Shown one piece after another: positions 1 to 64,000 of a stretch of 64,000 bases of DNA (the stretch's first letter is position 1; the number at the start of each line of letters is the position of its first letter). Both the position numbers and the translations under genes were made by a program. The DNA is from Acidobacteriota bacterium. GTDB taxonomy: Bacteria > Acidobacteriota > UBA890 > WLXD01. The stretch is taken from contig WLXD01000001.1 of NCBI GenBank assembly GCA_012103255.1, forward strand, positions 1,377,501 to 1,441,500, read 5' to 3'. The notes beneath the pieces are model-generated. The model had not been told where the DNA came from. It did not search any database and was given only the letters and a program-made list of their open reading frames with translations.

Positions 1-826
1 CGAGACCCGCAGTGGCTGGTATCCGGCCGGTTGCGACAAGGACGCGATCCGCCAGGATCGGATCACCGTCGGTCAGCTCCACTGAGCACTTGTCGCCTTC
101 CACATGGGCGCTCTTCACGAAGGTGCTGAGCCTGAAAGCCATGCCCTGCTTTCTGAACGCGCGCTGGGCCAGCGCTGCCAACTCGTCGTCCATGCCAGGC
201 AAGACGCGGTCGAGCGCTTCCAGGTAGATGACCTCGCTGCCGAGGCGGTTCCAGACGGAACCGAGTTCGAGTCCGATGTAGCCGGCCCCGATCACCACGA
301 GGCGTGATGGCACCTCGTCCCAGCTGAGCGCTGCGGTGCTGTTGCCGATCCGGTCGCCATCTTCCTCGACATTCGCGAGCGACGCCGGGCGGCTCCCAGT
401 GGCAATAATCACGTTGGCTGCTTCGACTACGCGTTCGGCGTCGGCGGTATCGACAACTACCGTTCCGGGTGCGCTCAGCCGTCCGCGAATCGCGGTGACG
501 TTGTTCTTCTTGAACAGGAAGTCGATGCCGCCGGTGAGCGCGTCGACGATGCCTTCCTTGCGCGCCATCATCTTGTCGAGATCGAGCGAAACGTCGCCTA
601 CCACGATCCCGTGGTCACCCAACGCTCCGCGGGTTTCAGCATAGCGTTCGCTCGATTCGAGCAGCGCCTTGCTCGGAATACACCCCACTCGGAGGCAGGT
701 GCCGCCGAGCTTCGCGTTGTCATCGATGCAGGCCACCCGGAGGCCGAGCTGCGAGGCGCGGATCGCGGCCACGTAGCCGCCGGGGCCGCCGCCTACGACT
801 GCGAGGTCGAACTTCTCGTTAGCCAT
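1..826 (-). CDS. lpdA: Dihydrolipoyl dehydrogenase (E3), partial at window edge
   Basis: Flavoprotein E3 that reoxidises dihydrolipoyl groups of 2-oxo acid dehydrogenase complexes with NAD. About 275 N-terminal residues are visible; the rest lies left of the window. The ATG at 826 begins MANEKFDLAVVGGGPGGY, the FAD-binding GxGxxG fold. The redox-active cysteine pair sits in GGTCLRVGCIPSKALL (C44 and C49). Near the window edge DRVLVATGR matches the second conserved FAD-contact segment. It follows odhB by 18 bases on the same strand, so it is almost certainly the E3 of the 2-oxoglutarate dehydrogenase operon. The full gene would be about 470 codons. Confidence 0.95.
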   Translation of the reverse strand, partial: MANEKFDLAVVGGGPGGYVAAIRASQLGLRVACIDDNAKLGGTCLRVGCIPSKALLESSERYAETRGALGDHGIVVGDVSLDLDKMMARKEGIVDALTGGIDFLFKKNNVTAIRGRLSAPGTVVVDTADAERVVEAANVIIATGSRPASLANVEEDGDRIGNSTAALSWDEVPSRLVVIGAGYIGLELGSVWNRLGSEVIYLEALDRVLPGMDDELAALAQRAFRKQGMAFRLSTFVKSAHVEGDKCSVELTDGDPILADRVLVATGRIPATAGL

Positions 827-844
827 CGTTGTTTGTCCGGCGTC

Positions 845-2110
845 CTAGATCTCGAGCAGCAAGCGCGCCGGATCTTCGAGGACGTCCTTGATCGTGCGGA
901 GGAAAGTCACGGCCTCGCGACCGTCAATGATGCGATGGTCGTACGTCAGCGCGACGTACATCATCGGGCGGATAACGACATCGCCGTTGATGGCCACCGG
1001 TCGATCCTGGATCGTGTGCATTCCCAGGATGCCGCTTTGCGGCGGGTTCACGATGGGCGTCGAGAGTAGCGACCCGTAGACACCGCCGTTGCTGATCGTG
1101 AAGGTGCCGCCAGCGAGCTCGTCTGGTTCGATCTGATTCGCCTGCGCGCGCGCTCCGAGATCCGCGATTGACGTTTCGATCTCGGCGAAGTTCTTCGACT
1201 CCGCGTTGCGCAGCACAGGCACGACGAGACCCTTGCCTCCGCCGATGGCAATGCCAATATCGTAGTAGTCGCGGTAGACGACTTCCGTGCCTCGGACCTC
1301 TGCGTTCACCGCGGGGAAGCGTCGCAGCGCTTCGACCGATGCCTTGACGAAAAAGGACATGAAGCCAAGCCGGGCCCCGTGTTGCTTTTCGAACTGTTCC
1401 TTGTACTTGGCGCGCAGCTCTTTCACCGGCGCCATGTCGACCTCATTGAACGTCGTGAGCAGCGCCGCATTCTGCTGGGCTTCCACGAGTCGATTGGCGA
1501 TCGTCCGACGGATCATGCTCATCGGCCGAACTTCTTCGCCGCGTTCCGGTGGTGTGGCGGCAGCCGGCGCGTTCGCCGCTTCTGTCGCGGCAGGCTCGGT
1601 AGTAGCTTCGGCGGCAGGTTCAGCGGCAGGAGCCGGCGCCGCGGTCTCTTCCAGGGCTTCGCGCGCCGCGGCCCTCGCGTCACGCGACTGCATGAAGCGT
1701 TCAACGTCTTCTTTCAGGAGTCGGCCGCCCGGCCCGGAGGTTTCGACCTCGGATGCGTCGATGCCGTGTTCCGCCAGCAGTCGCGCCGCAGCCGGCATGA
1801 TCACGGGCTCGTCCAGCGTTGCCGCGGGCGCTTCCTCGCGCGCCTCCATCGGGACGGTGGTCGGAGCCTCTCCCGAACCCTCGCCGAGTTGCGCGATCGC
1901 GTCGCCCACTTCCGCGAACGCTCCTTCGGCCACGAGAATCTTGAGTACTCCGGCCTCAGGGGCAGGCACCACCACCGACGCTTTCTCGGTCTCGATCTCC
2001 ACGAGATCTTCGTCGCGGGCGACGGTGTCTCCGTCTGCCTTCAGCCAGCGGCCGATCTGTACCTCGGTGATCGATTCACCGACTTCCGGGACCGTGAGTT
2101 CTACGCTCAT
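845..2110 (-). CDS. odhB: Dihydrolipoyllysine succinyltransferase, E2 of 2-oxoglutarate dehydrogenase
   Basis: Transfers the succinyl group from E1 to CoA in the TCA cycle. Order of domains: lipoyl domain at residues 1-76 with the lipoylated lysine in EIETEKASV (K43); an Ala/Pro/Glu linker; the E1/E3-binding domain around residues 102-140 ([11 protein letters not shown]); a second low-complexity Ala/Pro/Glu linker; and the C-terminal catalytic acyltransferase domain with DHRIIDG near residue 391. I chose the ATG at 2110 because [13 protein letters not shown] is the classical E2 start and GGAAG lies 8 bases upstream. An in-frame start at 2164 would add 18 unlikely residues and overlap odhA. 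Length of 421 residues is normal. A single lipoyl domain and odhA next door favour succinyl- over acetyltransferase. Confidence 0.93.
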
Positions 2111-2144
2111 CGAACGTCTTCCATTGGAGCCGGCAACCGCCGGC

Positions 2145-4922
2145 TCAGTCTGCGAATGCGGCATCGAGCAGTTGCGCCTGCTCGCGCCGATGCGTCGTGA
2201 GCGAGCCGGTGGCCGGGCTGGCCGAGACGGCTCGCGTGAGTCCCTGCAGCGGTTCGCCGAGGCTGCGACGCTGCGACTTCAGCTTCATGTAGTGCCAGAA
2301 CCCCATGTTGCGGGGCTCCTCCTGTACCCAGATCAGTGGTGTGTCCGAAGCGTACGCGTTCAGCACCGCCCGAAGCTCCTCGACGGGGTAGGGCGCCAGC
2401 TGTTCAACACGGACTATGGCCACGTCGTCAGCGCCTAGTTCTTCGCGGCGCGCCCGGAGCTCCCAGTAGATCTTGCCGGTGCACAGGAGCACGCGACGCG
2501 TGGGAGCGTCGTCCGGGCGATCGTCAGCGATGACCTTGCGGAACGTTCCGCGCGCAACGTCGTCCAGCGATGAGACGGCCTGCGGGTGACGCAGCAGACT
2601 CTTTGGTGTGAGGACGAAGAGCGGCTTGCACCAGCGTCGCAGACCCTGGCGTCGCAACAGGTGGAAGTGTTGCGCCGGGTTCGACGGATAGGCGACCTGA
2701 ATATTGCGATCTGTCGAGAGCTGCAGGATGCGCTCCGGGCGGGCGCTGGAGTGTTCCGGCCCCTGGCCCTCATAGCCGTGCGGCAGCAGCATGACCAGAC
2801 CTGAGAGCCGATTCCATTTTTCCTCGGCTGAGGCGATGAACTGATCGACGATGACCTGCGCCGTGTTCCAGAAGTCGCCGAACTGAGCTTCCCAGGCCAC
2901 GAACGCGTCCGGGTAGTCGAGCGAATAGCCGTACTCGAAGCCGAGAACCCCCGCCTCCGAGAGCGGCGAGTTGCAGATCATCACCTGCCCCTGGTCCTCC
3001 GCGAGCGCCGTGAGTGGAGTGTGTGACTCACCGGTGTTCACGTCGTGGAGCACGGCGTGACGGTGGCTAAACGTGCCGCGCTCCGCATCCTGACCGGTCA
3101 ACCGGATCGGCTTGCCGCCGATGGCCAGCGATGCATAGGCGAGGGCTTCGGCGGCGCCGTAGTCGAGGGGCCGTTCGCCGCGCGCCATCGCGCGACGTTG
3201 ATCGAGCCATCGGACGAGCTTCCGATGCGGCTCGAATCCCTCCGGGACGTCGCTGAGGCGCAGGAGCAGGTCGGTCTGTGTCTCGTTGGTGAGCGACGTT
3301 TCTGGTGTGTCGTCGTCAGGCTCCGACCCGCCGATCTTCTCGGCCCACATCTGTTCGAACTGGCTGTAGTCCGAGACGAATTCTTCTGTCCGGGTCGCGT
3401 CGAACTCCCGGTCGAGCCTGTCGCGTCGCTGTTGCGACAGCGCCTCGGCGAAGCGCTCGTCGATGCCCGCGACTCCTGACAGTCGTTCCAGGTAGGAATG
3501 CCGAACGGAACGTCGCGCATCTACCGCTGTGTACATCTTGGGCTGGGTGAAACGCGGTTCGTCGCCCTCGTTGTGCCCGAGCCGCCGGTAGCAGTACATG
3601 TCGATCACCACGTCGCGCCGGAACCGGGTACGGAACTCCATCGCCACATCGACCACCTGCGCGACGGCTTCAGGATCCTCGCCGTTCACGTGGAAGATCG
3701 GAACTTGCAGCATCTTGGCGACATCGCTGGCGTACGTCGTGGACCGGCCCTGCTCAGGCTCGGTGGTGAACCCGATCTGGTTGTTCACGATTACGTGCAG
3801 CGTGCCGCCCGTGGCGTAGCCTGGTAGCTGGCTCAGATTGAGCGTTTCCTGGACGACGCCTTCGCCCGCGAACGCAGACTCGCCGTGGATTAGCACGGTC
3901 ATGCCGAGTTCGTGATTCTCGTCGCCGAAACGGTCCTGCTTCGCGCGCATCCTGCCGATAGCTACTGGGTTCACGAACTCCAGGTGCGAGGGGTTGAAGC
4001 ACAGCGACAGGTGAATGTCGCGTCCCGACTGGCAGGTCCAGGTGCCCGAATAGCCCAGGTGGTAGCGGACGTCGTCGACGTACTTCTCTTCGCCCTCGAT
4101 CGCGGAATCGTCGAACTCGAGAAAGATGTTCTTTTCGCGTTTGCCGAGGATGTTCGCCAGAACGTTGAGCCGGCCACGGTGTGCCATTCCCATCACGATC
4201 TCGCGCACCCCACCGTCGCCGGCGCGTTCGAACGCGAGATCCAGCAGGGGGATCAGGCTCTCGGCGCCTTCGAGAGAGAACGTCTTGGCCCCGACGAATT
4301 TGCGGCGAGTGAAATCTTCGAAAATCTCGGCATCCGTGAGGCGCGTCAGAATCCGTACCTGTTGTTCCCAGGACAGGTCGATTCGATTGCGCGAAACCTC
4401 CATGCGCTCCTGCAGCCAGATGCGCATCTCGCGGTCGTCGATGTGCATGAACTGGGCGCCGATGCTGCGGCAATACGTCTCGCGCAAGTGATCGACGATG
4501 TCGCGGAGCGAGCGGCGGTTCGGCCCCGGGATCGATTTGGTCGAGAGTTGCTGATCCAGGTCGTCGGCGCTCAGGCCCCACGTCTCGAGTTCGAGTTCGG
4601 GGTTGCCGGGTCGCGGTCGCTCCAGCGGATCGATCGACGCCGCCAGATGCCCGCGCACTCGGTAGCCGCGAATCAGCTGATCAACCTTGTCCTGCAGCCG
4701 AGTGGCGGCGAGCGCATCGGAGGCGTTCACCTCAGCGGGCAGGCTCACGTGTCCGTTCGAGGCGCCGGCCACGCGAATCGGCGCAGCGACAGGTCGCCAG
4801 TCGGACGGCGGGGTCGGGTCGTTCGAGTCGAAGTACTCGCGCCATTTCGGATCGACCGAATTCGGGTCGCGCCGATACGCGGCGTACAGGCTTTCGACGT
4901 ACGCGAGGCTGTCGGAGTTCAT
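2145..4922 (-). CDS. odhA: 2-oxoglutarate dehydrogenase E1 component
   Basis: Thiamine-diphosphate enzyme that decarboxylates 2-oxoglutarate and succinylates the E2 lipoyl arm. The N-terminus [20 protein letters not shown] and the following KWREYF are typical of the E1 tail that docks on E2. Further on, [18 protein letters not shown] and [16 protein letters not shown] are strongly conserved E1o motifs, and [17 protein letters not shown] lies in the transketolase-like half. I prefer the ATG at 4922, giving 925 residues; an in-frame start at 5006 would add 28 residues unlike the family. The stop is 34 bases before odhB, so E1, E2 and E3 form one operon. There is no clear ribosome binding site at 4922. 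Confidence 0.95.
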
Positions 4923-5058
4923 TGAGGGCCAGGGCGGAGCATCCTGGAGCCGCGACGCGGGAGAGGCGCGGCCGGCGATGCACTTTGGTGCAGTCGATGA
5001 GTGCATAGGCTACAACGAAAACACGCACATCGATGGTCATCGATGCCGAGATTCGGCG

Positions 5059-6852
5059 TTAGTTCCGGCGCGCCATGCGGTCGTGGATCCAGGTCAGAGC
5101 CTGGTCAACGGCGGTTTGCAGGACGGTGGCTACCTCGGCGGCATCATCTACGTCGCCGACCACGAGTTGCAGTTCCTCTTCCTTGCGCTCACCGACGTCT
5201 ACGAGCTGTAGACGAAGGTCCATTCGCCGCGGCTCCGAAACCTGAAGTTCGCGTAGCTCCATCCGCACGAGGAAGTCGATTGCGCTTCGGTACGGGGCGA
5301 CGGTCACGGTCGGGTCCTGCTCGAAGGCGTGGCCCATCGAGCGCCAGATCGGCCGCAGTGTGAGCTGGGCCTCGAGATCTGGTGCCAGAGGCTTCGGCAG
5401 ACCGAGTCGCGGACCTCGCAGGAGCGCCTCTCGGCCCTGAGGCTCGACGGAGCCTTTCTCCAGTTCACTAAGGAAGCGACGTGCATCGCCGCCGACTCGC
5501 CTCAGCCGCAGCGCGTGGGTCCAGGCCGCCGATGGATCGTTGAGCCGCAGCGCCAGGCCCGCCAGTCGGCTCCGGGCCGCGGGAGTGCCCGGACTCAGCC
5601 ACAGGGCTCGTTCCATGGCGGCGCGTGCCGGTCCGAGTCGTCCCAGTCTTTCGAGCAGTACCCCGCGGCCGAAGGCCGGGACGGCAAGATCCGGCGCCAG
5701 CTGGCTTGCCACGTCGAGCATGGCGAGTGTTTCTTCGGGGGCGCTGCCTTGCAGCTCGGTAGCGCGGCGTAGGGCACCGCGAACAGCACGATAGTCGGTG
5801 TTGGTGCGATACACGCCCGGCTGAGTTACCACCTGATGGTCCGCGTCGATCTCGACCCGGACGCCGTGCCAACCCTCCTCGACGGGCTGCGGGGTTCGGT
5901 ACCCAAGCACGTAATAGCCGCGGAGCAGGGCGAGCACGTCCTCGTAGCCGTCTTCGATATCGCGCTGGCTCACCAGTTGGCCGCCGGATACTCGCGAGAT
6001 CTCGGCGAGCTGATCTTGAAGCGACTCGCCGTAGTCCGCGTCGGCTCGGTAGGCCTGGAGGCTCAGGTATCGGCTGCGTCGCGGACGGTCGCCGGCCATA
6101 CCCACGGCTACTGAGAAAACAGGTCGTCCCGCTTCGTGACTGGCCAGGAGGACGTCGGCGTATTGGAGCTCGGATCCGGTGTCCTCGCCGTCACTCAGTA
6201 CTACGATGGCGGCCCGGCGCTGATTGACATCATCCGCGCCCAGCGGGAATCCGCAGCCACGACCTGTGCCCTGGGGCGGCTCGATGAAGCTGTAGTCGGG
6301 CGCCCGCGCATCGAGTGCTGCGTGGGCGTCGCGCAGCGCGTCGTAGAGCCTGGTGGACCAACCGTACGGATAAGAGTTGACCAGGTCGTGAATTGCCGGG
6401 TCGTCCGCGGCTCCCCAGACTCCAGGCCCCACGGCGCTCTGGAAGGGCAACAGGTAGACGCAGTCATCTGGTCCGAGGGAGTCGAGGAACTGCTCGGCGG
6501 CCTCGCGGGGCTTCGGGTCGGGCCACTCCGCATCCACGCTTGCGCTGAAGTCGATAACGATGGCGAGGTCGAGCGGAATGTCGGACGGCGCGAGTACCAC
6601 ATCGAGGTCGAGTTCAGCGCCGTCCTCGAACACGCGGAAGTCCTCGCGCTCGAGGCCCGCTACCGGCTGGCCGGCCTCATCGAGAACGGCCACCTTGATC
6701 CGAGTGATATCCACGCCTGAGCGGAAGATGGGGCGTTGATCCTGCGCGGCCGCCCCCAATCCGATGGTCGCCGCGAGCGCCGCACACGCAAGTTGCGCGG
6801 CGCCGCGGCGCCGCTGTGCATGGTGTTGCTTCGTAGTCGGTCCGCCGTGCAT
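5059..6852 (-). CDS. Secreted VWFA-domain protein of the acidobacterial type with TPR-like tail
   Basis: The N-terminus has a hydrophobic signal segment ending near AAAQDQRP. It is followed by a small beta domain (FRSGVDITRIKVAVLDEAGQ, then LEREDFRVFEDG), which is the signature of the VWFA-related family abundant in Acidobacteria. A von Willebrand A domain follows with the metal-binding DFSAS (DxSxS) motif. The C-terminal third has helical repeats that read like TPRs. I chose the ATG at 6852, giving 597 residues, because CATACT lies exactly 6 bases upstream; an in-frame ATG at 6876 is the alternative. Ligand and role are unknown; cell-surface or periplasmic protein binding is inferred from the family. 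Confidence 0.8.
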   Translation of the reverse strand: MHGGPTTKQHHAQRRRGAAQLACAALAATIGLGAAAQDQRPIFRSGVDITRIKVAVLDEAGQPVAGLEREDFRVFEDGAELDLDVVLAPSDIPLDLAIVIDFSASVDAEWPDPKPREAAEQFLDSLGPDDCVYLLPFQSAVGPGVWGAADDPAIHDLVNSYPYGWSTRLYDALRDAHAALDARAPDYSFIEPPQGTGRGCGFPLGADDVNQRRAAIVVLSDGEDTGSELQYADVLLASHEAGRPVFSVAVGMAGDRPRRSRYLSLQAYRADADYGESLQDQLAEISRVSGGQLVSQRDIEDGYEDVLALLRGYYVLGYRTPQPVEEGWHGVRVEIDADHQVVTQPGVYRTNTDYRAVRGALRRATELQGSAPEETLAMLDVASQLAPDLAVPAFGRGVLLERLGRLGPARAAMERALWLSPGTPAARSRLAGLALRLNDPSAAWTHALRLRRVGGDARRFLSELEKGSVEPQGREALLRGPRLGLPKPLAPDLEAQLTLRPIWRSMGHAFEQDPTVTVAPYRSAIDFLVRMELRELQVSEPRRMDLRLQLVDVGERKEEELQLVVGDVDDAAEVATVLQTAVDQALTWIHDRMARRN

Positions 6853-6858
6853 CGCGAC

Positions 6859-6864
6859 AGTATG
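6859..6864 (-). promoter_or_regulatory. -10-like hexamer for a leaderless start of the VWFA gene
   Basis: CATACT read on the minus strand ends 6 bases before the ATG at 6852. No Shine-Dalgarno sequence precedes that ATG and no good -35 box is seen. The spacing matches other genes in this window where transcription would begin at the A of the start codon. Confidence 0.4.
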
Positions 6865-6908
6865 CACCGCGTGCACGCGTCAGAATGCGAGGCGCGTTGC
6901 CCGAACCG

Positions 6909-8117
6909 TCATCTCGAACGCGTGGCGGCGATCACGGCGTTGAGCAGGCCGCGCAGCACCGGCGTGGTCGGGCGATCGAACAGGTTCCAGCTATTGACTA
7001 CCGCAATCAGGTCATGCTCCGGCAGCACCAGCAGGTACTGGTCGCCGAATCCCATTGCGGCCCAGACCTCGACGCCACCAGTGTCGGGACGCCACCACTG
7101 GTAGCCGTAGCCCCAGCCGGCACCGTTCACGCGGTCGACCTGACGTTCAGTTGCCTCGCGCGCCCAGCCGGCGGGCAGCAGGCGCACCGTTTCGGCAGCG
7201 CTCGTCCAGCGCCCGTCCTGCAGCATGAGCAATCCGACTTTGGCGAGATCCGTTGCGTCGAGATAGAGGCCACCTTCCGTATCGGGCAAACCGGCAGGTG
7301 TGTGTTTCCAGTAGTAGTCGGTGATGCCGAGCGGCCCGAACAGATGTTGTTCGGCGTAGTCGGCGATCGTCACGCCCGTAGCGGCGCGCACAATCGCCGA
7401 TATGAGGTGACTGCCGCCACTGTTGTAAACCCACTTGTCGCCCGGTGCGGCGTCCATCGGTTGATCGAGCGTGAACTGGACCCAGTCGTTGGATCGTTCC
7501 AGTTGGATCGTCGTGTTGGAGTCGCCTAGCGGGCGATCCTGTTCGTGCCACTCGATGCCACTGCGCATCGTGAGTAGATCCGCGAGCGTGGCCTGGTGCA
7601 GTCGGCTATCGACGGTCGACAAGTCGTATGCCTTCAGGAAATCGACCAGCGTGGCGTCGATTCCCGGTAGCTCACCGCGATGAATGGCGGCGGCGAGCAC
7701 AGTGCTTGCGATGGACTTCGTTACCGACTGCAGCGAGTGAACGCGGCGCCCCTGATACCAGGGGTGGAAGTCGGGGTGCAGGTAGTTGAAGTCGTGCAGG
7801 TCATCGTCGGAGTCGCAGCTGTCCCAGCCGCAGCCGAGGTCGTTGACGACTCCGCGACTGATGCTCTGGTAGTCGTTGTCGTAGCTCGCGTCGACCACCA
7901 GTTGGCGGTTGCGCACGATCACCAGACGGTCGACTAGTCCGTACCGTCCGTTTCGAATGGCGGCGTCGAATGCCTCGATTGGGTCGGGGTCGATTCCGAC
8001 TTCGAGCATGGTGGCGCGGGGCCAGTCCCATCCCGCAACCTGACCCGCAGCACTGGCGGACGCGAACGCCGCGCTCATGCCTGCGAGTAGCAGCGCGGCG
8101 ACGTGCCAGCGTCGCAT
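6909..8117 (-). CDS. Serine beta-lactamase-like hydrolase (class C / esterase fold), secreted
   Basis: A 402-residue protein of the beta-lactamase / D-aminopeptidase / esterase VIII family. The N-terminus has a signal peptide ending around ASAAGQ. The catalytic SxxK is S131-V-T-K134 inside HSLQSVTKSIAST, and the second catalytic tyrosine lies in VYNSGG (Y231). LLTMRSGIEWHE is the usual conserved stretch between them. Members cleave small esters, amides or peptides; the substrate cannot be read from the sequence. The start codon overlaps the last base of the LytTR gene stop, so the two are co-translated. There is no sign of a dedicated antibiotic-resistance cassette. Confidence 0.85.
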   Translation of the reverse strand: MRRWHVAALLLAGMSAAFASASAAGQVAGWDWPRATMLEVGIDPDPIEAFDAAIRNGRYGLVDRLVIVRNRQLVVDASYDNDYQSISRGVVNDLGCGWDSCDSDDDLHDFNYLHPDFHPWYQGRRVHSLQSVTKSIASTVLAAAIHRGELPGIDATLVDFLKAYDLSTVDSRLHQATLADLLTMRSGIEWHEQDRPLGDSNTTIQLERSNDWVQFTLDQPMDAAPGDKWVYNSGGSHLISAIVRAATGVTIADYAEQHLFGPLGITDYYWKHTPAGLPDTEGGLYLDATDLAKVGLLMLQDGRWTSAAETVRLLPAGWAREATERQVDRVNGAGWGYGYQWWRPDTGGVEVWAAMGFGDQYLLVLPEHDLIAVVNSWNLFDRPTTPVLRGLLNAVIAATRSR

Positions 8118-8944
8118 CAGGCTCCCGCCCTGCGGGCGAGCAAGTTCTGCAGCGGCTGCCGGCGCCGGCGTGCAACACGCAGTCGCACGTTCGACTCGAG
8201 TCGAACCTCGTAGTCGCCGCGCCCCAGCGATCGGATCTCACGAATGCGATCGATACGCACGATCGTTGAACGATGGATACGCACGAACTCGGCGGGATCG
8301 AGGGTCGCCTCGAGTTCCTTCAGGCGCTCACCCACGAGGTGCTCGCCGCCGTCGACGTGCACAGTCGAGTAGTCACCTGCCGCGGCGATCCAATCGATCG
8401 CGTCGACGTCGAGCAGTCGACGGCTCCCGTTGGTGCCGCTCACGAGCGTCGATCGATAGGACGTTTCTTGTGCCTCGGTGTCGTCCTGGGAGCGGGGGCG
8501 CAGCCAGTGTGCTGCGGCGATCAGCACCGCGCACACCGCGGTGTTCAAATGCAGCCAGCGCAGTCCGTTCGCGACAATCTGTCCCCCCACGTATTCGATC
8601 GGGATCGCGCCCGTCGCCATCATGGTCAGCGCCCATGCACCGTTCAGTACGAACGTCGTGCTCAGGGCGGCCAGTGAGTAGAACGCAAGCCGTCGCGACG
8701 AGACGCGCGGACCAAGCGGCCAGCGGCGCACCGCCGCGAAGGCCACCAGCGTGATCGGCACCCAGCAGAGCCCGGCCACCACCGGCGACTGCACCAGCGC
8801 GGCGAAGTTGCGAGGTTGACCATCCCATCCCGCGGCTAGCCACCATGTGGCAGCGGTGAATAGCCCCACACCCAACCACCCAAGTGTCAGAACGGCGACG
8901 CCGGGAATGGTCAGCGGGTTGTAGTCAGCGAGCGGCCTCGACAT
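8117..8944 (-). CDS. Membrane-anchored LytTR-family transcriptional regulator
   Basis: Four predicted membrane helices fill the first 150 residues (for example AVLTLGWLGVGLFTAATWWL). They are followed by a LytTR DNA-binding domain with GDYSTVHVDGGEHLVGERL, FVRIHRSTIVRIDRI and a basic end. LytTR domains bind direct repeats and usually sit behind receiver domains; a membrane-linked form suggests signal sensing without a separate histidine kinase. The start is uncertain: ATG codons at 8974, 8953 and 8944 are in frame and all overlap the end of the upstream gene; 8944 gives 275 residues. It lies directly before the beta-lactamase-like gene, which may be its partner. Confidence 0.82.
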   Translation of the reverse strand: MSRPLADYNPLTIPGVAVLTLGWLGVGLFTAATWWLAAGWDGQPRNFAALVQSPVVAGLCWVPITLVAFAAVRRWPLGPRVSSRRLAFYSLAALSTTFVLNGAWALTMMATGAIPIEYVGGQIVANGLRWLHLNTAVCAVLIAAAHWLRPRSQDDTEAQETSYRSTLVSGTNGSRRLLDVDAIDWIAAAGDYSTVHVDGGEHLVGERLKELEATLDPAEFVRIHRSTIVRIDRIREIRSLGRGDYEVRLESNVRLRVARRRRQPLQNLLARRAGA

Positions 8945-9970
8945 CACGGGCATCCGGGGATCGGAAGAGCCCATATTCGGTCACGGCGCGGATTTCGTCC
9001 AGGCGCCGCGTCTCGCCGGTTGCGTAGAGTTGGATGAACTCACCGCCGCCGGCGTAGCTCCGCAGCCACGCGACGGTGCCGTCCACCTCATTGCTGGCGA
9101 GCACGGTCACGTCCACGCCGCTGTCGAGACGCGATCCGGCGACCCACCAGGAGGTGAGCCCGCGTGCTCTTCCCTCTTCCGTAGGCCACGTGCCGTACTG
9201 ATCGGTGTTGTAGGCCGAGTGGTCGACATCGAGGATTGCCGCTGGTCGACTTCGATCGACCCCCGTGACCTGACCTTCTTCGTTCGACACGAAGAACCCG
9301 GGCGCGTGTCCCAGCCACACCACACGCCCTCCGTTGTCGAGGTAGCGCCGCAGCAAAGACTCGCTCTCGCCCGCGTAGGCCGAGGTCCAGCCGTCGATCG
9401 CGAAGACAACGGCACTCACGGGCGCCATCGGCAATGCGGGCGTGAAGGAACGACGCGAGCCCCTCCATGTCGAGCATCTCGTAGCCGCGCGAGGTGAAGT
9501 AGTTGGTGATCATGGCGTGAGATGGCGCCGAGCCTAGCGCCGATCGTTCCGCGACGGCCGCGTCACCGAACACGCGCAAGAGCGGCGCCGCTTCAGCGCC
9601 CAGTCGATGGGCTCGGACATAACCGTCATCCGCGCCGAAGTAGAGCATGTTGCGCCTGAGCGATGGGACTCCCGACGTCGAGTCGCCAGATTTCGCGGCC
9701 GTCGGCCGCGGCGACCCCGTATACGTGCCCGTCGGTGGAGGCGACGATCAGTCGGTCATTCCACGGCATCGGCGTGGCGCGTACGGGACCGTCCGTGGCG
9801 AAGCGCCAGGCCAGCTCTCCGAGCTGCGGCTCGGCAGGTTGCCCGGGGCTCTGCGCAGCAGCCGTGGCCTTCGACGGAAGCCCTGGCAGCGCGAGCGCGA
9901 GCACGGCGAGCCAGACGCTACCGAGAACGCGGTACGAACGGGGTGAGCGAGCGAGGCGACGGTGTCCCAT
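8925..9970 (-). pseudogene. Secreted PQQ-repeat / GATase-like protein broken by two frameshifts
   Basis: Three consecutive minus-strand frames read as one protein. The first (9970 to about 9650) has a signal peptide and a PQQ-type propeller blade with RLIVASTDGHVYGVAAADG. The second continues the propeller (MLYFGADDGYVRAHRLG) and enters a domain with MITNYFTSRGYEMLD. The third (from about 9430 to 8925) carries FAIDGWTSAYAGESE and YLDNGGRVVWLGHAPGFF, which look like a glutamine-amidotransferase-like or DUF4350-like fold. One extra base near 9650 and one extra C at 9420-9425 account for both shifts. Removing them gives about 348 residues. It could be a real pseudogene or an assembly error; the rest looks under coding constraint. 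Confidence 0.65.
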
Positions 9971-10120
9971 GGTGGCTCCAGCGAGAAGGATGGTCGAGAG
10001 TGGGGGAGCCGCGTGCTGCCATCGTCAGGGGTGTTCAGCGCCCTGGGCAAGGGGCTGCACCGCGCGGATCGGCCAACGGGCCTGCTCGATCGGTGAACGG
10101 GATCGACGAGCGGTAACTTG

Positions 10121-10168
10121 TTAATGCCTGCAATGTGGTTATTATTAATGTCTGCAATGTAGTTATTA
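10121..10168 (+). repeat. Two tandem 24-bp repeats upstream of padR
   Basis: Two adjacent 24-base units, 10121-10144 and 10145-10168, differ at only two positions. Each begins TTAATG, contains CTGCAATGT and ends GTTATTA. They end 19 bases before the TTG start of the PadR gene and are AT-rich in a GC-rich setting. A tandem operator for the adjacent PadR protein is the simplest reading, but no binding data support it. Confidence 0.6.
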
Positions 10169-10187
10169 CTCAGCGAGGAGGGCTCGA

Positions 10188-10526
10188 TTGCGACGTCTCG
10201 GCGAGTTCGAACAGATGCTGCTCTTCGCAGTGCTGCGTCTCGGCGACGGAGCTTACGGTACGGCGATTCGCCAGGAGATTGCTTCCCGTACCGCGCAAGA
10301 TCTCTCGCCTGGCGCGGTCTATACCGCACTCGAGCGCTTGGAGACCCGTGGCTACGTAGCGTCCTGGTTCGGTGAACCTACGCCCGAGCGTGGTGGCAAG
10401 CGCAAGCGCTTCTATCGTGTCGAGGCAGCCGGCGCCACTGCCTTGAATCGTGCCTACCGGGCTCTGCTCGCGATGGGCGAGGGGCAAGCTGAGCATCTCG
10501 ACCTCCTGGAGCGCGGCATTGAGTAG
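10188..10526 (+). CDS. PadR-family transcriptional regulator
   Basis: A 112-residue winged-helix repressor. FEQMLLFAVLRLGDGAYG is the typical PadR N-terminal helix. LSPGAVYTALERLETRGYV is the recognition helix and wing, followed by GGKRKRFYRVEAAG and a C-terminal dimerisation helix. The start is TTG at 10188 with GAGGAG 7 bases upstream, a convincing ribosome binding site. Its stop overlaps the start of the permease gene by 8 bases, so regulator and permease are translationally coupled. PadR proteins of this kind usually repress their own operon and release on ligand binding; the ligand here is unknown. The tandem repeat just upstream is the likely operator. Confidence 0.9.
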   Translation: MRRLGEFEQMLLFAVLRLGDGAYGTAIRQEIASRTAQDLSPGAVYTALERLETRGYVASWFGEPTPERGGKRKRFYRVEAAGATALNRAYRALLAMGEGQAEHLDLLERGIE

Positions 10527-13176
10527 CGCGGAGCCGCCTCGTCTGACCACGCGACTCCTCGCTCTTCTTCTCCCGGGGCGGGTCTTTGAGGCCGTCGCCG
10601 GAGACCTGGAAGAGGAATTCCGTGAGCGCCTGCGCCACACGTCGCCACGGAGAGCGGGCGCCTGGTACCGCCGCCAGGCAATCCGCTCGATCGTCACTTG
10701 CTGGCGCGGCAGCCGCCCCGCCGTTCGAACCTCCCCACGTGATCGAGGTGGTCCGTTGCAGGATCTATCGCTCGACGTTCGCTTCGCACTCCGCTCGTTC
10801 ACCCGGAATCCCGGCCTGGTGGTCCTGGTGACGTTGACTCTCGCGTTGGGCATCGGCGCCACGACTGCCATCTTCACGGTCCTGGACGCCACGCTCCTTC
10901 GGCCGCTGCCCTATTCCGAGCCCGAACGTCTCGTCGCGGTCTATGAGGAGAACGACGCCAGAGGCTGGACCTGGAACCAGGCCTCGCCCGCCAACTTCCT
11001 CAGCTGGCGCGAGCGCAGCACGACGTTGGAGGACATCACGGCGCACGGGTTCCGCGTGGGGTGGGCGTTTGCGGGGCCCGATGACCGCGCCGAGTGGCTC
11101 GACGGTGCCACGGTCTTCCACAACTTTTTCGAGGTGATGGGGGCTCGTCCTGTGCTGGGGCGCGGGTTCGTCGATGACGAGGTCTGGGGCGGTGCGAGAG
11201 TGGTCGTGATCAGCCACGGCCTTTGGCAGCGCGCCTTTGGGGGAGACCCTGAAGTCGTTGGCCAGATCATCGCCCTCGATGAGATCGAGCGCGAGATCGT
11301 GGGCGTAGCGCCACCGGGATTCGCTTTCCCTGATACCGGGATCGACGTGTGGGCGCCCTTCCGCTGGAGTCGCGAGAACGTCGAGGCGGCGTGGTTCCGC
11401 CGTGCGCATTTCATCTGGCCGGTTGGAAGATTGGCTCATGGTGTCGACGAGAGCACGGCACATGCCGAGATCCAGACGATCGCGGCGGGTTTGCAAGCCG
11501 AGTACCCCGAGACCAACGAATCGATGAGCGCCGGTGTGGTCTCCCTTCAGCGCTGGGTCGTCGGCGATACGCGTCGGCCGCTGCTGATCCTCGGGCTCGC
11601 GGTATCGGCCGTGCTCCTCGTCGCGTGCGCCAACATCGCGAACCTCCTGTTGGCGCGGGCCACGGGACGTCGTCAGGAGTTGGCAGTACGCAGCGCACTG
11701 GGCGCGGGCCGGGCGCGACTGGTTCGCCAGTTGCTCACCGAGAGCGTGTGTCTGGCGGCGCTCGGTGGCGCCGCCGGCGTCGGGGTGGCCGCGTTGATGA
11801 CGCGTGGTCTGGTGTTGCTCGCTGGGGAGGCGATTCCGCCGACCAGTCCGGTCACCATGGATGCCCGTGTGATGGGTTTCGCGTTGTTCATCACTCTTGC
11901 GACTGGCCTCGGTTTCGGTCTCTTCCCGTCACTTCAGCTCGGTTGGGCACGGTTATCGGAGGTCATGAACGAGTCATCGCGCAGCGGGTCAGCTGACCCG
12001 AGGCCTGCGCGGGCGCGCAACCTGCTGGTAGTCGCCGAGGTCGCGCTGGCGGTCGTGCTCGTGGCTGGCGCCGGACTGATGCTACGGAGCCTGGACGCGC
12101 TCTACGCGGTCGATCCCGGGTTTTCGCTCGACAATCTCGTGACGGCGGAGTTTGAGCTGCCGGGCTCTCGATACGGCGATCAGGTGGCGGTGGAAACGTT
12201 CTTCGACGAACTCGTGGATCGACTTGTCGCGACGCCCGGGGTCGTGGGAGTCAGCGCCACAGACACACTTGCGCTCGAAGGAACGCGGTGGACAAGCGAC
12301 TTGTTCATCGATGGTCGTCCACCGGCCGACACGCCGTACATCTTCAATCGTCGGATCGTGGACCATCGTTACTTCACGACGCTCGGGGTTCCTGTGCTCC
12401 GAGGCCGGTCGTTTACCGCGGCCGATGGCCCGGACACGCCCGACGTCATCATCATCAATGAAACGCTGGCCGGCCAGGTGTTCCCGGGCGAAGACCCCGT
12501 GGGGGAACGGATCCGCTTCGGGGACGATGACGACGACCCTTGGCTCACGGTCGTGGGGGTTGTTGGATCAGAGCGAGTCGAGGGTCTAGACGCGAACCCG
12601 TGGGGAGAGATCTACCTCACCACCCGGCAGGAGCCGATCTGGTACCTCAACTTGCTCGTTCGCGGGGCGGCAGGAGGGCAGGCCGAGGCCGCAGTTCAGC
12701 GCGAACTCGCTGCACTCGACCCCCTGGTGCCGATCATTCGCTTCCGTCCGTTCGAGGAAATCGTCAGCGGCTCGCTCAGCATGGAGCGGCTGCTCACCAC
12801 CCTGCTCACGGCCTTCGCCGCGGTCGCCTTGTTGCTCGCGGCCATGGGGCTCTACGGCGTGCTGGCCTACAGCGTTGCCCAGCGAACCCGAGAGATCGGC
12901 ATCCGAGTTGCGCTGGGCGCGCGCGGCGACGATGTGTTGCGCATCGTCGTGAAGCGGGCGTTAGTGCTCGTCGTTACGGGCGGTGCATTGGGAGCGGCCG
13001 CTTATGGCGCCGTCGCCAGTACCTTCAGGGCGCTGCTGTTCGAGGTCTCCCCGGGAGACCCGCTGACGCTCGGCGGGGTGCTGCTGGTGATGCTGGCCAC
13101 GGGCTTCGCGGCCGCCTATCTCCCGGCACGTAGAGCCACCCGCGTCGACCCGGTCGAGGCTTTGCGCTCGGAATAG
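10519..13176 (+). CDS. Duplicated MacB/FtsX-type orphan permease (ADOP type), copy 1
   Basis: About 885 residues. The first 75 form the short soluble prefix of these proteins (LLALLLPGRVFEAVAGDLEEE and on). After it come two MacB-like halves, each a periplasmic domain followed by an FtsX domain. The first helix begins near LVTLTLALGIGATTAIFTVL; TREIGIRVALGARGDDVLRI is the last FtsX motif, and the end PARRATRVDPVEALRSE is diagnostic. I chose the TTG at 10519 because GGAG lies 7 bases upstream and it overlaps the padR stop; the open frame extends back to 10450. No ABC ATPase gene is nearby, as usual for this family. Function is probably efflux or envelope export, or mechanotransmission; the substrate is unknown. 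Confidence 0.85.
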   Translation: MSSAEPPRLTTRLLALLLPGRVFEAVAGDLEEEFRERLRHTSPRRAGAWYRRQAIRSIVTCWRGSRPAVRTSPRDRGGPLQDLSLDVRFALRSFTRNPGLVVLVTLTLALGIGATTAIFTVLDATLLRPLPYSEPERLVAVYEENDARGWTWNQASPANFLSWRERSTTLEDITAHGFRVGWAFAGPDDRAEWLDGATVFHNFFEVMGARPVLGRGFVDDEVWGGARVVVISHGLWQRAFGGDPEVVGQIIALDEIEREIVGVAPPGFAFPDTGIDVWAPFRWSRENVEAAWFRRAHFIWPVGRLAHGVDESTAHAEIQTIAAGLQAEYPETNESMSAGVVSLQRWVVGDTRRPLLILGLAVSAVLLVACANIANLLLARATGRRQELAVRSALGAGRARLVRQLLTESVCLAALGGAAGVGVAALMTRGLVLLAGEAIPPTSPVTMDARVMGFALFITLATGLGFGLFPSLQLGWARLSEVMNESSRSGSADPRPARARNLLVVAEVALAVVLVAGAGLMLRSLDALYAVDPGFSLDNLVTAEFELPGSRYGDQVAVETFFDELVDRLVATPGVVGVSATDTLALEGTRWTSDLFIDGRPPADTPYIFNRRIVDHRYFTTLGVPVLRGRSFTAADGPDTPDVIIINETLAGQVFPGEDPVGERIRFGDDDDDPWLTVVGVVGSERVEGLDANPWGEIYLTTRQEPIWYLNLLVRGAAGGQAEAAVQRELAALDPLVPIIRFRPFEEIVSGSLSMERLLTTLLTAFAAVALLLAAMGLYGVLAYSVAQRTREIGIRVALGARGDDVLRIVVKRALVLVVTGGALGAAAYGAVASTFRALLFEVSPGDPLTLGGVLLVMLATGFAAAYLPARRATRVDPVEALRSE

Positions 13177-13177
13177 G

Positions 13178-13206
13178 CCGCCTCGCATGAGGTGATGACG
13201 AGGCGG
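13178..13206. terminator. Inverted repeat between convergent genes, possible bidirectional terminator
   Basis: CCGCCTCG at 13178-13185 and CGAGGCGG at 13199-13206 form a perfect 8-bp stem around a 13-base loop. It lies directly between the permease stop and the stop of the convergent small membrane protein gene. No T-run follows on either side, so a factor-independent terminator is only possible, not certain. Confidence 0.45.
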
Positions 13207-13207
13207 G

Positions 13208-13597
13208 CTAGTTGCTCAGAGTCTCGCTGGTCGTGCCGATTTCGAAACTCTTCACGCTCCAGCTGAACGGGTTGATCAGCACCATCTCGACGCGAGCGGG
13301 AACACGTCCGGTGGGAGTATCGACCCACGCGTCAACCTCGGCCACGGCAAACAGGAACCGGTAGCCGTAGGAGCCCTGGATCATCGCGACATCCTCGCGG
13401 TTCCAGTCGCCCATCTCGGCGATTCTGTCGATTCCCACGGAGAAGGGGCTCACCGCCACCATCATCGCCAGAATGAGACAGCAGTAGGCTCCCAAGCCGA
13501 TCAGGCCGCGCCGGAACCTTCGGCGACCCTCCGGAGATCGGTCAGTGAGTCCCGTGCGGACACCAGCACGACTAAAAGCGATCCATATACCTTGCAT
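13208..13597 (-). CDS. Small single-span membrane protein of unknown function
   Basis: A 129-residue protein with a basic N-terminal stretch (SPEGRRRFRRGL), one strong membrane helix (LIGLGAYCCLILAMMVAV) and a C-terminal domain of about 75 residues predicted to lie outside the cytoplasm. I recognise no family. The ATG at 13597 is supported by TAGGAT 6 bases upstream and a TTGGAC-like -35 box at 13628-13633 with an 18-base gap. The gene converges on the permease gene and shares the inverted repeat between the two stops. Confidence 0.65.
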   Translation of the reverse strand: MQGIWIAFSRAGVRTGLTDRSPEGRRRFRRGLIGLGAYCCLILAMMVAVSPFSVGIDRIAEMGDWNREDVAMIQGSYGYRFLFAVAEVDAWVDTPTGRVPARVEMVLINPFSWSVKSFEIGTTSETLSN

Positions 13598-13603
13598 GCC
13601 TGC

Positions 13604-13633
13604 ATCCTACTCGCGCCCGACCGGCGGGTCCAA
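13604..13633 (-). promoter_or_regulatory. Promoter of the small membrane protein gene, apparently leaderless
   Basis: On the minus strand TTGGAC (13628-13633) and TAGGAT (13604-13609) are separated by 18 bases, and TAGGAT ends 6 bases before the ATG at 13597. Transcription would start at or next to the start codon. Confidence 0.45.
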
Positions 13634-13683
13634 GGAGTGCCATGAAGGTTGTGCCCTGTCCGACAGTCGCAGGACCGGCGGAC

Positions 13684-16600
13684 CTAGCGTCCGCCCTCTT
13701 CGGTCTCCTGCGGCACGATGACAGCCGGCAGGTCGCCCAGCATCGAGTTCAACTGCGCGAGCGAGCCATCGATGATTGCTTGAAGCGCTGCCTTGTGCGA
13801 TGACAGATCGCTCTGCAGCTCGTTCATCACTGTGAGCTGTCCATCGGTCGGCGGGGCTTGGGTGCCCATGACTCCGAACATCACCGAGCGAATTTCTTCG
13901 CTCGTTCGCGGGTAGTCGCGGTAGCCCATCGCGCCGACGGGTCGGCGGACCTTGTTGTCCAGGTTGGTCAGTTCTTCGATCGTGGTGCCGATCGCTTCCT
14001 GCACCTGCTCGACGTCGGTGCGGCTCGTCTGCTCGACGTTATCGTTGAGACTGTCGAGCTGGCCATCCAGGCTGGAGATACGGTCCACCAGCCGGTTCGC
14101 CTCACTCGTCATGTCGACGAGTTCCTGAGCGGTGTTGACCAGGGCCTCCATCTCGCCCGCGCTCATGTCGGCACGCGGATCCCAGCGCAGATCGAAGGTC
14201 GTGTCGCCCTCGCTGTCGCCGGCCTTCACGGTGGCGGTGTACGTGCCGGGAAGTGCCGGCGGTCCGAAGCGGGAGAAGCGGGCGAAGAAACCGCCGCCGC
14301 CGCCGGCTGACCTCGACGGCTGCGGGCCCGCCTGACGCAGGCTCCACACCGCACGGTTCACGCCGGCCTTGGCGTCCTGTACCGGGAAGCTCTGTACGGT
14401 GTTGCCTGCGGAGTCCGCGATGGTGACATTCACCGGACCTTCAGGGTCTTCGCCGAGCCAGAAGTTGATGTAGGCACCCGCCGCCGGGTTCTCGCCGTAG
14501 AACACGCGCTGGCCCTGCGAGGCGTCGGAGTTCCAGTTGTTCCACCATGTGGCAGTGCGTGCCGAGAACACGTGGAGGTCCTTCGACATCGAACCGTCGC
14601 CGGTTTCGAAGACCTCGGCGAGCTCTTGCAGCGGAGCGACGTCGTCGAGGATCCAGGCGCCGCGACCATGCGTGCCGATCACGATGTCGTTGTAGGGCTG
14701 CTGGATCTTGATGTCGCGCACGGACACGCGCGGCAAGTTGAGTCGCAGGTCGTGCCACTCGTCACCACCGTCGAACGAAACCTGGATACCGCGCTCCATG
14801 CCCACGTAGAGCACATCGGGGTTGCGTGGATCCTCGCGGATCACTTTGGCGTAGTCGTTCGCCGGGAGGCCATCAGACAGGTCGGTGCAGGTGGCGCCGT
14901 AGTCGTCGCAGCGCCAGACATGCGGGGTGAAGTCGTCCAGACGGTGCTGGTCGACTGCAATGTACGCGCGCCCGTTGACGCTGTGCGACGTGTCGATCTT
15001 CGCGACCCATGCCTCGGGCATGAAGTTCGGAAGGTTGTCGTTGATCAACGTCCAGTTGTCGCCGCCATCGCGGGTCACGTGGACGTTACCGTCGTCGGTA
15101 CCCGCCCAGATCACGCCGGCCTCGGTGCCCGACTCACGCACGGTCAAGATCGTCGCGTGGAACTCGGCCGCCGTGTTATCGAAGTAAATCTCGCCGCCTG
15201 AGTCGAGCAGCTTCTCCTCTTCAGCATTCGACAGGTCCGGGCTGATGATGTCCCACGATTGGCCGTAGTCGTTGCTCTTGAAGAGAACGTTACCGCCCCA
15301 GTAGACGGTGCTGGGGTCATGCGGCGAGATATGGATCGGCGCATCCCAGTTGAAGCGGTACTTCGCCTGGTACATGCCCTGGCCGGCCGAACCGAACATC
15401 CGGGGATACGGCTCGATCGAACGCGTGAGACCGGTCTGCGTGTTCGTGATCCGCAGGTAGCCGCCCTGGGCATTCGAGTAGACGAGATGCGGTCGTCCAG
15501 GGATCGGGACGGTGTAGAAACCGTCACCGCCCGACACCGTGTACCACTCGTCGTCGAGGATGCCGCCGCCGCCGAAGCCAGCATTCATGGTACGGCTCGG
15601 GCCACACCAGTTGCCGTTGTCCTGCAGGCCGCCGCAGACCCAGTAGGGGTCCCGGTCGTCGACGAAGATCTGATAGTACTGTGCCAGTACCACGTTCTTC
15701 ATGACGTCCCAGTTATCGCCGCCGTCTAGCGAGACCTGCCAACCGCCATCCGATCCGTTGATCACGCGGTCCCCGTCTGCCGGGTCGATCCAGATCGCCT
15801 GGTGATCGCCGTGGATGCCTTGGCCCACCGAATTGAAGGTGCGGCCGCCGTCCGTGGATTTGTAGAGACCGCCCGAGAGCGCCCAGACGATCTCCGGATT
15901 GCTCGGATCCGCGAACACGTCGCTGTAGTAGAACGGGCGGAAATTGATGCTCTTGTTGTCGCTCACCACGCGCCAGTTGGCGCCGGAATCGTCGGAGCGG
16001 AAGAGCGTGCCCTTGGTTGGAGTCTCGGTGATCACGTAGACGGTGCTGGGGTCGCTCTGCGCAACGGAGATACCGATGCGAGCCATCGGTTCGTCAACGA
16101 CGTTGACCTTGTTCCAGGTGTCGCCACCGTCCTTCGTCTTGTAGACCGCGGTTTCGCCGCCACCATCGCGGAAATGCCATGGCTGACGTCGGAACGTCCA
16201 CATCCCGGCGTAGATCTCGCGCGGGTTGCTGAGGTTCATATCGAGATCGGAGCAGCCGGTGTCCGCGTCGATCGACAGAACGTGGTCCCATGTCTGGCCG
16301 CCGTCGCGCGTGCGGTAGACGCCGCGCTCGTCGTTGGCGCCCCATTCATGGCCCATGGCGCAAACGTAGGCAGTATCGGCGTCGTTCGGGTGAACGTTGA
16401 TCCGCTTGATGCGCTCGGTGTTGTCGAGTCCGAGATGGGTCCAGGTGTCGCCACCATCGGTGGAGCGCCACACGCCGAGACCGTAGGAAACGGAGTTGCG
16501 CGGGTCGCCTTCGCCCGAGCCCAGGTAGAGAACGTTGTGATCGGACGGCGCAACCGCGATCGATCCGACCGAATAGGCCTCTTCGTCCTGCCATTGGCCG

Positions 16601-16842
16601 GCGAAAGTGTTGCCGCTGTTGGTGGTCTTCCAGAGACCGCCGTCGGCACCGCCGAACCAGAAAGTCTTGTTGTCGCCGGGCAGACCCTGAACAGCCGTAA
16701 CGCGGCCGCCCATGTTGGTTGGGCCGATGTTGCGCCAGGCCATGGACGAGAACGCTTCGGTAAGCGTGGCGTCGTCTTGCGCGGCTGACGGAACGGCAAC
16801 TGCGAGAAGAAGCAGTAGGCAAAGGGCGGCGCTTTTGCGCAT
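13684..16842 (-). CDS. Secreted sortilin/VPS10-like BNR-repeat protein
   Basis: A 1052-residue exported protein. The signal peptide ends near SAAQDD. Many Asp-box repeats follow (for example STDGGDTW, TKDGGDTW, TRDGGDNW), which build one or two beta-propellers of the sortilin/glycosyl-hydrolase-like type. After residue 800 an Ig-like segment and a helical tail appear. Annotations of relatives as glycosyl hydrolase rest on the repeats; I see no catalytic signature. The ATG at 16842 is chosen because GGGAGG stands 6 bases upstream and a signal peptide starts there; an open frame back to 17067 lacks support. The gene is divergent from the symporter gene with a 217-base shared upstream region. 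Confidence 0.85.
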   Translation of the reverse strand: MRKSAALCLLLLLAVAVPSAAQDDATLTEAFSSMAWRNIGPTNMGGRVTAVQGLPGDNKTFWFGGADGGLWKTTNSGNTFAGQWQDEEAYSVGSIAVAPSDHNVLYLGSGEGDPRNSVSYGLGVWRSTDGGDTWTHLGLDNTERIKRINVHPNDADTAYVCAMGHEWGANDERGVYRTRDGGQTWDHVLSIDADTGCSDLDMNLSNPREIYAGMWTFRRQPWHFRDGGGETAVYKTKDGGDTWNKVNVVDEPMARIGISVAQSDPSTVYVITETPTKGTLFRSDDSGANWRVVSDNKSINFRPFYYSDVFADPSNPEIVWALSGGLYKSTDGGRTFNSVGQGIHGDHQAIWIDPADGDRVINGSDGGWQVSLDGGDNWDVMKNVVLAQYYQIFVDDRDPYWVCGGLQDNGNWCGPSRTMNAGFGGGGILDDEWYTVSGGDGFYTVPIPGRPHLVYSNAQGGYLRITNTQTGLTRSIEPYPRMFGSAGQGMYQAKYRFNWDAPIHISPHDPSTVYWGGNVLFKSNDYGQSWDIISPDLSNAEEEKLLDSGGEIYFDNTAAEFHATILTVRESGTEAGVIWAGTDDGNVHVTRDGGDNWTLINDNLPNFMPEAWVAKIDTSHSVNGRAYIAVDQHRLDDFTPHVWRCDDYGATCTDLSDGLPANDYAKVIREDPRNPDVLYVGMERGIQVSFDGGDEWHDLRLNLPRVSVRDIKIQQPYNDIVIGTHGRGAWILDDVAPLQELAEVFETGDGSMSKDLHVFSARTATWWNNWNSDASQGQRVFYGENPAAGAYINFWLGEDPEGPVNVTIADSAGNTVQSFPVQDAKAGVNRAVWSLRQAGPQPSRSAGGGGGFFARFSRFGPPALPGTYTATVKAGDSEGDTTFDLRWDPRADMSAGEMEALVNTAQELVDMTSEANRLVDRISSLDGQLDSLNDNVEQTSRTDVEQVQEAIGTTIEELTNLDNKVRRPVGAMGYRDYPRTSEEIRSVMFGVMGTQAPPTDGQLTVMNELQSDLSSHKAALQAIIDGSLAQLNSMLGDLPAVIVPQETEEGGR

Positions 16843-17059
16843 CGAAACCTCCCGAGACTCATGCACGAGGGGCGGGACGTTCACCGCGCCTACGGTGAGC
16901 GTCATTTGGAGGGCGCTACGACCTGATGACCGTCGCCGGAGCGACTGGATTGTTGCCCGCTGGTGAGCGAAGGGCAACCCGAGGCGACGGTGCTCCGGGT
17001 AAGATTGGCTCGACTCCATCGCGCCCATCAGGGCGAGCCCCGAGGCACACCAGCAACTC

Positions 17060-18466
17060 GTGACCACCGAACTCGCCCTCGTACTCGGCTATGCCCTGGG
17101 CCTTGTGGCCCTCGGGATATTGATCGGCCGCCGCGTCGGTTCGGCGAAGCAGTTCTTCGTCGCCGGACGGAGTCTGGGCCCGGTTCTGCTGGGAGCGACT
17201 CTGCTGGCAGCGAATATCGGTGCGGGTTCAACTGTGGGCGCCGCAGCCCTCGGCTACGAGTACGGCATCTCGGCCTGGTGGTGGGTTGGCTCGGCCGGCA
17301 TCGGGACATTGTTGCTGGCGTTTTGGGTGGGGCCGGCAATCTGGCAGACAGCGCGCGACCACGATCTGCTCACGGTCGGGGACTATCTGGAGTGGCGCTA
17401 CGACGCCCGTGCCCGATTCACGGCGACCCTGTTGCTCTGGGCGATCTCGCCGGCTGTTCTAGCGGCGCAGCTCATCGCGGTTGCGTTCATCCTGAACGCC
17501 GTGGCGGGTGTGCCGCTTCTTTGGGGAGCGGTGATCGCCGGCGTGGTGGTGACCGTCTACTTCACGGCGGGCGGCCTCGTTTCCTCCGCCTGGGTCAATC
17601 TCGTGCAGTTGGTGGTCCTCGGAATCGGATTGGTCGTTGCGATTCCGGTGGTTGCTGACCGCGCCGGCGGCTGGTCGGCCGTCGTGTCGACGTATGGGCT
17701 CGAGGCGGAGTTCGACGCGCTGGTCCATTCGTACGGACCGGGTTGGCACTACGCGATCTTCTTGGTTCCCGCCTTCATGGTTTCTCCGGGCCTGCTCCAG
17801 AAGGTGTACGGAGCGCGTGACCCGCGGGCGATCCGACTCGGTGTCGGCATCGCCGGTATCGCCTTGCTTCTGTTCGCGGCTGTACCGGTCTACCTGGGGA
17901 TGTACGGCCGGGTGTGGGACTCCTCCTTGGTCGGCGACGCCACGAGTTTCGCTCTCCCCACAGTGCTGACCCTGGGCATGCCGTTGCTCCTGGGTACGCT
18001 CGGGCTGGCCGCGGTCTTCTCGGCCGAGATCAGCTCCGCCGATGCGGTGCTGTTCATGTTCTCGACGTCGTTGTCCGAGGATCTCTACCGCCGCTTCGTG
18101 AATCCGGACGCGAGCGACGCCGAGGTGCTCCGCGTAGCGCGTGTGGGCGCGATTCTCGGTGGAGTAGCGGGGACCGCGCTGGCCGTCGGCCTGGGTTCCG
18201 TGATCACTGCTCTGCGGATTTTCTATGGACTGCTGTCGGTTGGACTCTTCGTGCCGGTGATTGGCGGATTGCTATGGCGACGGGCCGGCGGCGCCGCCGG
18301 GGTTGTCGCGACGTTGGGCGGCATTACCGGCTATCTCGTCGGGCACCTCGTGTTCGATCTGCCCGCTCGGGCCGCCTTGTCGCCGGCCTCACTAGGTCTG
18401 GCGGTGTCCGCCACCGCCTTCCTCGTAGCGGGCCTCGCCGCTACCGATAAGGCGCGCGCCGCCTAG
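17060..18466 (+). CDS. Sodium:solute symporter (SSS family)
   Basis: A 468-residue integral membrane protein with about 12-13 helices. The N-terminal GRRVGSAKQFFVAGRS and LLAANIGAGSTVGAAALGYE match the first helices of SSS transporters, including the unwound helix of the sodium and substrate sites. GDYLEWRYDARARF is the conserved cytoplasmic loop, and AEISSADAVLFMFSTSLSED fits helix 8. Substrates of the family include sugars, amino acids, proline and nucleosides; the sequence does not decide. The start is GTG at 17060 with no obvious ribosome binding site. It is transcribed away from the sortilin-like gene. Confidence 0.88.
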   Translation: MTTELALVLGYALGLVALGILIGRRVGSAKQFFVAGRSLGPVLLGATLLAANIGAGSTVGAAALGYEYGISAWWWVGSAGIGTLLLAFWVGPAIWQTARDHDLLTVGDYLEWRYDARARFTATLLLWAISPAVLAAQLIAVAFILNAVAGVPLLWGAVIAGVVVTVYFTAGGLVSSAWVNLVQLVVLGIGLVVAIPVVADRAGGWSAVVSTYGLEAEFDALVHSYGPGWHYAIFLVPAFMVSPGLLQKVYGARDPRAIRLGVGIAGIALLLFAAVPVYLGMYGRVWDSSLVGDATSFALPTVLTLGMPLLLGTLGLAAVFSAEISSADAVLFMFSTSLSEDLYRRFVNPDASDAEVLRVARVGAILGGVAGTALAVGLGSVITALRIFYGLLSVGLFVPVIGGLLWRRAGGAAGVVATLGGITGYLVGHLVFDLPARAALSPASLGLAVSATAFLVAGLAATDKARAA

Positions 18467-18629
18467 TCCGAGCGCAGCGCGACCGTGGACCGGTGGTCTC
18501 GGCGACGGTTTTCGTTAAGGCCGCGGCCAATCCCGGCATTGCCCGCCGATTCGTCCAATACGGCGGTGGTCGACGACCGCTAGATTCAGGCTCGATGGAT
18601 TCGATCCCTAAACTGCGGATGACAACGCG

Positions 18630-19196
18630 ATGACGCATGCATGTGTAGCGCCTGCAGTGCTGGCCACGATGGTCTTGGCGCTGCCGGTTCAACAGCCGGT
18701 GGAACTCTCATTCAGCGCAGACGCTGGGTTCGATGCCGCCCTGGCCGAATACTCCGAGATCTGGGATGCCGAGGGGGGCCGAATCGGCGACACGCTCGAA
18801 CGCATAAGCGGGATGCAGTTTCCCGTCAGCGCCGTGCGGGTTCAGGTGATTGACGGACCGAGCTGGGCCGGCAGGTCGAGCATGGGAATGCGCGCGACAT
18901 ACCCCGTTGCCACCAAGCGCGCTACGTTGGCGCACGAACTTGGCCACATCCTGATCGGTGATCGAATTCCCGACGACGCCGAGTTGGACCACCACTATGT
19001 GCTGTTCCTCTTTCTGTACGACACCTGGGTCGAGCTGTGGGGGGCTGAATTCGCGGTCGAGCAGGTAGCAGTCGAGAGTCAACGGCGTGGTGGCGTCGAC
19101 TACGAAGGAATCTGGAAGCTTGTCCTCGAGAAGACAGAGCAGCAGCGGGCGAACGAACTCGAGACCCTGATTGCAGAGTGGGCGCCGGAAAACTGA
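18630..19196 (+). CDS. Putative exported zinc metallopeptidase-like protein (HELGH)
   Basis: A 188-residue protein with a short hydrophobic N-terminus that could be a signal or anchor. The central AHELGHILIGDR contains the HExxH zinc-binding motif. The downstream helix with WVELWGAEFAVEQVAVE could supply a third zinc ligand as in gluzincins. No known family is certain. It may be degenerate or small, since true peptidases are usually longer. It stands alone, 163 bases after the symporter, and converges on permease copy 2. The ATG at 18630 was chosen because the hydrophobic N-terminus begins there; no ribosome binding site is visible. Confidence 0.6.
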   Translation: MTHACVAPAVLATMVLALPVQQPVELSFSADAGFDAALAEYSEIWDAEGGRIGDTLERISGMQFPVSAVRVQVIDGPSWAGRSSMGMRATYPVATKRATLAHELGHILIGDRIPDDAELDHHYVLFLFLYDTWVELWGAEFAVEQVAVESQRRGGVDYEGIWKLVLEKTEQQRANELETLIAEWAPEN

Positions 19197-19216
19197 GAAC
19201 TCGCCTGTCGGAAGGA

Positions 19217-21937
19217 CTAGTCGGATCTCAGGGCGACGGCGGGATCGACTGCGGAGGCCCGCCTCGCTGGCAGCAGGCCGGCGAGCAAGGCGAACAGTCC
19301 GAGAACAACCGCGACTGTCGTCAGCGTCACGGGGTCAGTCGCCGAAACCTCGTGCAAGAGGCTGCGGATGTACCGCGTCAGTCCGATGGTCGCCACGATT
19401 CCAAGAGCGATTCCGAGCAACAGCATCCGGCTGGTCTGACGAAGAACCATCGCCACAACGTTCTGTGCGGTGGCTCCCAATGCCATGCGTAGCCCGATTT
19501 CGCGCGTGCGCCGAGCCACGCTGAACGCGATCAGGCCGTAGATGCCCACGCAGCCCAGGATGAGCGCCACCGCGGCGAATCCCGTGATCAGAGCCATCGA
19601 GAAACGCTGCTGCTCCAAGGTGCGGTCCATGAACTCTGTGAGCGGTCCGATTCGATAGAGGGCGAGCTCGGCATCGGAGTCGCGCACCAGTTCCCGCAGC
19701 GTCGAGGTGAACGCCGTGGGATCGCCGGCGGTCTTGACCATCAGGTACATCGAACTGACGGGGTACTGTTCGAACGGTACATAGATGAACGGTTCCGGGT
19801 CCCGGTCGAGAGTCCATTGGCGCGCATCCTGTACGACGCCGACGATCGTGCGCTCCGTATCGCGCTCCTGCGAGTCGAGCGAGATGAAGAGCTGGAGGCG
19901 CTCCCCGACAGGGTCGCCGTCGGGCCAATACAACCGAGCGGCGGCCTCGTTGATGATCGCCACACGCTCGCCAGCCCAGTCGTCCCGCGCAGTGAAGCCG
20001 CGGCCGCGAGCCATTGGCGTGCTCAGTACGTCGAAGTAGTTGGCGCTTACCGGCTGAACGTACGCCGACGGATTGTTGCCGTCCTCCGACTCCGGTCGCC
20101 CCGGGAGGCCAAAGCTCCCACCGACCGAACCGCCGGCGAACGGGAGCAGCAATACGGAGCCGGCCGCGTCGACGCCGGGGCTTGCTTCGATTCGGTCCAG
20201 CAGGCTGGCGAAGTAGTTCTGATGCGACTCGCTGCCGATGTATTCGTCGCTGAGTGCCAGTCGGGCCGCCAGGATCCCGTCAGGATCCAGCCCCGGGTCC
20301 TCACCGAGTAGGTTGAGGAAACTGGTGATCAGGAGTCCGGCGCCGGCCATCAGCACTAGCGCCACTGCGACCTGCCCGACTACCAGCAGAGAACGGATGC
20401 GCTCGGCACCCTGCGCAGTGTTGCCTCGCGTGCTTCGTAGCCCCTCCGCGCTCCGACGTCGGCGTAGCGCTGGGATTGCGCCGCAGAGCGCGCCGGAGGC
20501 CAGCGTGGCAACGGTTGCGAAAGTCAGCGTCCAGGGATCGAGTCGTACCTCGCCGAGCCGTGGAATCGAGGCCGGTGCCAGAGCGACCAGGGCTCGCGTA
20601 CCCCAGTCCGCCAGGATCAGTCCGACGATGCCACCGAGGGTGGCCAGGAGCATGGCCTCGGTCAGGAGCAACCGAACGATCCGTCCACGGCCCGCACCCA
20701 GCGCTGCGCGCAAGGCGAGCTCTTCTTCGCGTGTTGTGGCGCGAGCCACCAAGAGGCCGGCGACATTGGCAACCGCTACCAGGAGAACGAAGCCGCCAGC
20801 TGCGAGCATCGCGTACAACGACACCTGAACCTCGGCGATCGTGTCCTCGTGCAACGAGCGGACCCAGGCGTTCACACCGTCGTTGGTATCTGGGTAGTCG
20901 GCCGCGAGGCTTTCGCTGATCCGGGTCAGGTCGGCATTCGCCTCCGCGAACGATATGCCCGGCCGCAGTCGGGTCAGCGCGCTCATGTTGTAGCTGCCGC
21001 GGTTGTGCTGCGTGATGTCGAGGCGGAGCATCGAGAGCACCTGAGTGGTGTCCCGTTGCGGCATGCCGAAACCGGGCTCGAGGACTCCGATCACCTCCCA
21101 GTCAGTGCCGTCGAGACGGATGTGAGTTCCCACGACACCGCGATCCCCGCCGAACACGTTCTGCCATAGGTCGTAGCTGAGCATCACCCGAGGCGGTGCG
21201 CCCACCGCGTCGTCGTTGCGTTCGAACGGTCTGCCGTGCAAGGCCCTGATCCGCAGCAGGTCGCTGTATTCGTAGGACACGCGCCCGCCGACGAGGCTGT
21301 CGGGTTGATCGACACCAGAGAGGGTTGTTCGCCAGCCACGGAACAGACCGACGCCCTCGAGAGTGGTGTTCATCGCGGCCCAGTCGGTCGCGTTCACCGC
21401 ACCCACGGCGCCGCGCTCGCCGGGGGACTCGCTACTGACCTGCCAGATGAAGGCCAGGCTCCCCGACTCGGGGAAGGGAAGTGGCTGAAGAGCGATGGCG
21501 TTGACCGCGGTGAATACAGCTGTGGTGGCGCCGATGCCCAATGCGAGCGTGGCGATCACGACTGTTGAGAACGCCGGGGCGCGGCGGAGGCTGCGGATGG
21601 CGAACAGCAGATCTTCACGAAGACTGGTGAGCATGCGAGACAGTTTCCGGGGTGGGGAGTCGGGGCGACGGGCGGCTGTAAAGGGCGTGGGCTGGAGAAT
21701 GCCGGCGTGCTCCAGGCGGGCGCGAATGGACTCGGTTACGAGATCGCGCGCAACAGGAACCATCGCGGCAACCACGCCGCGCAGTCCGCGCAGGTGCCAT
21801 CGAGCCTCCAAGTTGTCCTCGACGGCGATCGCAAGGTCCGTTGCGAAGCGCGCGCGGAACTCTTGCGGGTAGAGGCGCAGGCCGATTCGGTAGAGCCGCG
21901 CCCCGAGCCGAACGCTTGTGGGCCGCGGTGCGGTCAT
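19217..21937 (-). CDS. Duplicated MacB/FtsX-type orphan permease (ADOP type), copy 2
   Basis: A 906-residue membrane protein. Residues 1-100 are a soluble prefix (RIGLRLYPQEFRARFATDL and on). The permease begins at LREDLLFAIRSLRRAP and its first helix is VIATLALGIGATTAVFTAV. Two periplasmic MacB-like domains alternate with two FtsX domains; the family ending is PARRASAVDPAVALRSD. The ATG overlaps the upstream padR stop by 4 bases, so the pair is translationally coupled. No ATPase gene is near. Sequence differs clearly from copy 1, so this is an old paralogue and not a recent duplication. Confidence 0.87.
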   Translation of the reverse strand: MTAPRPTSVRLGARLYRIGLRLYPQEFRARFATDLAIAVEDNLEARWHLRGLRGVVAAMVPVARDLVTESIRARLEHAGILQPTPFTAARRPDSPPRKLSRMLTSLREDLLFAIRSLRRAPAFSTVVIATLALGIGATTAVFTAVNAIALQPLPFPESGSLAFIWQVSSESPGERGAVGAVNATDWAAMNTTLEGVGLFRGWRTTLSGVDQPDSLVGGRVSYEYSDLLRIRALHGRPFERNDDAVGAPPRVMLSYDLWQNVFGGDRGVVGTHIRLDGTDWEVIGVLEPGFGMPQRDTTQVLSMLRLDITQHNRGSYNMSALTRLRPGISFAEANADLTRISESLAADYPDTNDGVNAWVRSLHEDTIAEVQVSLYAMLAAGGFVLLVAVANVAGLLVARATTREEELALRAALGAGRGRIVRLLLTEAMLLATLGGIVGLILADWGTRALVALAPASIPRLGEVRLDPWTLTFATVATLASGALCGAIPALRRRRSAEGLRSTRGNTAQGAERIRSLLVVGQVAVALVLMAGAGLLITSFLNLLGEDPGLDPDGILAARLALSDEYIGSESHQNYFASLLDRIEASPGVDAAGSVLLLPFAGGSVGGSFGLPGRPESEDGNNPSAYVQPVSANYFDVLSTPMARGRGFTARDDWAGERVAIINEAAARLYWPDGDPVGERLQLFISLDSQERDTERTIVGVVQDARQWTLDRDPEPFIYVPFEQYPVSSMYLMVKTAGDPTAFTSTLRELVRDSDAELALYRIGPLTEFMDRTLEQQRFSMALITGFAAVALILGCVGIYGLIAFSVARRTREIGLRMALGATAQNVVAMVLRQTSRMLLLGIALGIVATIGLTRYIRSLLHEVSATDPVTLTTVAVVLGLFALLAGLLPARRASAVDPAVALRSD

Positions 21938-22284
21938 GTGCGTTCCAGGAGTTCGTTGGCCTGGCCGAGAGCGAGGATCTCCGACATTCGCCGGGCCTCT
22001 GCGGCGGCGACCTCGCGGCCGAACTCTGTGATGCGATAGTTGCGTCGCCGCTGGTCAGTCGTCTCGGCGGAGGACTCCGATTCGACTTCTCCGATCAGGC
22101 CGTCATCTAGCAGACGCGCGAGAATTCGATAGAGGGCGCCAGCCTGTAGGCGTCCAGTACCGGTCGACTGCGCAGGTGCATCACGCATGATCGCGTAGCC
22201 ATGGGCGTCGCCGCGCAGAAGCACGAGGAGCACGGCGAATACATCGGGCTTGAGAGGGGTGAAGCGTTCCGGTTCGGTGGGCAT
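21934..22284 (-). CDS. PadR-family transcriptional regulator
   Basis: A 116-residue PadR protein: LKPDVFAVLLVLLRGDAHGY is the first helix, AGALYRILARLLDDGLI the recognition helix, and RRRNYRITEFGREVAAAEA the wing and dimer helix. I chose the ATG at 22284 because upstream residues are unlike PadR proteins. The purine-rich AGGAAG lies immediately before this ATG, closer than an ideal ribosome binding site. The stop overlaps the permease start. The 19-bp palindrome 57 bases upstream of the start is the probable operator. Confidence 0.88.
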   Translation of the reverse strand: MPTEPERFTPLKPDVFAVLLVLLRGDAHGYAIMRDAPAQSTGTGRLQAGALYRILARLLDDGLIGEVESESSAETTDQRRRNYRITEFGREVAAAEARRMSEILALGQANELLERT

Positions 22285-22340
22285 CTTCCTGACTCGTCCA
22301 TTGCTAGCGGCGCCATCGCAGTGTGTATTCACACCATGTG

Positions 22341-22359
22341 TATAGACAAAATGTCTATA
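22341..22359. promoter_or_regulatory. Perfect palindrome, probable PadR operator
   Basis: TATAGACA and TGTCTATA are perfect inverted arms separated by AAA. The element is very AT-rich and lies in the 198-base region between the divergent padR (minus) and the zincin-like gene (plus). Its position fits autorepression of the PadR-permease pair and perhaps control of the divergent gene. Confidence 0.65.
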
Positions 22360-22482
22360 TATCAAATCCAACCAGTCCGCGAGCTGCCACGGCCACACCG
22401 GATCCGGCGGGCGGGTGGAAAGAGGCCAGGCGCGAGACTAGAGTCGCGGGAGTCGCCTTCAAGAGACCCCAGGGGAGAACTC

Positions 22483-23679
22483 GTGCGCAAACCCACTCGT
22501 GTCGTCTTGTCCTGCCTGATCTTCGCGCTGGCGTGGGGGCTCCATCCCGGGGATTCCACGGCGTTCGAGCAGATCGATGCGCTCTTCGTGTTGGACGCCT
22601 CCAGCTACGAGGACACCCTTCGTGCCGAGGAGGCGATCGAGCTTGCCGGCGGGCGGGTGGAGTTGATCTTCCCAAACCGTGTGATCATCGGTCAGATCGA
22701 CCGGGCGAGCGTCGCGGAGCTGCGCCGCGACGACACGATCCAGGGAGTCGAGTTCGGCGAGGTGGCGCCGCGTGCTGGCCTTGCGCGCCCGAATTCGGAG
22801 GAGCGCACGGCGATCGATTTCTGGAACGAGTTGGTGACGGCTCCACCGGTTCAGCGCACCGAGCATCTCGAGCATTTCATGATGGAGGGCGCCGCGCGCC
22901 CGGCGCCCCCGATGCACCCATCGCTCCGCGCCCGGCTCAATGCCGAGCAGGTCCTGACGCCGAAGATGAGCGGCAAGATCGCTCTGATGGTGTTCTTCGT
23001 GGAGTCGGACGGCAAGATCGACCCCGAGACGGAGAACTGGGGCAATGACTGGAAGATGATCAAGAAACAGGTCGTCACGGGTCTCAAGTTCTGGACTTCG
23101 AACGCACCGAAGTCAGAGGGGCTCAAATTCGTGCTGAAGTTCACCAAGCCGAAGAAGGCCAAAGTCAGCTACGAACCGATCAACCGGTCGTCGAGCGAGG
23201 AGGGCCTGTGGATCTCTGAGCTCATGACGAAGAAGGGATTCCCCGATTCTCGTGTCGGCTCGGGCGCTACCTACTTCGACCAGGTCTTCGCGCACAACGC
23301 GAAGCTCGCAAAGAAGTTCAAGACGACGGGCGGGGCGGTGAGCGAGTTTGTCGTGGCGAGCAAGAACGATGCGGACCACAAGTTCACAGACGGCGCCTTC
23401 GGCTACGCGTATCTCGGCGGCTGGTTCACTGTCATGACCTACGGCAACAACGGCTGGGGGCCAGAGCGCTTCAATCTGGTGCAAGCGCATGAGAACGGTC
23501 ATCTCACCGGTGAGGCTCTCGATGAGTACGCGTCTTCGGGCTGCTCATGTGGCGAAACCAACCCCAAGGGCGTCAAGAACAAGAACTGCGCCGCGTGCAG
23601 CGCCGCTTCGTGCGTGATGAAGGACAACAGCGCCCCGATCTGTAAGTGGACCCGGAAGCAACTCGGCTGGAAGAAGTGA
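22483..23679 (+). CDS. Secreted zincin-like protein with HENGH motif
   Basis: A 398-residue exported protein. The start is GTG at 22483 with AGGGGAG just upstream, followed by a basic n-region and a hydrophobic signal core (VVLSCLIFALAWGL). A region of about 90 residues (FVLDASSYEDTLRAEEA and on) looks like an inhibitor-type prodomain. The C-terminal part contains AHENGHLTGEALDEY, matching HExxHxxG zinc binding of metzincin-like enzymes with Asp as possible third ligand. A cysteine-rich stretch with CSCGE and CAACSAASCVMKDN follows; the Met there could be the Met-turn. I know no exact family. It overlaps the amidase start by 4 bases. Confidence 0.7.
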   Translation: MRKPTRVVLSCLIFALAWGLHPGDSTAFEQIDALFVLDASSYEDTLRAEEAIELAGGRVELIFPNRVIIGQIDRASVAELRRDDTIQGVEFGEVAPRAGLARPNSEERTAIDFWNELVTAPPVQRTEHLEHFMMEGAARPAPPMHPSLRARLNAEQVLTPKMSGKIALMVFFVESDGKIDPETENWGNDWKMIKKQVVTGLKFWTSNAPKSEGLKFVLKFTKPKKAKVSYEPINRSSSEEGLWISELMTKKGFPDSRVGSGATYFDQVFAHNAKLAKKFKTTGGAVSEFVVASKNDADHKFTDGAFGYAYLGGWFTVMTYGNNGWGPERFNLVQAHENGHLTGEALDEYASSGCSCGETNPKGVKNKNCAACSAASCVMKDNSAPICKWTRKQLGWKK

Positions 23680-25384
23680 CTCCCACGCCACCCTCGTCCG
23701 ATCGCCGCCGGTTCCTCGGTGTTTGCGCTGCGTTCGGTCTGGCAGGCACAGGCTTCCCGGAAGCACTTCTGGCACAGGCACAGCAGGCGCCCGAATCGCC
23801 GATTACTGCTGAGATGATCGCGTCGGCGGCGGACGTGGCAGGACTGGAATTTTCTGACGACGAGCGCGAGATGATGCGCGCCAGCCTTGCGCGCAACAGC
23901 GAGGCCTACGAAGCGATCCGTCAGATCGAGATCCCGAACGGCGTGGCGCCGGCGTTGCTGTTCGAGCCCGACTTGCCCGGGGTAGGCGCACCGATTCCCG
24001 AAGGTACCGATCGCGTGGTGGCCTCGACTCCCGCGGCGTCATCAAGGCCGGCCGACGACGATCTCGCATTCGCTGGTATCGCACGGCTGGCTCGCCTGAT
24101 TGCGACGCGGCAGGTTAGCGCGACCGAGCTTACGGAGCTCTACCTGGCGCGTCTCGAGCGCTACGACCCTGAACTGATGTTCCAAGTCAATGCGACGGCA
24201 GATCGCGCACGCCAGCAGGCGGCCGTGGCCGATCGTGAGCTCGCCGCGGGTGACTCTCGAGGCCCTCTTCATGGCATCCCGTGGGGGCGAAGGACCTCTT
24301 CGCGGTCGAGGGATATCCGACAACGTGGGGTGCGGCGCCCTATAGAGATCAACACGTCGAGGGCAATGCGACCGTGGTGCAGCGACTGGACGACGCCGGC
24401 GCGGTCCTGGTGGCGAAGCTGACGCTGGGTGCGCTCGCGATGGGCGATGTCTGGTTCGGCGGCCGCACTCGCAATCCCTGGAATACTGAACAGGGTTCGA
24501 GCGGTTCATCCGCCGGGCCCGGATCGGCCACAGCTTCCGGATGCGTTGGCTTCTCGATCGGGACGGAAACGCGCGGCAGCATTGTTTCCCCGAGTACCCG
24601 CAATGGGGTCACAGGGTTCCGCCCCACCTTCGGGCGCGTGAGCCGGCATGGCGCGATGGCCTTGTCCTGGAGCATGGACAAGATCGGGCCCATGTGCCGC
24701 TCGGCCGAGGACTGCGCGCTGGTTTTCGCCGCAATCCACGGGGCCGACGGCCACGACCCGACCACCCGGACCACACCCTTCAGATGGGATGCCGGGCGTG
24801 ATCCGCGCGAGATCCGCGTCGGTTTTCTGGAACGGGCATTCGAGGCCGGAGAGCGCTATGCCAACCGCGACCACGACCTCGAGACGCTACGCGTATTGCG
24901 CCAGGATCTCGGCCTTGAACTGCATCCGGTGAATCTACCCGACTTTCCGATCGACGCCCTCGGCTTCATCCTGACCGCCGAGGCGGCGGCGGCCTTCGAC
25001 GAACTTACCCGTTCGGGTCGCGACGACGAGCTCACTCGCCAGGGGAGCGGCGCCTGGCCGAACATCTTCCGAAGCGCGCGGATGATCCCCGCAGTGGAGT
25101 ACATCCAGGCGAATCGAGCCCGCGCGATGTATCAGGTGATGCTCGCCGACGCCTTCCGCGACGTCGACGTAGTCGTCGCACCGTCGTATCGACTCGGGAT
25201 TCTCGGCGCGACGAACCTCACGGGTCAGCCGTGCGTTGCGGTTCCGAACGGGTTCACCGATGAAGGCACGCCTCTGAGCATCTCGTTCCTCGCGAATCTG
25301 TATCAGGACGCAGAGGCCTTGCAGATTGCTCATGCCTATCAGCAGGCCACCGATTTCCACCTGCGGCGGCCGCCTCTCGCCTGA
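23676..25384 (+). pseudogene. Tat-exported amidase (amidase signature family) with a frameshift
   Basis: The N-terminus has a twin-arginine signal (SDRRRFLGVCAAFGLAG). The first reading frame runs to GPLHGIPWG, and the second continues with AKDLFAVEGYPTTWGAAPYR. One missing G in the run at 24283-24287 accounts for the break, which lies beside the catalytic lysine (AKDLF). The serine loop is intact: GSSGSSAGPGSATASG and FSIGTETRGSIVSPS carry the Ser-cis-Ser-Lys machinery. Repaired length would be about 569 residues, normal for the family. Such enzymes hydrolyse amide bonds; the substrate is unknown. The GTG start at 23676 overlaps the preceding stop. It may be intact in the organism if the indel is an assembly error. 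Confidence 0.75.
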
Positions 25385-25412
25385 CGGACGTTCGCGCTGC
25401 AGGTCGATCGCG

Positions 25413-25418
25413 TAGAAT
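25413..25418 (+). promoter_or_regulatory. -10-like hexamer for a leaderless start of the AI-2E family gene
   Basis: TAGAAT ends 7 bases before the ATG at 25426. No ribosome binding site lies in between. A -35 box is not convincing. Confidence 0.35.
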
Positions 25419-25425
25419 CGGATCA

Positions 25426-26448
25426 ATGAACGCCTCCGATCGCGACGTGCGGATCATCACGATCTGCCTGCTCATACTTACGGTCTTCGCCACCGGCGTC
25501 GTGCTGTCCGAGCTCCGCGCGGTCCTCGTGCCCTTTGTCCTGGCACTGTTCATCACCATGGGGCTGGCGCCTCTGATTCACGTGCAGATCGTGCGACTGC
25601 AGTTTCCTCGCACTGTCGCGATCATGACGTCGATCTCCGTGGCGATGCTGGTCCTTGTGCTCGCTGGCATCATCACGTCGGTCACCGTTGCGGGGATGAT
25701 CCAGAACGCACGTCAGTATCAGCAGCAGATCAGCCTGTTCGTGGCGAATGCGCTGGAGAGCCTGCCCCTGGACGAGTGGGGCATCGACGAGAGTCAGTTA
25801 GTTGGGCTCGTGCCGGCGCAGGTTGGCGGCGCGGTGGTCGGCGTCGGGAATGCCGTCATCGACATTCTGTCCAACGGCATTCTGGTGGTCGTGTTCGTCA
25901 TCTTTCTGCTCATCGGTCGCACCGCGGCCGGGCCGCGCGGCAGTACCTGGAATGAAGTCGAGACGCGTGTGCAGCGCTATCTGGGTATCAAGTTCCTGGT
26001 CTCGCTAGTCACTGGATTCTCGGTCGGCTTCGTGCTCCAGGTACTCGGCGTTCCCTTCGCGCTGATGTTCGGACTGATGTCCTTTATGCTCAACTTCATC
26101 CCGTCGGTGGGTTCGATCGTCGCGACACTGCTGCCGCTGCCGGTGGTCATGGTGGACCCCTCGTTGAGTTCAACGACGGCCGTCCTCGCGATCGTCGTGC
26201 CTGGCGCGATTCAGATGACGATGGGCAACTTCATCGAGCCCAAGATCTACGGCGAATCGCTGGGCCTGCATCCGGTGGTCACGCTGATGTCGTTGGTTCT
26301 CTGGGGCACGCTCTGGGGCGTTGTCGGCATGTTCCTCGCAGCACCGCTCGCCGCGATCATCCAGATTTTCCTTGGGCGCCTCGAGCACACCAGGCCTTTC
26401 GCGGAGGCGATGGCAGGTCGCCTGGACCCGCTACTTGGAGACGACTAG
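25426..26448 (+). CDS. AI-2E family (PerM/TqsA) membrane transporter
   Basis: A 340-residue membrane protein with about seven to eight helices. The N-terminal pair (ICLLILTVFATGVVLSELRA, VLVPFVLALFITMGLAPLI) and the C-terminal block with GLMSFMLNFIPSVGSIVAT and NFIEPKIYGESLGLHPVV are the conserved signatures of the family. Members export autoinducer-2 or act as sodium/proton antiporters; which applies here is unknown. The following GST gene begins immediately after its stop, indicating an operon. Confidence 0.88.
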   Translation: MNASDRDVRIITICLLILTVFATGVVLSELRAVLVPFVLALFITMGLAPLIHVQIVRLQFPRTVAIMTSISVAMLVLVLAGIITSVTVAGMIQNARQYQQQISLFVANALESLPLDEWGIDESQLVGLVPAQVGGAVVGVGNAVIDILSNGILVVVFVIFLLIGRTAAGPRGSTWNEVETRVQRYLGIKFLVSLVTGFSVGFVLQVLGVPFALMFGLMSFMLNFIPSVGSIVATLLPLPVVMVDPSLSSTTAVLAIVVPGAIQMTMGNFIEPKIYGESLGLHPVVTLMSLVLWGTLWGVVGMFLAAPLAAIIQIFLGRLEHTRPFAEAMAGRLDPLLGDD

Positions 26449-27042
26449 ATGCGCCTGTACGACAGCTCCGTGTCCGGCAATGCCTACAAGGTGCGACTGT
26501 TGCTGGCGCATTTAGACATTCCCTTCGAGCGCATCGAGTTGAGCGTGGTGGATCGGAGCAATCGGGCCGATGTCATCGGCGGCAAGAATCCCGCCCTTCG
26601 CATCCCCGTTCTCGAACTCGACGACGGCACGACGCTGGCTGAGTCCAACGCGATTCTCATGTACCTCGCCGAGGGCACTGAATATCTGCCCGAGGGGCGC
26701 CTCGAGCGAGCGCGGGTCCTGCAGTGGCTCTTCTTCGAGCAATACGATCACGAACCGAACATCGCGGTTGCGCGATTTCTGCTGCACTACGCCGAGGCAC
26801 CGGACCCCGAGGTGATCGTCGCCAAGCAAGAAGGTGGTCGCCGGGCGCTGGCCGCGATGGAGACTCGGCTCGCCGGGCATAATTTCCTCGTGGGCGACGG
26901 CTACTCCGTCGCCGATATCGCTCTCTACGCGTATACGCACGCCGCGGGCGAAGCCGGGTTCGATCTCGCGGAGTATCCGGGCGTTGCTGCCTGGTGCGAA
27001 CGCGTGGCGGCACAGCCGCGGCACATCCTCATCACGGACTAG
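26449..27042 (+). CDS. Glutathione S-transferase family protein
   Basis: A 197-residue protein. The thioredoxin-like N-terminal domain starts MRLYDSSVSGNAYKVRLLL, with a Ser in the usual catalytic position, and carries the conserved ESNAILMYLAEGTEYLP that binds the gamma-glutamyl group. The C-terminal helical domain includes VGDGYSVADIALYAYTH, the classical N-capping box. It probably conjugates or reduces small electrophiles with glutathione or a related thiol. The ATG follows the AI-2E gene stop with no gap, so it is probably translated by coupling. Confidence 0.9.
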   Translation: MRLYDSSVSGNAYKVRLLLAHLDIPFERIELSVVDRSNRADVIGGKNPALRIPVLELDDGTTLAESNAILMYLAEGTEYLPEGRLERARVLQWLFFEQYDHEPNIAVARFLLHYAEAPDPEVIVAKQEGGRRALAAMETRLAGHNFLVGDGYSVADIALYAYTHAAGEAGFDLAEYPGVAAWCERVAAQPRHILITD

Positions 27043-27149
27043 CGCCTTCCGACCCTCGCGCTCGGTTGTGTCCAGTGGGCGAGTCCGTCTAGATTGCGCC
27101 TCGTCGATGCGTCCTCGCATCTCCCCCTTCATGCTCCGAGGAGGTCGTG

Positions 27150-27710
27150 ATGATGGTGCCCCTGACGGCGCTGTGGCTGCCGATCCTGCTGTCCGCGGTT
27201 GCGGTGTTCATAGGTAGCTCCCTGATCCATATGGTGCTGCGCTGGCACAACAGCGACTTCAAGAAGCTGCCTGACGAAGACGGCATTCGCTCGACAATGC
27301 GCGAAGCGGGCCTGGATGCAGGGACGTATTTCTTCCCGTGCCACGAAGATCCGAGCAAGAATATGAGCCCGGAGATGCAGGAGAAGTTCGCGGAAGGACC
27401 GTCCGGGAGGATGGTTGTCTTCCCGAAGGGCGCGATCAACATGGGGCAGCGCATGCTCCACTGGTTCTTCTACTGCGTTGTTGTGAATCTCGTCGCGGGA
27501 TACATGGCCGCGGCAACCCTGGCGCCCGGCACGGATTACCTGAGCGTGTTCCAGATCGTGGGGACCGCGGCGTTCCTGGGCTATGCCGGCGGTGTGTGGC
27601 AAGAGGTCATCTGGTGGGGCGCTGCGCCATCCGCGGCGATCAAGTCGATTGCCGATGGACTTATCTACGCGCTGCTCACCGCCGGTGTCTTCGGGTGGCT
27701 GTGGCCGTAG
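27150..27710 (+). CDS. Conserved membrane protein of unknown function
   Basis: About 186 residues with an N-terminal helix (LWLPILLSAVAVFIGSSLIH), a soluble segment of about 70 residues (RWHNSDFKKLPDEDG and on) and three C-terminal helices. The ATG at 27150 is preferred because GAGGAGG ends 5 bases upstream; GTG at 27147 and ATG at 27153 are also in frame. I cannot name a family. It converges with permease copy 3, whose stop lies only 7 bases away. Confidence 0.75.
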   Translation: MMVPLTALWLPILLSAVAVFIGSSLIHMVLRWHNSDFKKLPDEDGIRSTMREAGLDAGTYFFPCHEDPSKNMSPEMQEKFAEGPSGRMVVFPKGAINMGQRMLHWFFYCVVVNLVAGYMAAATLAPGTDYLSVFQIVGTAAFLGYAGGVWQEVIWWGAAPSAAIKSIADGLIYALLTAGVFGWLWP

Positions 27711-27717
27711 GTCGCTT

Positions 27718-30387
27718 CTAGTTCCGAAGCGTCTCGACCGGATCGGCTGCCGAGGCCTTCCACGCTGGGCCGAGGCTGGCAACGCACGCGACCACAAGCG
27801 TGCCGATCGCCACCGCGCCGAGCACTAGCGGGTCGACACCGTTCGCGGCGAAGAGCAGGCTGCTGAGCCAGCGACTTGTGGCGTAGCTTCCGAGAATGCC
27901 GATCGCGAGCCCGAATGCCGTTGGCGTAATGGCCGACCTCAGAACGGAGGTGAGCAGGCGAGTCCGCGTGGCGCCCAAAGCTGCTCGCACGCCGAGCTCG
28001 CGCCGTCGCTGGGCTACCGCGTGGGCGATGACCGCATAGACGCCCGCAGCGCCGAGAGCGGCGGCGAGGACTGCGAACATGCCGAGGAGCAGCAGGACGA
28101 AGCGCGGCTGCCAGGAGAGGTTGCCGACGCGATCATCGAGGGCCTCGACGTTGTAGATATTCATCTTGCGCCCGAGTTGCCAGACGGCTCGCTGCACCTC
28201 GGCGCTGAGCGCCGTGGGCTCACCTTCGGTGCGCGCCACGAGGTTCATGATGCCGATGGGGTGCTGCAGGAAGGGCAGATAGACAATCGGCATCGGCGCC
28301 GGATCCTGGCCGGCGGGCCGCACATTGCCGACAACCCCAACGATCTCGCGAGACACGCCGCCGAGTCCGGGCATCGGGAAGGCCATGCCCGTCGTGTCTG
28401 GTACGAGTGTCTCGCCCAGTGACGACGTCGCCGGCAGGAAGCGTTCTTGGAACGCCCGGTTGACTACTACCGTTGGTGCGCCGTCGGCCTCGTCCGTCTG
28501 GTCCAGCGCGCGGCCGTCGACAATCGGGATACCCATCGTCTCGAAATAGCCCGGGAGTACGAGACGAAAAACAACTCGCTGGGCCGTTTCCGGGTCCGGT
28601 ATCTCGTCTGCCAGATGGAAACCGATTGTGGAGTTCGGAAACTCCGGCGGCACGAAATTCACCCCACTTGCGGTCTGCACGCCGGGGATCTCCGTGATCG
28701 CGGCACGTGCCTCTTCGAAGTGTGTTCGCCACACCTCGCGATCCATCCCCACCCGTATCGAGTTCCGCACGGTGAGAACACGATCGGCATCGTAGCCGAG
28801 GTGGATCGCGCTGAGCTCGCGCACACTCTGCAGCGTGGTGAGTGCAGCGACCACCAGGATCACGGCGATAGCTGCCTCGGCGACTACCAGGCCATGTCGC
28901 ATCACGGTGGACCGCGCGCCAGCAAGGTTGCGGCCACCGGCGCGGAGCGCCGACTCCAGCGCGCCTGGGCGCACCATTCGAGTCGGCGCCAAGCCCGCCA
29001 GCATCCCTGTGACGAGCGCCGCGCCAATGGCATAGAGAAGAACGGTCGTATCGATACTCACGTCGTCCAGAAACGGAACGGCGGCGGCGCCGCCCACACT
29101 CGAAGATCCGCCGCCGACTCCAGGAATCATTCGGAGCAGCCAGGGGAGGGCGAGTGCGCCCACGAGGATGCCCACCACTGCGCCACCGAGGCCGAGCAGC
29201 ACGCCTTCCGCGACGAGCTGCCGGACGATCCGCGTCCGTCCGGCGCCGAGCGCGCATCGGAGCGCAACCTCGCTGGACCGTTGAACAGCTTGTCCAAGTC
29301 CCAGGTTGGCGACATTGGCGCACGCCAGGAGCAGTACCAGTGCTACTGCCAGAAGCATGAAACCCAACACGGGGGCGTATGCACCAACGGCGTTGTCGCG
29401 GATTGGCACCACCGAGACGCCCCAACCGGTGTGTGTTGCCGGGAACTGCTCTTCGCGCGCGAGCGCCTGAACTTCCAGCTCCTCGGTCACGCTAGCCACG
29501 GTCTCGCCTTCGGCGAGCCTGCCGTACATGAGCATGGCGCGGCTTTGCCGATTCCCGGTTTGCCCTACGAACGTCGTCGGTATCCACAGACCGGGCTGAA
29601 CGGGCAGCTGATGGGTGATGTAGAAGTCGGCGGGCATGACACCGATGACGACGTATTCCTGGTCATCGAGCACGACGCTCCGACCGACCGCTTGCGGATC
29701 GCCCTCGAGCGCTTGCAGCCAGATCTCATGGCTCACGATCACCACGCGATCGGCGGCGTCTTCCCCCGGAGCGAAGGTGCGACCGTAGGCAGCATCGACG
29801 CCCAGGACATCGAAGAAGTTGGGCGTCACCGCATGCGTGAGCGGCACCAGCGGTTCGTCGCGCTCGCTGAAGCCCAGACTGTTGTTGGAGAGTCCGGCGA
29901 TCCCCGAGAGCGTGGTCGTGGAGTCGCGGATCTCCAGATAGTCGGCAGGCGGCGTGCCGGCCCGTCCAAGCCCGCGTCGTGCTCCGTCGCTCCAGATCAC
30001 CACGAGGTCCTCGGGGTCTTCGTACGGAAGAGGGTGCAGCAAGACGCCGTTCACGACGCTGAAGATCGCAGTGTTGGCACCGATTCCGAGGCCGAAAGCC
30101 AACACCGCCGCGGCAACATATGACGGTCGGCGAGCCAGGGCGCGGGCCGCGTAGCGCACGTCCTGGCCCGTGCCGCGGAGAGCAGCTGCGAAGGGGGCCA
30201 GGATTCCCGCTCCAGCGCGCAGGCGACACGCATCCTCGATGGCGTCTAGCCATCGCCGCGCGACGCGGCCGTTGGCCGACGTCATCTCGGCATGCCACTC
30301 GCGAAGCCAGCGTTCGCGGCGAGAAAGTGGAACGAAGCGGGCTAGCAGTCGCAGCAACAACGGAGCTCGTTCAGCCACGAGCATCAC
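27718..30387 (-). CDS. Duplicated MacB/FtsX-type orphan permease (ADOP type), copy 3
   Basis: An 889-residue protein. The N-terminal prefix (LARFVPLSRRERWLREWHAEM) is the short soluble domain typical of this group. The permease begins near VRYAARALARRPSYVAAAVL with LAFGLGIGANTAIFSVVNGV as first helix. RRELGVRAALGATRTRLLTS is the last FtsX motif, and the end is ASAADPVETLRN. The start is GTG at 30387 or ATG at 30384, overlapping the padR 3' end by 14-17 bases. No ATPase gene is adjacent. Substrate unknown. Confidence 0.87.
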   Translation of the reverse strand: MMLVAERAPLLLRLLARFVPLSRRERWLREWHAEMTSANGRVARRWLDAIEDACRLRAGAGILAPFAAALRGTGQDVRYAARALARRPSYVAAAVLAFGLGIGANTAIFSVVNGVLLHPLPYEDPEDLVVIWSDGARRGLGRAGTPPADYLEIRDSTTTLSGIAGLSNNSLGFSERDEPLVPLTHAVTPNFFDVLGVDAAYGRTFAPGEDAADRVVIVSHEIWLQALEGDPQAVGRSVVLDDQEYVVIGVMPADFYITHQLPVQPGLWIPTTFVGQTGNRQSRAMLMYGRLAEGETVASVTEELEVQALAREEQFPATHTGWGVSVVPIRDNAVGAYAPVLGFMLLAVALVLLLACANVANLGLGQAVQRSSEVALRCALGAGRTRIVRQLVAEGVLLGLGGAVVGILVGALALPWLLRMIPGVGGGSSSVGGAAAVPFLDDVSIDTTVLLYAIGAALVTGMLAGLAPTRMVRPGALESALRAGGRNLAGARSTVMRHGLVVAEAAIAVILVVAALTTLQSVRELSAIHLGYDADRVLTVRNSIRVGMDREVWRTHFEEARAAITEIPGVQTASGVNFVPPEFPNSTIGFHLADEIPDPETAQRVVFRLVLPGYFETMGIPIVDGRALDQTDEADGAPTVVVNRAFQERFLPATSSLGETLVPDTTGMAFPMPGLGGVSREIVGVVGNVRPAGQDPAPMPIVYLPFLQHPIGIMNLVARTEGEPTALSAEVQRAVWQLGRKMNIYNVEALDDRVGNLSWQPRFVLLLLGMFAVLAAALGAAGVYAVIAHAVAQRRRELGVRAALGATRTRLLTSVLRSAITPTAFGLAIGILGSYATSRWLSSLLFAANGVDPLVLGAVAIGTLVVACVASLGPAWKASAADPVETLRN

Positions 30388-30673
30388 CCAGGGCGGGAAG
30401 GTGTCGTTCGGCCGGATACGTAGATCGGGCCCGCTCGAGCAGCGGCTCCGCAGCCGCAGTGAGTTCGTAGTAGCGGCGCGGTGGCCGGCCCGCGTTGCGC
30501 GCCTCGTGGACGGGCTCCCAGCGTGATCGCACTAGACGTTCTTCCTCGAGGCGGCGGAGAACCGGGTAGACAGTGCCGCTGCGCACTCCGACGGCCTCGA
30601 TGATCTCGAAGCCGTGACGGCAGCCGGCATCAAGGGCCTGCAAGACCGCCGCGGTCGCGTAGGTCAATCGCAC
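30371..30673 (-). CDS. PadR-family transcriptional regulator
   Basis: A 100-residue PadR protein: LTYATAAVLQALDAGCRHGF, VGVRSGTVYPVLRRLEEERLV and RPPRRYYELTAAAEPLL are the winged-helix signatures. The start is GTG at 30673 with GGGAG about 8 bases upstream. The C-terminal dimer helix is short, as in many PadR proteins of the subfamily with a minimal tail. It overlaps the permease gene and is almost certainly its regulator. Confidence 0.9.
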   Translation of the reverse strand: MRLTYATAAVLQALDAGCRHGFEIIEAVGVRSGTVYPVLRRLEEERLVRSRWEPVHEARNAGRPPRRYYELTAAAEPLLERARSTYPAERHLPALGDARG

Positions 30674-30698
30674 AGCACGCTCCCTTCCTGGTTGTGTC

Positions 30699-30733
30699 TA
30701 GGTCGATGTAAGTCTAAATCTACATAGGTCGAT
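30699..30733. promoter_or_regulatory. Repeat-rich upstream region of the third PadR gene, probable operator
   Basis: ATGTA at 30706-30710 and TACAT at 30721-30725 form an inverted repeat with a 10-base gap. TAGGTCGAT also occurs twice, at 30699-30707 and 30725-30733. The region is AT-rich and lies just upstream of the GTG start. The ATGT/ACAT arms resemble known PadR sites. Confidence 0.5.
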
Positions 30734-30800
30734 CTGGAAAATCCAGCATCGCTGGGCAGGGGAGGGCGCCCTCGGACGTAAAGCGGGACTATCGACGCGT

Positions 30801-31328
30801 CTAACGAGACGGCGTATCTTCGGCCGGCGCGCGAAGTTCTTCGATCGCCCCGAAGAGCGCCTCGCCGCGGACGTTCACTGCGCGGAGGCGGCCGCTCTGG
30901 TCGAGCAGGAAGTTGATCGGCAGTCGGTCGATTCCAAAGCGCATCGAGAGCGGATCGTCGTAACCGCCCGTGGCATGGATCTGAGGCCAGTCAACGCCCT
31001 GGCGAGCCATCCAACTGCGCAGTTCGCGTCGGCTGAACGTGTCCAGGCTCACGCCGAGAACCTCGAACTCATCGCCGTAGCGTTCGCGGGCTTCCTTCAG
31101 ATAGGGCAGTTCGCGTAGGCATGGCGCGCACCAGGTCGCCCAGAAATCGACGAGCACGATGCGACCGCGCAGTTCGCGATGATTCCACGTTCTGCCGTCG
31201 AGATCCTCGGAGTCGAGAGCGAGGAGAGCGCGAACGACCTCGGCGCTGTTCTTCGACTGTGCGTCGGCCGCAGCCGGCACCGCGATCAGCGCAGCGAGAG
31301 CGAACCAGATGGCCCAACGTTTCGACAT
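30801..31328 (-). CDS. TlpA-like thioredoxin, exported
   Basis: A 175-residue protein with a signal peptide (WFALAALIAVPAAADAQ) and a redoxin/TlpA domain. The catalytic motif is WCAPC within LVDFWATWCAPCLRELPYL, and the cis-proline is in RLPINFLLDQSG. Members reduce disulfides or sort thiols outside the cytoplasm. The start overlaps the stop of the TonB receptor by one base (TGATG), so it is co-translated with that gene. The receptor plug carries a CxxC pair (NCQNC) that could be its client; this is inference. Confidence 0.9.
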   Translation of the reverse strand: MSKRWAIWFALAALIAVPAAADAQSKNSAEVVRALLALDSEDLDGRTWNHRELRGRIVLVDFWATWCAPCLRELPYLKEARERYGDEFEVLGVSLDTFSRRELRSWMARQGVDWPQIHATGGYDDPLSMRFGIDRLPINFLLDQSGRLRAVNVRGEALFGAIEELRAPAEDTPSR

Positions 31329-33622
31329 CAGAACTCCGCGCGTAGCCCCAGGCGCACGGTCCGCGGGAATCGCGGTCCGTACACGTAGCTTGCGTCGCGA
31401 AGCGGTCCTCGGTCGAGGTCGGGCTGGAACTGATTCGTGAGATTGCGGACACCGAGGGTCACCGACAGCGCTCGTCCGGCCAACACGAACGGCTTCGCCG
31501 CGTACATATCAAGCGTCAGAAAGTCGGGTGTGGTCTCGAGCCGATCCTCCGGCACGAAACCAGCGTAGTGCGGAGCCTTCATCGGGCCGGTGTAGCGCAG
31601 GCCTGCGAACAGGCTCGCCCACTGGTGATTCCAGGTTGCCGAGAAGTTTCCGTAGACGTTGGGCGTTCTAAAGAACTCTTCACTGCCGAAATCCGGCTCG
31701 GGCTCATCAAAGTAGGACCGTTGCAGCACGACGCCACCCTGAAAGACCAGGTCGTTCTCGATGCCCCAGCCGATGTTCAGTTCGACGCCGTAGACCCGCG
31801 CGCCACCGAGATTGACCTTCAGGAACTCGAACATCGGCGTGTCCGGGTTGTCGTCCTCGATGTTGTGGAACAGGTCGGTCAGTCGCGTGTAGAACCCGTT
31901 GACCTCGAACAGGCCCTGGCCGGTACCGATCACCGGCTTGATCTCGGCTCCCAACATGAAGTTGGCGGAACGTTCTTCGCGGAGGTCGTCGGATAGGAAG
32001 ATCAAAGCGGGCTCGCCGCCGATTGCCGACAGGTGCAGGTCTTCATCAAATGCCTGCGGTGCGCGGAAGCCCGTGGCAATCGACGCCCGGATGTCGATGT
32101 TCTCCTGCGGGGAGTACATCAACGCCAGGCGCGGCGAGGGGATCACCGAGTCTACGGTTGAGTGCTTGTCTGCTCGAACCCCGGCCAGCAACTGCCAGCC
32201 ACGTGCGAACGCCCAGTCGTACTGCACGAAGCCACCGACGTTGTTGTAGGTCTCGTCGATGAAGCGGTCATAGGCAGGCTGGTTGTCGCGCAACGCCTCG
32301 GAGCTGAACTGGCCGCCCCACGAAACAAGATGCCCGCGCCCGAGGTAGTGATTCGATTGCCCGTCCAGCACGACCAGCGAGTCGGAGCTGTCGCCGAACG
32401 CGTTCGGATCCATGAACGTGCCGTAGTAGCTATCGCGTTCCATGCCCGACCACGACGCAGTGAGCATGTAGTCGTGACTCTGGTTCGGCGAGTGGACCCA
32501 GCCCACCGAAGCGGCGTTGCGCGTGCTGTCGAGTTGTTCGGCGACGAATGCTTGATCGGGCGGTAGTTCGAGCTGATCGCCGCCACGGCGGTACTCGCTC
32601 ATACGGTTGAAGTCGAAGGTCAGCTTGCCGTCGTAGCCGAGAACGTAGTGGTTCACACGGGCCCCGATCGCATCGAGGTCGCGCTGAGACACCTCGGAGA
32701 AGCCGTCCCCGTCGACATCGAACGGCGCCACGCGGTCGAGCTGACCGAACGCCGTGAACCGCGTCATGTTGTTGCGCGAAACCCAGTCAAAAGAGCCCGC
32801 TGCGTTGACGCTGGGTTGATCACCGAACGTGTCGTCGCCCATGCCCGCGAAGTCGGTTGTGAACCCGCCACCCGTTCGTGGCGCCTCGCGCGGGATGACA
32901 TTGACGACCCCGCCCACGGCACCCGGCCCGTAGAGCGCCGAGCCTCCGCCCTTCACCACTTCGATGCGATCGATCATGCGGGTCGGGATCTGTTCGATGC
33001 CGTAAACCTGAGCCAGCGAAGAGATCATCGCCTGGCCGTCCATGAGGATCTGGGTGTACGGCCCCTGAAGGCCGAGGAGGCGGATCTGCGAGAAGTTGCA
33101 GTTCTGGCAGTTCGATTCCACCCGGACGCCTGCCGTGTAATCCACTGCGTCAGCGAGAGTGCGCGCCGAGGTCGATTCGATGAGATCCTTCGACACAACC
33201 TGGGTCCGAATCGCAACATCCTCGAGACCCTTGCGCGTGCGGGTGGCGGTAACCACCACGTTCTCGCGAACTTCTGCGTTCAGCTGCAGGTCGAGCACCC
33301 ACACCGTGTCGGATCCGTCCACGTCCACGACGCCGACCTCGGCGAACCCCAGCTTCTCGGCGAGAACCGTGTAGTTGCCGGGCGGTACCGATGTGAAGCA
33401 GTAGCTCCCGTCGTCCTTTGATTGAGTGGACTCGCCGCTCGGCTCGAGCGAAACCGTTACGTCTCCGAGCGGGCCGACGATATCGCTCACCGTCCCCTTG
33501 AGCACGCAAACCGGAGGCACGGTCGGGCTCTCCTGTGCGGAGGCCTTGCCGGCAAACAGGGCAAGGGCGACGCCCAGGGTCAGCGCGCAGCACAGGAAGC
33601 GAAAGATCGAAGAGTTCTTCAA
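31328..33622 (-). CDS. TonB-dependent outer-membrane receptor with carboxypeptidase-like N-domain
   Basis: A 764-residue receptor. The signal peptide ends near GKASAQE. Residues 35-120 are a carboxypeptidase-regulatory-like beta domain (LKGTVSDIVGPLGDVTVSLE). The plug starts at ENVVVTATRTRKGLEDVA and contains ESNCQNCNFSQIRLLGLQG and VVKGGGSALYGPGAVGGVVNV. The C-terminal barrel ends with the aromatic-type strand RTVRLGLRAEF. The start is TTG at 33622; an in-frame stop lies shortly upstream, so no longer version is possible. It probably imports a metal chelate or other large nutrient. Regulation by a metal-dependent repressor is suggested by the twin boxes just upstream. Confidence 0.9.
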   Translation of the reverse strand: MKNSSIFRFLCCALTLGVALALFAGKASAQESPTVPPVCVLKGTVSDIVGPLGDVTVSLEPSGESTQSKDDGSYCFTSVPPGNYTVLAEKLGFAEVGVVDVDGSDTVWVLDLQLNAEVRENVVVTATRTRKGLEDVAIRTQVVSKDLIESTSARTLADAVDYTAGVRVESNCQNCNFSQIRLLGLQGPYTQILMDGQAMISSLAQVYGIEQIPTRMIDRIEVVKGGGSALYGPGAVGGVVNVIPREAPRTGGGFTTDFAGMGDDTFGDQPSVNAAGSFDWVSRNNMTRFTAFGQLDRVAPFDVDGDGFSEVSQRDLDAIGARVNHYVLGYDGKLTFDFNRMSEYRRGGDQLELPPDQAFVAEQLDSTRNAASVGWVHSPNQSHDYMLTASWSGMERDSYYGTFMDPNAFGDSSDSLVVLDGQSNHYLGRGHLVSWGGQFSSEALRDNQPAYDRFIDETYNNVGGFVQYDWAFARGWQLLAGVRADKHSTVDSVIPSPRLALMYSPQENIDIRASIATGFRAPQAFDEDLHLSAIGGEPALIFLSDDLREERSANFMLGAEIKPVIGTGQGLFEVNGFYTRLTDLFHNIEDDNPDTPMFEFLKVNLGGARVYGVELNIGWGIENDLVFQGGVVLQRSYFDEPEPDFGSEEFFRTPNVYGNFSATWNHQWASLFAGLRYTGPMKAPHYAGFVPEDRLETTPDFLTLDMYAAKPFVLAGRALSVTLGVRNLTNQFQPDLDRGPLRDASYVYGPRFPRTVRLGLRAEF

Positions 33623-33626
33623 AGAA

Positions 33627-33658
33627 TTAGTCTCGGCTAAATGTTAGTCGAGGCTAAA
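33627..33658. promoter_or_regulatory. Twin DtxR/MntR-like boxes upstream of the TonB receptor
   Basis: TTAGTCTCGGCTAAA at 33627-33641 and TTAGTCGAGGCTAAA at 33644-33658 are two near-identical copies, each an imperfect palindrome with TTAG and CTAA arms. They begin 5 bases upstream of the TTG start, so a bound protein would block transcription or translation. The pattern resembles boxes of DtxR-family iron or manganese repressors, but the regulator is not in the window. Confidence 0.55.
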
Positions 33659-33841
33659 AATAGTCCTTCGCCTGGCGAGGGTCAAGCTCGGATTTGAGCG
33701 AAAGGGGGGCCGGCCGACAGTTGCCCACACTTCGTGCCAAGCAGGCCCGGCGCCCGCCGCTCAATCCCAGGCGCACGGGTGGTGCGTGCCGCGGCTCGCG
33801 GCGGTAAGGAGGCGGCGAAGATGAGAGGGCGGCCCCAGGAC

Positions 33842-34081
33842 TCAGGTGACGTCCTTGAGCTCCAGACCGTTCTTCTTCAGGGTGCGCATCAGACCGTCAC
33901 GATCGATTGCCTTGAGGGTCTTGGTGGAGACCTTCAGGCGAATGTGACGGCCGAGCTCGTCAACCCAGATCCGCTTGGTTACCAGGTTGGGTTTGAACCA
34001 CCGCTTGGTGCGGTTGTTCGCGTGCGAGACGTTGTTTCCCGAACGCGGGCCCTTGCCGGTAATGGCGCACTTGTTAGCCAT
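33842..34081 (-). CDS. rpmB: 50S ribosomal protein L28
   Basis: A 79-residue basic protein starting MANKCAITGKGPRSGNNVSH and continuing with RRW-type L28 segments (NNRTKRWFKPNL, LKVSTKTLKAIDRDG). Length and composition fit bacterial L28. It lacks the zinc-binding cysteine set found in some L28 paralogues; only one Cys is present. It stands alone with no other ribosomal gene beside it. No clear ribosome binding site is seen. Confidence 0.97.
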   Translation of the reverse strand: MANKCAITGKGPRSGNNVSHANNRTKRWFKPNLVTKRIWVDELGRHIRLKVSTKTLKAIDRDGLMRTLKKNGLELKDVT

Positions 34082-34278
34082 GATGAAACTCGTAGTTGCT
34101 TGAGTGAGCCGAACCCTGGAGGCGGCGAGTCGCGCCGAAGCCCTGCAAGGAGTTCGCGTGACGGCTCGTCAGAGCTTCAGAGGATAGCACAGCCTCCCGA
34201 AATGGCGTGTCCGGTGAATTGACGCCGACAGACACGTCCGAAATGGCGTCCGCCACAGGGTGCCGTCGATGGATCCAT

Positions 34279-34332
34279 GACAAGTGTCCTTGACATGAGT
34301 GGATACCTCGTACACAGTCAAGCGTACTTGAC
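34279..34332. promoter_or_regulatory. Twin palindromic operators upstream of the membrane protein/XRE pair
   Basis: GACAAGTGTCCTTGAC at 34279-34294 and GTCAAGCGTACTTGAC at 34317-34332 are two copies of an inverted repeat, 38 bases apart start to start. The second is a perfect 6+6 palindrome with a 4-base gap. Each includes a TTGACA (34290-34295 and 34328-34333) that could be a -35 box, so a bound repressor would overlap RNA polymerase. The XRE protein encoded downstream is the natural candidate. Confidence 0.6.
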
Positions 34333-34361
34333 ATGGACTATCCAAGAACGGAGCGAGGAAC

Positions 34362-34817
34362 GTGGGGAGCACCGCAAGGAACGACATCAAGGCGCTGGCG
34401 GACCTGTTTCGCAGCACCGACGAATCCATCGTCAGTCAACGTCACCTCATGGTCATCGTGGTGTATCTCATGGTCAGCGCCGCATGCGCCGCGCCGATTG
34501 CTATGGCGGCAACAACCTTGTGGCTGCGGATCCTCTTGGCCGCCGTGCTCCTCGTGACATTCCTGGCGATGATGCGCCACACCGTCGCTCGGGTTAGGGC
34601 ACTGGACGAGTTCGAACAACTCATCGCATATCGGTCGCTGGCCACCGCAGGGTTTATCGCGGTCTGGTTCGTCCTGTTCACCGGCACCGTCTTCCTACTG
34701 ATCGGTTTCGACAATCTGTTCATAGTCATGGCCCTTGGGCCGCCCGAGTTCTGGCTCTGCGCTGCGCTATTCATGCGTGGTGCCGAGAATGCGTACGCTC
34801 GCGGTCGCGACGTCTGA
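34362..34817 (+). CDS. Small membrane protein paired with XRE regulator
   Basis: A 151-residue protein with four predicted helices, among them LMVIVVYLMVSAACAAPIAM, ILLAAVLLVTFLAMM, TAGFIAVWFVLFTGTVFLL and FIVMALGPPEFWLCAALFM. A conserved-looking loop with ALDEFEQLIAYRSLA lies in the middle. GTG at 34362 has GGAG about 9 bases upstream. It sits 11 bases before a short XRE-type repressor gene. Such membrane protein plus Cro/XRE pairs are common in bacteria, yet their role is not well defined; membrane sequestration of the repressor is one possibility. Confidence 0.78.
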   Translation: MGSTARNDIKALADLFRSTDESIVSQRHLMVIVVYLMVSAACAAPIAMAATTLWLRILLAAVLLVTFLAMMRHTVARVRALDEFEQLIAYRSLATAGFIAVWFVLFTGTVFLLIGFDNLFIVMALGPPEFWLCAALFMRGAENAYARGRDV

Positions 34818-34828
34818 GCCGCTCGGAC

Positions 34829-35035
34829 GTGCGCAATCGACTCAAAGAACTCCGAGCCGCCGAGGGTTGGAGCCAGGCAGACCTTGCGGAACGCGTGGGC
34901 GTTTCGCGTCAGAGCGTGAATGCGGTGGAAACCGGGAAATACGATCCGTCCCTGCCGCTGGCATTCGAATTTGCGCGGACGTTCGGTCTGCCGATCGAGG
35001 AGATCTTCCTCGGCGATCGACAGGCGAGCGACTAG
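34829..35035 (+). CDS. XRE-family helix-turn-helix repressor, short form
   Basis: A 68-residue protein that is almost only a Cro/CI-type HTH: MRNRLKELRAAEGWSQADL, then ERVGVSRQSVNAVETGKYDP as the turn and recognition helix, and FGLPIEEIFLGD as the last helix. Proteins of this size act as dimeric repressors, typically autoregulating. It lies right after the membrane protein gene and likely binds the two palindromes upstream of that gene. Confidence 0.92.
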   Translation: MRNRLKELRAAEGWSQADLAERVGVSRQSVNAVETGKYDPSLPLAFEFARTFGLPIEEIFLGDRQASD

Positions 35036-35113
35036 GGCTGGCGCTGCCAAGAACTGAGTTCGGGCTAGCTGGCATTTTTCTCGCTCCGGCAGGTCTCAAG
35101 GACGCGCTGGGCG

Positions 35114-35119
35114 TACACT
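35114..35119 (+). promoter_or_regulatory. -10-like hexamer for a leaderless start of the CDF-like gene
   Basis: TACACT ends 6 bases before the ATG at 35126. No ribosome binding site intervenes, and no strong -35 box is seen. Confidence 0.35.
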
Positions 35120-35125
35120 TCCCGG

Positions 35126-35776
35126 ATGCAAGAACTCTCGACCGCCGCGCCGTTCGCGGCGGAGGACGAACGCCGCGCGCTCGTGCGCCGCGGCCTCTGG
35201 CTCACTTGGTTGACCATCGGCTACAACCTCGTGGAAGCTGGACTGTCGCTGACGGCCTCGATGATGGCCGGCAGCGTGGCGCTGCTGGCGTTCGGTGTCG
35301 ATAGCTCGATCGAGATGCTGGCTTCGGGCGTTGCCTTGTGGCGCCTCTATTCGGATGCGGATCAGGGACGGCGCGAGCACAGCGAACGCGTCTCTCAGCG
35401 CGTCATCGGGTTCAGTTTCATTGCTTTAGCCGCATATGTTGCCTACGAGGCGCTGGCCATGCTCTGGCGCGCCACCGGCCCCGAGGAGAGCATGCTCGGG
35501 ATCGCGGTGGCAGGTTCCGCAGTGGTCGTGATGCCTGTGCTGGCGCGAGCTAAGACGAAGGTCGCGCTCGCCATGAGGTCGGGGGCTCTCCATCTGGAGG
35601 CGACCCAGACCATGTTGTGCACCTACCTCTCTGCCATCTTGCTCGTCGGGCTTTTGCTCAACTCGGCAGTGGGCTGGTGGTGGGCTGACCCCCTGGCAGC
35701 GCTCGCCATGTCGCCGATTATTGCTCGCGAAGGCTGGGACGCTGTACGCGGGAAAGAGTGTCCCTGCTGTAGCTGA
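35126..35776 (+). CDS. Cation diffusion facilitator-like membrane protein
   Basis: A 216-residue protein with five to six helices. GSVALLAFGVDSSIEMLASG corresponds to the conserved segment of cation efflux (CDF) proteins with its Asp pair region, and HLEATQTMLCTYLSAILL with WWADPLAALAMSP matches the later helices. It lacks the cytoplasmic C-terminal domain of full-length CDF proteins and ends in a cysteine cluster (KECPCCS). It may transport a divalent cation. Substrate unknown. Confidence 0.75.
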   Translation: MQELSTAAPFAAEDERRALVRRGLWLTWLTIGYNLVEAGLSLTASMMAGSVALLAFGVDSSIEMLASGVALWRLYSDADQGRREHSERVSQRVIGFSFIALAAYVAYEALAMLWRATGPEESMLGIAVAGSAVVVMPVLARAKTKVALAMRSGALHLEATQTMLCTYLSAILLVGLLLNSAVGWWWADPLAALAMSPIIAREGWDAVRGKECPCCS

Positions 35777-35803
35777 GAGGAATCAACGATCCGGGAGGCC
35801 ACC

Positions 35804-36802
35804 GTGAAGTTGCCCACAAGACGCTGCTCCGCTGTTTTCCTAGCCCTGACGATGGCGGCTCTGGTTGCGAGTAACGCTGGCATCGTCGCCGCCCGGCCCG
35901 CCTCACAGCAAGCCGCGCCAGCACCGGAGATTCTCGCCAGCAACGCCTTCTACTACTACGCGGACGTGGAGGCAGCCTGGCGCTTCTACAGCGACGTGCT
36001 CGGGTTCGAGACGGCGGCCGACTACGGCTTCGCGAAGATCATGCGCGTGGCCCCAGCGTCGTACCTCACCCTCGTCGAGGCTGCCCGTGGCATGCATTCG
36101 GCCGAAGAGCCGAAGACGGCCACACTGGCCATCGTCACCGATGAGGTGGAGCAGTGGTTCGAGCATTTGCAGGAACACGAAGTTCCCATGCGGCACGAGT
36201 TGGGCGAAGTCGACCCAGAGGCCGCGCATGTCGGCTTCGTTGCTGTCGACCCGGAAGGCTACTTGCTCGAGTTCGAGCGATTCCAGCCACATCCTGAGAA
36301 CGACGAACTGCTGCCACTGCTGGAGTCCGTCGAGCCTCTCTATCCAGGAACAGGCGCGCTCACCAGTCGGCCCGCGCATCTCGGCGTTCGCGGCATCGTG
36401 CAATGGCTCTACTTCGCCGACACCGAAGCGACGCTCGATTTCTACGGCCGAGTACTCGGCGAGCCCGCGCTTCTCGACCAGGGTTGGGCCTGGGCCTTTC
36501 AGGTTTCCGCCTCTGGGTTCCTCGGGATCGTTGACGGAGCCCGAGGACTGCATAGCGCGACCGAGGAGAAAGGCGTGACGATGTCCTTCATCGTTTGGGA
36601 CATCGAGGCCTGGTACGACCGGCTGCGCGGAATCAACGACTTCGAATGGCGCAGCGACGCGATCGGCGACGAGAGCGGTCTCGTGCGCGTGTTCGTTGGA
36701 TACGATCCTGAAGGCTATTTCCTGGAATGGGATGAATTCCTCGACCTTGAAGGTAACGAAAATCTGATCCCCGCCTTGCGCGCGGCCCGTGCCACGCGCT
36801 GA
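35804..36802 (+). CDS. Exported protein with two VOC (glyoxalase-like) domains
   Basis: A 332-residue protein with an N-terminal signal (VFLALTMAALVASNAGIVAA). Two tandem vicinal-oxygen-chelate domains follow: the first begins FYYYADVEAAWRFYSDVLGF, the second LYFADTEATLDFYGRVLGE. The paired Glu ends, DPEGYLLEFERF and DPEGYFLEWDEF, supply metal-binding glutamates. Members include glyoxalases and dioxygenases; an extracytoplasmic form is uncommon. Start is GTG at 35804 with GGGAGG upstream. It lies two bases before the S9 peptidase gene. Confidence 0.8.
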   Translation: MKLPTRRCSAVFLALTMAALVASNAGIVAARPASQQAAPAPEILASNAFYYYADVEAAWRFYSDVLGFETAADYGFAKIMRVAPASYLTLVEAARGMHSAEEPKTATLAIVTDEVEQWFEHLQEHEVPMRHELGEVDPEAAHVGFVAVDPEGYLLEFERFQPHPENDELLPLLESVEPLYPGTGALTSRPAHLGVRGIVQWLYFADTEATLDFYGRVLGEPALLDQGWAWAFQVSASGFLGIVDGARGLHSATEEKGVTMSFIVWDIEAWYDRLRGINDFEWRSDAIGDESGLVRVFVGYDPEGYFLEWDEFLDLEGNENLIPALRAARATR

Positions 36803-36804
36803 CC

Positions 36805-39669
36805 ATGAGGCTAGAACGAATGACGACCGCCAAGATGCACCGCATTCCTCGCTCTGTCGCAGCGACGCTCCTGTTCGCGCTCAGCACGACCGGCGCGTTC
36901 GCACAGGATCGACCCACGGTCCAACCCGACGAGTACGGCAAGTTCGAGTCCTTGAGCTCGCCGGCCTTCTCGCCTGACGCAGCGTGGATCGCGTATCCGA
37001 TCTCGCGCGTGGATGGTTCGTTCGAACTCCGCTTGCGGGCTACATCCGACGCCACCACGGAGCAGGCGTTCGAGAACGGACAGCGTCCGGAGTTCTCCGA
37101 GGACGGTCGCTGGCTGGCCTGGACGGTAGGCGTTCCCGCCAATGAGGCCGCGCGAATGCGCGAGGCAGGCGAGCCGGTCCGGACTGGATTGGCCCTGTTG
37201 GAGATGGGCGCCGACGATGAGCGGGTGTTCGAAGCAGTGGCGTCGCGCGCGTTCGATTCCACCGGGCGGTACCTCGCGATTCTCGGGCATGCTCCGGAAG
37301 AGCCCCGCGGCAAGGGCGCTGACCTGCGAGTCATGGACCTGCAAGCTGGCACCACGATGACGTTCGGCAATGTAGCCGAGTACGCCTGGACCGACATGGG
37401 GTCGCGGCTGGCCGTCATTGTCGCGACCGGCGCCGACGAGGGCAACGGGGTGCAGCTCTACGACGCGGCGAGCGGCGTGGTTGCTCCGCTGGACTCCTCG
37501 AGTTCCGCTTATCGAGGGCTGTCCTGGCGGGAGGACGCCGCTGATCTTGCGGTGTACCGCAGTGCGGGCATGGCAAGCGACCCTGGAGATGGCTACGACG
37601 TACTCGCCTGGCGCGGCCTCGACGGCGGCATGATCAGCGCGACTGTGCTCGCGGCCAGCGCCGACGCGTTGCCCGCCGGTACTGAAGTTGTTCGCCACCG
37701 CGGCATCGAATGGTCGGAGGACGGCTCGCGCCTTGCGATCGGACTGCGGCCCACCGAAACAGCCGACGGCGATGCTGCCGAGGCCAATGAGATGGAAGAC
37801 GCCGCTGCGGAAGAGGGCGCGGAGTCTGAGGAAGAGGAATCAGAGCCAGACGACTCCGCTCCGACCGAAGAACCGGAGCTTCCCGGTGTCCAGATCTGGC
37901 ATACCTCGGACGTGCGGCTCTACCCGGCCCAGAAGGTCTCCGAGGGTCGCGATGCTCGCCGGACACTGCTCTCCGTGTGGCATCTCGATAGCGGCGCTGT
38001 GGCTCAGATCGGCAGCGACCTGATGGAGAGCGCGAGCCTGGCGGGGGACTGGAGCTACGGGTTCGAGCGCGTTGCCGCGCCGTATCCCTGGGGTGCCATG
38101 TTCGGACGCCCGTACTTCGATCTCTGGAAGATCGATGGGTCGACCGGCGAGCGCGAGCGCATTGCCGAGCAGGTCCGCTACGCGTACGTCTCGCCGGACG
38201 GCGGATATGCCGTCACCTTCGACGGGGATGATTACTGGTCGTATCGCACCAGCGACGGCAACCGCACCAACCTGACGGCGGGGATCGACGTGGATTTCCA
38301 GAACGTCGACTCCGACACGCCCACGGATCTGCTGCCTCCGCACGGTGTCGGAGGTTGGCTTGAAGAGGACGCCGCGATTCTGGTGTACGACCAGTTCGAC
38401 ATCTGGCGCCTCGCCCCGGACGGCGGAAGCGCCGCGTTGCTCACAGATGGCCGCGCCGACAGCACAATCTTCCGGATGACCCGCGTAGACCCGACCGCAG
38501 GCTTCTTCAATGCCGACCCGTTCGATCCGACAGGCGTGCTCTTCATGAGTCTTCGCAATGAGGACACCGAGCAGCGTGGCTACGCGCGCCTCGACGTGGG
38601 GAGCGATTCAGCCACCAGGTTGATGCTCGAGGATCAGCTCATCTCCTCGCTCCGGCAGATTGGAGACTCGGACCGCTTCGCGTACTCCATCCAGGCTCGC
38701 GACGACTCGCCTGACTATTTTCTTGGCGATGCTGGACTGGTCGGCGCGACCCAGGTCACCGAGACCAATCCGTTCCTCGGCGACTATGCCTGGACGCGGT
38801 CGGAACTGGTCGACTTCGTCAGCGAAGGGGGGCGCGATCTTCAGGCGGCGCTGCTGTATCCAGCCGACTACGACCCTGAGCGCGAGTATCCGATGATCGT
38901 GTACACGTACGAGATTCTCGCGCCGCAGATCCATGGCTTCCAGGTTCCCAGCGAACGCAACTACTACAACTTCACGGCGTGGACTCAGCAGGGCTACTTC
39001 GTGCTCCTACCGGACATCGTCTACACCTGGCGCGAGCCGGGACAGAGCGCGATCGAGTCCGTGCGCGCCGCCGTGACGAGCGTTGTCGCCCGCGGGCTCG
39101 TGGATGGCGATCGCGTTGGCCTGATCGGCCATTCCTGGGGTGGCTATCAGGCCACGTACCTGCCGACTCGAATCGACACCTTCGCCGCGTCGGTGGCGGG
39201 CGCTCCGCTCACCGATTTCGTCAGCTTCATGGGCCAGCTGCACTGGAATCCCGGCATAGCCGAGCTGAGTCACTGGGAAACGGGTCAGGGTCGCATGGAG
39301 GTGCCGTACTGGGAGGATCCGGAGGCGCACCACCGCAGCTCACCGATTCACAAGGTCCACGAGATGAACACGCCACTGTTGATGGCGTTCGGAGATGCTG
39401 ACGGTGTCGTCGACTGGGATCAGGGCACGGAGTTCTACAACTTCGCTCGCCGCGCCGGAAAACAGATGGTGCTGCTCGTCTATGAGGGCGAGGATCACGG
39501 TTTCCGTAACGAAGCTAACCAGAAGGACTATCACCGCCGCATCCTGGAGTGGTTCGGTCACTATCTGAAGGGCGACCCGGCTCCCGCCTGGATCACCGAA
39601 GGTGTTGCGATCGACGATCTGGACGACGAGAAGAAACGAGTGGCAACGGGCGAGCCGGAACAGCACTGA
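36805..39669 (+). CDS. Prolyl oligopeptidase family (S9) serine peptidase, exported
   Basis: A 954-residue protein. A signal peptide ends near GAFAQD, after which WD-like repeats build a beta-propeller. The C-terminal alpha/beta hydrolase domain has GHSWGGYQ (nucleophile S777), FGDADGVVDWDQ (probable acid D870) and YEGEDHGF (H898). A run of acidic residues encoded at about 37760-37880 interrupts the propeller. It probably cleaves oligopeptides outside the cytoplasm. ATG at 36805 was taken; ATG at 36835 (MHRIPRSVAATLL) gives a shorter, equally good signal peptide. Confidence 0.9.
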   Translation: MRLERMTTAKMHRIPRSVAATLLFALSTTGAFAQDRPTVQPDEYGKFESLSSPAFSPDAAWIAYPISRVDGSFELRLRATSDATTEQAFENGQRPEFSEDGRWLAWTVGVPANEAARMREAGEPVRTGLALLEMGADDERVFEAVASRAFDSTGRYLAILGHAPEEPRGKGADLRVMDLQAGTTMTFGNVAEYAWTDMGSRLAVIVATGADEGNGVQLYDAASGVVAPLDSSSSAYRGLSWREDAADLAVYRSAGMASDPGDGYDVLAWRGLDGGMISATVLAASADALPAGTEVVRHRGIEWSEDGSRLAIGLRPTETADGDAAEANEMEDAAAEEGAESEEEESEPDDSAPTEEPELPGVQIWHTSDVRLYPAQKVSEGRDARRTLLSVWHLDSGAVAQIGSDLMESASLAGDWSYGFERVAAPYPWGAMFGRPYFDLWKIDGSTGERERIAEQVRYAYVSPDGGYAVTFDGDDYWSYRTSDGNRTNLTAGIDVDFQNVDSDTPTDLLPPHGVGGWLEEDAAILVYDQFDIWRLAPDGGSAALLTDGRADSTIFRMTRVDPTAGFFNADPFDPTGVLFMSLRNEDTEQRGYARLDVGSDSATRLMLEDQLISSLRQIGDSDRFAYSIQARDDSPDYFLGDAGLVGATQVTETNPFLGDYAWTRSELVDFVSEGGRDLQAALLYPADYDPEREYPMIVYTYEILAPQIHGFQVPSERNYYNFTAWTQQGYFVLLPDIVYTWREPGQSAIESVRAAVTSVVARGLVDGDRVGLIGHSWGGYQATYLPTRIDTFAASVAGAPLTDFVSFMGQLHWNPGIAELSHWETGQGRMEVPYWEDPEAHHRSSPIHKVHEMNTPLLMAFGDADGVVDWDQGTEFYNFARRAGKQMVLLVYEGEDHGFRNEANQKDYHRRILEWFGHYLKGDPAPAWITEGVAIDDLDDEKKRVATGEPEQH

Positions 39670-39700
39670 TCCCGATCGGCTACGAAGACCAGGAGGCGCG

Positions 39701-40786
39701 ATGAGTTCGAAAGGCAAGCAACGACAGCCCGAGGCAGAGTCTGCGCACGGGACAGTTCACAGCGGCCTGCTGGCCGCATTGCTGGTTGGACTCGCGTTCA
39801 GCGCCCTGCTGCTTGGGGAGTATCGGAGTTCGGGACTGCTGTGCGGTCCCGGTGGCGGCTGCGATCTTGTTCGCGCCTCCGAGTACTCCTCGATCGAAGG
39901 TGTGCCTCTTCCGACCATCGGCGTCGTCTATTTCCTGGTGATGCTGGCCGTGGCGGCACTGCCGGGACTGCGTTCGGCGCTTCTTCCGTTCGCTGCCGTG
40001 GGTGCGCTTGCCGGCGCCACGTTCCTGGTGATCCAGGGCGCCGTGATCGGCGCGTTCTGTTCGCTCTGCGTGGTCGTCGATCTTTCGGCGCTAGCTGCCG
40101 GCGTGCTGGCCTGGATGGGGCGCGATGGCGTGACCCCACCGTTGACTCCCCAGCGGACGATGGCGTTGTCCGTCGCCACACTCGTTGCGTTCGGGATGAT
40201 CGGCGTGAGCCAGGTGCTGGCTCCGATGGGTGCCAGCGTGGTCGAGCAGACGCCGGAGCAGCTGCCGGCTCCTGTGGCCAGGGAGCAAAAGGCGGAAAGT
40301 CCCGTGACGGTGGTTGAGTACATCGACTTCGAGTGTCCGGCCTGTCGCTATCAGCACGGGGTATTCAAGGAAGTGCTGGCCGACGTCGACTACGACGTGC
40401 GCATGGTTTACATGCACTCGCCGCTTCCGCAGCACACCGGCGCTGATGGGGCCGCGCGCGCGTTTATCTGCGTCGAGACCGACGGCGTGCCTGCAACCTA
40501 CAAGGCGTTCGCCGATCAACTCTTCACCGCGCCCGAGCTCACGACCGACGTAATCGAGTCGATAGCGGCCGGGCTCGCGCTCGATGTTGACGATTTGCGC
40601 GCCTGCATGGAGTCGGACACCACCACGGCGCGACTCGAGCGTGACCTCAACCTCGCCAACCAGGTGGGAGTGCGATCGTTGCCAACGTTCTGGATTGGCC
40701 GTCAGAAGTTTGTGGGAACCTCGGACCCCAGAACGGTCCGCGAGGCGTTGGACCGCTGGGTTCGATCGCCAGATAGCCAGGAGTGA
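39701..40786 (+). CDS. VKOR-DsbA fusion, disulfide-forming membrane enzyme
   Basis: A 361-residue fusion. The N-terminal VKOR domain has about four to five helices with a loop cysteine pair C48/C54 (LCGPGGGCDLV) and the quinone-reducing CSLC (C120/C123). The C-terminal DsbA-like domain carries CPAC (C212/C215) in VEYIDFECPACRYQHG. Together these form disulfides in exported proteins and pass electrons to quinone, replacing DsbA plus DsbB. The ATG at 39701 is fixed by AGGAGG at 39691-39696. Confidence 0.92.
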   Translation: MSSKGKQRQPEAESAHGTVHSGLLAALLVGLAFSALLLGEYRSSGLLCGPGGGCDLVRASEYSSIEGVPLPTIGVVYFLVMLAVAALPGLRSALLPFAAVGALAGATFLVIQGAVIGAFCSLCVVVDLSALAAGVLAWMGRDGVTPPLTPQRTMALSVATLVAFGMIGVSQVLAPMGASVVEQTPEQLPAPVAREQKAESPVTVVEYIDFECPACRYQHGVFKEVLADVDYDVRMVYMHSPLPQHTGADGAARAFICVETDGVPATYKAFADQLFTAPELTTDVIESIAAGLALDVDDLRACMESDTTTARLERDLNLANQVGVRSLPTFWIGRQKFVGTSDPRTVREALDRWVRSPDSQE

Positions 40787-40790
40787 AGCC

Positions 40791-41177
40791 GTGGGTCGCA
40801 CACCAATAACCAGCCCCAACGCCGCTGCCGTCGGTCCCTATTCGCATGCGATCGACGACGGACGGTCCGTGTACCTGTCGGGGCAAACGCCGATCGACCC
40901 TGACACGGGCGGCCTGCTCGAAGGGAGTGTTGGCGCGCAGACGCACCAGTGCTTTGACAATCTGTTCGACGTCCTCATGACAGCAGGCCTGAGCCCGTCT
41001 GACGTCGTCCAGGTCCGGGTGTACGTCACCGACATGGGTGACTTCGCAGAAATGAACGCGGCCTACGCGGAACGCTTCACAGAGCCCTACCCGGCGCGTA
41101 CGACCATCGGCGTGGCGAGCCTACCGCTCGGGGCGCAGGTGGAGATCGACTGCGTTGCCGTGCGGCCGGACGCGTAG
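40791..41177 (+). CDS. ridA: RidA family enamine/imine deaminase
   Basis: A 128-residue RidA/YjgF protein. GPYSHAIDDGRSVYLSGQTP, VVQVRVYVTDMGDFAEMNAAY and PARTTIGVASLPLGAQVEID are the family signatures, with the arginine of PARTT as the substrate-binding residue. It deaminates reactive enamines from PLP enzymes. The start is GTG at 40791 with AGGAG 7 bases upstream; it is 4 bases after the VKOR-DsbA stop. Confidence 0.93.
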   Translation: MGRTPITSPNAAAVGPYSHAIDDGRSVYLSGQTPIDPDTGGLLEGSVGAQTHQCFDNLFDVLMTAGLSPSDVVQVRVYVTDMGDFAEMNAAYAERFTEPYPARTTIGVASLPLGAQVEIDCVAVRPDA

Positions 41178-41192
41178 GACGCGAATCGTCTC

Positions 41193-41894
41193 GTGTTGAG
41201 TCCAGCTGCCGGCGAGGTCGTCATCCTCGAGATTCCGTTGGACGGCGACGTCCCGGGCGATGCGAATCTTGCCGATAACGAACGTCGGCGCTTGTCGCGG
41301 ATGCGCTCAGAGGCGAAGCGTCGTGAGTTCATCGTGAGCCGCGACGCGATGCGCCGGGCGCTTGGACAGCTTCTCGGCCGGTCCGCATCGGAGGTCGCGA
41401 TCGAGTTGGGGGAACACGGCAAACCCGAAGTGTGCGGTGCTGACTTCCACTTCAACCTCTCGCATTCGGGCGACCGTGCCGTGTTGGCGTTGTCCCGGGA
41501 AGGGCCGATTGGAATCGACATTGAGGCGATGGCGCCTCGGCGACCGTTCGCCCGCTTGGCGCGTCGCTTCTTCGCAGCGAGCGAGATCGAATGGTTCGAG
41601 GAGTACGGCGAGGATGACCGCCGCGAAGCGTTCTACCGCCTGTGGACTCTCAAAGAGGCCTACCTGAAGGCAGTGGGTACCGGTCTTTCGATGTCGTCCC
41701 GAGCCTTCGATATCCGCGTTGACGGGGCGCTTGGGGAGCTTCGCGAAGTGCCGGGCGACCTGAGCGATCGCGGTCCATGGCACCTGGAGACAGTGCAGTT
41801 GGATGGGGCCTACGTGGTCTCGATTTGTACCCCTGTGGGTCTGGTGAGCTATCGTCGAGTCACTCTGAACGAACTTGGCGGAGGCTCCCCATGA
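41193..41894 (+). CDS. 4'-phosphopantetheinyl transferase (Sfp type)
   Basis: A 233-residue protein. NERRRLSRMRSEAKRREF, FNLSHSGDRAVLALS, IGIDIE and FYRLWTLKEAYLKAVGTGL are the known motifs, with magnesium ligands at the Asp and Glu of GIDIE and the Glu of WTLKEA. It transfers phosphopantetheine from CoA to a carrier protein Ser. The Sfp type usually serves polyketide or peptide synthases or lysine biosynthesis, but no carrier gene is in this window. Start GTG at 41193 (or TTG at 41196). Confidence 0.9.
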   Translation: MLSPAAGEVVILEIPLDGDVPGDANLADNERRRLSRMRSEAKRREFIVSRDAMRRALGQLLGRSASEVAIELGEHGKPEVCGADFHFNLSHSGDRAVLALSREGPIGIDIEAMAPRRPFARLARRFFAASEIEWFEEYGEDDRREAFYRLWTLKEAYLKAVGTGLSMSSRAFDIRVDGALGELREVPGDLSDRGPWHLETVQLDGAYVVSICTPVGLVSYRRVTLNELGGGSP

Positions 41895-42322
41895 AATGGC
41901 TTGTCCCCACCCTGCTGGCGCTTGCCGCGGCGCACGTCGTGTTCGGCCTCTACTCGCCGGAGACCCTGGCGCCGTGGGCCGGATTGGAACTGACGACCCC
42001 GGGCGCACACGGTGAGATTCGCGCCATCTTCGGCGGACTCATTATCGCTCTCGGAATCGCGATCGCCCGCGGCGCGCTCGGCGGCGCTGCTGGACGCCAC
42101 TGGCTCTGGGCCGTGGCCGGGATGTACCTCGGTCTCGTCGCAGGTCGACTCGTGAGCCTCGGGGTGGACGGATTCTCCATGCATACGTTGGCGGCCGGCA
42201 TCTTCGAGGGAGCCGTGGCCGGACTGCTCTTCTGGGCCGGAAGCGAGGCTCCTACTGCCGCGACAGCCGCGAGTCCGACGCCAGCGGCGGACACCTCCGG
42301 GACGGACGGCGCCACCAACTAG
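41891..42322 (+). CDS. Small four-helix membrane protein (DUF4345-like)
   Basis: A 143-residue protein with four predicted helices: WLVPTLLALAAAHVVFGLYS, IFGGLIIALGIAIARGAL, LWAVAGMYLGLVAGRLVSL and LAAGIFEGAVAGLLFWAG. The Ala/Thr/Pro-rich tail is disordered. GEIRAIFGGL and GRLVSLGVDG resemble the DUF4345 family, whose function is unknown. The ATG at 41891 overlaps the preceding gene by 4 bases. Its stop overlaps the stop of the convergent HAD gene. Confidence 0.7.
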   Translation: MKWLVPTLLALAAAHVVFGLYSPETLAPWAGLELTTPGAHGEIRAIFGGLIIALGIAIARGALGGAAGRHWLWAVAGMYLGLVAGRLVSLGVDGFSMHTLAAGIFEGAVAGLLFWAGSEAPTAATAASPTPAADTSGTDGATN

Positions 42323-43050
42323 GGCAGCGCGGCGAAGATCCGGGTCAGCTCACTGAGGATCTCTCGTGGAGCCGTTGCCTTGCCGTCCGGCTCCACGTCC
42401 CAGTGATCGTCTGTCAGGTGCGGCGCGTAGAGCGCACCGACGCTGACCACTCGGATGTCGGTTCCCGCAGCCTGGAAATGATCGTTGGCGCGATGGGCGC
42501 ACTCGACATCCGTTTCGTGATCGCCCACGTAGACCACCAATCCGGGTGCCGCACAGGTGAGTTGCTCGATGCACCGCACCAGTGCGTGCGGGTGCGGCTT
42601 CTGATAGCCGGTTTCGACATCCTCGGCGCCGAGGACTTTTCCGAAGTGGCGGTCGATCTCCAGCTGGGCGAGGAACCGCGTGATGTTGGCACGGATGTTG
42701 AGCGAGACGATGCCCTGTGGCAGGTGGGCAAACGTCTCGAGAACTTCACGAATTCCGTCGTATATCTCGGCCGGGGTTTCGTCCGCGATCTGGAACTCGA
42801 GCCAGTGCTCCTCGGTCCGATCGATGTCGGTCTCGCCCATCCGCAGTTCCTGGCGGTAGAAATCGCGCCAGTGCCTGTGGCGATGGAGCGCCGGCTCGTA
42901 GCCGGCAAGATCCTGTAAGGCCTGGAACTCGTCGGGATCGCTCCCCGTGATGTGTTTCACGAGGGCCCGCGCGACGTTCATGTTCTTGCGACGGGTATCG
43001 ACTAGAGTGCCGTCGAAGTCCCAGACTACAGCGGTCAGTTTCTGATGCAT
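42319..43050 (-). CDS. HAD-superfamily phosphatase (phosphoglycolate phosphatase-like)
   Basis: A 243-residue protein with all four HAD motifs: WDFDGTLVD (nucleophile Asp), VSLNI (motif II region), QKPHPHAL (lysine), and GDHETDVECAHRAN (acidic pair). A helical cap lies between motifs I and II. Substrate cannot be told; pyrophosphatase- or phosphoglycolate-type members look similar. It converges on the DUF4345-like gene with overlapping stops (CTAG). Confidence 0.88.
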   Translation of the reverse strand: MHQKLTAVVWDFDGTLVDTRRKNMNVARALVKHITGSDPDEFQALQDLAGYEPALHRHRHWRDFYRQELRMGETDIDRTEEHWLEFQIADETPAEIYDGIREVLETFAHLPQGIVSLNIRANITRFLAQLEIDRHFGKVLGAEDVETGYQKPHPHALVRCIEQLTCAAPGLVVYVGDHETDVECAHRANDHFQAAGTDIRVVSVGALYAPHLTDDHWDVEPDGKATAPREILSELTRIFAALP

Positions 43051-43122
43051 CGGCGCAGCCTAGCATGGTCAACGCGGGCCGGATCTGCTAAACCGGTGTG
43101 GTCATCCCCGGCGTGAAACACC

Positions 43123-43683
43123 ATGCTCGAAGCACTTGTCGCCTGGATCGAAGCCTCGGGGCCCGCGGTCTATCTGCTTGCGCCGTTGTTTACGGTGGCG
43201 GTGGCGATTCCGGCGGAGATTCCGGCGATGCTCAACGGGATGGCCTTCGGCCCCTACTGGGGCACGCTCGTGACCTGGATGAGCGCCATGGCCGGAGCTC
43301 AGATCAGTTTCGAGCTCGCGCAGCGATTTGGTCGACCGCTTGCTGAGCGCTTCATCCCGGACGCTGCGTTGGTGAAAACAGATCGATTGGTGACGCGAGC
43401 CGGATGGCCGCTCTTGCTAGGTCTCAGGCTACTGCCCACCGTCGCCTTCACTGCGATCAACTGGGGCGCTGGGTTAACGCGGATGCGCCGCATCACGTTC
43501 TTCTGGACCACGGCCGTCGGGATTCTCCCCGGCGCGCTGGTGTTCACAGCCACGGGCGCCGGACTCGGGAGTCTCCTTTCCGAGGCGGGCGGTCCGACGT
43601 TGACGGTTGCGGCCACCTTCGCCACGATCATCGTGATGGCGGTGATGACGGTCTGGTTGTTCAGGTCGAGTACCGCCGAGTAA
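43123..43683 (+). CDS. VTT-domain (TVP38/DedA-like) membrane protein
   Basis: A 186-residue protein with five to six helices. VAIPAEIPAMLNGMAFGPYWG and GAQISFELAQRFGRPLAERF match the SNARE-associated/VTT domain, including the conserved FGxxxG-type stretch, and LGLRLLPTVAFTAINWGAGL the second re-entrant arm. Members flip lipids such as undecaprenyl phosphate or phosphatidylethanolamine. Substrate is not decided here. It is divergent from the HAD gene. Confidence 0.85.
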   Translation: MLEALVAWIEASGPAVYLLAPLFTVAVAIPAEIPAMLNGMAFGPYWGTLVTWMSAMAGAQISFELAQRFGRPLAERFIPDAALVKTDRLVTRAGWPLLLGLRLLPTVAFTAINWGAGLTRMRRITFFWTTAVGILPGALVFTATGAGLGSLLSEAGGPTLTVAATFATIIVMAVMTVWLFRSSTAE

Positions 43684-43738
43684 CGAGCGAACCGTCGGCG
43701 GCATCCAGCTCGCGGGTTCCGCGGTAGCAGGAGTCTCT

Positions 43739-45496
43739 ATGCGGCAGGCGTTCGGCGCGGTATCGCTCGCTCTTCTGGCGATAGCTCTTTGGAATGGCGG
43801 GGTCCAGGTCGGGCCAGATCTGATCCTCCACGGTGCGCGCGTCTACACGATGGACGAGTCGCGGCCGTGGGCCAGTGCGGTCGCGATTCAAAGTGGCGTA
43901 GTTGCGGCCGTTGGCGACGATGCGGAGGTCCTGGCTCTTGCCGAAGAAGGAACGATCGTTCGAGACCTTGGCGGCCAGATGATCCTTCCGGGTTTCCACG
44001 ACGTGCACGTGCACGCCGTGGAGGCTGGCATCAATGCCGACCTTTGTTTCTTTCCAAGTTCCGCGTCGCTCCGTCGCTACGAGCAGATCGCCCGGGCCTG
44101 CGGCGATGATGCCCCTGACGCGGACTGGGTGCTCGGCGCGGGCGTGTTCGTCGCTGATCTTGTTGGTGGCTCCGAGGCTCCCATCGATGTGCTCGATCGC
44201 GCGATCCCCGATCGTCCCGCACTAATCCTCGATGATCTGGGACACGGCGCGTGGGCGAACACAGCAGCGCTTCGCGCGGCCGGCTACGAGGAAAGTTCCG
44301 TCGACCCGCGCGGAGGAATACTGCACCGTGACTCCGTGGGAGAACTCTCGGGCATCGTCTTCGAGAACGCACAGCAACGGCTGCGTGACGCCGCCTGGCC
44401 GCCGAATCGGCAGACCCGGAATCTCGCCTATTCGAGCCTTCTGGCCAGCCTCGAGGAACTTAATCGGAACGGCATTACATCGGTTAGCGACGCGGGCGGC
44501 TACTGGACGCGAGCGCATCACACCGCATGGGCCCGAGCGCTGCGGCGCGGGAAGCTCACCGTACGGGCAACGAACGCGCTCTACGTCTATCCGGACCTCG
44601 GCCTCGACGCTCAGCTCAAACGCCTGCGGACGCTCTACTCCAATCGTGCCGGGTCGTTGCTGCGTTTTAACACCGCAAAGATCTATGTCGATGGGATTCT
44701 CGATCTAGGCACCTCGTTGCTGGCCGAGCCGTACCTGCGTTCGCCAGCGGGCTTGGATCTGCCCGATCACGGATTCGAGTATTTCGGCTCCGATTTGCTC
44801 GATCGCTATGCGGCCGAACTCACAGCGGCGGGATTCGACCTGCACTTCCACGCGACCGGCGACGCGGGCGTGGCCCAGGCGCTCGATGCTATCGAGGCGG
44901 CCGGCACTGCGGTCCGGGCAGAGACGCCATCGCACCGCGTCACGCATCTCTATTTGGTCGAGGAAGCGGACCGATTGCGGTTTGCCTCACTGGGCGTCGC
45001 GGCAGATCTTCAGTTCTCACCGGACGCGATCGACCCTCGCTACGCGCGTTCACTGGAGCGGATCATCGGGCGCCAGCGGGCCGCGGCTCTGCTCCCCGCG
45101 CGGTCGATACAGGGCGCAGGGGCGACTACCGTGCTGAGCAGCGACTGGGACGCGGGTCCTTTGTCGCCACTCGGCACGATTCAGCGGGCCCTCACGCGAC
45201 GCGGCGAGGGGGTGCGCCGGCTCGAGGACGCGATCCGCATGTTGACGCTCGATGCCGCACGCGTTCTTGGACAAGACGAGATCACGGGTTCTATCGAGGT
45301 TGGCAAGCAGGCCGACCTGGTGGTGCTTGATAGGGATCTGTTCGCCCAGACACCGGCTCGGATCGGCCGGGCGCGCGTGTTGCTCACTCTGTTGGCTGGC
45401 CGCGCTGTGTTCGACGGCGCGAACGTTCTGTCGCCGGTGCCTGCGGGTCAGTCATCGCGGAGTGCGTCCATGGGATCGATCGAAGCGGCTCGCTGA
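43739..45496 (+). CDS. Amidohydrolase family protein (YtcJ-like)
   Basis: A 585-residue enzyme. An N-terminal hydrophobic stretch suggests an export signal. ADLILHGARVYTMD-type beta sandwich appears as DLILHGARVYTMDESRPWA. LPGFHDVHVHAVEAG carries the metal-binding HxH. RFNTAKIYVDGILDLGTS holds the likely lysine, and HFHATGDAGVAQALDA and SSDWDAGPLSPLGTI the later histidine and Asp. The end returns to the beta sandwich (GSIEVGKQADLVVLDRD). It hydrolyses an amide, often N-substituted formamide. AGGAG lies 6 bases before the ATG. Its last 49 bases overlap the 3' end of the kinase-permease gene on the other strand. Confidence 0.88.
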   Translation: MRQAFGAVSLALLAIALWNGGVQVGPDLILHGARVYTMDESRPWASAVAIQSGVVAAVGDDAEVLALAEEGTIVRDLGGQMILPGFHDVHVHAVEAGINADLCFFPSSASLRRYEQIARACGDDAPDADWVLGAGVFVADLVGGSEAPIDVLDRAIPDRPALILDDLGHGAWANTAALRAAGYEESSVDPRGGILHRDSVGELSGIVFENAQQRLRDAAWPPNRQTRNLAYSSLLASLEELNRNGITSVSDAGGYWTRAHHTAWARALRRGKLTVRATNALYVYPDLGLDAQLKRLRTLYSNRAGSLLRFNTAKIYVDGILDLGTSLLAEPYLRSPAGLDLPDHGFEYFGSDLLDRYAAELTAAGFDLHFHATGDAGVAQALDAIEAAGTAVRAETPSHRVTHLYLVEEADRLRFASLGVAADLQFSPDAIDPRYARSLERIIGRQRAAALLPARSIQGAGATTVLSSDWDAGPLSPLGTIQRALTRRGEGVRRLEDAIRMLTLDAARVLGQDEITGSIEVGKQADLVVLDRDLFAQTPARIGRARVLLTLLAGRAVFDGANVLSPVPAGQSSRSASMGSIEAAR

Positions 45497-48400
45497 GCCG
45501 GCAGACTGCACGCAACCATCGCGACCAGGATCAGCAGGGCAGCGACGCTGGAGTACGTCACGATGTCGAATCCTTCAACCTCGAAGAGCAGGTTGCTCAG
45601 GCTCTGACGCAAGAAGTTACGCCCCCACGACCCCAAGAGCGACTCCCACCAGTGCCGTCGCGGTCCCCTGGCCGACGACCATGCGGAGGACCGAGCCGGG
45701 GGAGGCGCCGAGTGCCTGGCGTAATCCGATCTCTCGAGTTCGGCACTCGACGCTGTAGGCCATCATGCCGTAGATGCCGATCGCGCCGAGGGTCATGGCA
45801 ATCGCGGCGAATGTGCCGAGCAGACTCATTGTGAACCGACGGCTGCCGAAGCCGTTGGCGATCAGGCGATCAAAGCGGTTGATGCCGAACACCGGCAAGT
45901 CGGCATCGAGTTCGCGGACCATTCCACGGATGTCGGGCATGACGTCGAGCGGATCTCCGTCCGATCGGATCGTCAACGCCAGGCTCGTTCGCCCCGTCTG
46001 AGAGTGGCTGAAGTAGGCAGTGGGCGGGACCCGGCGGTCGGGACCGTGTTCCCGAACGTCTTCAGCTAGACCGAGGATCTCCCACTCGCTGCCCGGGCCC
46101 GCCGTGATGGCGCGACCGATGGGATTTTCGTCCTCGAACAACTGTCGGGCAAACTCCGCATTCACGATGATCCCGGCGGCTGTGTCTGGTTGGTCCAGTG
46201 TGCTGAAGTTCCTTCCGAGGCGGACGCTGAGGCCGAGCGTTTCGAAGTAGTGCGGATCAATGGTTCGTGATTCCACAAACGTCGCCTTGCGGTCGGGATT
46301 CCCTACCGGCCACATCGCGGAGAAGTTGCTAAACGTATTCGTGAACGGGACGGCGCTGGCGAGCCCCACACTTTCCACCGACGGTAGTTCGGCCACGCGG
46401 TCGCGCAGTGCGTTGAAGAAGTCGATCCGGTCGGAGGCCTCGGGATAGTCACTGATGGGTAGCGAGATTCTGACCGTGCCGAGTCGCTCCGGGTCGACTC
46501 CGACGTCAACCTGGCTCAGCCGCCAGAAGCTCTTCAGCATGAGGCCAGCGCCGATCACGAGGATCAACGCAACGGCAACCTGCAGCGCTACCAGAACTTC
46601 GCGCAGGCGGCGCTTGTTGCCCGTCTGGCCGCGCGTGCTCTCGCCCAGTGCGGCGGAGGCGTCTCCCGAGCGCTGCCAGATCACGGGCACCAACCCTACG
46701 AGGAAGCCTGTGCCAACCGCGATGGCGAGGCTGAAGAGCAGCACATCGCTGTCGATGCCGATCGCGCCCGATCTTGGTATCGCTCCGCCGAAGTTACTGA
46801 GCAGGAACTGAAGACTCCCGTAGGCGCACGCGATTCCCACAGCGGCGCCCACCAGCGACACCATCAACGACTCGGCGAGGAAGTGCCAGAGGATCCGCGC
46901 ACGTGTCGCACCAAGGGCGGACCTCACTGCCAGTTCGCGGTGACGCGCTTCGGCGCGGGCCAGCATCAAATTGACGACATTCGCGCAGGCCACCAACAGG
47001 ACCATGCCGACCGCCCCCCAGAGCATGTACAGAGGTCGCCGTTGGCGGTCCCCGACGATGAAGTCCGAGTACGGCTCCACGTCGATCCCCTTGTTGGCGA
47101 TCTGATCAGGATAGAGGTTCACGATTTCGCCGTAGAGTGTTCTGAGTTCTGCCAGGGCGGACTCAACGCTCGCGCCGGTTGCGAGGCGAGCCAACGTGAG
47201 GTTCGCGTTCTGGTTGCGGCTGGGCAGGTTCTCGGGGTCCCATGCGAATGGGATATATATCGACGTGGAGCTGCCCTCTCGGAACTCCTGCGGCGCCACT
47301 CCGATGATCGTGCGAACTCGCGAGTCCATGCGGATGGTCTCGCCGATGACATCGGAGCGACCCTCGTAGCGGTCGCGCCACAGCTGATCGGAAATCACCG
47401 CGACAAGTTCGCTGCCGAAGGTGTCTTCCGTCGTTCCGATGAATCGGCCCAGTTGCGGCTCGGCGCCCAGCATTTCGAAGTAGCCGGCGTTGACGCGCAT
47501 CGTTCGCAATCGGACCGGTTCGCCAGAACCCGAAACTGCTGCCATGCCGCTCGAATAGGCGACCATCGACTGGAGTTGAGTGGTCTGTTCTCGCAGGTCG
47601 AGGAAGTTCGGAGTGGAAATCGGGCAGCAGGTGCGGCCTTCGTATTGCGACGAAATCCGAACGAGCAGCTCCGGCTCTGGATAGGGCAGGGGGCGCAGCA
47701 CCACCGCGTTCACCACGGAGAAGATCGCCGTATTGGCGCCGATGCCGAGGGCCAGCGTGACGATCGCGACGATCGCAAAGAGCGGGCGCCGCATCAGCGA
47801 ACGCACGGAGAAGCGGAGATCTTCGATGAGGTTGCGCATGATGTTGGGCCGGGGATTGGAGGCACGGGCGAGCGCCCAGGTTGTGATCGCTTGGAAGGCC
47901 TGCTGCGAAGCTGAGGCCGATGAATCGGAACTGGGCGCCGTGGTGGTGGCGAGTTCGAGACGACGCATGAACTCAGACGCGCTTCGCGGACGATCGGCGG
48001 GATCGAGGGCCATGCCCGCCGCGACCACCGATGCGATCGCCTCGGGAATTCCGGGCGCGAGGCGGCGTAGGTCGGGCGGCACCGAGTCGAAGCGCCGCTT
48101 TACAACCTCGGTGGTGCTGCCACCGCTGAACGGGGTCCGTCCGGTCAGCATCTCGAAGGCGACGCAGGCGAGCGAGTAAACGTCGGAGCGCGCGTCGAGG
48201 CTCAATTCGGCCCGCGCCTGCTCTGGACTCACATATGCCGGGGTCCCAGCCGCGATATCCACTTCCGGCGGGCGATCCCATTCGCGCACGGCCTCGATGT
48301 GGATCGCGCGCGACAGCCCGAAGTCGGCTACATAAGCATGCTCGCCAGCGAGGAGAACGTTCTCGGGCTTGATGTCGCAGTGCAGGATCTCTTCACCGTG

Positions 48401-48991
48401 GGCGTAGTCGATCGCCGCGGCCATGTCGCGGAGTACTCCGAGTGCCTCTCGCAGAGGAAGTGGCCCCTGATCGAGGCGCTCGCGTAGCGAGCCGTCCTCA
48501 ATGAAGGGCGTCACGTAATACGGCTGATCTTCGATCGTGCCGGCGTCGAGGAGCGGGAGGACGTTCGGATGCTGGAGCCGGCCGGTGTTGCGGGTCTCGG
48601 CAATGAAGCGCTCGGAGAGTCCCGCGATGGCTTCGCGCGACACCATCTTGATCGCCACGCGGCGACCGAAGCGCAGGTCGCGGGCCAGATAGACGGTTCC
48701 CATTGCACCCTCCCCGACTACGCGGTCGACGACGTAGCGCTCGTCCAGACTACTGCCAACGACTCCGGAGTCAGGCGCGGCCGACTCCACCTCGAAGATG
48801 GCATCGAATTCCGCGCCGAGCGCGTCGAGCATGAGCTCGCGCGTTTTCGGCGACGGGTAGGGATGCTTGCCGTTGACCAGATCGGACCAGTGCCCGCGCG
48901 AGATACCGATTCGTAGAGCCCAGGCGTTCTGGCTCCGCTTGCTGCGGGCCAGAATGTCGCCGAGTTCGTCAGTCTTGAGTCGTACGCGCAT
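45448..48991 (-). CDS. HTH - Ser/Thr kinase - orphan permease fusion (copy 4), frameshifted near its end
   Basis: One open frame of 1124 codons joins three modules. Residues 1-62 are an XRE-like HTH (AWALRIGISRGHWSDLVNGK). Residues 85-345 are a protein kinase: VGEGAMGTVYLA loop, K115, HCDIKPENVLL with catalytic D206, DFG 223-225 and VSPEQ. Residues 385 onward form an ADOP-type permease (DLRFSVRSLMRRPLF, LALGIGANTAIFSVVN). The kinase has Cys instead of Arg before the catalytic Asp. Near 45622-45626 one extra base shifts the frame; the true end continues NFLRQSLSNLLFEVE to ASIDPMDALRDD at 45448. ATG 48991 has GGAAGG upstream. Function is unknown; kinase control of the permease is inference. Confidence 0.85.
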
Positions 48992-49112
48992 GGCCTTCCC
49001 GGTGAGTGTTCACCAGAAGATACGCCGCCCGTCCGCAATGGGTTTGGGTGATTCGCGCACCACGCCCCTCAAAGTGTTCGGAGGCGTTCGGAATGGGGCC
49101 GGAAGGGCTGTT

Positions 49113-49751
49113 CTAGCCTTTCGAGTCGGCCCGGAGCTTGTGTCCGCGATTGCGGTAAAGCCCTTTGTCTACCTGAGCTGACATCGCCGCGGTGTCGAGC
49201 TCGTGGTCCAGGAAAGCATCGACTTGAGCCACGAACTGCTCGGGTTCGGCGAGTGCCTCGCCGTACTTCACTTCGATCATGTCGATGTACTCGCGATTTC
49301 GGACGAGGAATCGACACTGCACGAGGTGCTTCAGGTAGTAGTCCTTCGTGGCCTGGTCATCGAGCGGGTTCTCTTCGCCGCGGCGCTGGAGCATCTTGTT
49401 CTGGGATGCGACGACCTCGTCGAGGTCCCGACGCATGAAGAGGATCTGGTAGTAGTTGTCGCTCGGCAGGTCCTTGAGCAGGTGGGAAATCACCTTGAGG
49501 ACTTTGCCGCGAGCCTGGGCGACGTAGCTCTTGTCGGTCTCGTTTTCGAGATCCTTCACGCGCTCGTACTCGTAGTACCCCTTCGGGTTGTCTTCATCGG
49601 CGGTGCGTTCTTCGTCGGTCAGAATCGAGAGACCGCCTGCTTCGAGCATGCGCATCATCATCGACGTGCCCGAGCGCGGTAGACCCGACACGATGATCAC
49701 GGGTTCGCCGTACTTGCGGCGGCGTTGGGCGCGTTTCCAAGCCTTGAACAA
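49113..49751 (-). CDS. Sulfotransferase-like P-loop protein
   Basis: A 212-residue protein with the sulfotransferase 5'-phosphosulfate loop GLPRSGTSMMM right after a beta strand (EPVIIVS), and a later SxxxN-type 3'-phosphate region (MRRDLDEVVASQNKML). The family transfers sulfate from PAPS to sugars, lipids or proteins; no acceptor is known here. I chose TTG at 49751 because GGAG lies 7 bases upstream and a good -10 (TACAAT) stands at 49787-49792. ATG at 49820 and a longer frame to 49859 are alternatives. Confidence 0.78.
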   Translation of the reverse strand: MFKAWKRAQRRRKYGEPVIIVSGLPRSGTSMMMRMLEAGGLSILTDEERTADEDNPKGYYEYERVKDLENETDKSYVAQARGKVLKVISHLLKDLPSDNYYQILFMRRDLDEVVASQNKMLQRRGEENPLDDQATKDYYLKHLVQCRFLVRNREYIDMIEVKYGEALAEPEQFVAQVDAFLDHELDTAAMSAQVDKGLYRNRGHKLRADSKG

Positions 49752-49786
49752 CGGACTACTCCCACGGAGAAAAAGGCGGCTCCGGG

Positions 49787-49792
49787 ATTGTA
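49787..49792 (-). promoter_or_regulatory. -10 element of the sulfotransferase-like gene
   Basis: TACAAT on the minus strand, about 35 bases before the TTG at 49751. The resulting transcript would start near 49780, downstream of the ATG at 49820, which supports the shorter protein. Confidence 0.4.
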
Positions 49793-49901
49793 GCAACGCC
49801 TGAGACCCTGCGAGCGCCATTCGCGTCCGGAAATGACCATGCCGTCGCGGCGACCGCATTCGCCTTGTGGCGACAGCGCGAGCGGCCCAAGGCGGCCGGG
49901 T

Positions 49902-49907
49902 TACACT
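49902..49907 (+). promoter_or_regulatory. -10-like hexamer for a leaderless start of the FIST gene
   Basis: TACACT ends 6 bases before the ATG at 49914. No ribosome binding site lies between them, and no strong -35 box is seen. Confidence 0.38.
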
Positions 49908-49913
49908 CCGCTC

Positions 49914-51109
<1,196 letters not shown>

Positions 51110-51113
<4 letters not shown>

Positions 51114-51859
51114 CGGGCGGTCTCGGCGGACTCGCGCCAAGCGGCGGTGGCGTTGGCCCCGAACACTTCCAGGAAAGCCAGGATGCGCGCCGCGTTGGCT
51201 CCGAGGTCGCTTTGACCGACTCTTGAGACGGAACGCACGTCCACATGTAGGCACCCTCGATTCGCCGACGGCGGGATGCGCACAACGACGTCGTCGACGA
51301 ACTGGAACAGGCGGCTGGTGGCCTCGGCCTCCAAATAGCCCTGAGAAGTATTGGCCCAGGTGACGGCCCATCCCATTTCTTCAGCCGACGCGATGGCGGC
51401 GCTCCAGGCGATCTCGTGATCGATGTCGCACATGACCAGCGTTTCGATGTCCGGGAACGCGGCACGCTGGATCTCCGTCGAGTCGGGATGGCCATGGGGA
51501 TAGGCGAGGTCACGATCGGCGTTGTCCGGATGATCCGTGGCCACGGAGAACTGTGGTGGGTCGTCGAAGTCCGTGGTGACGTCGTGGATTGGTGCGCGCG
51601 GTGCCCGCGATAACACGGCGACGAGAGCGACTGCCAGCACGACCCCGACTCCGAATGCGGCCCAGGCCAGCGGTCGAGTGTCGGGCTTCCATGCGCCGAT
51701 GGCGCCCGCTATGAGCCCCGATCCGGCACCTACGAGCCATGCTCCGATCGCTGCGCCGAAGCCGCCGAGTGGACTGATCAGACCAACTCGTATCAGTATC
51801 GGTGCGAGGAGCATCGTGGCCAGCATCAGAAACGGCGTGATGAGCAGCGGTTTCAACAT
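51110..51859 (-). CDS. DUF1499-family membrane protein
   Basis: A 249-residue protein. The first 85 residues hold three predicted helices, then comes a soluble DUF1499 domain: DDPPQFSVA at its start, AIASAEEMGWAVTW in the middle, and FVDDVVVRIPPS, DVRSVSRVGQSDLGANAARI near the end. Function of the family is unknown. The ATG at 51859 has no clear ribosome binding site. It shares its 3' end with the FIST gene on the other strand. Confidence 0.8.
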
Positions 51860-51941
51860 CGGTTTACCTTGAGTCCTTGACCCGGCGAACGTTCAAACCG
51901 TACGTTGTTCGGGCTCCCTTGCAAATCCCCGGAGTGCTCCC

Positions 51942-52382
51942 ATGCGCACTGCTCGTATTGTCGGATTCGTCTTAGCTGCCGCCTTGGTTGCGGCCTTCCT
52001 CGCCCCTGCGTCCGCTACCGTGCCGCGCGCGGATCGTGACGCGATCACGGCCACAGCGCTCGATTACGCCGAGGGCTGGTACACGGGCGACGGCGATCGC
52101 ATGCGCGGCGCGCTGCACCCGGAGCTGGCGAAGCGTCGTCCGGGTGACTCTGGCATCGAGTTCATGTCGGCCGATCAGCTCGCAGGTGCGACTGCTGGCG
52201 GCTACGGCAAGCAGACTCCCGACGACGAACGCCAGGCCGATGTCGAGATTCTCGACTACTTTGGCAACGTCGCGACCGTCAAACTCACCATGCGCGACTG
52301 GGTGGACTACATGCACATCGCCCACGTTGATGGCGAGTGGTTGATCGTGAACGTCCTCTGGGACATGAAGCCCGGCAACTGA
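51942..52382 (+). CDS. Exported NTF2-like (putative lumazine-binding) protein
   Basis: A 146-residue protein with a clear signal peptide (IVGFVLAAALVAAFLAPASA). The mature part reads AITATALDYAEGWYTGDGDR, ALHPELAKR, ILDYFGNVATVKLTMRDWVDYMHIAH and EWLIVNVLWDMKP, the alpha/beta cone of NTF2-like proteins. No catalytic residue can be named. The ATG at 51942 starts the signal peptide; CGGAG stands 7 bases upstream. Confidence 0.83.
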   Translation: MRTARIVGFVLAAALVAAFLAPASATVPRADRDAITATALDYAEGWYTGDGDRMRGALHPELAKRRPGDSGIEFMSADQLAGATAGGYGKQTPDDERQADVEILDYFGNVATVKLTMRDWVDYMHIAHVDGEWLIVNVLWDMKPGN

Positions 52383-52399
52383 CGAGCGCGTAACGGGCG

Positions 52400-52405
52400 T
52401 ACAAT
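52400..52405 (+). promoter_or_regulatory. -10-like hexamer for a leaderless start of the phosphorylase-like gene
   Basis: TACAAT ends 6 bases before the ATG at 52412. No ribosome binding site intervenes. A CTGACG at 52379-52384 is a weak -35 candidate with a short 15-base gap. Confidence 0.4.
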
Positions 52406-52411
52406 TCACGA

Positions 52412-53158
52412 ATGCACGACACTGACGAGCTGACCGCTATCGTCGCCGCCAATGACGACGAGATAGCACCCCTGCGCGAACGGCTCGAGAATGCCGTAGA
52501 GGTCAAAGACGGGCCTCGTCGGTATCACGTGGGCACGCTCCGGGGCGCGCGGGTCGTTGTCGCCGCCACTGGCGACGGTAAACGGAACGCTGACCTCGGG
52601 GTGCGTCGGCTCATCCAGAAACTGTCTCCAACACGCATTCTGGCGATCGGGCTGGCCGGGGCAATTTCTGATCACCTGGTCGTGGGCGATCTATTGGTGT
52701 CCAGCGAGGTGCTGGAGGGCGAGCGGACGCTCGCCTGGCCCGATCTGCAATGGCTCGAGGAGTCGACGATCGCCACGGAGTACGACCTCGGGCGTCTGGT
52801 GACAGTCGACGAAATCCTCTCGACCCCGGACAGCAAGCGGACGCTATGGGGGAATACGTGGCGCGACCAGCCGGCAGCTGCCGACATGGAATCGGCCTGC
52901 TTTGCTCGGGTGGCGATCGCGTTCAACATTCCGTATCTGATTGCCAGGGTGATCAGCGACGACGTCTCCGAGTCGCTGCCAGACTTCCTGGAGGACTGCC
53001 GCGCCCAGGACGGCAGCATTGACAAGCGGCAAGTGCGCTGGAAGGCGTTCTGGCGACCGAAGTCCTGGTTGCCGCTATTCAGGTTGCGCGGCCGTGTGCA
53101 AAAGAGCGCCGTTGTGCTGGCTGACTTTGCCGAGGATCTGGTCGGGGGCGTCGCCTGA
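52412..53158 (+). CDS. Nucleoside phosphorylase-like protein (HpnG-like)
   Basis: A 248-residue protein of the nucleoside phosphorylase fold. LTAIVAANDDEIAPLRERL starts it, RILAIGLAGAISDHLVVGDLL is the phosphate/purine loop, and AADMESACFARVAIAFNIPY holds the typical MESA motif that binds ribose; ARVISDDVSE follows. Hopanoid clusters encode a similar enzyme (HpnG) that removes adenine from adenosyl hopane. The isoprenoid operon directly downstream makes that role attractive but unproven; a general MTA/SAH nucleosidase-like role is the alternative. Confidence 0.75.
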   Translation: MHDTDELTAIVAANDDEIAPLRERLENAVEVKDGPRRYHVGTLRGARVVVAATGDGKRNADLGVRRLIQKLSPTRILAIGLAGAISDHLVVGDLLVSSEVLEGERTLAWPDLQWLEESTIATEYDLGRLVTVDEILSTPDSKRTLWGNTWRDQPAAADMESACFARVAIAFNIPYLIARVISDDVSESLPDFLEDCRAQDGSIDKRQVRWKAFWRPKSWLPLFRLRGRVQKSAVVLADFAEDLVGGVA

Positions 53159-53185
53159 TTAGGGCCGCCTCCGGACTCAAGCGCG

Positions 53186-53214
53186 TTGACAGCCACCGGG
53201 CCGTCAAGGACACT
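53186..53214 (+). promoter_or_regulatory. Promoter of the mevalonate operon
   Basis: A perfect TTGACA at 53186-53191 is followed after exactly 17 bases by GACACT (53209-53214). The ATG of fni begins 6 bases later, so transcription would start at the start codon itself. No Shine-Dalgarno sequence is present. Confidence 0.6.
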
Positions 53215-53220
53215 CCGCCG

Positions 53221-54258
53221 ATGGCCACGACGAACCCGCCGTCGGCAAGCGCGCCCGCACGTGACCGCAAGGCGGAACACATCCAATTGGCGCTCGACCG
53301 GCGTATGCAAACAGGCGGAGCTTTCGACCGATTCCGGTTGATGCATTGCGCGCTCCCCGAGATCGACCTCGCCGAGGTCGATATGTCGACGCGTTTTCTC
53401 GACAAGACGCTGTCGGCGCCTCTCCTGATCTCGTGCATGACCGGCGGTACCGACGAAGCGGAAGCGATTAATCGGAACTTGGCGATCGCCGCCGAGCGCG
53501 TCGGAGTGGCACTTGGGCTCGGATCGCAGCGCAAGGCCATCGAGGATCCGGCTACGCGCGAGAGTTTTCAGGTCCGCGACGTTGCGCCCAACGTCGCTCT
53601 GCTCGGCAATCTTGGCGCTGTGCAGTTCAACTATGGGTATGGACTGGCCGAGTGCCGCGAGGCCGTGGAGATGATCGGCGCCGACGCTCTGGTGCTCCAT
53701 CTGAATCCGCTGCAGGAGGCGATTCAGCCCGAAGGTGACGGGAACTTCAGCGGCTTGCTGGAGCGCATCGGCGCCACGGTGGACGAACTCGAGGTTCCGG
53801 TGGTCGTGAAAGAAATCGGCATGGGGATTTCGGGTGCGGTTGCGGAGGCCCTGCATGGGGTCGGCGTGCGAGTTATCGACACAGCCGGAGCCGGCGGCAC
53901 CAGCTGGGCTCGTATCGAGGCTGCCCGTGCCGACGACTTGGAGATCGGCGAGTTGTTTGCGGACTGGGGCGTGCCCACCGCGGTGAGTATTCGCGCTGCC
54001 GCCGCGTTCGACGACGTGACTGTGATCGGCAGTGGCGGTGTTCGTAACGGCATGGACATGGCCAAGGCAATTGCTCTCGGCGCCGACGTTGTCGGATTGG
54101 CCTATCCCTTCCTACGCGCTGCCACAGAGTCCCCCGACGCGGTGGAGACGCAGCTCAGGCGCATGCTGCGCGAGTTGCAGATCTGCATGTTCTGCACAGG
54201 AGCACGAACCGTCGCAGACTTGCAGCAGGTAGAACTGCTCGAAGAGGGGACGTCTTGA
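53221..54258 (+). CDS. fni: Type 2 isopentenyl-diphosphate delta-isomerase
   Basis: FMN-dependent enzyme that interconverts IPP and DMAPP. 345 residues. Motifs: RKAEHIQLALDR near the start; LISCMTGGTDEAEAINRNLA; LGLGSQRKAIEDP; NLGAVQFNYGYGL; ALVLHLNPLQEAIQPEGDGN, which holds the glutamine and glutamate of the active site and metal; VVVKEIGMGISG; VIDTAGAGGTSWARIE; and GSGGVRNGMDMAKAIALGAD for FMN phosphate. It opens the mevalonate operon and its stop overlaps the next start by 4 bases. Confidence 0.95.
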   Translation: MATTNPPSASAPARDRKAEHIQLALDRRMQTGGAFDRFRLMHCALPEIDLAEVDMSTRFLDKTLSAPLLISCMTGGTDEAEAINRNLAIAAERVGVALGLGSQRKAIEDPATRESFQVRDVAPNVALLGNLGAVQFNYGYGLAECREAVEMIGADALVLHLNPLQEAIQPEGDGNFSGLLERIGATVDELEVPVVVKEIGMGISGAVAEALHGVGVRVIDTAGAGGTSWARIEAARADDLEIGELFADWGVPTAVSIRAAAAFDDVTVIGSGGVRNGMDMAKAIALGADVVGLAYPFLRAATESPDAVETQLRRMLRELQICMFCTGARTVADLQQVELLEEGTS

Positions 54259-55496
54259 ACGATCTCGACGCGACCCACGACGACCTGGTTCGCGAGTTGG
54301 CCGAAGGAAAACGTCGGTTCCACGCGCTCCCGGATTCATTGAACGCAACCGAGCGGGCCGCCGTTCGCCGTGCGGCCCTGGCGCAGCGTTTCGGGGCCGA
54401 TCTCACGAAGACTGGCGAATACACGCTTGATGCCGAGGCGGCAGCCGATCGGCACTGCGAGAACATGATCGGCGCGACGCAGATTCCGGTTGGCGTCGTG
54501 GGCCCGTTGAGTGTGCGCGGCGACTATGCGGACGGCGACTTCTACGTCCCGTTGGCAACCACGGAAGGCGCGCTTGTGGCTTCGATCAATCGGGGCGCGA
54601 ACGCGATTACGGCGGCGGGCGGTGCTTCGGTACACGTAGAAGACGTCGGCATGACGCGAGCGCCGGTTTTCAAGACCTCGGGGCTTGCCGAGACACGAGA
54701 GTTTTTGGCCTGGGTCGTGGCCAACGAAGACGCGATGCGCGAGGTGGCGGAGGCGACTAGTCGCTACCTGCGGCTGCTGGATGTGAAGACATATGCCATA
54801 GGCACCACCGTGTTCGTCCGCTTCCGCTTCTCTTCAGGCGACGCGATGGGAATGAACATGGCCACGATTGCGTGCGATCGTGTCGTGCATGAACTCGTCG
54901 AAGTTCAGACCGGTGTTCAGTGCATCGCACTATCCGGCAACTACTGCGTGGACAAGAAACCGGCCGCGGTGAATTTCCAGCACGGGCGCGGCAAGCGCGT
55001 GCAGGCCGAGGTCGTTCTCGACGCGAGCGTCTTGCGGAAACTCAAGACAAATGCCGCCGATCTCGTGGAGGTGCAATACCGCAAGAACCTGCTCGGTTCG
55101 ATCGCGGCCGGCGCCACGGGTTACAACGCGCACTTCGCCAACGTGCTAGCAGCGTTCTTCCTGGCCACGGGGCAGGATCCCGCCCATGTTGCCGAAGCGT
55201 CCATGGGAGTCACCACCATCGAAGCTCACGGCGACGACGGCGTGATCGTGTCGGTGTTTCTGCCCGATACTCCGATTGCCGCGGTCGGCGGTGGCACAAC
55301 GCTCGACACCCAACGTGAGGCACTGGCGATCTTGGGAGTGAAAGCCGATCCGGAGCGTCCGGGCGTGGCAGCGCTGCGGCTTGCCGAGATACTGGGGGCG
55401 ACCGTGTTGGCCGGCGAACTTTCGCTCATGGCCGCATTCACCTCGAAGGATCTCGCAGGAGCTCACGAGCGCCTCGGTCGCAGCGCCCAGAGCTGA
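54255..55496 (+). CDS. hmgA: 3-hydroxy-3-methylglutaryl-CoA reductase
   Basis: Reduces HMG-CoA to mevalonate. 413 residues starting at TTG 54255, coupled to fni. Conserved parts: ENMIGATQIPVGVVGPL; PLATTEGALVASINRG with the catalytic Glu; GDAMGMNMATIACD for cofactor; NYCVDKKPAAVN with the catalytic Lys; AGATGYNAHFANVLAAFFLA; and near the end GELSLMAAFTSKDLAGAHERL with the probable catalytic His. Sequence and lack of a C-terminal extension of the bacterial class II kind place it closer to class I (archaeal/eukaryotic-like) reductases. NADPH use is likely but not proven. Confidence 0.94.
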   Translation: MNDLDATHDDLVRELAEGKRRFHALPDSLNATERAAVRRAALAQRFGADLTKTGEYTLDAEAAADRHCENMIGATQIPVGVVGPLSVRGDYADGDFYVPLATTEGALVASINRGANAITAAGGASVHVEDVGMTRAPVFKTSGLAETREFLAWVVANEDAMREVAEATSRYLRLLDVKTYAIGTTVFVRFRFSSGDAMGMNMATIACDRVVHELVEVQTGVQCIALSGNYCVDKKPAAVNFQHGRGKRVQAEVVLDASVLRKLKTNAADLVEVQYRKNLLGSIAAGATGYNAHFANVLAAFFLATGQDPAHVAEASMGVTTIEAHGDDGVIVSVFLPDTPIAAVGGGTTLDTQREALAILGVKADPERPGVAALRLAEILGATVLAGELSLMAAFTSKDLAGAHERLGRSAQS

Positions 55497-55503
55497 TCGT
55501 ACG

Positions 55504-56574
55504 ATGACGTCGCATCGCCGCGCCCGAACTTCTACCCCGGGCAAGCTGATCCTGATGGGCGAGCACGCGGCGGTCTACGGGGCGCCGGCACTTGTCACCG
55601 CAGTCGGCCTCCGAGTGCGGACGGATCTCGAGCGCTCCGCGAGCGCCGCGGTAGAGCTGCAACTGCCGGCACTCGATCACGAAGAGACCATTGATGCCGA
55701 GCGACTGCTGGAATACACCGCCGAGCAGCGCACCGCGTGGAAGGCATTCGCGGCTGAGCCGGACGCCGCCAACTACCAAGCGTTGCAGGACGGTGAGCCC
55801 GCGCGGTTGGCCCGGATTGCTCTTGGGGAGTGCGCGGAGCAGCTCGGTGAACTGCCCGGCACCCGATTGCGCGTAGAGTCCGATCTGCCGATCGGGTCAG
55901 GGTTTGGCAGTTCCGCGGCCGCGGCCGTAGGAGTCGCGAGCGCGGCGATTGCCCTCGGCGGCAGCGACGTTCGCTGGTCTGCAGTGGGGCCGATCGCCAT
56001 GGAGATCGAGCGACGGCAGCACGGTTCCCCCTCAGGTGTCGACGCTGCGACCGTGTTTCACGGGGGCGTACTGGCGGCGATGCGGCACGAGGGCGAGCTG
56101 TCCTTTGAGCCGCTGACGGCGAGAGCCGATCTGCTCCGCGAGTTTCGTGTCGTCCACACCGGAACTCCGGCCGAGGCAACTGGCACCGTGGTTGCCGCTG
56201 TTGGCGAACGCAGGAGGACCGCACGCGAGTGGTTCGAGACCATGCTCACCACGATGGCCGACACTACCGGGCGGTTCGAAGGACTGTTGATCGCGCCCGA
56301 GACCGTCGCCGAGGACCTGATCGACCCGATTCAGGTGTATCAGCGCACTCTCGAGGAAATCGGAGTGGTGCCCGGCCCGGTGGCTGAGCTGGTTCGTCGG
56401 ATCGAGCGTCGTGGCGGGGCGGCCAAGCTGTCGGGCGCTGGTGGCCTGAGCGGAAGCGGCGCCGGGTGCTTGTTGGTCCTGTTGCCCGAAGATGGTGATG
56501 ACCTGATGGATGGGCTCAACGAAGTCGTGGCGCCGTTGGCCGCTGAAGGCATGCGAGTGGAGCAGAAAGCATGA
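55504..56574 (+). CDS. mvk: Mevalonate kinase (GHMP family)
   Basis: Phosphorylates mevalonate at O5. 356 residues from ATG 55504, 7 bases after the reductase. TPGKLILMGEHAAVYGAPAL is the GHMP N-terminal motif, LPIGSGFGSSAAAAVGVAS the ATP loop, RRQHGSPSGVDAATVFHGG carries the catalytic Asp, and AKLSGAGGLSGSGAGCLL the C-terminal motif. Its product would be mevalonate 5-phosphate. There is no phosphomevalonate kinase beside it. Stop overlaps the next start by 4 bases. Confidence 0.92.
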   Translation: MTSHRRARTSTPGKLILMGEHAAVYGAPALVTAVGLRVRTDLERSASAAVELQLPALDHEETIDAERLLEYTAEQRTAWKAFAAEPDAANYQALQDGEPARLARIALGECAEQLGELPGTRLRVESDLPIGSGFGSSAAAAVGVASAAIALGGSDVRWSAVGPIAMEIERRQHGSPSGVDAATVFHGGVLAAMRHEGELSFEPLTARADLLREFRVVHTGTPAEATGTVVAAVGERRRTAREWFETMLTTMADTTGRFEGLLIAPETVAEDLIDPIQVYQRTLEEIGVVPGPVAELVRRIERRGGAAKLSGAGGLSGSGAGCLLVLLPEDGDDLMDGLNEVVAPLAAEGMRVEQKA

Positions 56575-57584
56575 CGCGCGAATGTACGTACGCGGTTGCC
56601 CCCAATATCGCGTTCATCAAGTACTGGGGAGCGACGGACCTGGATAGCGCGCTGCCGCGTAATGCGTCGATCTCCATGACCATGAGCGAGTGCGCGAGCA
56701 CCACATCCGTGCGCTGTCTCGAGCCCGGTCAGCCCGATGAGATCTGGCTCGCCGGGATCGACGGCCTGGTGGCCGCGGAGGGGGCGTTCCGTGACCGCGC
56801 GCTGGCCCACGTAGAGCGCCTCCGCGAGTACGCAGGGGTTGATCATGGACTCGCGGTGGCCACGCGCAACAACTTTCCGGCGGCGGCGGGTATTGCCTCA
56901 TCGGCCTCCGGCTTTGCCGCACTCACGGTCGCCACGCTCGGCGCTCTCGACAAAGAGGTTCCCGCTGCCGAACTCTCGGTGCTGGCACGCCGGTCAGGTT
57001 CTGGTTCGGCGTCGCGATCGGTGATGGGCGGCTACGTGCAGTGGCCTGATGGCGAGGATGCTGAGGGACCTGCCGTGCAGCTCGCGGCCGCGGATCACTG
57101 GGATCTGCGCGACGTCGTGGTGCTCGTGCAGCAAGACGAGAAGAAGGTGTCTTCGCTCGACGGACACCGTCGGGCTCCCTCCAGTCCTCATTTCGAGCGT
57201 CGGCAGGAGCTCCTACCGGATCGGCTCGCAGCGGTTCGGTCCGCAATCGATTCGCGCGACCTGGCCATTCTCGGGCCGGTCATCGAAGAGGACGCCATCG
57301 AACTTCATTTGATCGCGATGTCGTCACGACCGCCCATCTTCTATTGGCTTCCGGCGAGTCTCACAGTGCTGGCGGCGGTTCGGCGTCTGCGCGACCGCGG
57401 TGTGGAGGCCTGGGCCACGCTGGATGCCGGCGCGAATGTTCACGTGATTTGTGCGCCGGCCGCTGAAGAGGCTGTGGTTGCCGAGATGGAGAACCTGGAC
57501 GGCGTACACGGCGTGCTCAGAGATCGTGTGGGCAGCGGGCCCAAGCGACTCGATCGCTCTCTCTTTGCGGTGACCAGTTCATGA
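56571..57584 (+). CDS. Mevalonate-(di)phosphate decarboxylase family, possibly phosphomevalonate decarboxylase
   Basis: A 337-residue GHMP-type decarboxylase. APNIAFIKYWGATD is the N-terminal motif, NNFPAAAGIASSASGFAALT the ATP loop, SGSGSASRSVMGGYVQW carries Ser and Arg of the active site, and TLDAGANVHVIC the catalytic Asp. Usual diphosphomevalonate decarboxylases read KYWGK; here the Lys is Ala. In staphylococcal enzyme structures that lysine contacts the substrate diphosphate, as I recall. With isopentenyl phosphate kinase next, the substrate may be mevalonate 5-phosphate and the product isopentenyl phosphate. A classical diphosphate substrate is not excluded. Confidence 0.85.
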   Translation: MTRECTYAVAPNIAFIKYWGATDLDSALPRNASISMTMSECASTTSVRCLEPGQPDEIWLAGIDGLVAAEGAFRDRALAHVERLREYAGVDHGLAVATRNNFPAAAGIASSASGFAALTVATLGALDKEVPAAELSVLARRSGSGSASRSVMGGYVQWPDGEDAEGPAVQLAAADHWDLRDVVVLVQQDEKKVSSLDGHRRAPSSPHFERRQELLPDRLAAVRSAIDSRDLAILGPVIEEDAIELHLIAMSSRPPIFYWLPASLTVLAAVRRLRDRGVEAWATLDAGANVHVICAPAAEEAVVAEMENLDGVHGVLRDRVGSGPKRLDRSLFAVTSS

Positions 57585-58366
57585 AGCTCGCCGTAGTCAA
57601 ACTCGGTGGCAGCTTGATTACGAACAAGGGCGGCCGTCGATCCGTTAGCCGCAAGGATCTTGCTCGGCTGGCGGATGAGCTGGCTGAGGCGATCGGTCGG
57701 AGTCGACGGCGGTTCTTGATCGGCCATGGGAGCGGTTCGTTCGGACACGTGACTGCGTCCGAGCATGGAGTCCACCAAGGCAAGGCGAGTGCAGCCGGCG
57801 TTTCTGCCACCCAGGGAGTCGCTCGCGAACTCCACGAGATTGTCCTGGACGCCCTGCGCAAAGCTGGCCTGGCAACCTGGTCGGTCGCTCCGTCGAGCAG
57901 CATCGTTACCAAGGACGGTCGGCCGGCCGCGGTAGCCCTCGAGGGGTTGGAGGCCGCGCTGGAATCGAAGTTGGTTGCGGTGACCTACGGGGACGTTGTG
58001 ATGGATCGCAACCAGGGGCATGCGATCTGCTCCACCGAGACCGCGTTGCTGGCGTACTGTCGACGTTTGCGGGCCCGCGGCGTCGGAATTCGTGACGCGT
58101 ACTGGTTCGGCAACACCGACGGTGTGTACGACGCGACAGGAGCCACGGTGAATCGCCTCAGAGCGGCGCAGGCGCCGGCCCTTGCCAGCGCGGTTGGTGG
58201 CTCTGCGGATACGGACGTGACCGGGGGGATGCGTCATCGTCTTGATACCGCCGTTGCATTTGCGCGGATCGGTGTGAGTTCCTGGATTCTCGACGGCGCG
58301 ACTCCGGGCGTCTTGCCGGAGGCGTTGATCGGCAAGTACCGCGGCGGAACCAGGGTCGTCAGCTAG
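57581..58366 (+). CDS. Isopentenyl phosphate kinase
   Basis: Amino-acid kinase fold enzyme making IPP from isopentenyl phosphate and ATP. 261 residues. VVKLGGSLITNKGGR is the N-terminal phosphate loop; LIGHGSGSFGHVTASEHG carries the histidine characteristic of isopentenyl phosphate kinases within GxGSFGH; VTYGDVVMDRN and NTDGVYD follow; and GGSADTDVTGGMRHRLDTA is the ATP site. The start overlaps the decarboxylase by 4 bases. Archaeal and some Chloroflexota mevalonate pathways use this enzyme. Other amino-acid kinases (glutamate, uridylate) are less likely because of the GHGSGSFGH motif and neighbours. Confidence 0.9.
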   Translation: MKLAVVKLGGSLITNKGGRRSVSRKDLARLADELAEAIGRSRRRFLIGHGSGSFGHVTASEHGVHQGKASAAGVSATQGVARELHEIVLDALRKAGLATWSVAPSSSIVTKDGRPAAVALEGLEAALESKLVAVTYGDVVMDRNQGHAICSTETALLAYCRRLRARGVGIRDAYWFGNTDGVYDATGATVNRLRAAQAPALASAVGGSADTDVTGGMRHRLDTAVAFARIGVSSWILDGATPGVLPEALIGKYRGGTRVVS

Positions 58367-58444
58367 CCTTCAGCGCGAAGGGGATGACCCGTAGTCGCGC
58401 TGGGGACATAATGCTCCCTCTGCTTCTTGACCCCTGAGCCTGCT

Positions 58445-59362
58445 ATGTCCCGCATCGACGAGCTTCTGACAACCACGAGCCGGACCTTCGCCCTGTCGAT
58501 CCCGCTGTTGCCGGAGCCGACGCGCGCGCAGCTGGGCATTGCCTACCTGCTCTTCCGGATCGCGGACACCTTCGAGGACGCCACTGCGTGGTCCAACGAG
58601 CGCCGCATCGAGGCGTTGGGCGAGTTCGAAGATCTGCTCGAGAATGGCACCGCCGAGCGTGCGCTCGAGTTGGGCACCGCCTGGGCAGACGGGCGTCCGA
58701 TCGAACACGAGGGCTACCTGGATCTACTCAGGGAAACGCCCGCCGTTATCGAAGCTTTTCAGGAACTTGAGCCCGAGGCGCGCGAGATCATTCGTCGCCA
58801 TACCTTGCGAACGGCGCGCGGCATGGCGCGCTTCGTGGATCGGACTGTGGCCGGCCAGTTGCGGCTCAACGATCTCGAGGATCTCCGCGACTACTGCTAC
58901 GTCGTCGCCGGAATCGTAGGAGAACTGAGTACCGATCTCTTCGTTCTGGGGCGGGGGGCTCTCACCGACATTGCTGACTCCTTGCGGGCGCGCGCGCCAC
59001 GGTTCGGCGAGGCCCTTCAGCTAGTGAATATCCTGAAGGACGCCGCGTTCGACGCAGGCGAAGGGCGCACCTACTTGCCGGCAGAGGTCGATCGCGACGA
59101 AGTGTTCGCGCTTGCCCGCGCGGATCTCGAAATCGCCGCGGACTACACCAATGAATTGCAGGCCGCTGCGGCGCCCCGCGGCATCGTCGCCTTCTGCGCC
59201 TTGCCCGTCCGCCTGGCCTTCGCGGCGCTGGAAGCCGTACATACGCATGGACCCGGCACGAAGGTCACGCGCGAACAGGTGTTCGCGATTGTCGACGCGA
59301 TGAACCGTGCGCTCGACGCCGGGGCCCCGGCCGTTTCGGTGCCGGAGCCCGTCGGCAGCTGA
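58445..59362 (+). CDS. Squalene/phytoene synthase family protein
   Basis: Head-to-head prenyl synthase of 305 residues. The N-terminal SRTFALSIPLLPEP and LLFRIADTFEDATAW (first Asp-rich motif) and DYCYVVAGIVGELSTDLF with LQLVNILKDAAFDAGEGRTYLP (second Asp-rich motif) are clear. It joins two farnesyl or geranylgeranyl diphosphates into squalene or phytoene; sequence alone does not decide. It lies 78 bases after the kinase, so probably the same transcript. The ATG at 58445 was chosen; TTG at 58427 is the alternative. It is the only product-forming gene of the cluster. Confidence 0.9.
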   Translation: MSRIDELLTTTSRTFALSIPLLPEPTRAQLGIAYLLFRIADTFEDATAWSNERRIEALGEFEDLLENGTAERALELGTAWADGRPIEHEGYLDLLRETPAVIEAFQELEPEAREIIRRHTLRTARGMARFVDRTVAGQLRLNDLEDLRDYCYVVAGIVGELSTDLFVLGRGALTDIADSLRARAPRFGEALQLVNILKDAAFDAGEGRTYLPAEVDRDEVFALARADLEIAADYTNELQAAAAPRGIVAFCALPVRLAFAALEAVHTHGPGTKVTREQVFAIVDAMNRALDAGAPAVSVPEPVGS

Positions 59363-59364
59363 CG

Positions 59365-59964
59365 CTAGTCGCGGATGACTTCGACGGTGCCGTAGGGCAC
59401 GGCGCCCCCCTTGCCGTCGATGGCGAAGACACCGCAGTTGTAGCTCATCAGCATGTTCGGGTTCGTGTTGCCCGTACCCGCATGCGTGATCCAGAAGTCG
59501 AAGTAGGTGGTGCTGGCTTTGATCTTCTTCTGCACCAGGCCGATCCACACGCCGGTGAAGGCCACGACATTGCCCGTCACGGTGGCGAACTTCTTCGATT
59601 TTGTCTTGGTCCCCTGCTTGATCTCCACCGTGACGCTGGTGGGCGTGTTCTGCGCCGGCTTGCTCGTGTCCGGGTATTGGCTGAAGCCGCCGGCGCAGCC
59701 AATCTGCAGGTTCTTCTTTGGCACGTTCTTGACCAGGTCGATGAAGTTCTCCGAACGGTCGCTGAACTCATGCACCGGCGGATACCAGCGGATGTGCTTG
59801 TTGGGAAGGTCCTTGATGGCCTCCGAGTTCTCGATCACGACGTTGATCTGCACGGTGCTACTGATCGGTTTGTGACCCTTGGCCGATTGAGCCACTTCCT
59901 GACCGAGCGCCGGGAGCGAAAGAGCCAGTGCGGCGGTTGCGACTGTGTAGTGCGTGAAGTTCAT
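59365..59964 (-). CDS. Secreted protein of unknown function
   Basis: A 199-residue protein with a signal peptide (VATAALALSLPALGQEVAQS). The mature part is rich in Thr, Lys and beta-type sequence and contains two Cys (QIGCAGGFSQYPD and SYNCGVFAIDG) that could bridge. A start with GGGAGA just upstream is clear. I recognise no family. It lies 24 bases after the OmpA-type gene and is likely in its operon. Confidence 0.75.
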   Translation of the reverse strand: MNFTHYTVATAALALSLPALGQEVAQSAKGHKPISSTVQINVVIENSEAIKDLPNKHIRWYPPVHEFSDRSENFIDLVKNVPKKNLQIGCAGGFSQYPDTSKPAQNTPTSVTVEIKQGTKTKSKKFATVTGNVVAFTGVWIGLVQKKIKASTTYFDFWITHAGTGNTNPNMLMSYNCGVFAIDGKGGAVPYGTVEVIRD

Positions 59965-59988
59965 CTCGAATCTCCCTCGGTGTTTCGG

Positions 59989-61251
59989 CTATTCGGCGGA
60001 ATTGAGGCGCAGAACGACCCGGCGATTCTCCTGACGCCCGGCCGCGGTTTCGTTGTCGGCGACCGGGTCGCCGGCGCCTTTGCCCATCGCCTGTAGGCGA
60101 CTCTCGTCGATGCCGTTGTCGGTCAGGTAGCGAACGACGGATTCGGCTCGGCGCTGCGACAGCTCCAGGTTGTGCGCGTCCTCGCCGGTGCTGTCGGTGT
60201 GCCCCTCGATGATCAGTGCGATCTCCGGGTGGTCGGCAAGGGTCTCGACCATCTCCGTGAGAGTGGGGGTCGACTCGGGCCGCAGCACGTCGCTGTCAAC
60301 ATCGAAGTAGATGCCGCGCGTGACGTATTCGCCGGTCTCCATCAGCCCGTCGTAGAGACGGTCGAGGCCGACGGCAATGGTGATCGAGGCGAGATAGGCC
60401 GGGTAGTTGCTGTTTGCCGTGATGCGCAACTCGAGCACATCGCTGCGCGGGAACTTCGCGTTGGGCACCTGAGCCACTCGGGTAGAGCCGGCGTAGAAGA
60501 TGGCGTAGTCGGTGTCGAGGTCCGGCTCGCCGTCCACCTGCAGACGGTACGAGACGATCTCCCCGCGTGGATTCGATGTGTCCGTGGCGCTCGACTGCGG
60601 TCCGCCGTCCCGCGAGTAGATGCCGGGCTGGCGCGACATCGAGACGTAGTGGCCGTCGGCGCGGTTGCCGTCCTTGGTGAAGTAGAGCGACCCCGCTGCG
60701 TTGGCCGTCGCGGAACGGAAATCGATTTCAGCGGTGAAATCGTCGCCTAGCGCCTCGGGGAGCTGGATTCGGACTACGCTGCCTTGCGTTGCCTCGAGCA
60801 CTCGCCGGCCGCCCATCTCCACGATCTGCATGTTGCCGCCCACGAATTCGAGCTGGCGCGCCGGGAAGCGCCCAACGCGCTCCCCGGAGAAGTCCGTCGC
60901 ATAGATCACCCGTCGGCCGGGTGTGTAGTCGTAGTTGCGCCAGACGCCGTCGCCGGGTTCTTCAGACGCTCGCGCCGCTTCCTCGGGGTCGGTAATCGGA
61001 TTCCCGTTGGCATCGGTGATCAGTTCACCGTCTTCGTCAACGAACACCGTGTCCTTGCCGTCCTTGCGCGCTTCCTCGACGCACTCGTCGTCGTTGACCG
61101 CGCAGGTGACGGCGCCCTCGACCATTTCCTCGAGCGCCTTGCTCGCCTCGCGCTTGGCGCGATTGACGATACTCCCGAGCTGCGCTTCTGCTGGTAGCGC
61201 GAAGACCAGAGCGGCGGAAAGCGCCGCGAGTGCGAAGGGGCGTAGTCGCAT
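59989..61251 (-). CDS. OmpA-family outer-membrane or cell-wall-binding protein
   Basis: A 420-residue protein with a signal peptide (ALSAALVFALPAEAQL). Residues 25-90 are charged. The centre (VIYATDFSGERVGRFPARQ to RLQVDGEPDLDTDYAIF) has lectin-like or jelly-roll features. The C-terminal OmpA domain, from YFDVDSDVLRPESTPTL, contains LIIEGHTDSTGEDAHNLELS and RRAESVVRYLTDNGI, which bind peptidoglycan. AGGGGA before the ATG fits a ribosome binding site. Probably links the outer membrane to peptidoglycan. Confidence 0.87.
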   Translation of the reverse strand: MRLRPFALAALSAALVFALPAEAQLGSIVNRAKREASKALEEMVEGAVTCAVNDDECVEEARKDGKDTVFVDEDGELITDANGNPITDPEEAARASEEPGDGVWRNYDYTPGRRVIYATDFSGERVGRFPARQLEFVGGNMQIVEMGGRRVLEATQGSVVRIQLPEALGDDFTAEIDFRSATANAAGSLYFTKDGNRADGHYVSMSRQPGIYSRDGGPQSSATDTSNPRGEIVSYRLQVDGEPDLDTDYAIFYAGSTRVAQVPNAKFPRSDVLELRITANSNYPAYLASITIAVGLDRLYDGLMETGEYVTRGIYFDVDSDVLRPESTPTLTEMVETLADHPEIALIIEGHTDSTGEDAHNLELSQRRAESVVRYLTDNGIDESRLQAMGKGAGDPVADNETAAGRQENRRVVLRLNSAE

Positions 61252-61262
61252 GGTGATTTCCC

Positions 61263-61745
61263 CTAGTTGGTTGGTTCGAAGAAGCGCATGAGTCGCTCGA
61301 GCGGCTCCTTGAGCACGGGCTGAACGGCAGAGTTGGAGCCAAGCCGAACGACGTTGCCGACGAATCGGTTGTGCTCGCGCAGCCAGGCCACCGCGGTTAC
61401 GCCGGAGTCCGGCCGGAACACACCGTCTTCGCGGAGCTCTCGCAGTCGGGCCAGAGGGCCGTCCACGAGCGCGTCAAGAGTCGGTACGGCGGTCTCGGCT
61501 GTGGCCGCGTCGCTTACCCCGTCGAGCGTCTGATTGATCTGTTCGAACACCGTCGTCCAGTTGGCGAGCAGTGCTTCGTCGTCGGCCAGTAGCGCATCGA
61601 GATCCAACGATGCGCTCGCCGCTGGGACCGCTTCTGCGCGGGCGTTCTCGGGTGCGACGCTGTCTTCGGACGCCGGACCGCAGCTCATCGCCAGGAGCGC
61701 GAGCAGGCAGGCTGCGAACCCCACTGATGGTCTCTTGGTCGCCAT
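61263..61745 (-). CDS. Putative lipoprotein
   Basis: A 160-residue protein whose start at 61745 gives MATKRPSVGFAACLLALLAM followed by SCGP, a lipobox with Cys near residue 22. The mature part is helical (WTTVFEQINQTLDGVSD, ARLRELREDGVF). I recognise no family. It ends 11 bases before the OmpA-type gene start and is probably the first gene of that operon. Confidence 0.72.
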   Translation of the reverse strand: MATKRPSVGFAACLLALLAMSCGPASEDSVAPENARAEAVPAASASLDLDALLADDEALLANWTTVFEQINQTLDGVSDAATAETAVPTLDALVDGPLARLRELREDGVFRPDSGVTAVAWLREHNRFVGNVVRLGSNSAVQPVLKEPLERLMRFFEPTN

Positions 61746-61863
61746 GGCGGCCCCCGTTGGTGTCGAAAGCTGGGGCCGAGCGGCCCCTCGATATGGAATG
61801 CCCATACCGGAGATTCCGTTACAGCCGCATTTTGCTTCCGGCCGTGTCACACTCCCTTTCGCT

Positions 61864-64000
61864 ATGAGCGGGCCGAGGCGAGACGAGGACGAAGAGCGCA
61901 AGTCAGGGTCGGAGTCCGCCGCAGGCGACCCGGTGGCGCACATCCTCCAGCGGCGGGCCGACGCTGCCGATTTCACCCCCTTCGGGGTGGGCGAAGTGGT
62001 GGCCGATCGCTACCGTGTCGAGCGCCTCGTGGGTCGCGGCGGCAGCGGTCAGGTTTGGGAAGTTCATGATCTCGAACTCGACCAGCGCATCGCGCTCAAG
62101 ACGCTATCTAGCCGGCCGGGTCGTCAGATTCGCCATGCCCAGGCCCTGAAACACGAGGTTCAGCTGGCTCGGCGCGTGGCCCACAGGAACGTGTGCCGAG
62201 TGTTCGACATCGTCCCAGTGGCCGAGCATGACGGGGAGCCCGTCTGGGCCGTGACCATGGAGTTCCTCGCGGGCGAGTCTCTGGCCGAGCACGTTCGGCG
62301 AACCGGACCATTGCCCTCCGCCACGGTTATCGATTTCGCGACCCAGTTGGCGGCTGGCATGGCAGCCGCTCACGACATCGGGGTAATCCATCGGGATTTG
62401 AAGCCCGAGAACATCATGCTCGTGAAGGCCGGCGAGGCCACGCGTGTCGTGATCGCGGACTTCGGTCTGGCTGCGGGTGAAGAGCCGGAGGAAGAGCGCG
62501 ACGTTCGTCTTGCAGGAAGCCCAATGACCATCGCGCCCGAACAGATCGAGGGCAACTCGGTGGGGCCGGCCGCTGATGTGTACGCGTGCGGCGTCGTTTG
62601 CTTCCACATGCTGACGGCCGACTGGCCGTTCCGTGGCCCAACGCCCCTGGCGACTGCTCTGGAGCGAATCGAGAGCCCACCACCCCGGCCGGTCGCCCAG
62701 AGTTCTGGCGTGCCGGCGGCGCTCGACGATTTGGTTGTCCGGTGCATGGCGCGCGACCCAGCGTCCCGCCCGGTGAATGGTGGCGCGCTGCGCGGCCAGC
62801 TCGAGGCGCTAGCGGGGTCGGACTTCAGTCCCGCTATCCCGAACATTTCTCCAGCCAAACGAGTTGCGGGTTTCCTCGTGCTCGCAGGGTTGGCCGCGTT
62901 CGCACTCGGCGATGGCGTGGGAGAATTGTCGAGCGCCGTACCGGTGAGAGGCGAGGTGCCCACGAGCGCCGGCGCTCCAGGTCGTCCGGGGATCGCGCTT
63001 GTGGGATTTGCCGCCGAAGGCGGGGACTGGGACTGGGTGGCCACCGCTCTTGCCGATCGCTTCGCGGCAGTGCTCGGGGTTGGCGACGAGCTCCGGGTCA
63101 TATCGCCCTCCCGAACTCAGCAGCTCGCCGTCGATCTCGGAGCGTCGGCATCGACGCCATCAGCGCGCGTGTCCGGCCTCATTGGCAGTCAAACCGGCGT
63201 GCAGTGGAATCTCGGAGGGAGCTACACCATTCGTGAGAGCGAGAACGGACGTCCGGAGTTGCACCTGGACCTGGTACTTCGAGGGCCACGCGCGCGTGTT
63301 GTGTCCTCTCGTTTTACCGGCCCCATCGGCGACCTGCCGTCGATCGCCCGTCAAGGCAGCGAGTGGGTCCGCGCCGAGCTCCGATTGTCGAGACCCGCGT
63401 CCGGCGAGATCGCCGGAACCCTTGCTGAGTTCGCCGCCGCGCCCGAGGCCGTTCGTCGTCATGCACTCGGCAAACAGGCCATGCGCCGGCAGGACTATGC
63501 GGCCGCGCGCGAACACTTCGAAGCCGCCGCCGCCGAGGAGCCCGGACACCCGCTCGTGCTCCTCGGGCTTGCGGAGGCGTGGTCAGCAGCCGGCCGCCCG
63601 GGCCCGGCGCGCGAGGCGGCGGAGGCCTCGCTCATCGGAATCGAACGCTTGGACCGCGCACGGCAACTCGAAGTACGAGGCCGCCACGCCATCGTTACGA
63701 ATCAGTGGGATGTGGCAGAGCAGACGTACGCCGCGTTGTTCGAGTTCTACCCCGATGATCTCGAATACGGCCTCCTGCTGGCAGAGTCGCAGGATCGTGG
63801 CGCGCGACTGGAGGCCGCACTCGAAACTCTCGGCCGACTGCGACAACTTCCGGCGCCATCCGGCCAGGATCCGCGGATTGATCTCACCGAAGCATGGGTT
63901 CGCTTCCATCAAGGTGACCATGTTGGCGCAGTGCCTTTCACTGAGCGCGCCGAGATCTCGGCCCGGCGACTGGGGCAACGCTCGCAGGTTGCACGTGCCC
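61864..64000 (+). CDS. Serine/threonine protein kinase with transmembrane segment and TPRs, partial
   Basis: At least 712 residues; the gene runs past the window end. Kinase domain residues 49-310: YRVERLVGRGGSGQVW, K79, IHRDLKPENIMLV (HRD 176-178), DFG 199-201, and TIAPEQ. A membrane helix (RVAGFLVLAGLAAFALG) lies at about 333-349. Beyond it a sensor-like domain (from GRPGIALVGFAAEGGDWDW, with WNLGGSYTI) and TPR-like helices follow (AMRRQDYAAAREHFEAAA). Unlike the fused kinase at 45448-48991 this one has a normal HRD. ATG at 61864 has no ribosome binding site; divergent from the lipoprotein gene. Confidence 0.92.
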   Translation, partial: MSGPRRDEDEERKSGSESAAGDPVAHILQRRADAADFTPFGVGEVVADRYRVERLVGRGGSGQVWEVHDLELDQRIALKTLSSRPGRQIRHAQALKHEVQLARRVAHRNVCRVFDIVPVAEHDGEPVWAVTMEFLAGESLAEHVRRTGPLPSATVIDFATQLAAGMAAAHDIGVIHRDLKPENIMLVKAGEATRVVIADFGLAAGEEPEEERDVRLAGSPMTIAPEQIEGNSVGPAADVYACGVVCFHMLTADWPFRGPTPLATALERIESPPPRPVAQSSGVPAALDDLVVRCMARDPASRPVNGGALRGQLEALAGSDFSPAIPNISPAKRVAGFLVLAGLAAFALGDGVGELSSAVPVRGEVPTSAGAPGRPGIALVGFAAEGGDWDWVATALADRFAAVLGVGDELRVISPSRTQQLAVDLGASASTPSARVSGLIGSQTGVQWNLGGSYTIRESENGRPELHLDLVLRGPRARVVSSRFTGPIGDLPSIARQGSEWVRAELRLSRPASGEIAGTLAEFAAAPEAVRRHALGKQAMRRQDYAAAREHFEAAAAEEPGHPLVLLGLAEAWSAAGRPGPAREAAEASLIGIERLDRARQLEVRGRHAIVTNQWDVAEQTYAALFEFYPDDLEYGLLLAESQDRGARLEAALETLGRLRQLPAPSGQDPRIDLTEAWVRFHQGDHVGAVPFTERAEISARRLGQRSQVARA

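Follow-up and report, generated by a model that had tools for sequence, protein, structure and literature searches.

The window analysed here, a stretch of 64,000 nucleotides, carries a gene in which an XRE/Cro-type helix-turn-helix (HTH), a PknB-type protein kinase and an ADOP permease are joined in a single chain. This HTH-kinase-permease fusion is real and conserved. Each of its parts belongs to a known family, and they are arranged as follows:

45448–48991, minus strand: whole HTH-kinase-ADOP fusion gene, C-terminal out-of-frame part included (delimited with two intact orthologues)
45617–48991, minus strand: open reading frame (ORF) present as read, 1,124 aa plus TAA, start ATG at 48991
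48782–48991, minus strand: XRE/Cro-type HTH head, residues 1–70 (HTH_31, HTH_19 and HTH_26 matches in family members; AF2)
47987–48736, minus strand: PknB-type protein kinase domain, residues 86–335 (Pfam; nearest is M. tuberculosis PknB by profile and fold)
47834–47956, minus strand: kinase-permease linker, residues 346–386 (alignment of relatives)
45620–47830, minus strand: ADOP permease, residues 388–1124, with MacB_PCD and FtsX and a shortened second half (profiles; AF2)

Profile searches of the window ORF with Pfam and NCBIfam models returned Pkinase over residues 86–335 (E 1.2e-39), the Pfam domains MacB_PCD (E 6e-32) and FtsX (E 5.5e-21), and the NCBIfam ADOP model TIGR03434 over residues 388–1124 (775.6 bits; cut-off 622.3). 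The Pfam profile ABC_tran had no match in the fusion chain, which thus contains no ATPase domain. The protein resembles ADOPs (TIGR03434) in its two MacB_PCD and FtsX halves and in having no ATPase in the chain, and ordinary ADOPs are its neighbours both in the window and in the genome. The three other ADOPs of the window (10450–13176, 19217–21937 and 27718–30387) are, as the earlier note described, without a kinase and each adjoined by a PadR gene. Whereas these begin with a short N-terminal stretch, the N-terminus of the fusion consists of the HTH and the kinase; no PadR gene adjoins it, its neighbours being sulfotransferase and amidohydrolase genes. The host genome (4.8 Mb) holds about 150 ADOP-like permease genes (154 matches), roughly 7% of its length, and all 67 places of it that were scored against TIGR03434 exceeded the cut-off; of its 41 kinase matches, only one belongs to an ADOP fusion. 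Another acidobacterial metagenome-assembled genome was reported to carry 102 orphan permeases (PMC10564751).

The surroundings of the fusion gene are partly shared within the genus:

49113–49859, minus strand: sulfotransferase-like gene, upstream neighbour, conserved in the genus

A gene for a FIST-domain sensor protein (49833–51113, plus strand), a DUF1499 gene and a sulfotransferase-like gene are conserved in the vicinity of the fusion within the genus. On the other side, an amidohydrolase gene (43739–45496, plus strand) lies between the fusion and VTT/DedA genes, overlapping the 3' end of the fusion by 49 bp on the opposite strand; it is absent from this place in both sister genomes.

The earlier note had read the frame as free of stops from the HTH through the kinase into a full ADOP. 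HTH, kinase and ADOP do share one minus-strand frame from the ATG at 48991, but this frame stops after residue 1124, and the description "full permease" is rejected for the window copy on account of the frame break:

45617–45619, minus strand: TAA stop arising from one additional base, an A, that both orthologues lack (alignment with orthologues)
45448–45616, minus strand: remaining C-terminal permease coding part, in another frame (translation and orthologue alignment)

The interval 45448–48991 comprises 3,544 bases, which is no multiple of 3, and the expected permease C-terminus, FLRQSLSNLLFEVEGFD...DPMDALRDD, is encoded out of frame in the 169 bases after the ORF, down to 45448, so that about 56 last residues fall in another frame than the window ORF. 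TIGR03434 was matched only over positions 1–747 of 803 in the open frame, from which the complete C-terminus of the duplicated MacB_PCD-FtsX halves, present in both orthologues, is absent; as read, the product would end within membrane helix 7 of 8 (helices numbered from the intact-orthologue model). The break is probably either an assembly error or a (recent) mutation, and the window copy may accordingly be read wrongly or inactive. It is conceivable, with the chances leaning against it, that this copy is a decaying pseudogene even if the family is functional, given that the one-base break removes the last membrane helix. The lesion is a single one, however: the rest of the gene keeps its coding composition and all catalytic residues, the promoter element described below is intact, and an error of sequencing or assembly is just as possible.

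Intact orthologues of 1,185 and 1,181 aa, 66% and 64% identical to the window protein and with the same domain order, are encoded in two sister genomes:

L019:3613–7170, plus strand: intact orthologue
L020:537–4082, minus strand: intact orthologue

Their neighbours match those of the window, with a sulfotransferase gene upstream, FIST and DUF1499 genes beyond, and VTT/DedA and HAD genes downstream. These and the other related records are metagenome-assembled genomes, the sister ones being labelled Acidobacteriota. Within the genus, HTH, kinase and permease each show a dN much lower than dS, a signature of purifying selection on all parts of the fusion. Other Acidobacteriota had been considered as possible carriers of the order HTH-kinase-MacB_PCD-FtsX; the arrangement was found in only one of the 210 genera sampled. 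Among 396 Acidobacteriota genomes it was confined to the genus of the window, in a phylum-wide search that scored few candidates per genome and may have missed rarer distant cases.

A second group of carriers is found in Gemmatimonadota, where a scan of genome contigs recovered at least 18 members with the three-part protein, up to seven per genome. Full-length or near-full-length members occur in G396 (seven copies), G397, G398, G399, G400, G445, G488, G521 and G540, and further ones appear in G401, G706 and G707. The distribution is patchy, with 8 of 298 sampled Gemmatimonadota genomes passing E 1e-95. All ORFs with such an HTH and a kinase were fused to a permease, save those cut by contig ends or N runs, and this excludes the possibility, raised earlier, that homologues always keep kinase and permease as separate genes; likewise, all relatives read through from residue 345 to 385 without a stop. 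Conversely, among the ORFs collected, none with a kinase but without such an HTH was fused to a permease, and HTH-less kinase-permease fusions were not seen with queries that carried the HTH and few candidates scored per genome. The Gemmatimonadota members share 51–64% identity with the window protein in the HTH, 43–57% in the kinase and 24–41% in the permease. Because the identities of HTH and kinase exceed that of the permease, the cytoplasmic head formed by these two is, by sequence comparison, the conserved part of the family. Chance fusion is ruled out by this conservation in two phyla under purifying selection.

The kinase residues K115, D206 and DFG 223–225 are located exactly where the earlier note placed them. 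Together with E132, N211 and E257 they are invariant in the 21 aligned members, as is R334, and the window kinase also shows H204-C205-D206 and P256-E257. HCD replaces HRD in 20 of the 21 members, while HRD is present in 49 of 51 control kinases; the only control with HCD is L080, which is also the nearest unfused kinase. The arginine of HRD, a criterion for Hanks-type kinases, is thus absent from 20 of 21 members. Because non-RD kinases, which do without this arginine, are known and the residue is no defining feature, the Hanks-type membership of the fusion kinase stands. AF2 modelling with 20 family sequences as input gave a PknB-like fold for this part. In the phylogenetic tree, 20 of the kinase halves are united in one supported clade (99/90), and the long-branched G396g and the unfused L080 kinase branch off just outside it. 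We consider it highly probable that the fusion kinase is active. The L080 kinase ends in a membrane helix and belongs to an operon-like Gemmatimonadota locus (L080:1270–3808, plus strand) that also encodes a MacB/LolD-type ATPase and an NtrC-type response regulator. The window itself contains a second PknB-type kinase, with TPR repeats (61534–64000, plus strand), which runs off the right end, measures 1,235 aa in the genome and has no permease fusion in the part seen.

The permease halves, set against the single kinase clade, are scattered among unfused ADOPs, and a single clade was rejected for them (AU p = 1.8e-5). Because the kinase halves form one clade and the permease halves do not, one regulatory head is, on these trees, combined with different permeases; these combinations may have come about through fusion on several occasions, through exchange or because the head was lost. 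In the AF2 model of the intact full-length orthologue, HTH and kinase are followed by a MacB-like permease that has eight helices and two large soluble domains; the mean pLDDT is 80 and the pTM 0.57, at which the placement of the domains is unsure. Fold matches of the permease model include MacB 5gko, and both permease halves keep the FtsX-type RE(L/I)xxRxALGA segment.

What the permease does is where the main rival arises, namely that the fusion is a regulated transporter: a MacB/LolD-type ATPase from elsewhere would drive the permease, transport would be the output, and kinase and HTH would tune its activity and amount. The FtsX-type segment in both halves fits this reading, as do the ATPase and response regulator genes beside the unfused HCD kinase of L080 and a MacB/LolD-type ABC ATPase gene that follows the fusion of another locus at a distance of 49 bp (L107:4348–5067, minus strand), although the latter would fit a sensor equally well. 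The L107 gene is the only ATPase gene seen beside a member: none adjoins the fusion of the window, and none was recognised by eye beside the other listed members. The permease is moreover the least conserved part and varies between members, as would be expected of an input module more than of a fixed output. On balance we regard a regulated transporter as unlikely, while the alternative role, that the permease acts as a sensor, has somewhat less than an even chance of being correct.

The HTH head is modelled as a five-helix fold (AF2, 20 family sequences; block pLDDT about 78–88), with helices at residues 7–16, 21–28, 32–39, 48–58 and 62–65 and the recognition helix SRGHWSDLV. HTH_31 matched residues 16–61 of the window copy with 21.1 bits, below the cut-off of 27, and an orthologue with 28.2 bits, above it; 11 of 19 members matched at E ≤ 0.001. 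A phmmer search of the PDB with the HTH alone returned no match. In the family alignment, Q21, G33 and H34 are invariant and S36 is near-invariant.

Upstream of the fusion gene, in the 121-bp gap that separates it from the sulfotransferase gene, lies a short conserved element, followed by a possible promoter motif:

49071–49091, minus strand: conserved element CCGAACGCCTCCGAACACTTT, direct repeat of CGAAC 10 bp apart, 79 bp before the start codon
49017–49022, minus strand: −10-like TATCTT, 48 nt downstream of the element (weak, picked after looking)

Aligned upstream regions gave the 21-base consensus YCGAAC-N5-CGAACACTTT, a direct repeat with a 10-bp period, which precedes 20 of the 21 family genes at about 50–165 bp (52–163 bp) from the start codon. 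The 8-mer AAGTGTTC is common to 18 of 21 upstream regions, whereas in shuffled sequence no 8-mer was shared by more than 5. Of the matrix hits in 335 kb of loci, the top 22 (scores of at least 19.2) were all located before family genes, three of them before members outside the matrix training; the best score away from family genes was 18.0, and one family site (G396b) scored lower, at 14.3. When the matrix was built from Gemmatimonadota only, the window site was the top hit in the 1.65 Mb scanned of its own genome, with a score of 29.0, the runner-up (19.9; C1:895334) lying inside an ORF, and no comparable intergenic site was found elsewhere in these 1.65 Mb. A matrix made from the three Acidobacteriota sites alone recovered the expected site as best match in 15 of 18 Gemmatimonadota loci. 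Palindromic operators were also searched for upstream of family genes, and none was found.

The idea of DNA binding at the membrane, put forward in the earlier note, gains strong indirect support from this conserved element, seen only before family genes, and the HTH is likely to be its reader. Changes in the two are related: an altered or missing second half-site is commoner among members in which K or S replaces R at HTH residue 32 (Fisher p = 0.011, uncorrected for relatedness), and G396c, the only member without the element, also has the most changed recognition helix. TATCTT-like sequences lie 46–48 or 36–37 nt downstream of the element in several genes, spacings about one helical turn apart; noticed after the fact, this is only suggestive of an activator site. 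A role of the GAAC boxes as an ECF-sigma −35 is not favoured, because the −10-like TATCTT is 36–48 nt away instead of 16–18 and because there is no comparable intergenic site in the 1.65 Mb.

XRE proteins bind palindromes more often than direct repeats, and their folds can also act as protein-protein modules. The HTH might therefore be a docking or dimerisation domain, with the element read by a separate, unlinked regulator, the more so as XRE proteins do not usually target direct repeats and HTH-DNA binding is here a prediction. This reading seems rather improbable to us: the element is conserved across two phyla only before genes encoding this HTH, the invariant and near-invariant residues lie within the HTH, and changes in the HTH track those in the element.

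Separate translation of the permease from the internal ATG at 47839, with kinase and permease working apart, is very unlikely. This ATG is conserved within the genus (MRNL/MQNL), but a methionine at this place is not general among the Gemmatimonadota members, and inspection of the sequence bore out the earlier observation that no Shine-Dalgarno-like run precedes it. The kinase-permease linker is unconserved in sequence and 31–67 aa long in relatives. An origin of the fusion in faulty assembly or binning, as might be suspected where related records are metagenome-assembled genomes, is ruled out to near certainty by the recurrence of the same order in three genomes of the genus, with common neighbours, and in at least nine Gemmatimonadota genomes.

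We consider the fusion, with some confidence, to be a membrane-anchored, self-regulating sensor-kinase-transcription factor. The MacB-like ADOP permease would serve as the inner-membrane anchor of the protein, and its two large domains would lie in the periplasm. MacB-like permeases have a cytoplasmic N-terminus, and HTH and kinase would therefore be inside the cell, hanging from the permease N-terminus. A change in the periplasmic or membrane part would be relayed to the kinase, which, through autophosphorylation or phosphorylation of a partner, would alter the HTH head or other targets. The HTH would bind YCGAAC-N5-CGAACACTTT ahead of its own gene and set its expression, by either activation or repression. 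We see the link between HTH and element as the strongest step of this mechanism and the role of the permease as the weakest. Points against this reading are that G396c has no element, that the HTH of the window copy scores below the Pfam cut-off, that this copy is frame-broken and that the element could be read by another regulator. More tentatively, the fusion could form a one-protein pathway from periplasm to promoter, in which phosphorylation at the membrane decides whether the HTH binds its own element and the head is plugged onto many ADOPs as interchangeable sensors.

Several known systems share individual traits with the fusion. PknB/Stk1-type receptor kinases (Hanks-type) resemble it in kinase fold and residues and in tying a cytoplasmic kinase to a membrane protein with an outside domain, but their one-helix anchor and PASTA repeats are replaced here by an eight-helix MacB-like permease, HCD stands in place of HRD and an HTH precedes the kinase. 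The membrane-bound one-component regulators ToxR and CadC have a winged-helix head and a single membrane helix, with neither kinase nor permease; they share with the fusion a DNA-binding head (putative in the fusion) and a membrane sensor in one chain, to which the fusion adds kinase and permease, its head not being winged-helix. The permease of the MacB tripartite exporter (PDB 5gko) has the fold of the permease part, but MacB carries its own ATPase, whose place in the fusion chain is taken by HTH and kinase. In the Bce module, an FtsX-type permease forms a complex with a sensor kinase (transporter BceAB and histidine kinase BceS; PMC10314905). The likeness is one of working principle only, since that module consists of separate proteins and includes an ATPase subunit, a histidine kinase and a response regulator, and the kinase parts are not homologous; no genes for a Bce-type ABC ATPase, histidine kinase or response regulator adjoin the fusion in the window.

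In the open-access literature we found no description of the three-part chain, the two-phylum family, the HCD signature, the exchange of permeases or the operator-like element, nor, under "permease prefix domain" and kinase with a MacB-like core, any description of the architecture. By uniting a Hanks-type kinase and a transcription factor in one membrane chain, such a protein would offer a compact alternative to two-component systems. That one conserved head carries a variety of permeases points to the permease as the variable input. ADOP permeases are hugely expanded in Acidobacteriota, and in the fusion one of them is joined to a kinase and a putative DNA-binding head, behind a conserved and precisely mapped promoter element; the question of whether such permeases sense rather than transport therefore becomes testable. 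If true, the reading from periplasm to promoter would give a functional handle on ADOPs, which are present in dozens to more than 100 copies in such genomes.

Follow-up and report, generated by a model that had tools for sequence, protein, structure and literature searches.

Five consecutive genes in the window, by which we mean the whole 64,000-nucleotide stretch of acidobacterial DNA analysed here, raise the question of whether this organism makes IPP by decarboxylating mevalonate 5-phosphate and then phosphorylating the product with isopentenyl phosphate kinase (IPK). This alternative route is rare and has been described chiefly in halophilic archaea and Chloroflexota. We considered the gene cluster itself, the residues of its decarboxylase, the relatives that carry it, the remaining isoprenoid genes of the genome and the source of HMG-CoA.

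Organization of the gene cluster

The cluster extends from 53221 to 58366 and consists of fni, followed by the genes for HMG-CoA reductase, mevalonate kinase, a decarboxylase and IPK, all on the + strand (Table 1). The coordinates bear out the original prediction that the five genes are consecutive and mostly overlap by 4 bases. This overlap was found at three of the four junctions (fni/hmgR, mvk/decarboxylase and decarboxylase/ipk), while 7 spacer bases lie between hmgR and mvk. The ATG at 55504 was our choice of start for mvk; its longest frame begins at 55381. The cluster is presumably co-transcribed.

Two flanking genes were also considered. The stop codon of a nucleoside phosphorylase family gene lies 62 bases 5' of fni, and such a gene is also found 5' of fni in three other genomes (G008, G118 and G062); it is possibly the first gene of the cluster. 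A squalene/phytoene synthase gene lies 78 bases 3' of the IPK gene and also follows IPK in several relatives. This gene is probably the product branch of the pathway, and would point to a triterpenoid or carotenoid product.

Table 1. Genes of the predicted mevalonate cluster and its immediate flanks, with the matches on which the names rest
Feature	Coordinates	Strand	Evidence
Nucleoside phosphorylase family protein	52412..53158	+	PF01048 E 8.5e-26; HpnG/MTA-SAH nucleosidase matches weak, below cut-off
fni, type 2 isopentenyl-diphosphate isomerase	53221..54258	+	TIGR02151 403.6 bits (cut-off 281.3)
HMG-CoA reductase (TTG start)	54255..55496	+	PF00368 E 1e-112; TIGR00533 435.3 bits, slightly below cut-off (441.8)
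Mevalonate kinase	55504..56574	+	TIGR00549 138 bits, below cut-off (163), top family by a wide margin
Mevalonate 5-phosphate decarboxylase (predicted)	56571..57584	+	TIGR01240 209.7 bits (cut-off 171.35); Ala21, His199; closest PDB entries 6n0x/6n0y/6n0z
Isopentenyl phosphate kinase (IPK)	57581..58366	+	NF040647 143.7 bits (cut-off 120)
Squalene/phytoene synthase family protein	58445..59362	+	PF00494 E 4e-39; TIGR01559 101 bits, below cut-off

Predicted substrate of the decarboxylase

The name given to the decarboxylase by annotation models is diphosphomevalonate decarboxylase (DMD). The TIGR01240 label is not discriminating because all eight further decarboxylases tried, both those resembling mevalonate 5-phosphate decarboxylase (MPD) and those resembling DMD, also exceeded the cut-off of this model. 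Family models were thus rejected as a test of substrate. Overall identity was rejected as well, since for the Anaerolinea thermophila MPD it points the opposite way: this enzyme is 40-47% identical to the K/M-type acidobacterial enzymes versus 39% to the window enzyme.

The best PDB match by sequence was 6n0x (233.9 bits), and an AlphaFold2 model of the decarboxylase (mean pLDDT 93.8) was closest in fold to 6n0x, 6n0y and 6n0z (39-40% identity, TM 0.89-0.91). All three entries are titled as the mevalonate 5-phosphate decarboxylase of A. thermophila, and 6n0z is the N20K H194M mutant. In the window enzyme the counterparts of N20 and H194, the residues that are K and M in that mutant, are Ala21 and His199, i.e. 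the DMD lysine is lost and the MPD histidine is retained. K/M occupies the two positions in all seven DMD-like decarboxylases obtained from the same phylum. The histidine was retained in 31 of 31 rows of one alignment. In a wider alignment of 102 rows, Met, Asn or Gln occupied its position in nine rows from Chloroflexota, Woesebacteria and Altarchaeum (L088, L089, L099, L107, L109, L113, L114, L117 and L132), and Met in the seven DMD-like rows. A quick tree of 62 rows picked from these 102 placed the K/M-type decarboxylases of the same phylum (n=7) on a separate branch (SH-aLRT 100), and the clade of the window enzyme alongside and inside a broader group of Chloroflexota enzymes.

The residue set of the Roseiflexus castenholzii MPD (Leu77, Arg83, Ala201 and Thr255) was not found in the window enzyme, which has neither Arg nor Thr at 83, no Ala at 201 and no Thr at 255. 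In our alignment the residues opposite Arg83, Ala201 and Thr255, which appear in Table 4 of PMC3857490, are Ala, Ser and Ser. The two enzymes come from different phyla, and Arg83 is not general even among the Chloroflexota homologues that were aligned. PMC11052028 describes Chloroflexota enzymes that have lost the DMD lysine and retained the PMD histidine, and suggests dual specificity. Judged from its sequence, we infer that the window decarboxylase acts on mevalonate 5-phosphate.

Distribution of the operon

Among 396 sampled genomes of the phylum, 35 exceeded the cut-off of PF22700: 24 carry a decarboxylase of the window's clade (23 assigned by tblastn and one, G183, by the fetched stretch), seven carry a DMD-like enzyme and four gave weak matches to other proteins. 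The operon had been called notable for a probable acidobacterium. The assignment of the phylum to Acidobacteriota is supported by inference from sequence identity. For five genomes of the phylum, stretches were compared with records titled Thermoanaerobaculia, Acidobacteria or Acidobacteriota (pairs L164/L053, L181/L068, L167/L130, L170/L065 and L172/L070, whose two members differ in extent), and 80 of 89, 84 of 105, 84 of 104, 71 of 71 and 84 of 104 of the 200-base words sampled from the named locus, respectively, recurred without change. Five more pairs were compared; L083/L052 had 9 of 27 words in common and the other four had none. The presence of the decarboxylase clade of the operon in 24 of the 396 genomes tempers the description as notable, as the operon is not unique.

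Named bacterial and archaeal genomes were also scanned with the clade alignment. At least 572 relatives were found, and 22 of the best 80, which were the ones kept, belong to the window's clade by sequence and tree (L053-L066, L068-L070, L076, L077, L080, L083 and L130; L083 is outside the tree and was placed by its residues). Most are from Thermoanaerobaculia and other Acidobacteriota; the rest comprise two from Gemmatimonadales and one each from Planctomycetota, Salinibacteraceae and Schekmanbacteria. These scattered copies outside Acidobacteriota suggest gene transfer or misbinned contigs. At 21 of the 22 named loci IPK is the neighbour of the decarboxylase, and 16 have the complete set of five genes (our count; several others are cut by contig ends). 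The same genes also occur in the same order in a congener of the window's organism (G008), where they are split across two contigs. As the gene order recurs in the congener and the full set at 16 of the 22 loci, we conclude that the cluster is more than a chance arrangement. Within the window's phylum, IPK adjoined the decarboxylase in 13 of 15 clade stretches (the window, L022 and 13 fetched, some of them from the same genomes as the named loci), the exceptions being G151 (L167) and G333 (L166).

The active-site motif histidine of the window IPK is residue 56. One IPK proline, listed as highly conserved in PMC3857490, is Ala in the window and Val in the congener, compared with Pro in the other 38 rows of a 40-row alignment.

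Classical pathway loci of the same phylum (L174-L180) share mevalonate kinase, HMG-CoA reductase and a homologous decarboxylase with the window. However, their decarboxylase is of the K/M/QxK type, their HMG-CoA reductase is distant and IPK was not matched at any of the seven loci. In addition, a further GHMP kinase lies beside the K/M-type decarboxylase at L174 and L177. Three of the seven loci were scanned for the identity of the neighbouring kinase: its top score was to phosphomevalonate kinase, below cut-off, at L177 and L174, and mevalonate kinase scored slightly higher at L178.

Search for phosphomevalonate kinase and the MEP pathway

The genome to which the window belongs (G000; 4.81 Mb, 9 contigs, 95.04% complete) contains four matches to the GHMP model: the mevalonate kinase and decarboxylase of the cluster, a galactokinase, which at 228.1 bits exceeds the TIGR00131 cut-off of 226.65, and a sugar kinase resembling HddA, whose nearest family is D-glycero-D-manno-heptose 7-phosphate kinase (72.9 bits, well short of the cut-off). 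None of the four is a candidate phosphomevalonate kinase, nor did this genome yield an IspE-like GHMP protein. The mevalonate kinase itself scored only 24.3 bits against the phosphomevalonate kinase model TIGR01220. The animal-type enzyme (PF04275) was not found above cut-off in any of the 11 carriers searched, including G000 and G008; the single match was at E 0.57, in G213, and with no animal genome in the control set this negative does not speak to the sensitivity of the model. The original prediction that the pathway has no phosphomevalonate kinase therefore extends from the cluster to the genome, as searched with the GHMP model and PF04275.

These results bear on a classical pathway, in which the decarboxylase would use mevalonate 5-diphosphate made by an unrecognized or bifunctional kinase and IPK would only salvage isopentenyl phosphate. 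We consider this reading quite unlikely: neither a phosphomevalonate kinase candidate nor a K/M-type decarboxylase was found, the window enzyme lacks the DMD lysine and has the MPD histidine, and IPK lies inside the operon and is conserved there, whereas the points on its side are the TIGR01240 score above cut-off, the better alignment of the A. thermophila MPD to K/M-type enzymes, the 5% of the genome that is missing and the possibly dual specificity of Chloroflexota enzymes (PMC11052028).

The presence of the MEP pathway was judged by IspG (PF04551) alone. The original prediction had set the operon against the MEP pathway used by most bacteria, and IspG is indeed absent from G000, although 366 of the 396 genomes sampled from the phylum have it. 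It was likewise not matched in the related genomes G008, G007 and G006 (these and G000 being 92, 77, 71 and 95% complete, respectively), and was found in four of five genomes of the sister family. Sixteen of the 24 same-phylum carriers of the decarboxylase clade have IspG, indicating that many relatives have the operon alongside the MEP pathway; the eight without IspG are G000, G008, G062, G151, G237, G245, G333 and G367, the last two being scored negative because they did not appear among the positives. In the window's genus the operon appears to stand alone, without the MEP pathway, and we infer that it is the only route of the cell to IPP. That essential isoprenoids instead come from a missed MEP pathway, with the operon feeding a single product, for example a squalene-derived lipid, would fit the 16 carriers with IspG and the squalene/phytoene synthase gene next downstream, but it is highly improbable given that IspG is missing from both operon-carrying genomes of the genus (95 and 92% complete) and that G000 has no IspE-like protein.

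Source of HMG-CoA

HMG-CoA synthase had been reported as absent from the window, which was borne out, and it was not found in the whole genome either. Five of the 24 clade carriers (G000, G008, G022, G062 and G118) were without a PF01154 match at E 0.001; the other 19 matched at E < 1e-20. The archaeal HMG-CoA synthase model TIGR00748 gave nothing over cut-off in the same five genomes, although true positives in G213 and G367 also fall under that cut-off. Sub-cut-off proteins read in G000, G118 and G062 contain HQAN and GNT motifs, which we take to be of the KASIII type; the G000 candidate was rejected as KASIII-like.

A cluster on contig C2 of G000 encodes a methylcrotonyl-CoA carboxylase-like beta subunit, an enoyl-CoA hydratase and a biotin carboxylase, and a gene for HMG-CoA lyase (NF004283 420.9 bits, cut-off 246) lies nearby. 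The best PDB matches of the beta subunit, with nearly equal scores, were AccD1, a chain named as propionyl-CoA carboxylase beta subunit and methylcrotonyl-CoA carboxylase. The carboxylase/hydratase/HMG-CoA lyase set is also present in G008. The methylcrotonyl-CoA carboxylase cluster genes also serve ordinary leucine breakdown. No isovaleryl-CoA dehydrogenase was seen when two flanking stretches were searched with a crude motif.

Because HMG-CoA synthase was not found and this carboxylase/hydratase cluster is present, HMG-CoA may come from leucine in the genus of G000 and G008. Leucine breakdown through methylcrotonyl-CoA carboxylase and methylglutaconyl-CoA hydratase would then supply HMG-CoA to HMG-CoA reductase. 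The formation of HMG-CoA from leucine is reported for myxobacteria and trypanosomatids in PMC7321100 and PMC5993337, and the late genes of that route, via methylcrotonyl-CoA and methylglutaconyl-CoA, are clustered in G000 and G008 too. In contrast to these two genomes, in which no HMG-CoA synthase gene was found, Trypanosoma brucei also has one. That a leucine-started mevalonate pathway is the only isoprenoid route of the genus, with neither the MEP pathway nor HMG-CoA synthase, is a tentative proposal that we hold to be rather doubtful. An unrecognized HMG-CoA synthase, unrelated to the known ones, is an alternative to leucine as the source, and would be equally interesting.

Leucine breakdown failed as an explanation for every carrier without HMG-CoA synthase, as G118 and G062 are without the cluster. 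Each has only a carboxylase that is about 35% identical, and the best PDB match of the one from G062 is glutaconyl-CoA decarboxylase. The G022 carboxylase is 50% identical, its hydratase-like match being more distant. As G022 and G118 both have IspG, they need not depend on a leucine route. G062 has neither IspG, HMG-CoA synthase nor a carboxylase cluster, and is unexplained by such a route. Nor is the carboxylase specific to genomes without the synthase, since G237 and G367, in which HMG-CoA synthase is present, have one that is about 50% identical.

Discussion

The cluster very probably constitutes an operon for an alternative mevalonate pathway of the haloarchaeal or Chloroflexota type. HMG-CoA reductase would convert HMG-CoA to mevalonate, and mevalonate kinase would convert mevalonate to mevalonate 5-phosphate. 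The decarboxylase is predicted to use ATP to form isopentenyl phosphate. IPK would phosphorylate this to IPP, from which the type 2 isomerase would provide DMAPP. The original proposal of an archaeal/Chloroflexota-type route is thus supported at the level of gene content and residues by Ala21 and His199, by IPK within the operon and by the finding of no phosphomevalonate kinase candidate and no IspG.

In Chloroflexota (MPD and IPK of R. castenholzii, PMC3857490; A. thermophila MPD, 6n0x), a decarboxylase and IPK replace PMK and DMD as they appear to do in the window, and the DMD lysine is lost and the MPD histidine retained in both. The Chloroflexota loci fetched differ in that they contained no match to the HMG-CoA reductase or fni of the window (E 1e-6, within the fetched stretch), whereas in Acidobacteriota these genes belong to the same operon. 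The predicted order of reactions is also that of the haloarchaeal pathway, represented by the phosphomevalonate decarboxylase and IPK of Haloferax volcanii (PMC9254496), but the window decarboxylase scores only 144.8 bits against the haloarchaeal model NF040704, far short of its cut-off of 475.

IPK was described in 2013 as confined to Chloroflexi among the bacterial phyla with a mevalonate pathway (PMC3857490), and the bacterial range of the alternative pathway was still given as some Chloroflexota in 2024 (PMC11052028). No paper on a mevalonate pathway in Acidobacteriota was found in the open-access literature; a report in a subscription paper is possible. Judging by its genes, this is a real and conserved alternative mevalonate operon of an already known type, in a phylum for which we found no report. 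A conserved operon in Acidobacteriota, together with the scattered copies elsewhere, would widen the bacterial range of the pathway. The phylum also has genomes with MPD and IPK, with a DMD-type enzyme and with the MEP pathway side by side, which makes it useful for studying the switch in decarboxylase substrate. That no HMG-CoA synthase was found was the least expected result and could be the part that sets this operon apart from the known kind. If the enzyme is really absent, the organism would have a mevalonate pathway whose customary first enzyme is missing, which could be tested simply with labelled leucine.

Distribution of the pathway markers

Whole-genome searches were carried out with three genomes that contain the mevalonate operon, i.e. 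those of the window (G000), its congener G008 and G062. Neither IspG, the marker of the MEP pathway, nor HMG-CoA synthase was found in any of the three. A methylcrotonyl-CoA carboxylase/hydratase/HMG-CoA lyase region was present in G000 and G008, and none was seen in the searched genome of G062. IspG, HMG-CoA synthase and the decarboxylase of the alternative mevalonate operon co-occur in genus g66 of the same phylum (14 sampled genomes, including G213 and G183). An IspG-containing genome of the sister family, G005, yielded an HMG-CoA reductase match, and a search of this genome with the decarboxylase model gave no match.

Variant gene arrangements and IPK sequence

The cluster of a Salinibacteraceae MAG (L063) has the order fni, reductase, decarboxylase and isopentenyl phosphate kinase (IPK); the mevalonate kinase of the window had no match inside this stretch. 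In locus L177, a distant HMG-CoA reductase and a mevalonate kinase are joined in a single 750-aa frame, with a K/M-type (diphosphomevalonate decarboxylase-like) decarboxylase and a phosphomevalonate kinase-like gene as neighbours. Upstream of the window's mevalonate cluster is a gene whose product carries both a FIST N and a FIST C domain. Alignment of the IPKs showed that the proline preceding the GD motif is replaced by Ala or Val in the window's genus, and is retained in the other 38 aligned sequences.

Coordinates of the features described
Feature	Location	Strand
FIST N + FIST C protein	window 49833-51113	+
IPK, Ala or Val for proline	window 57581-58366	
IPK, Ala or Val for proline	L022:3857-4642 (window's genus)	
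Fused reductase-kinase frame	L177:8709-10961	+
Four-gene cluster	L063:3943-8270	
HMG-CoA reductase match	G005:C144:4538-5458 (L234)
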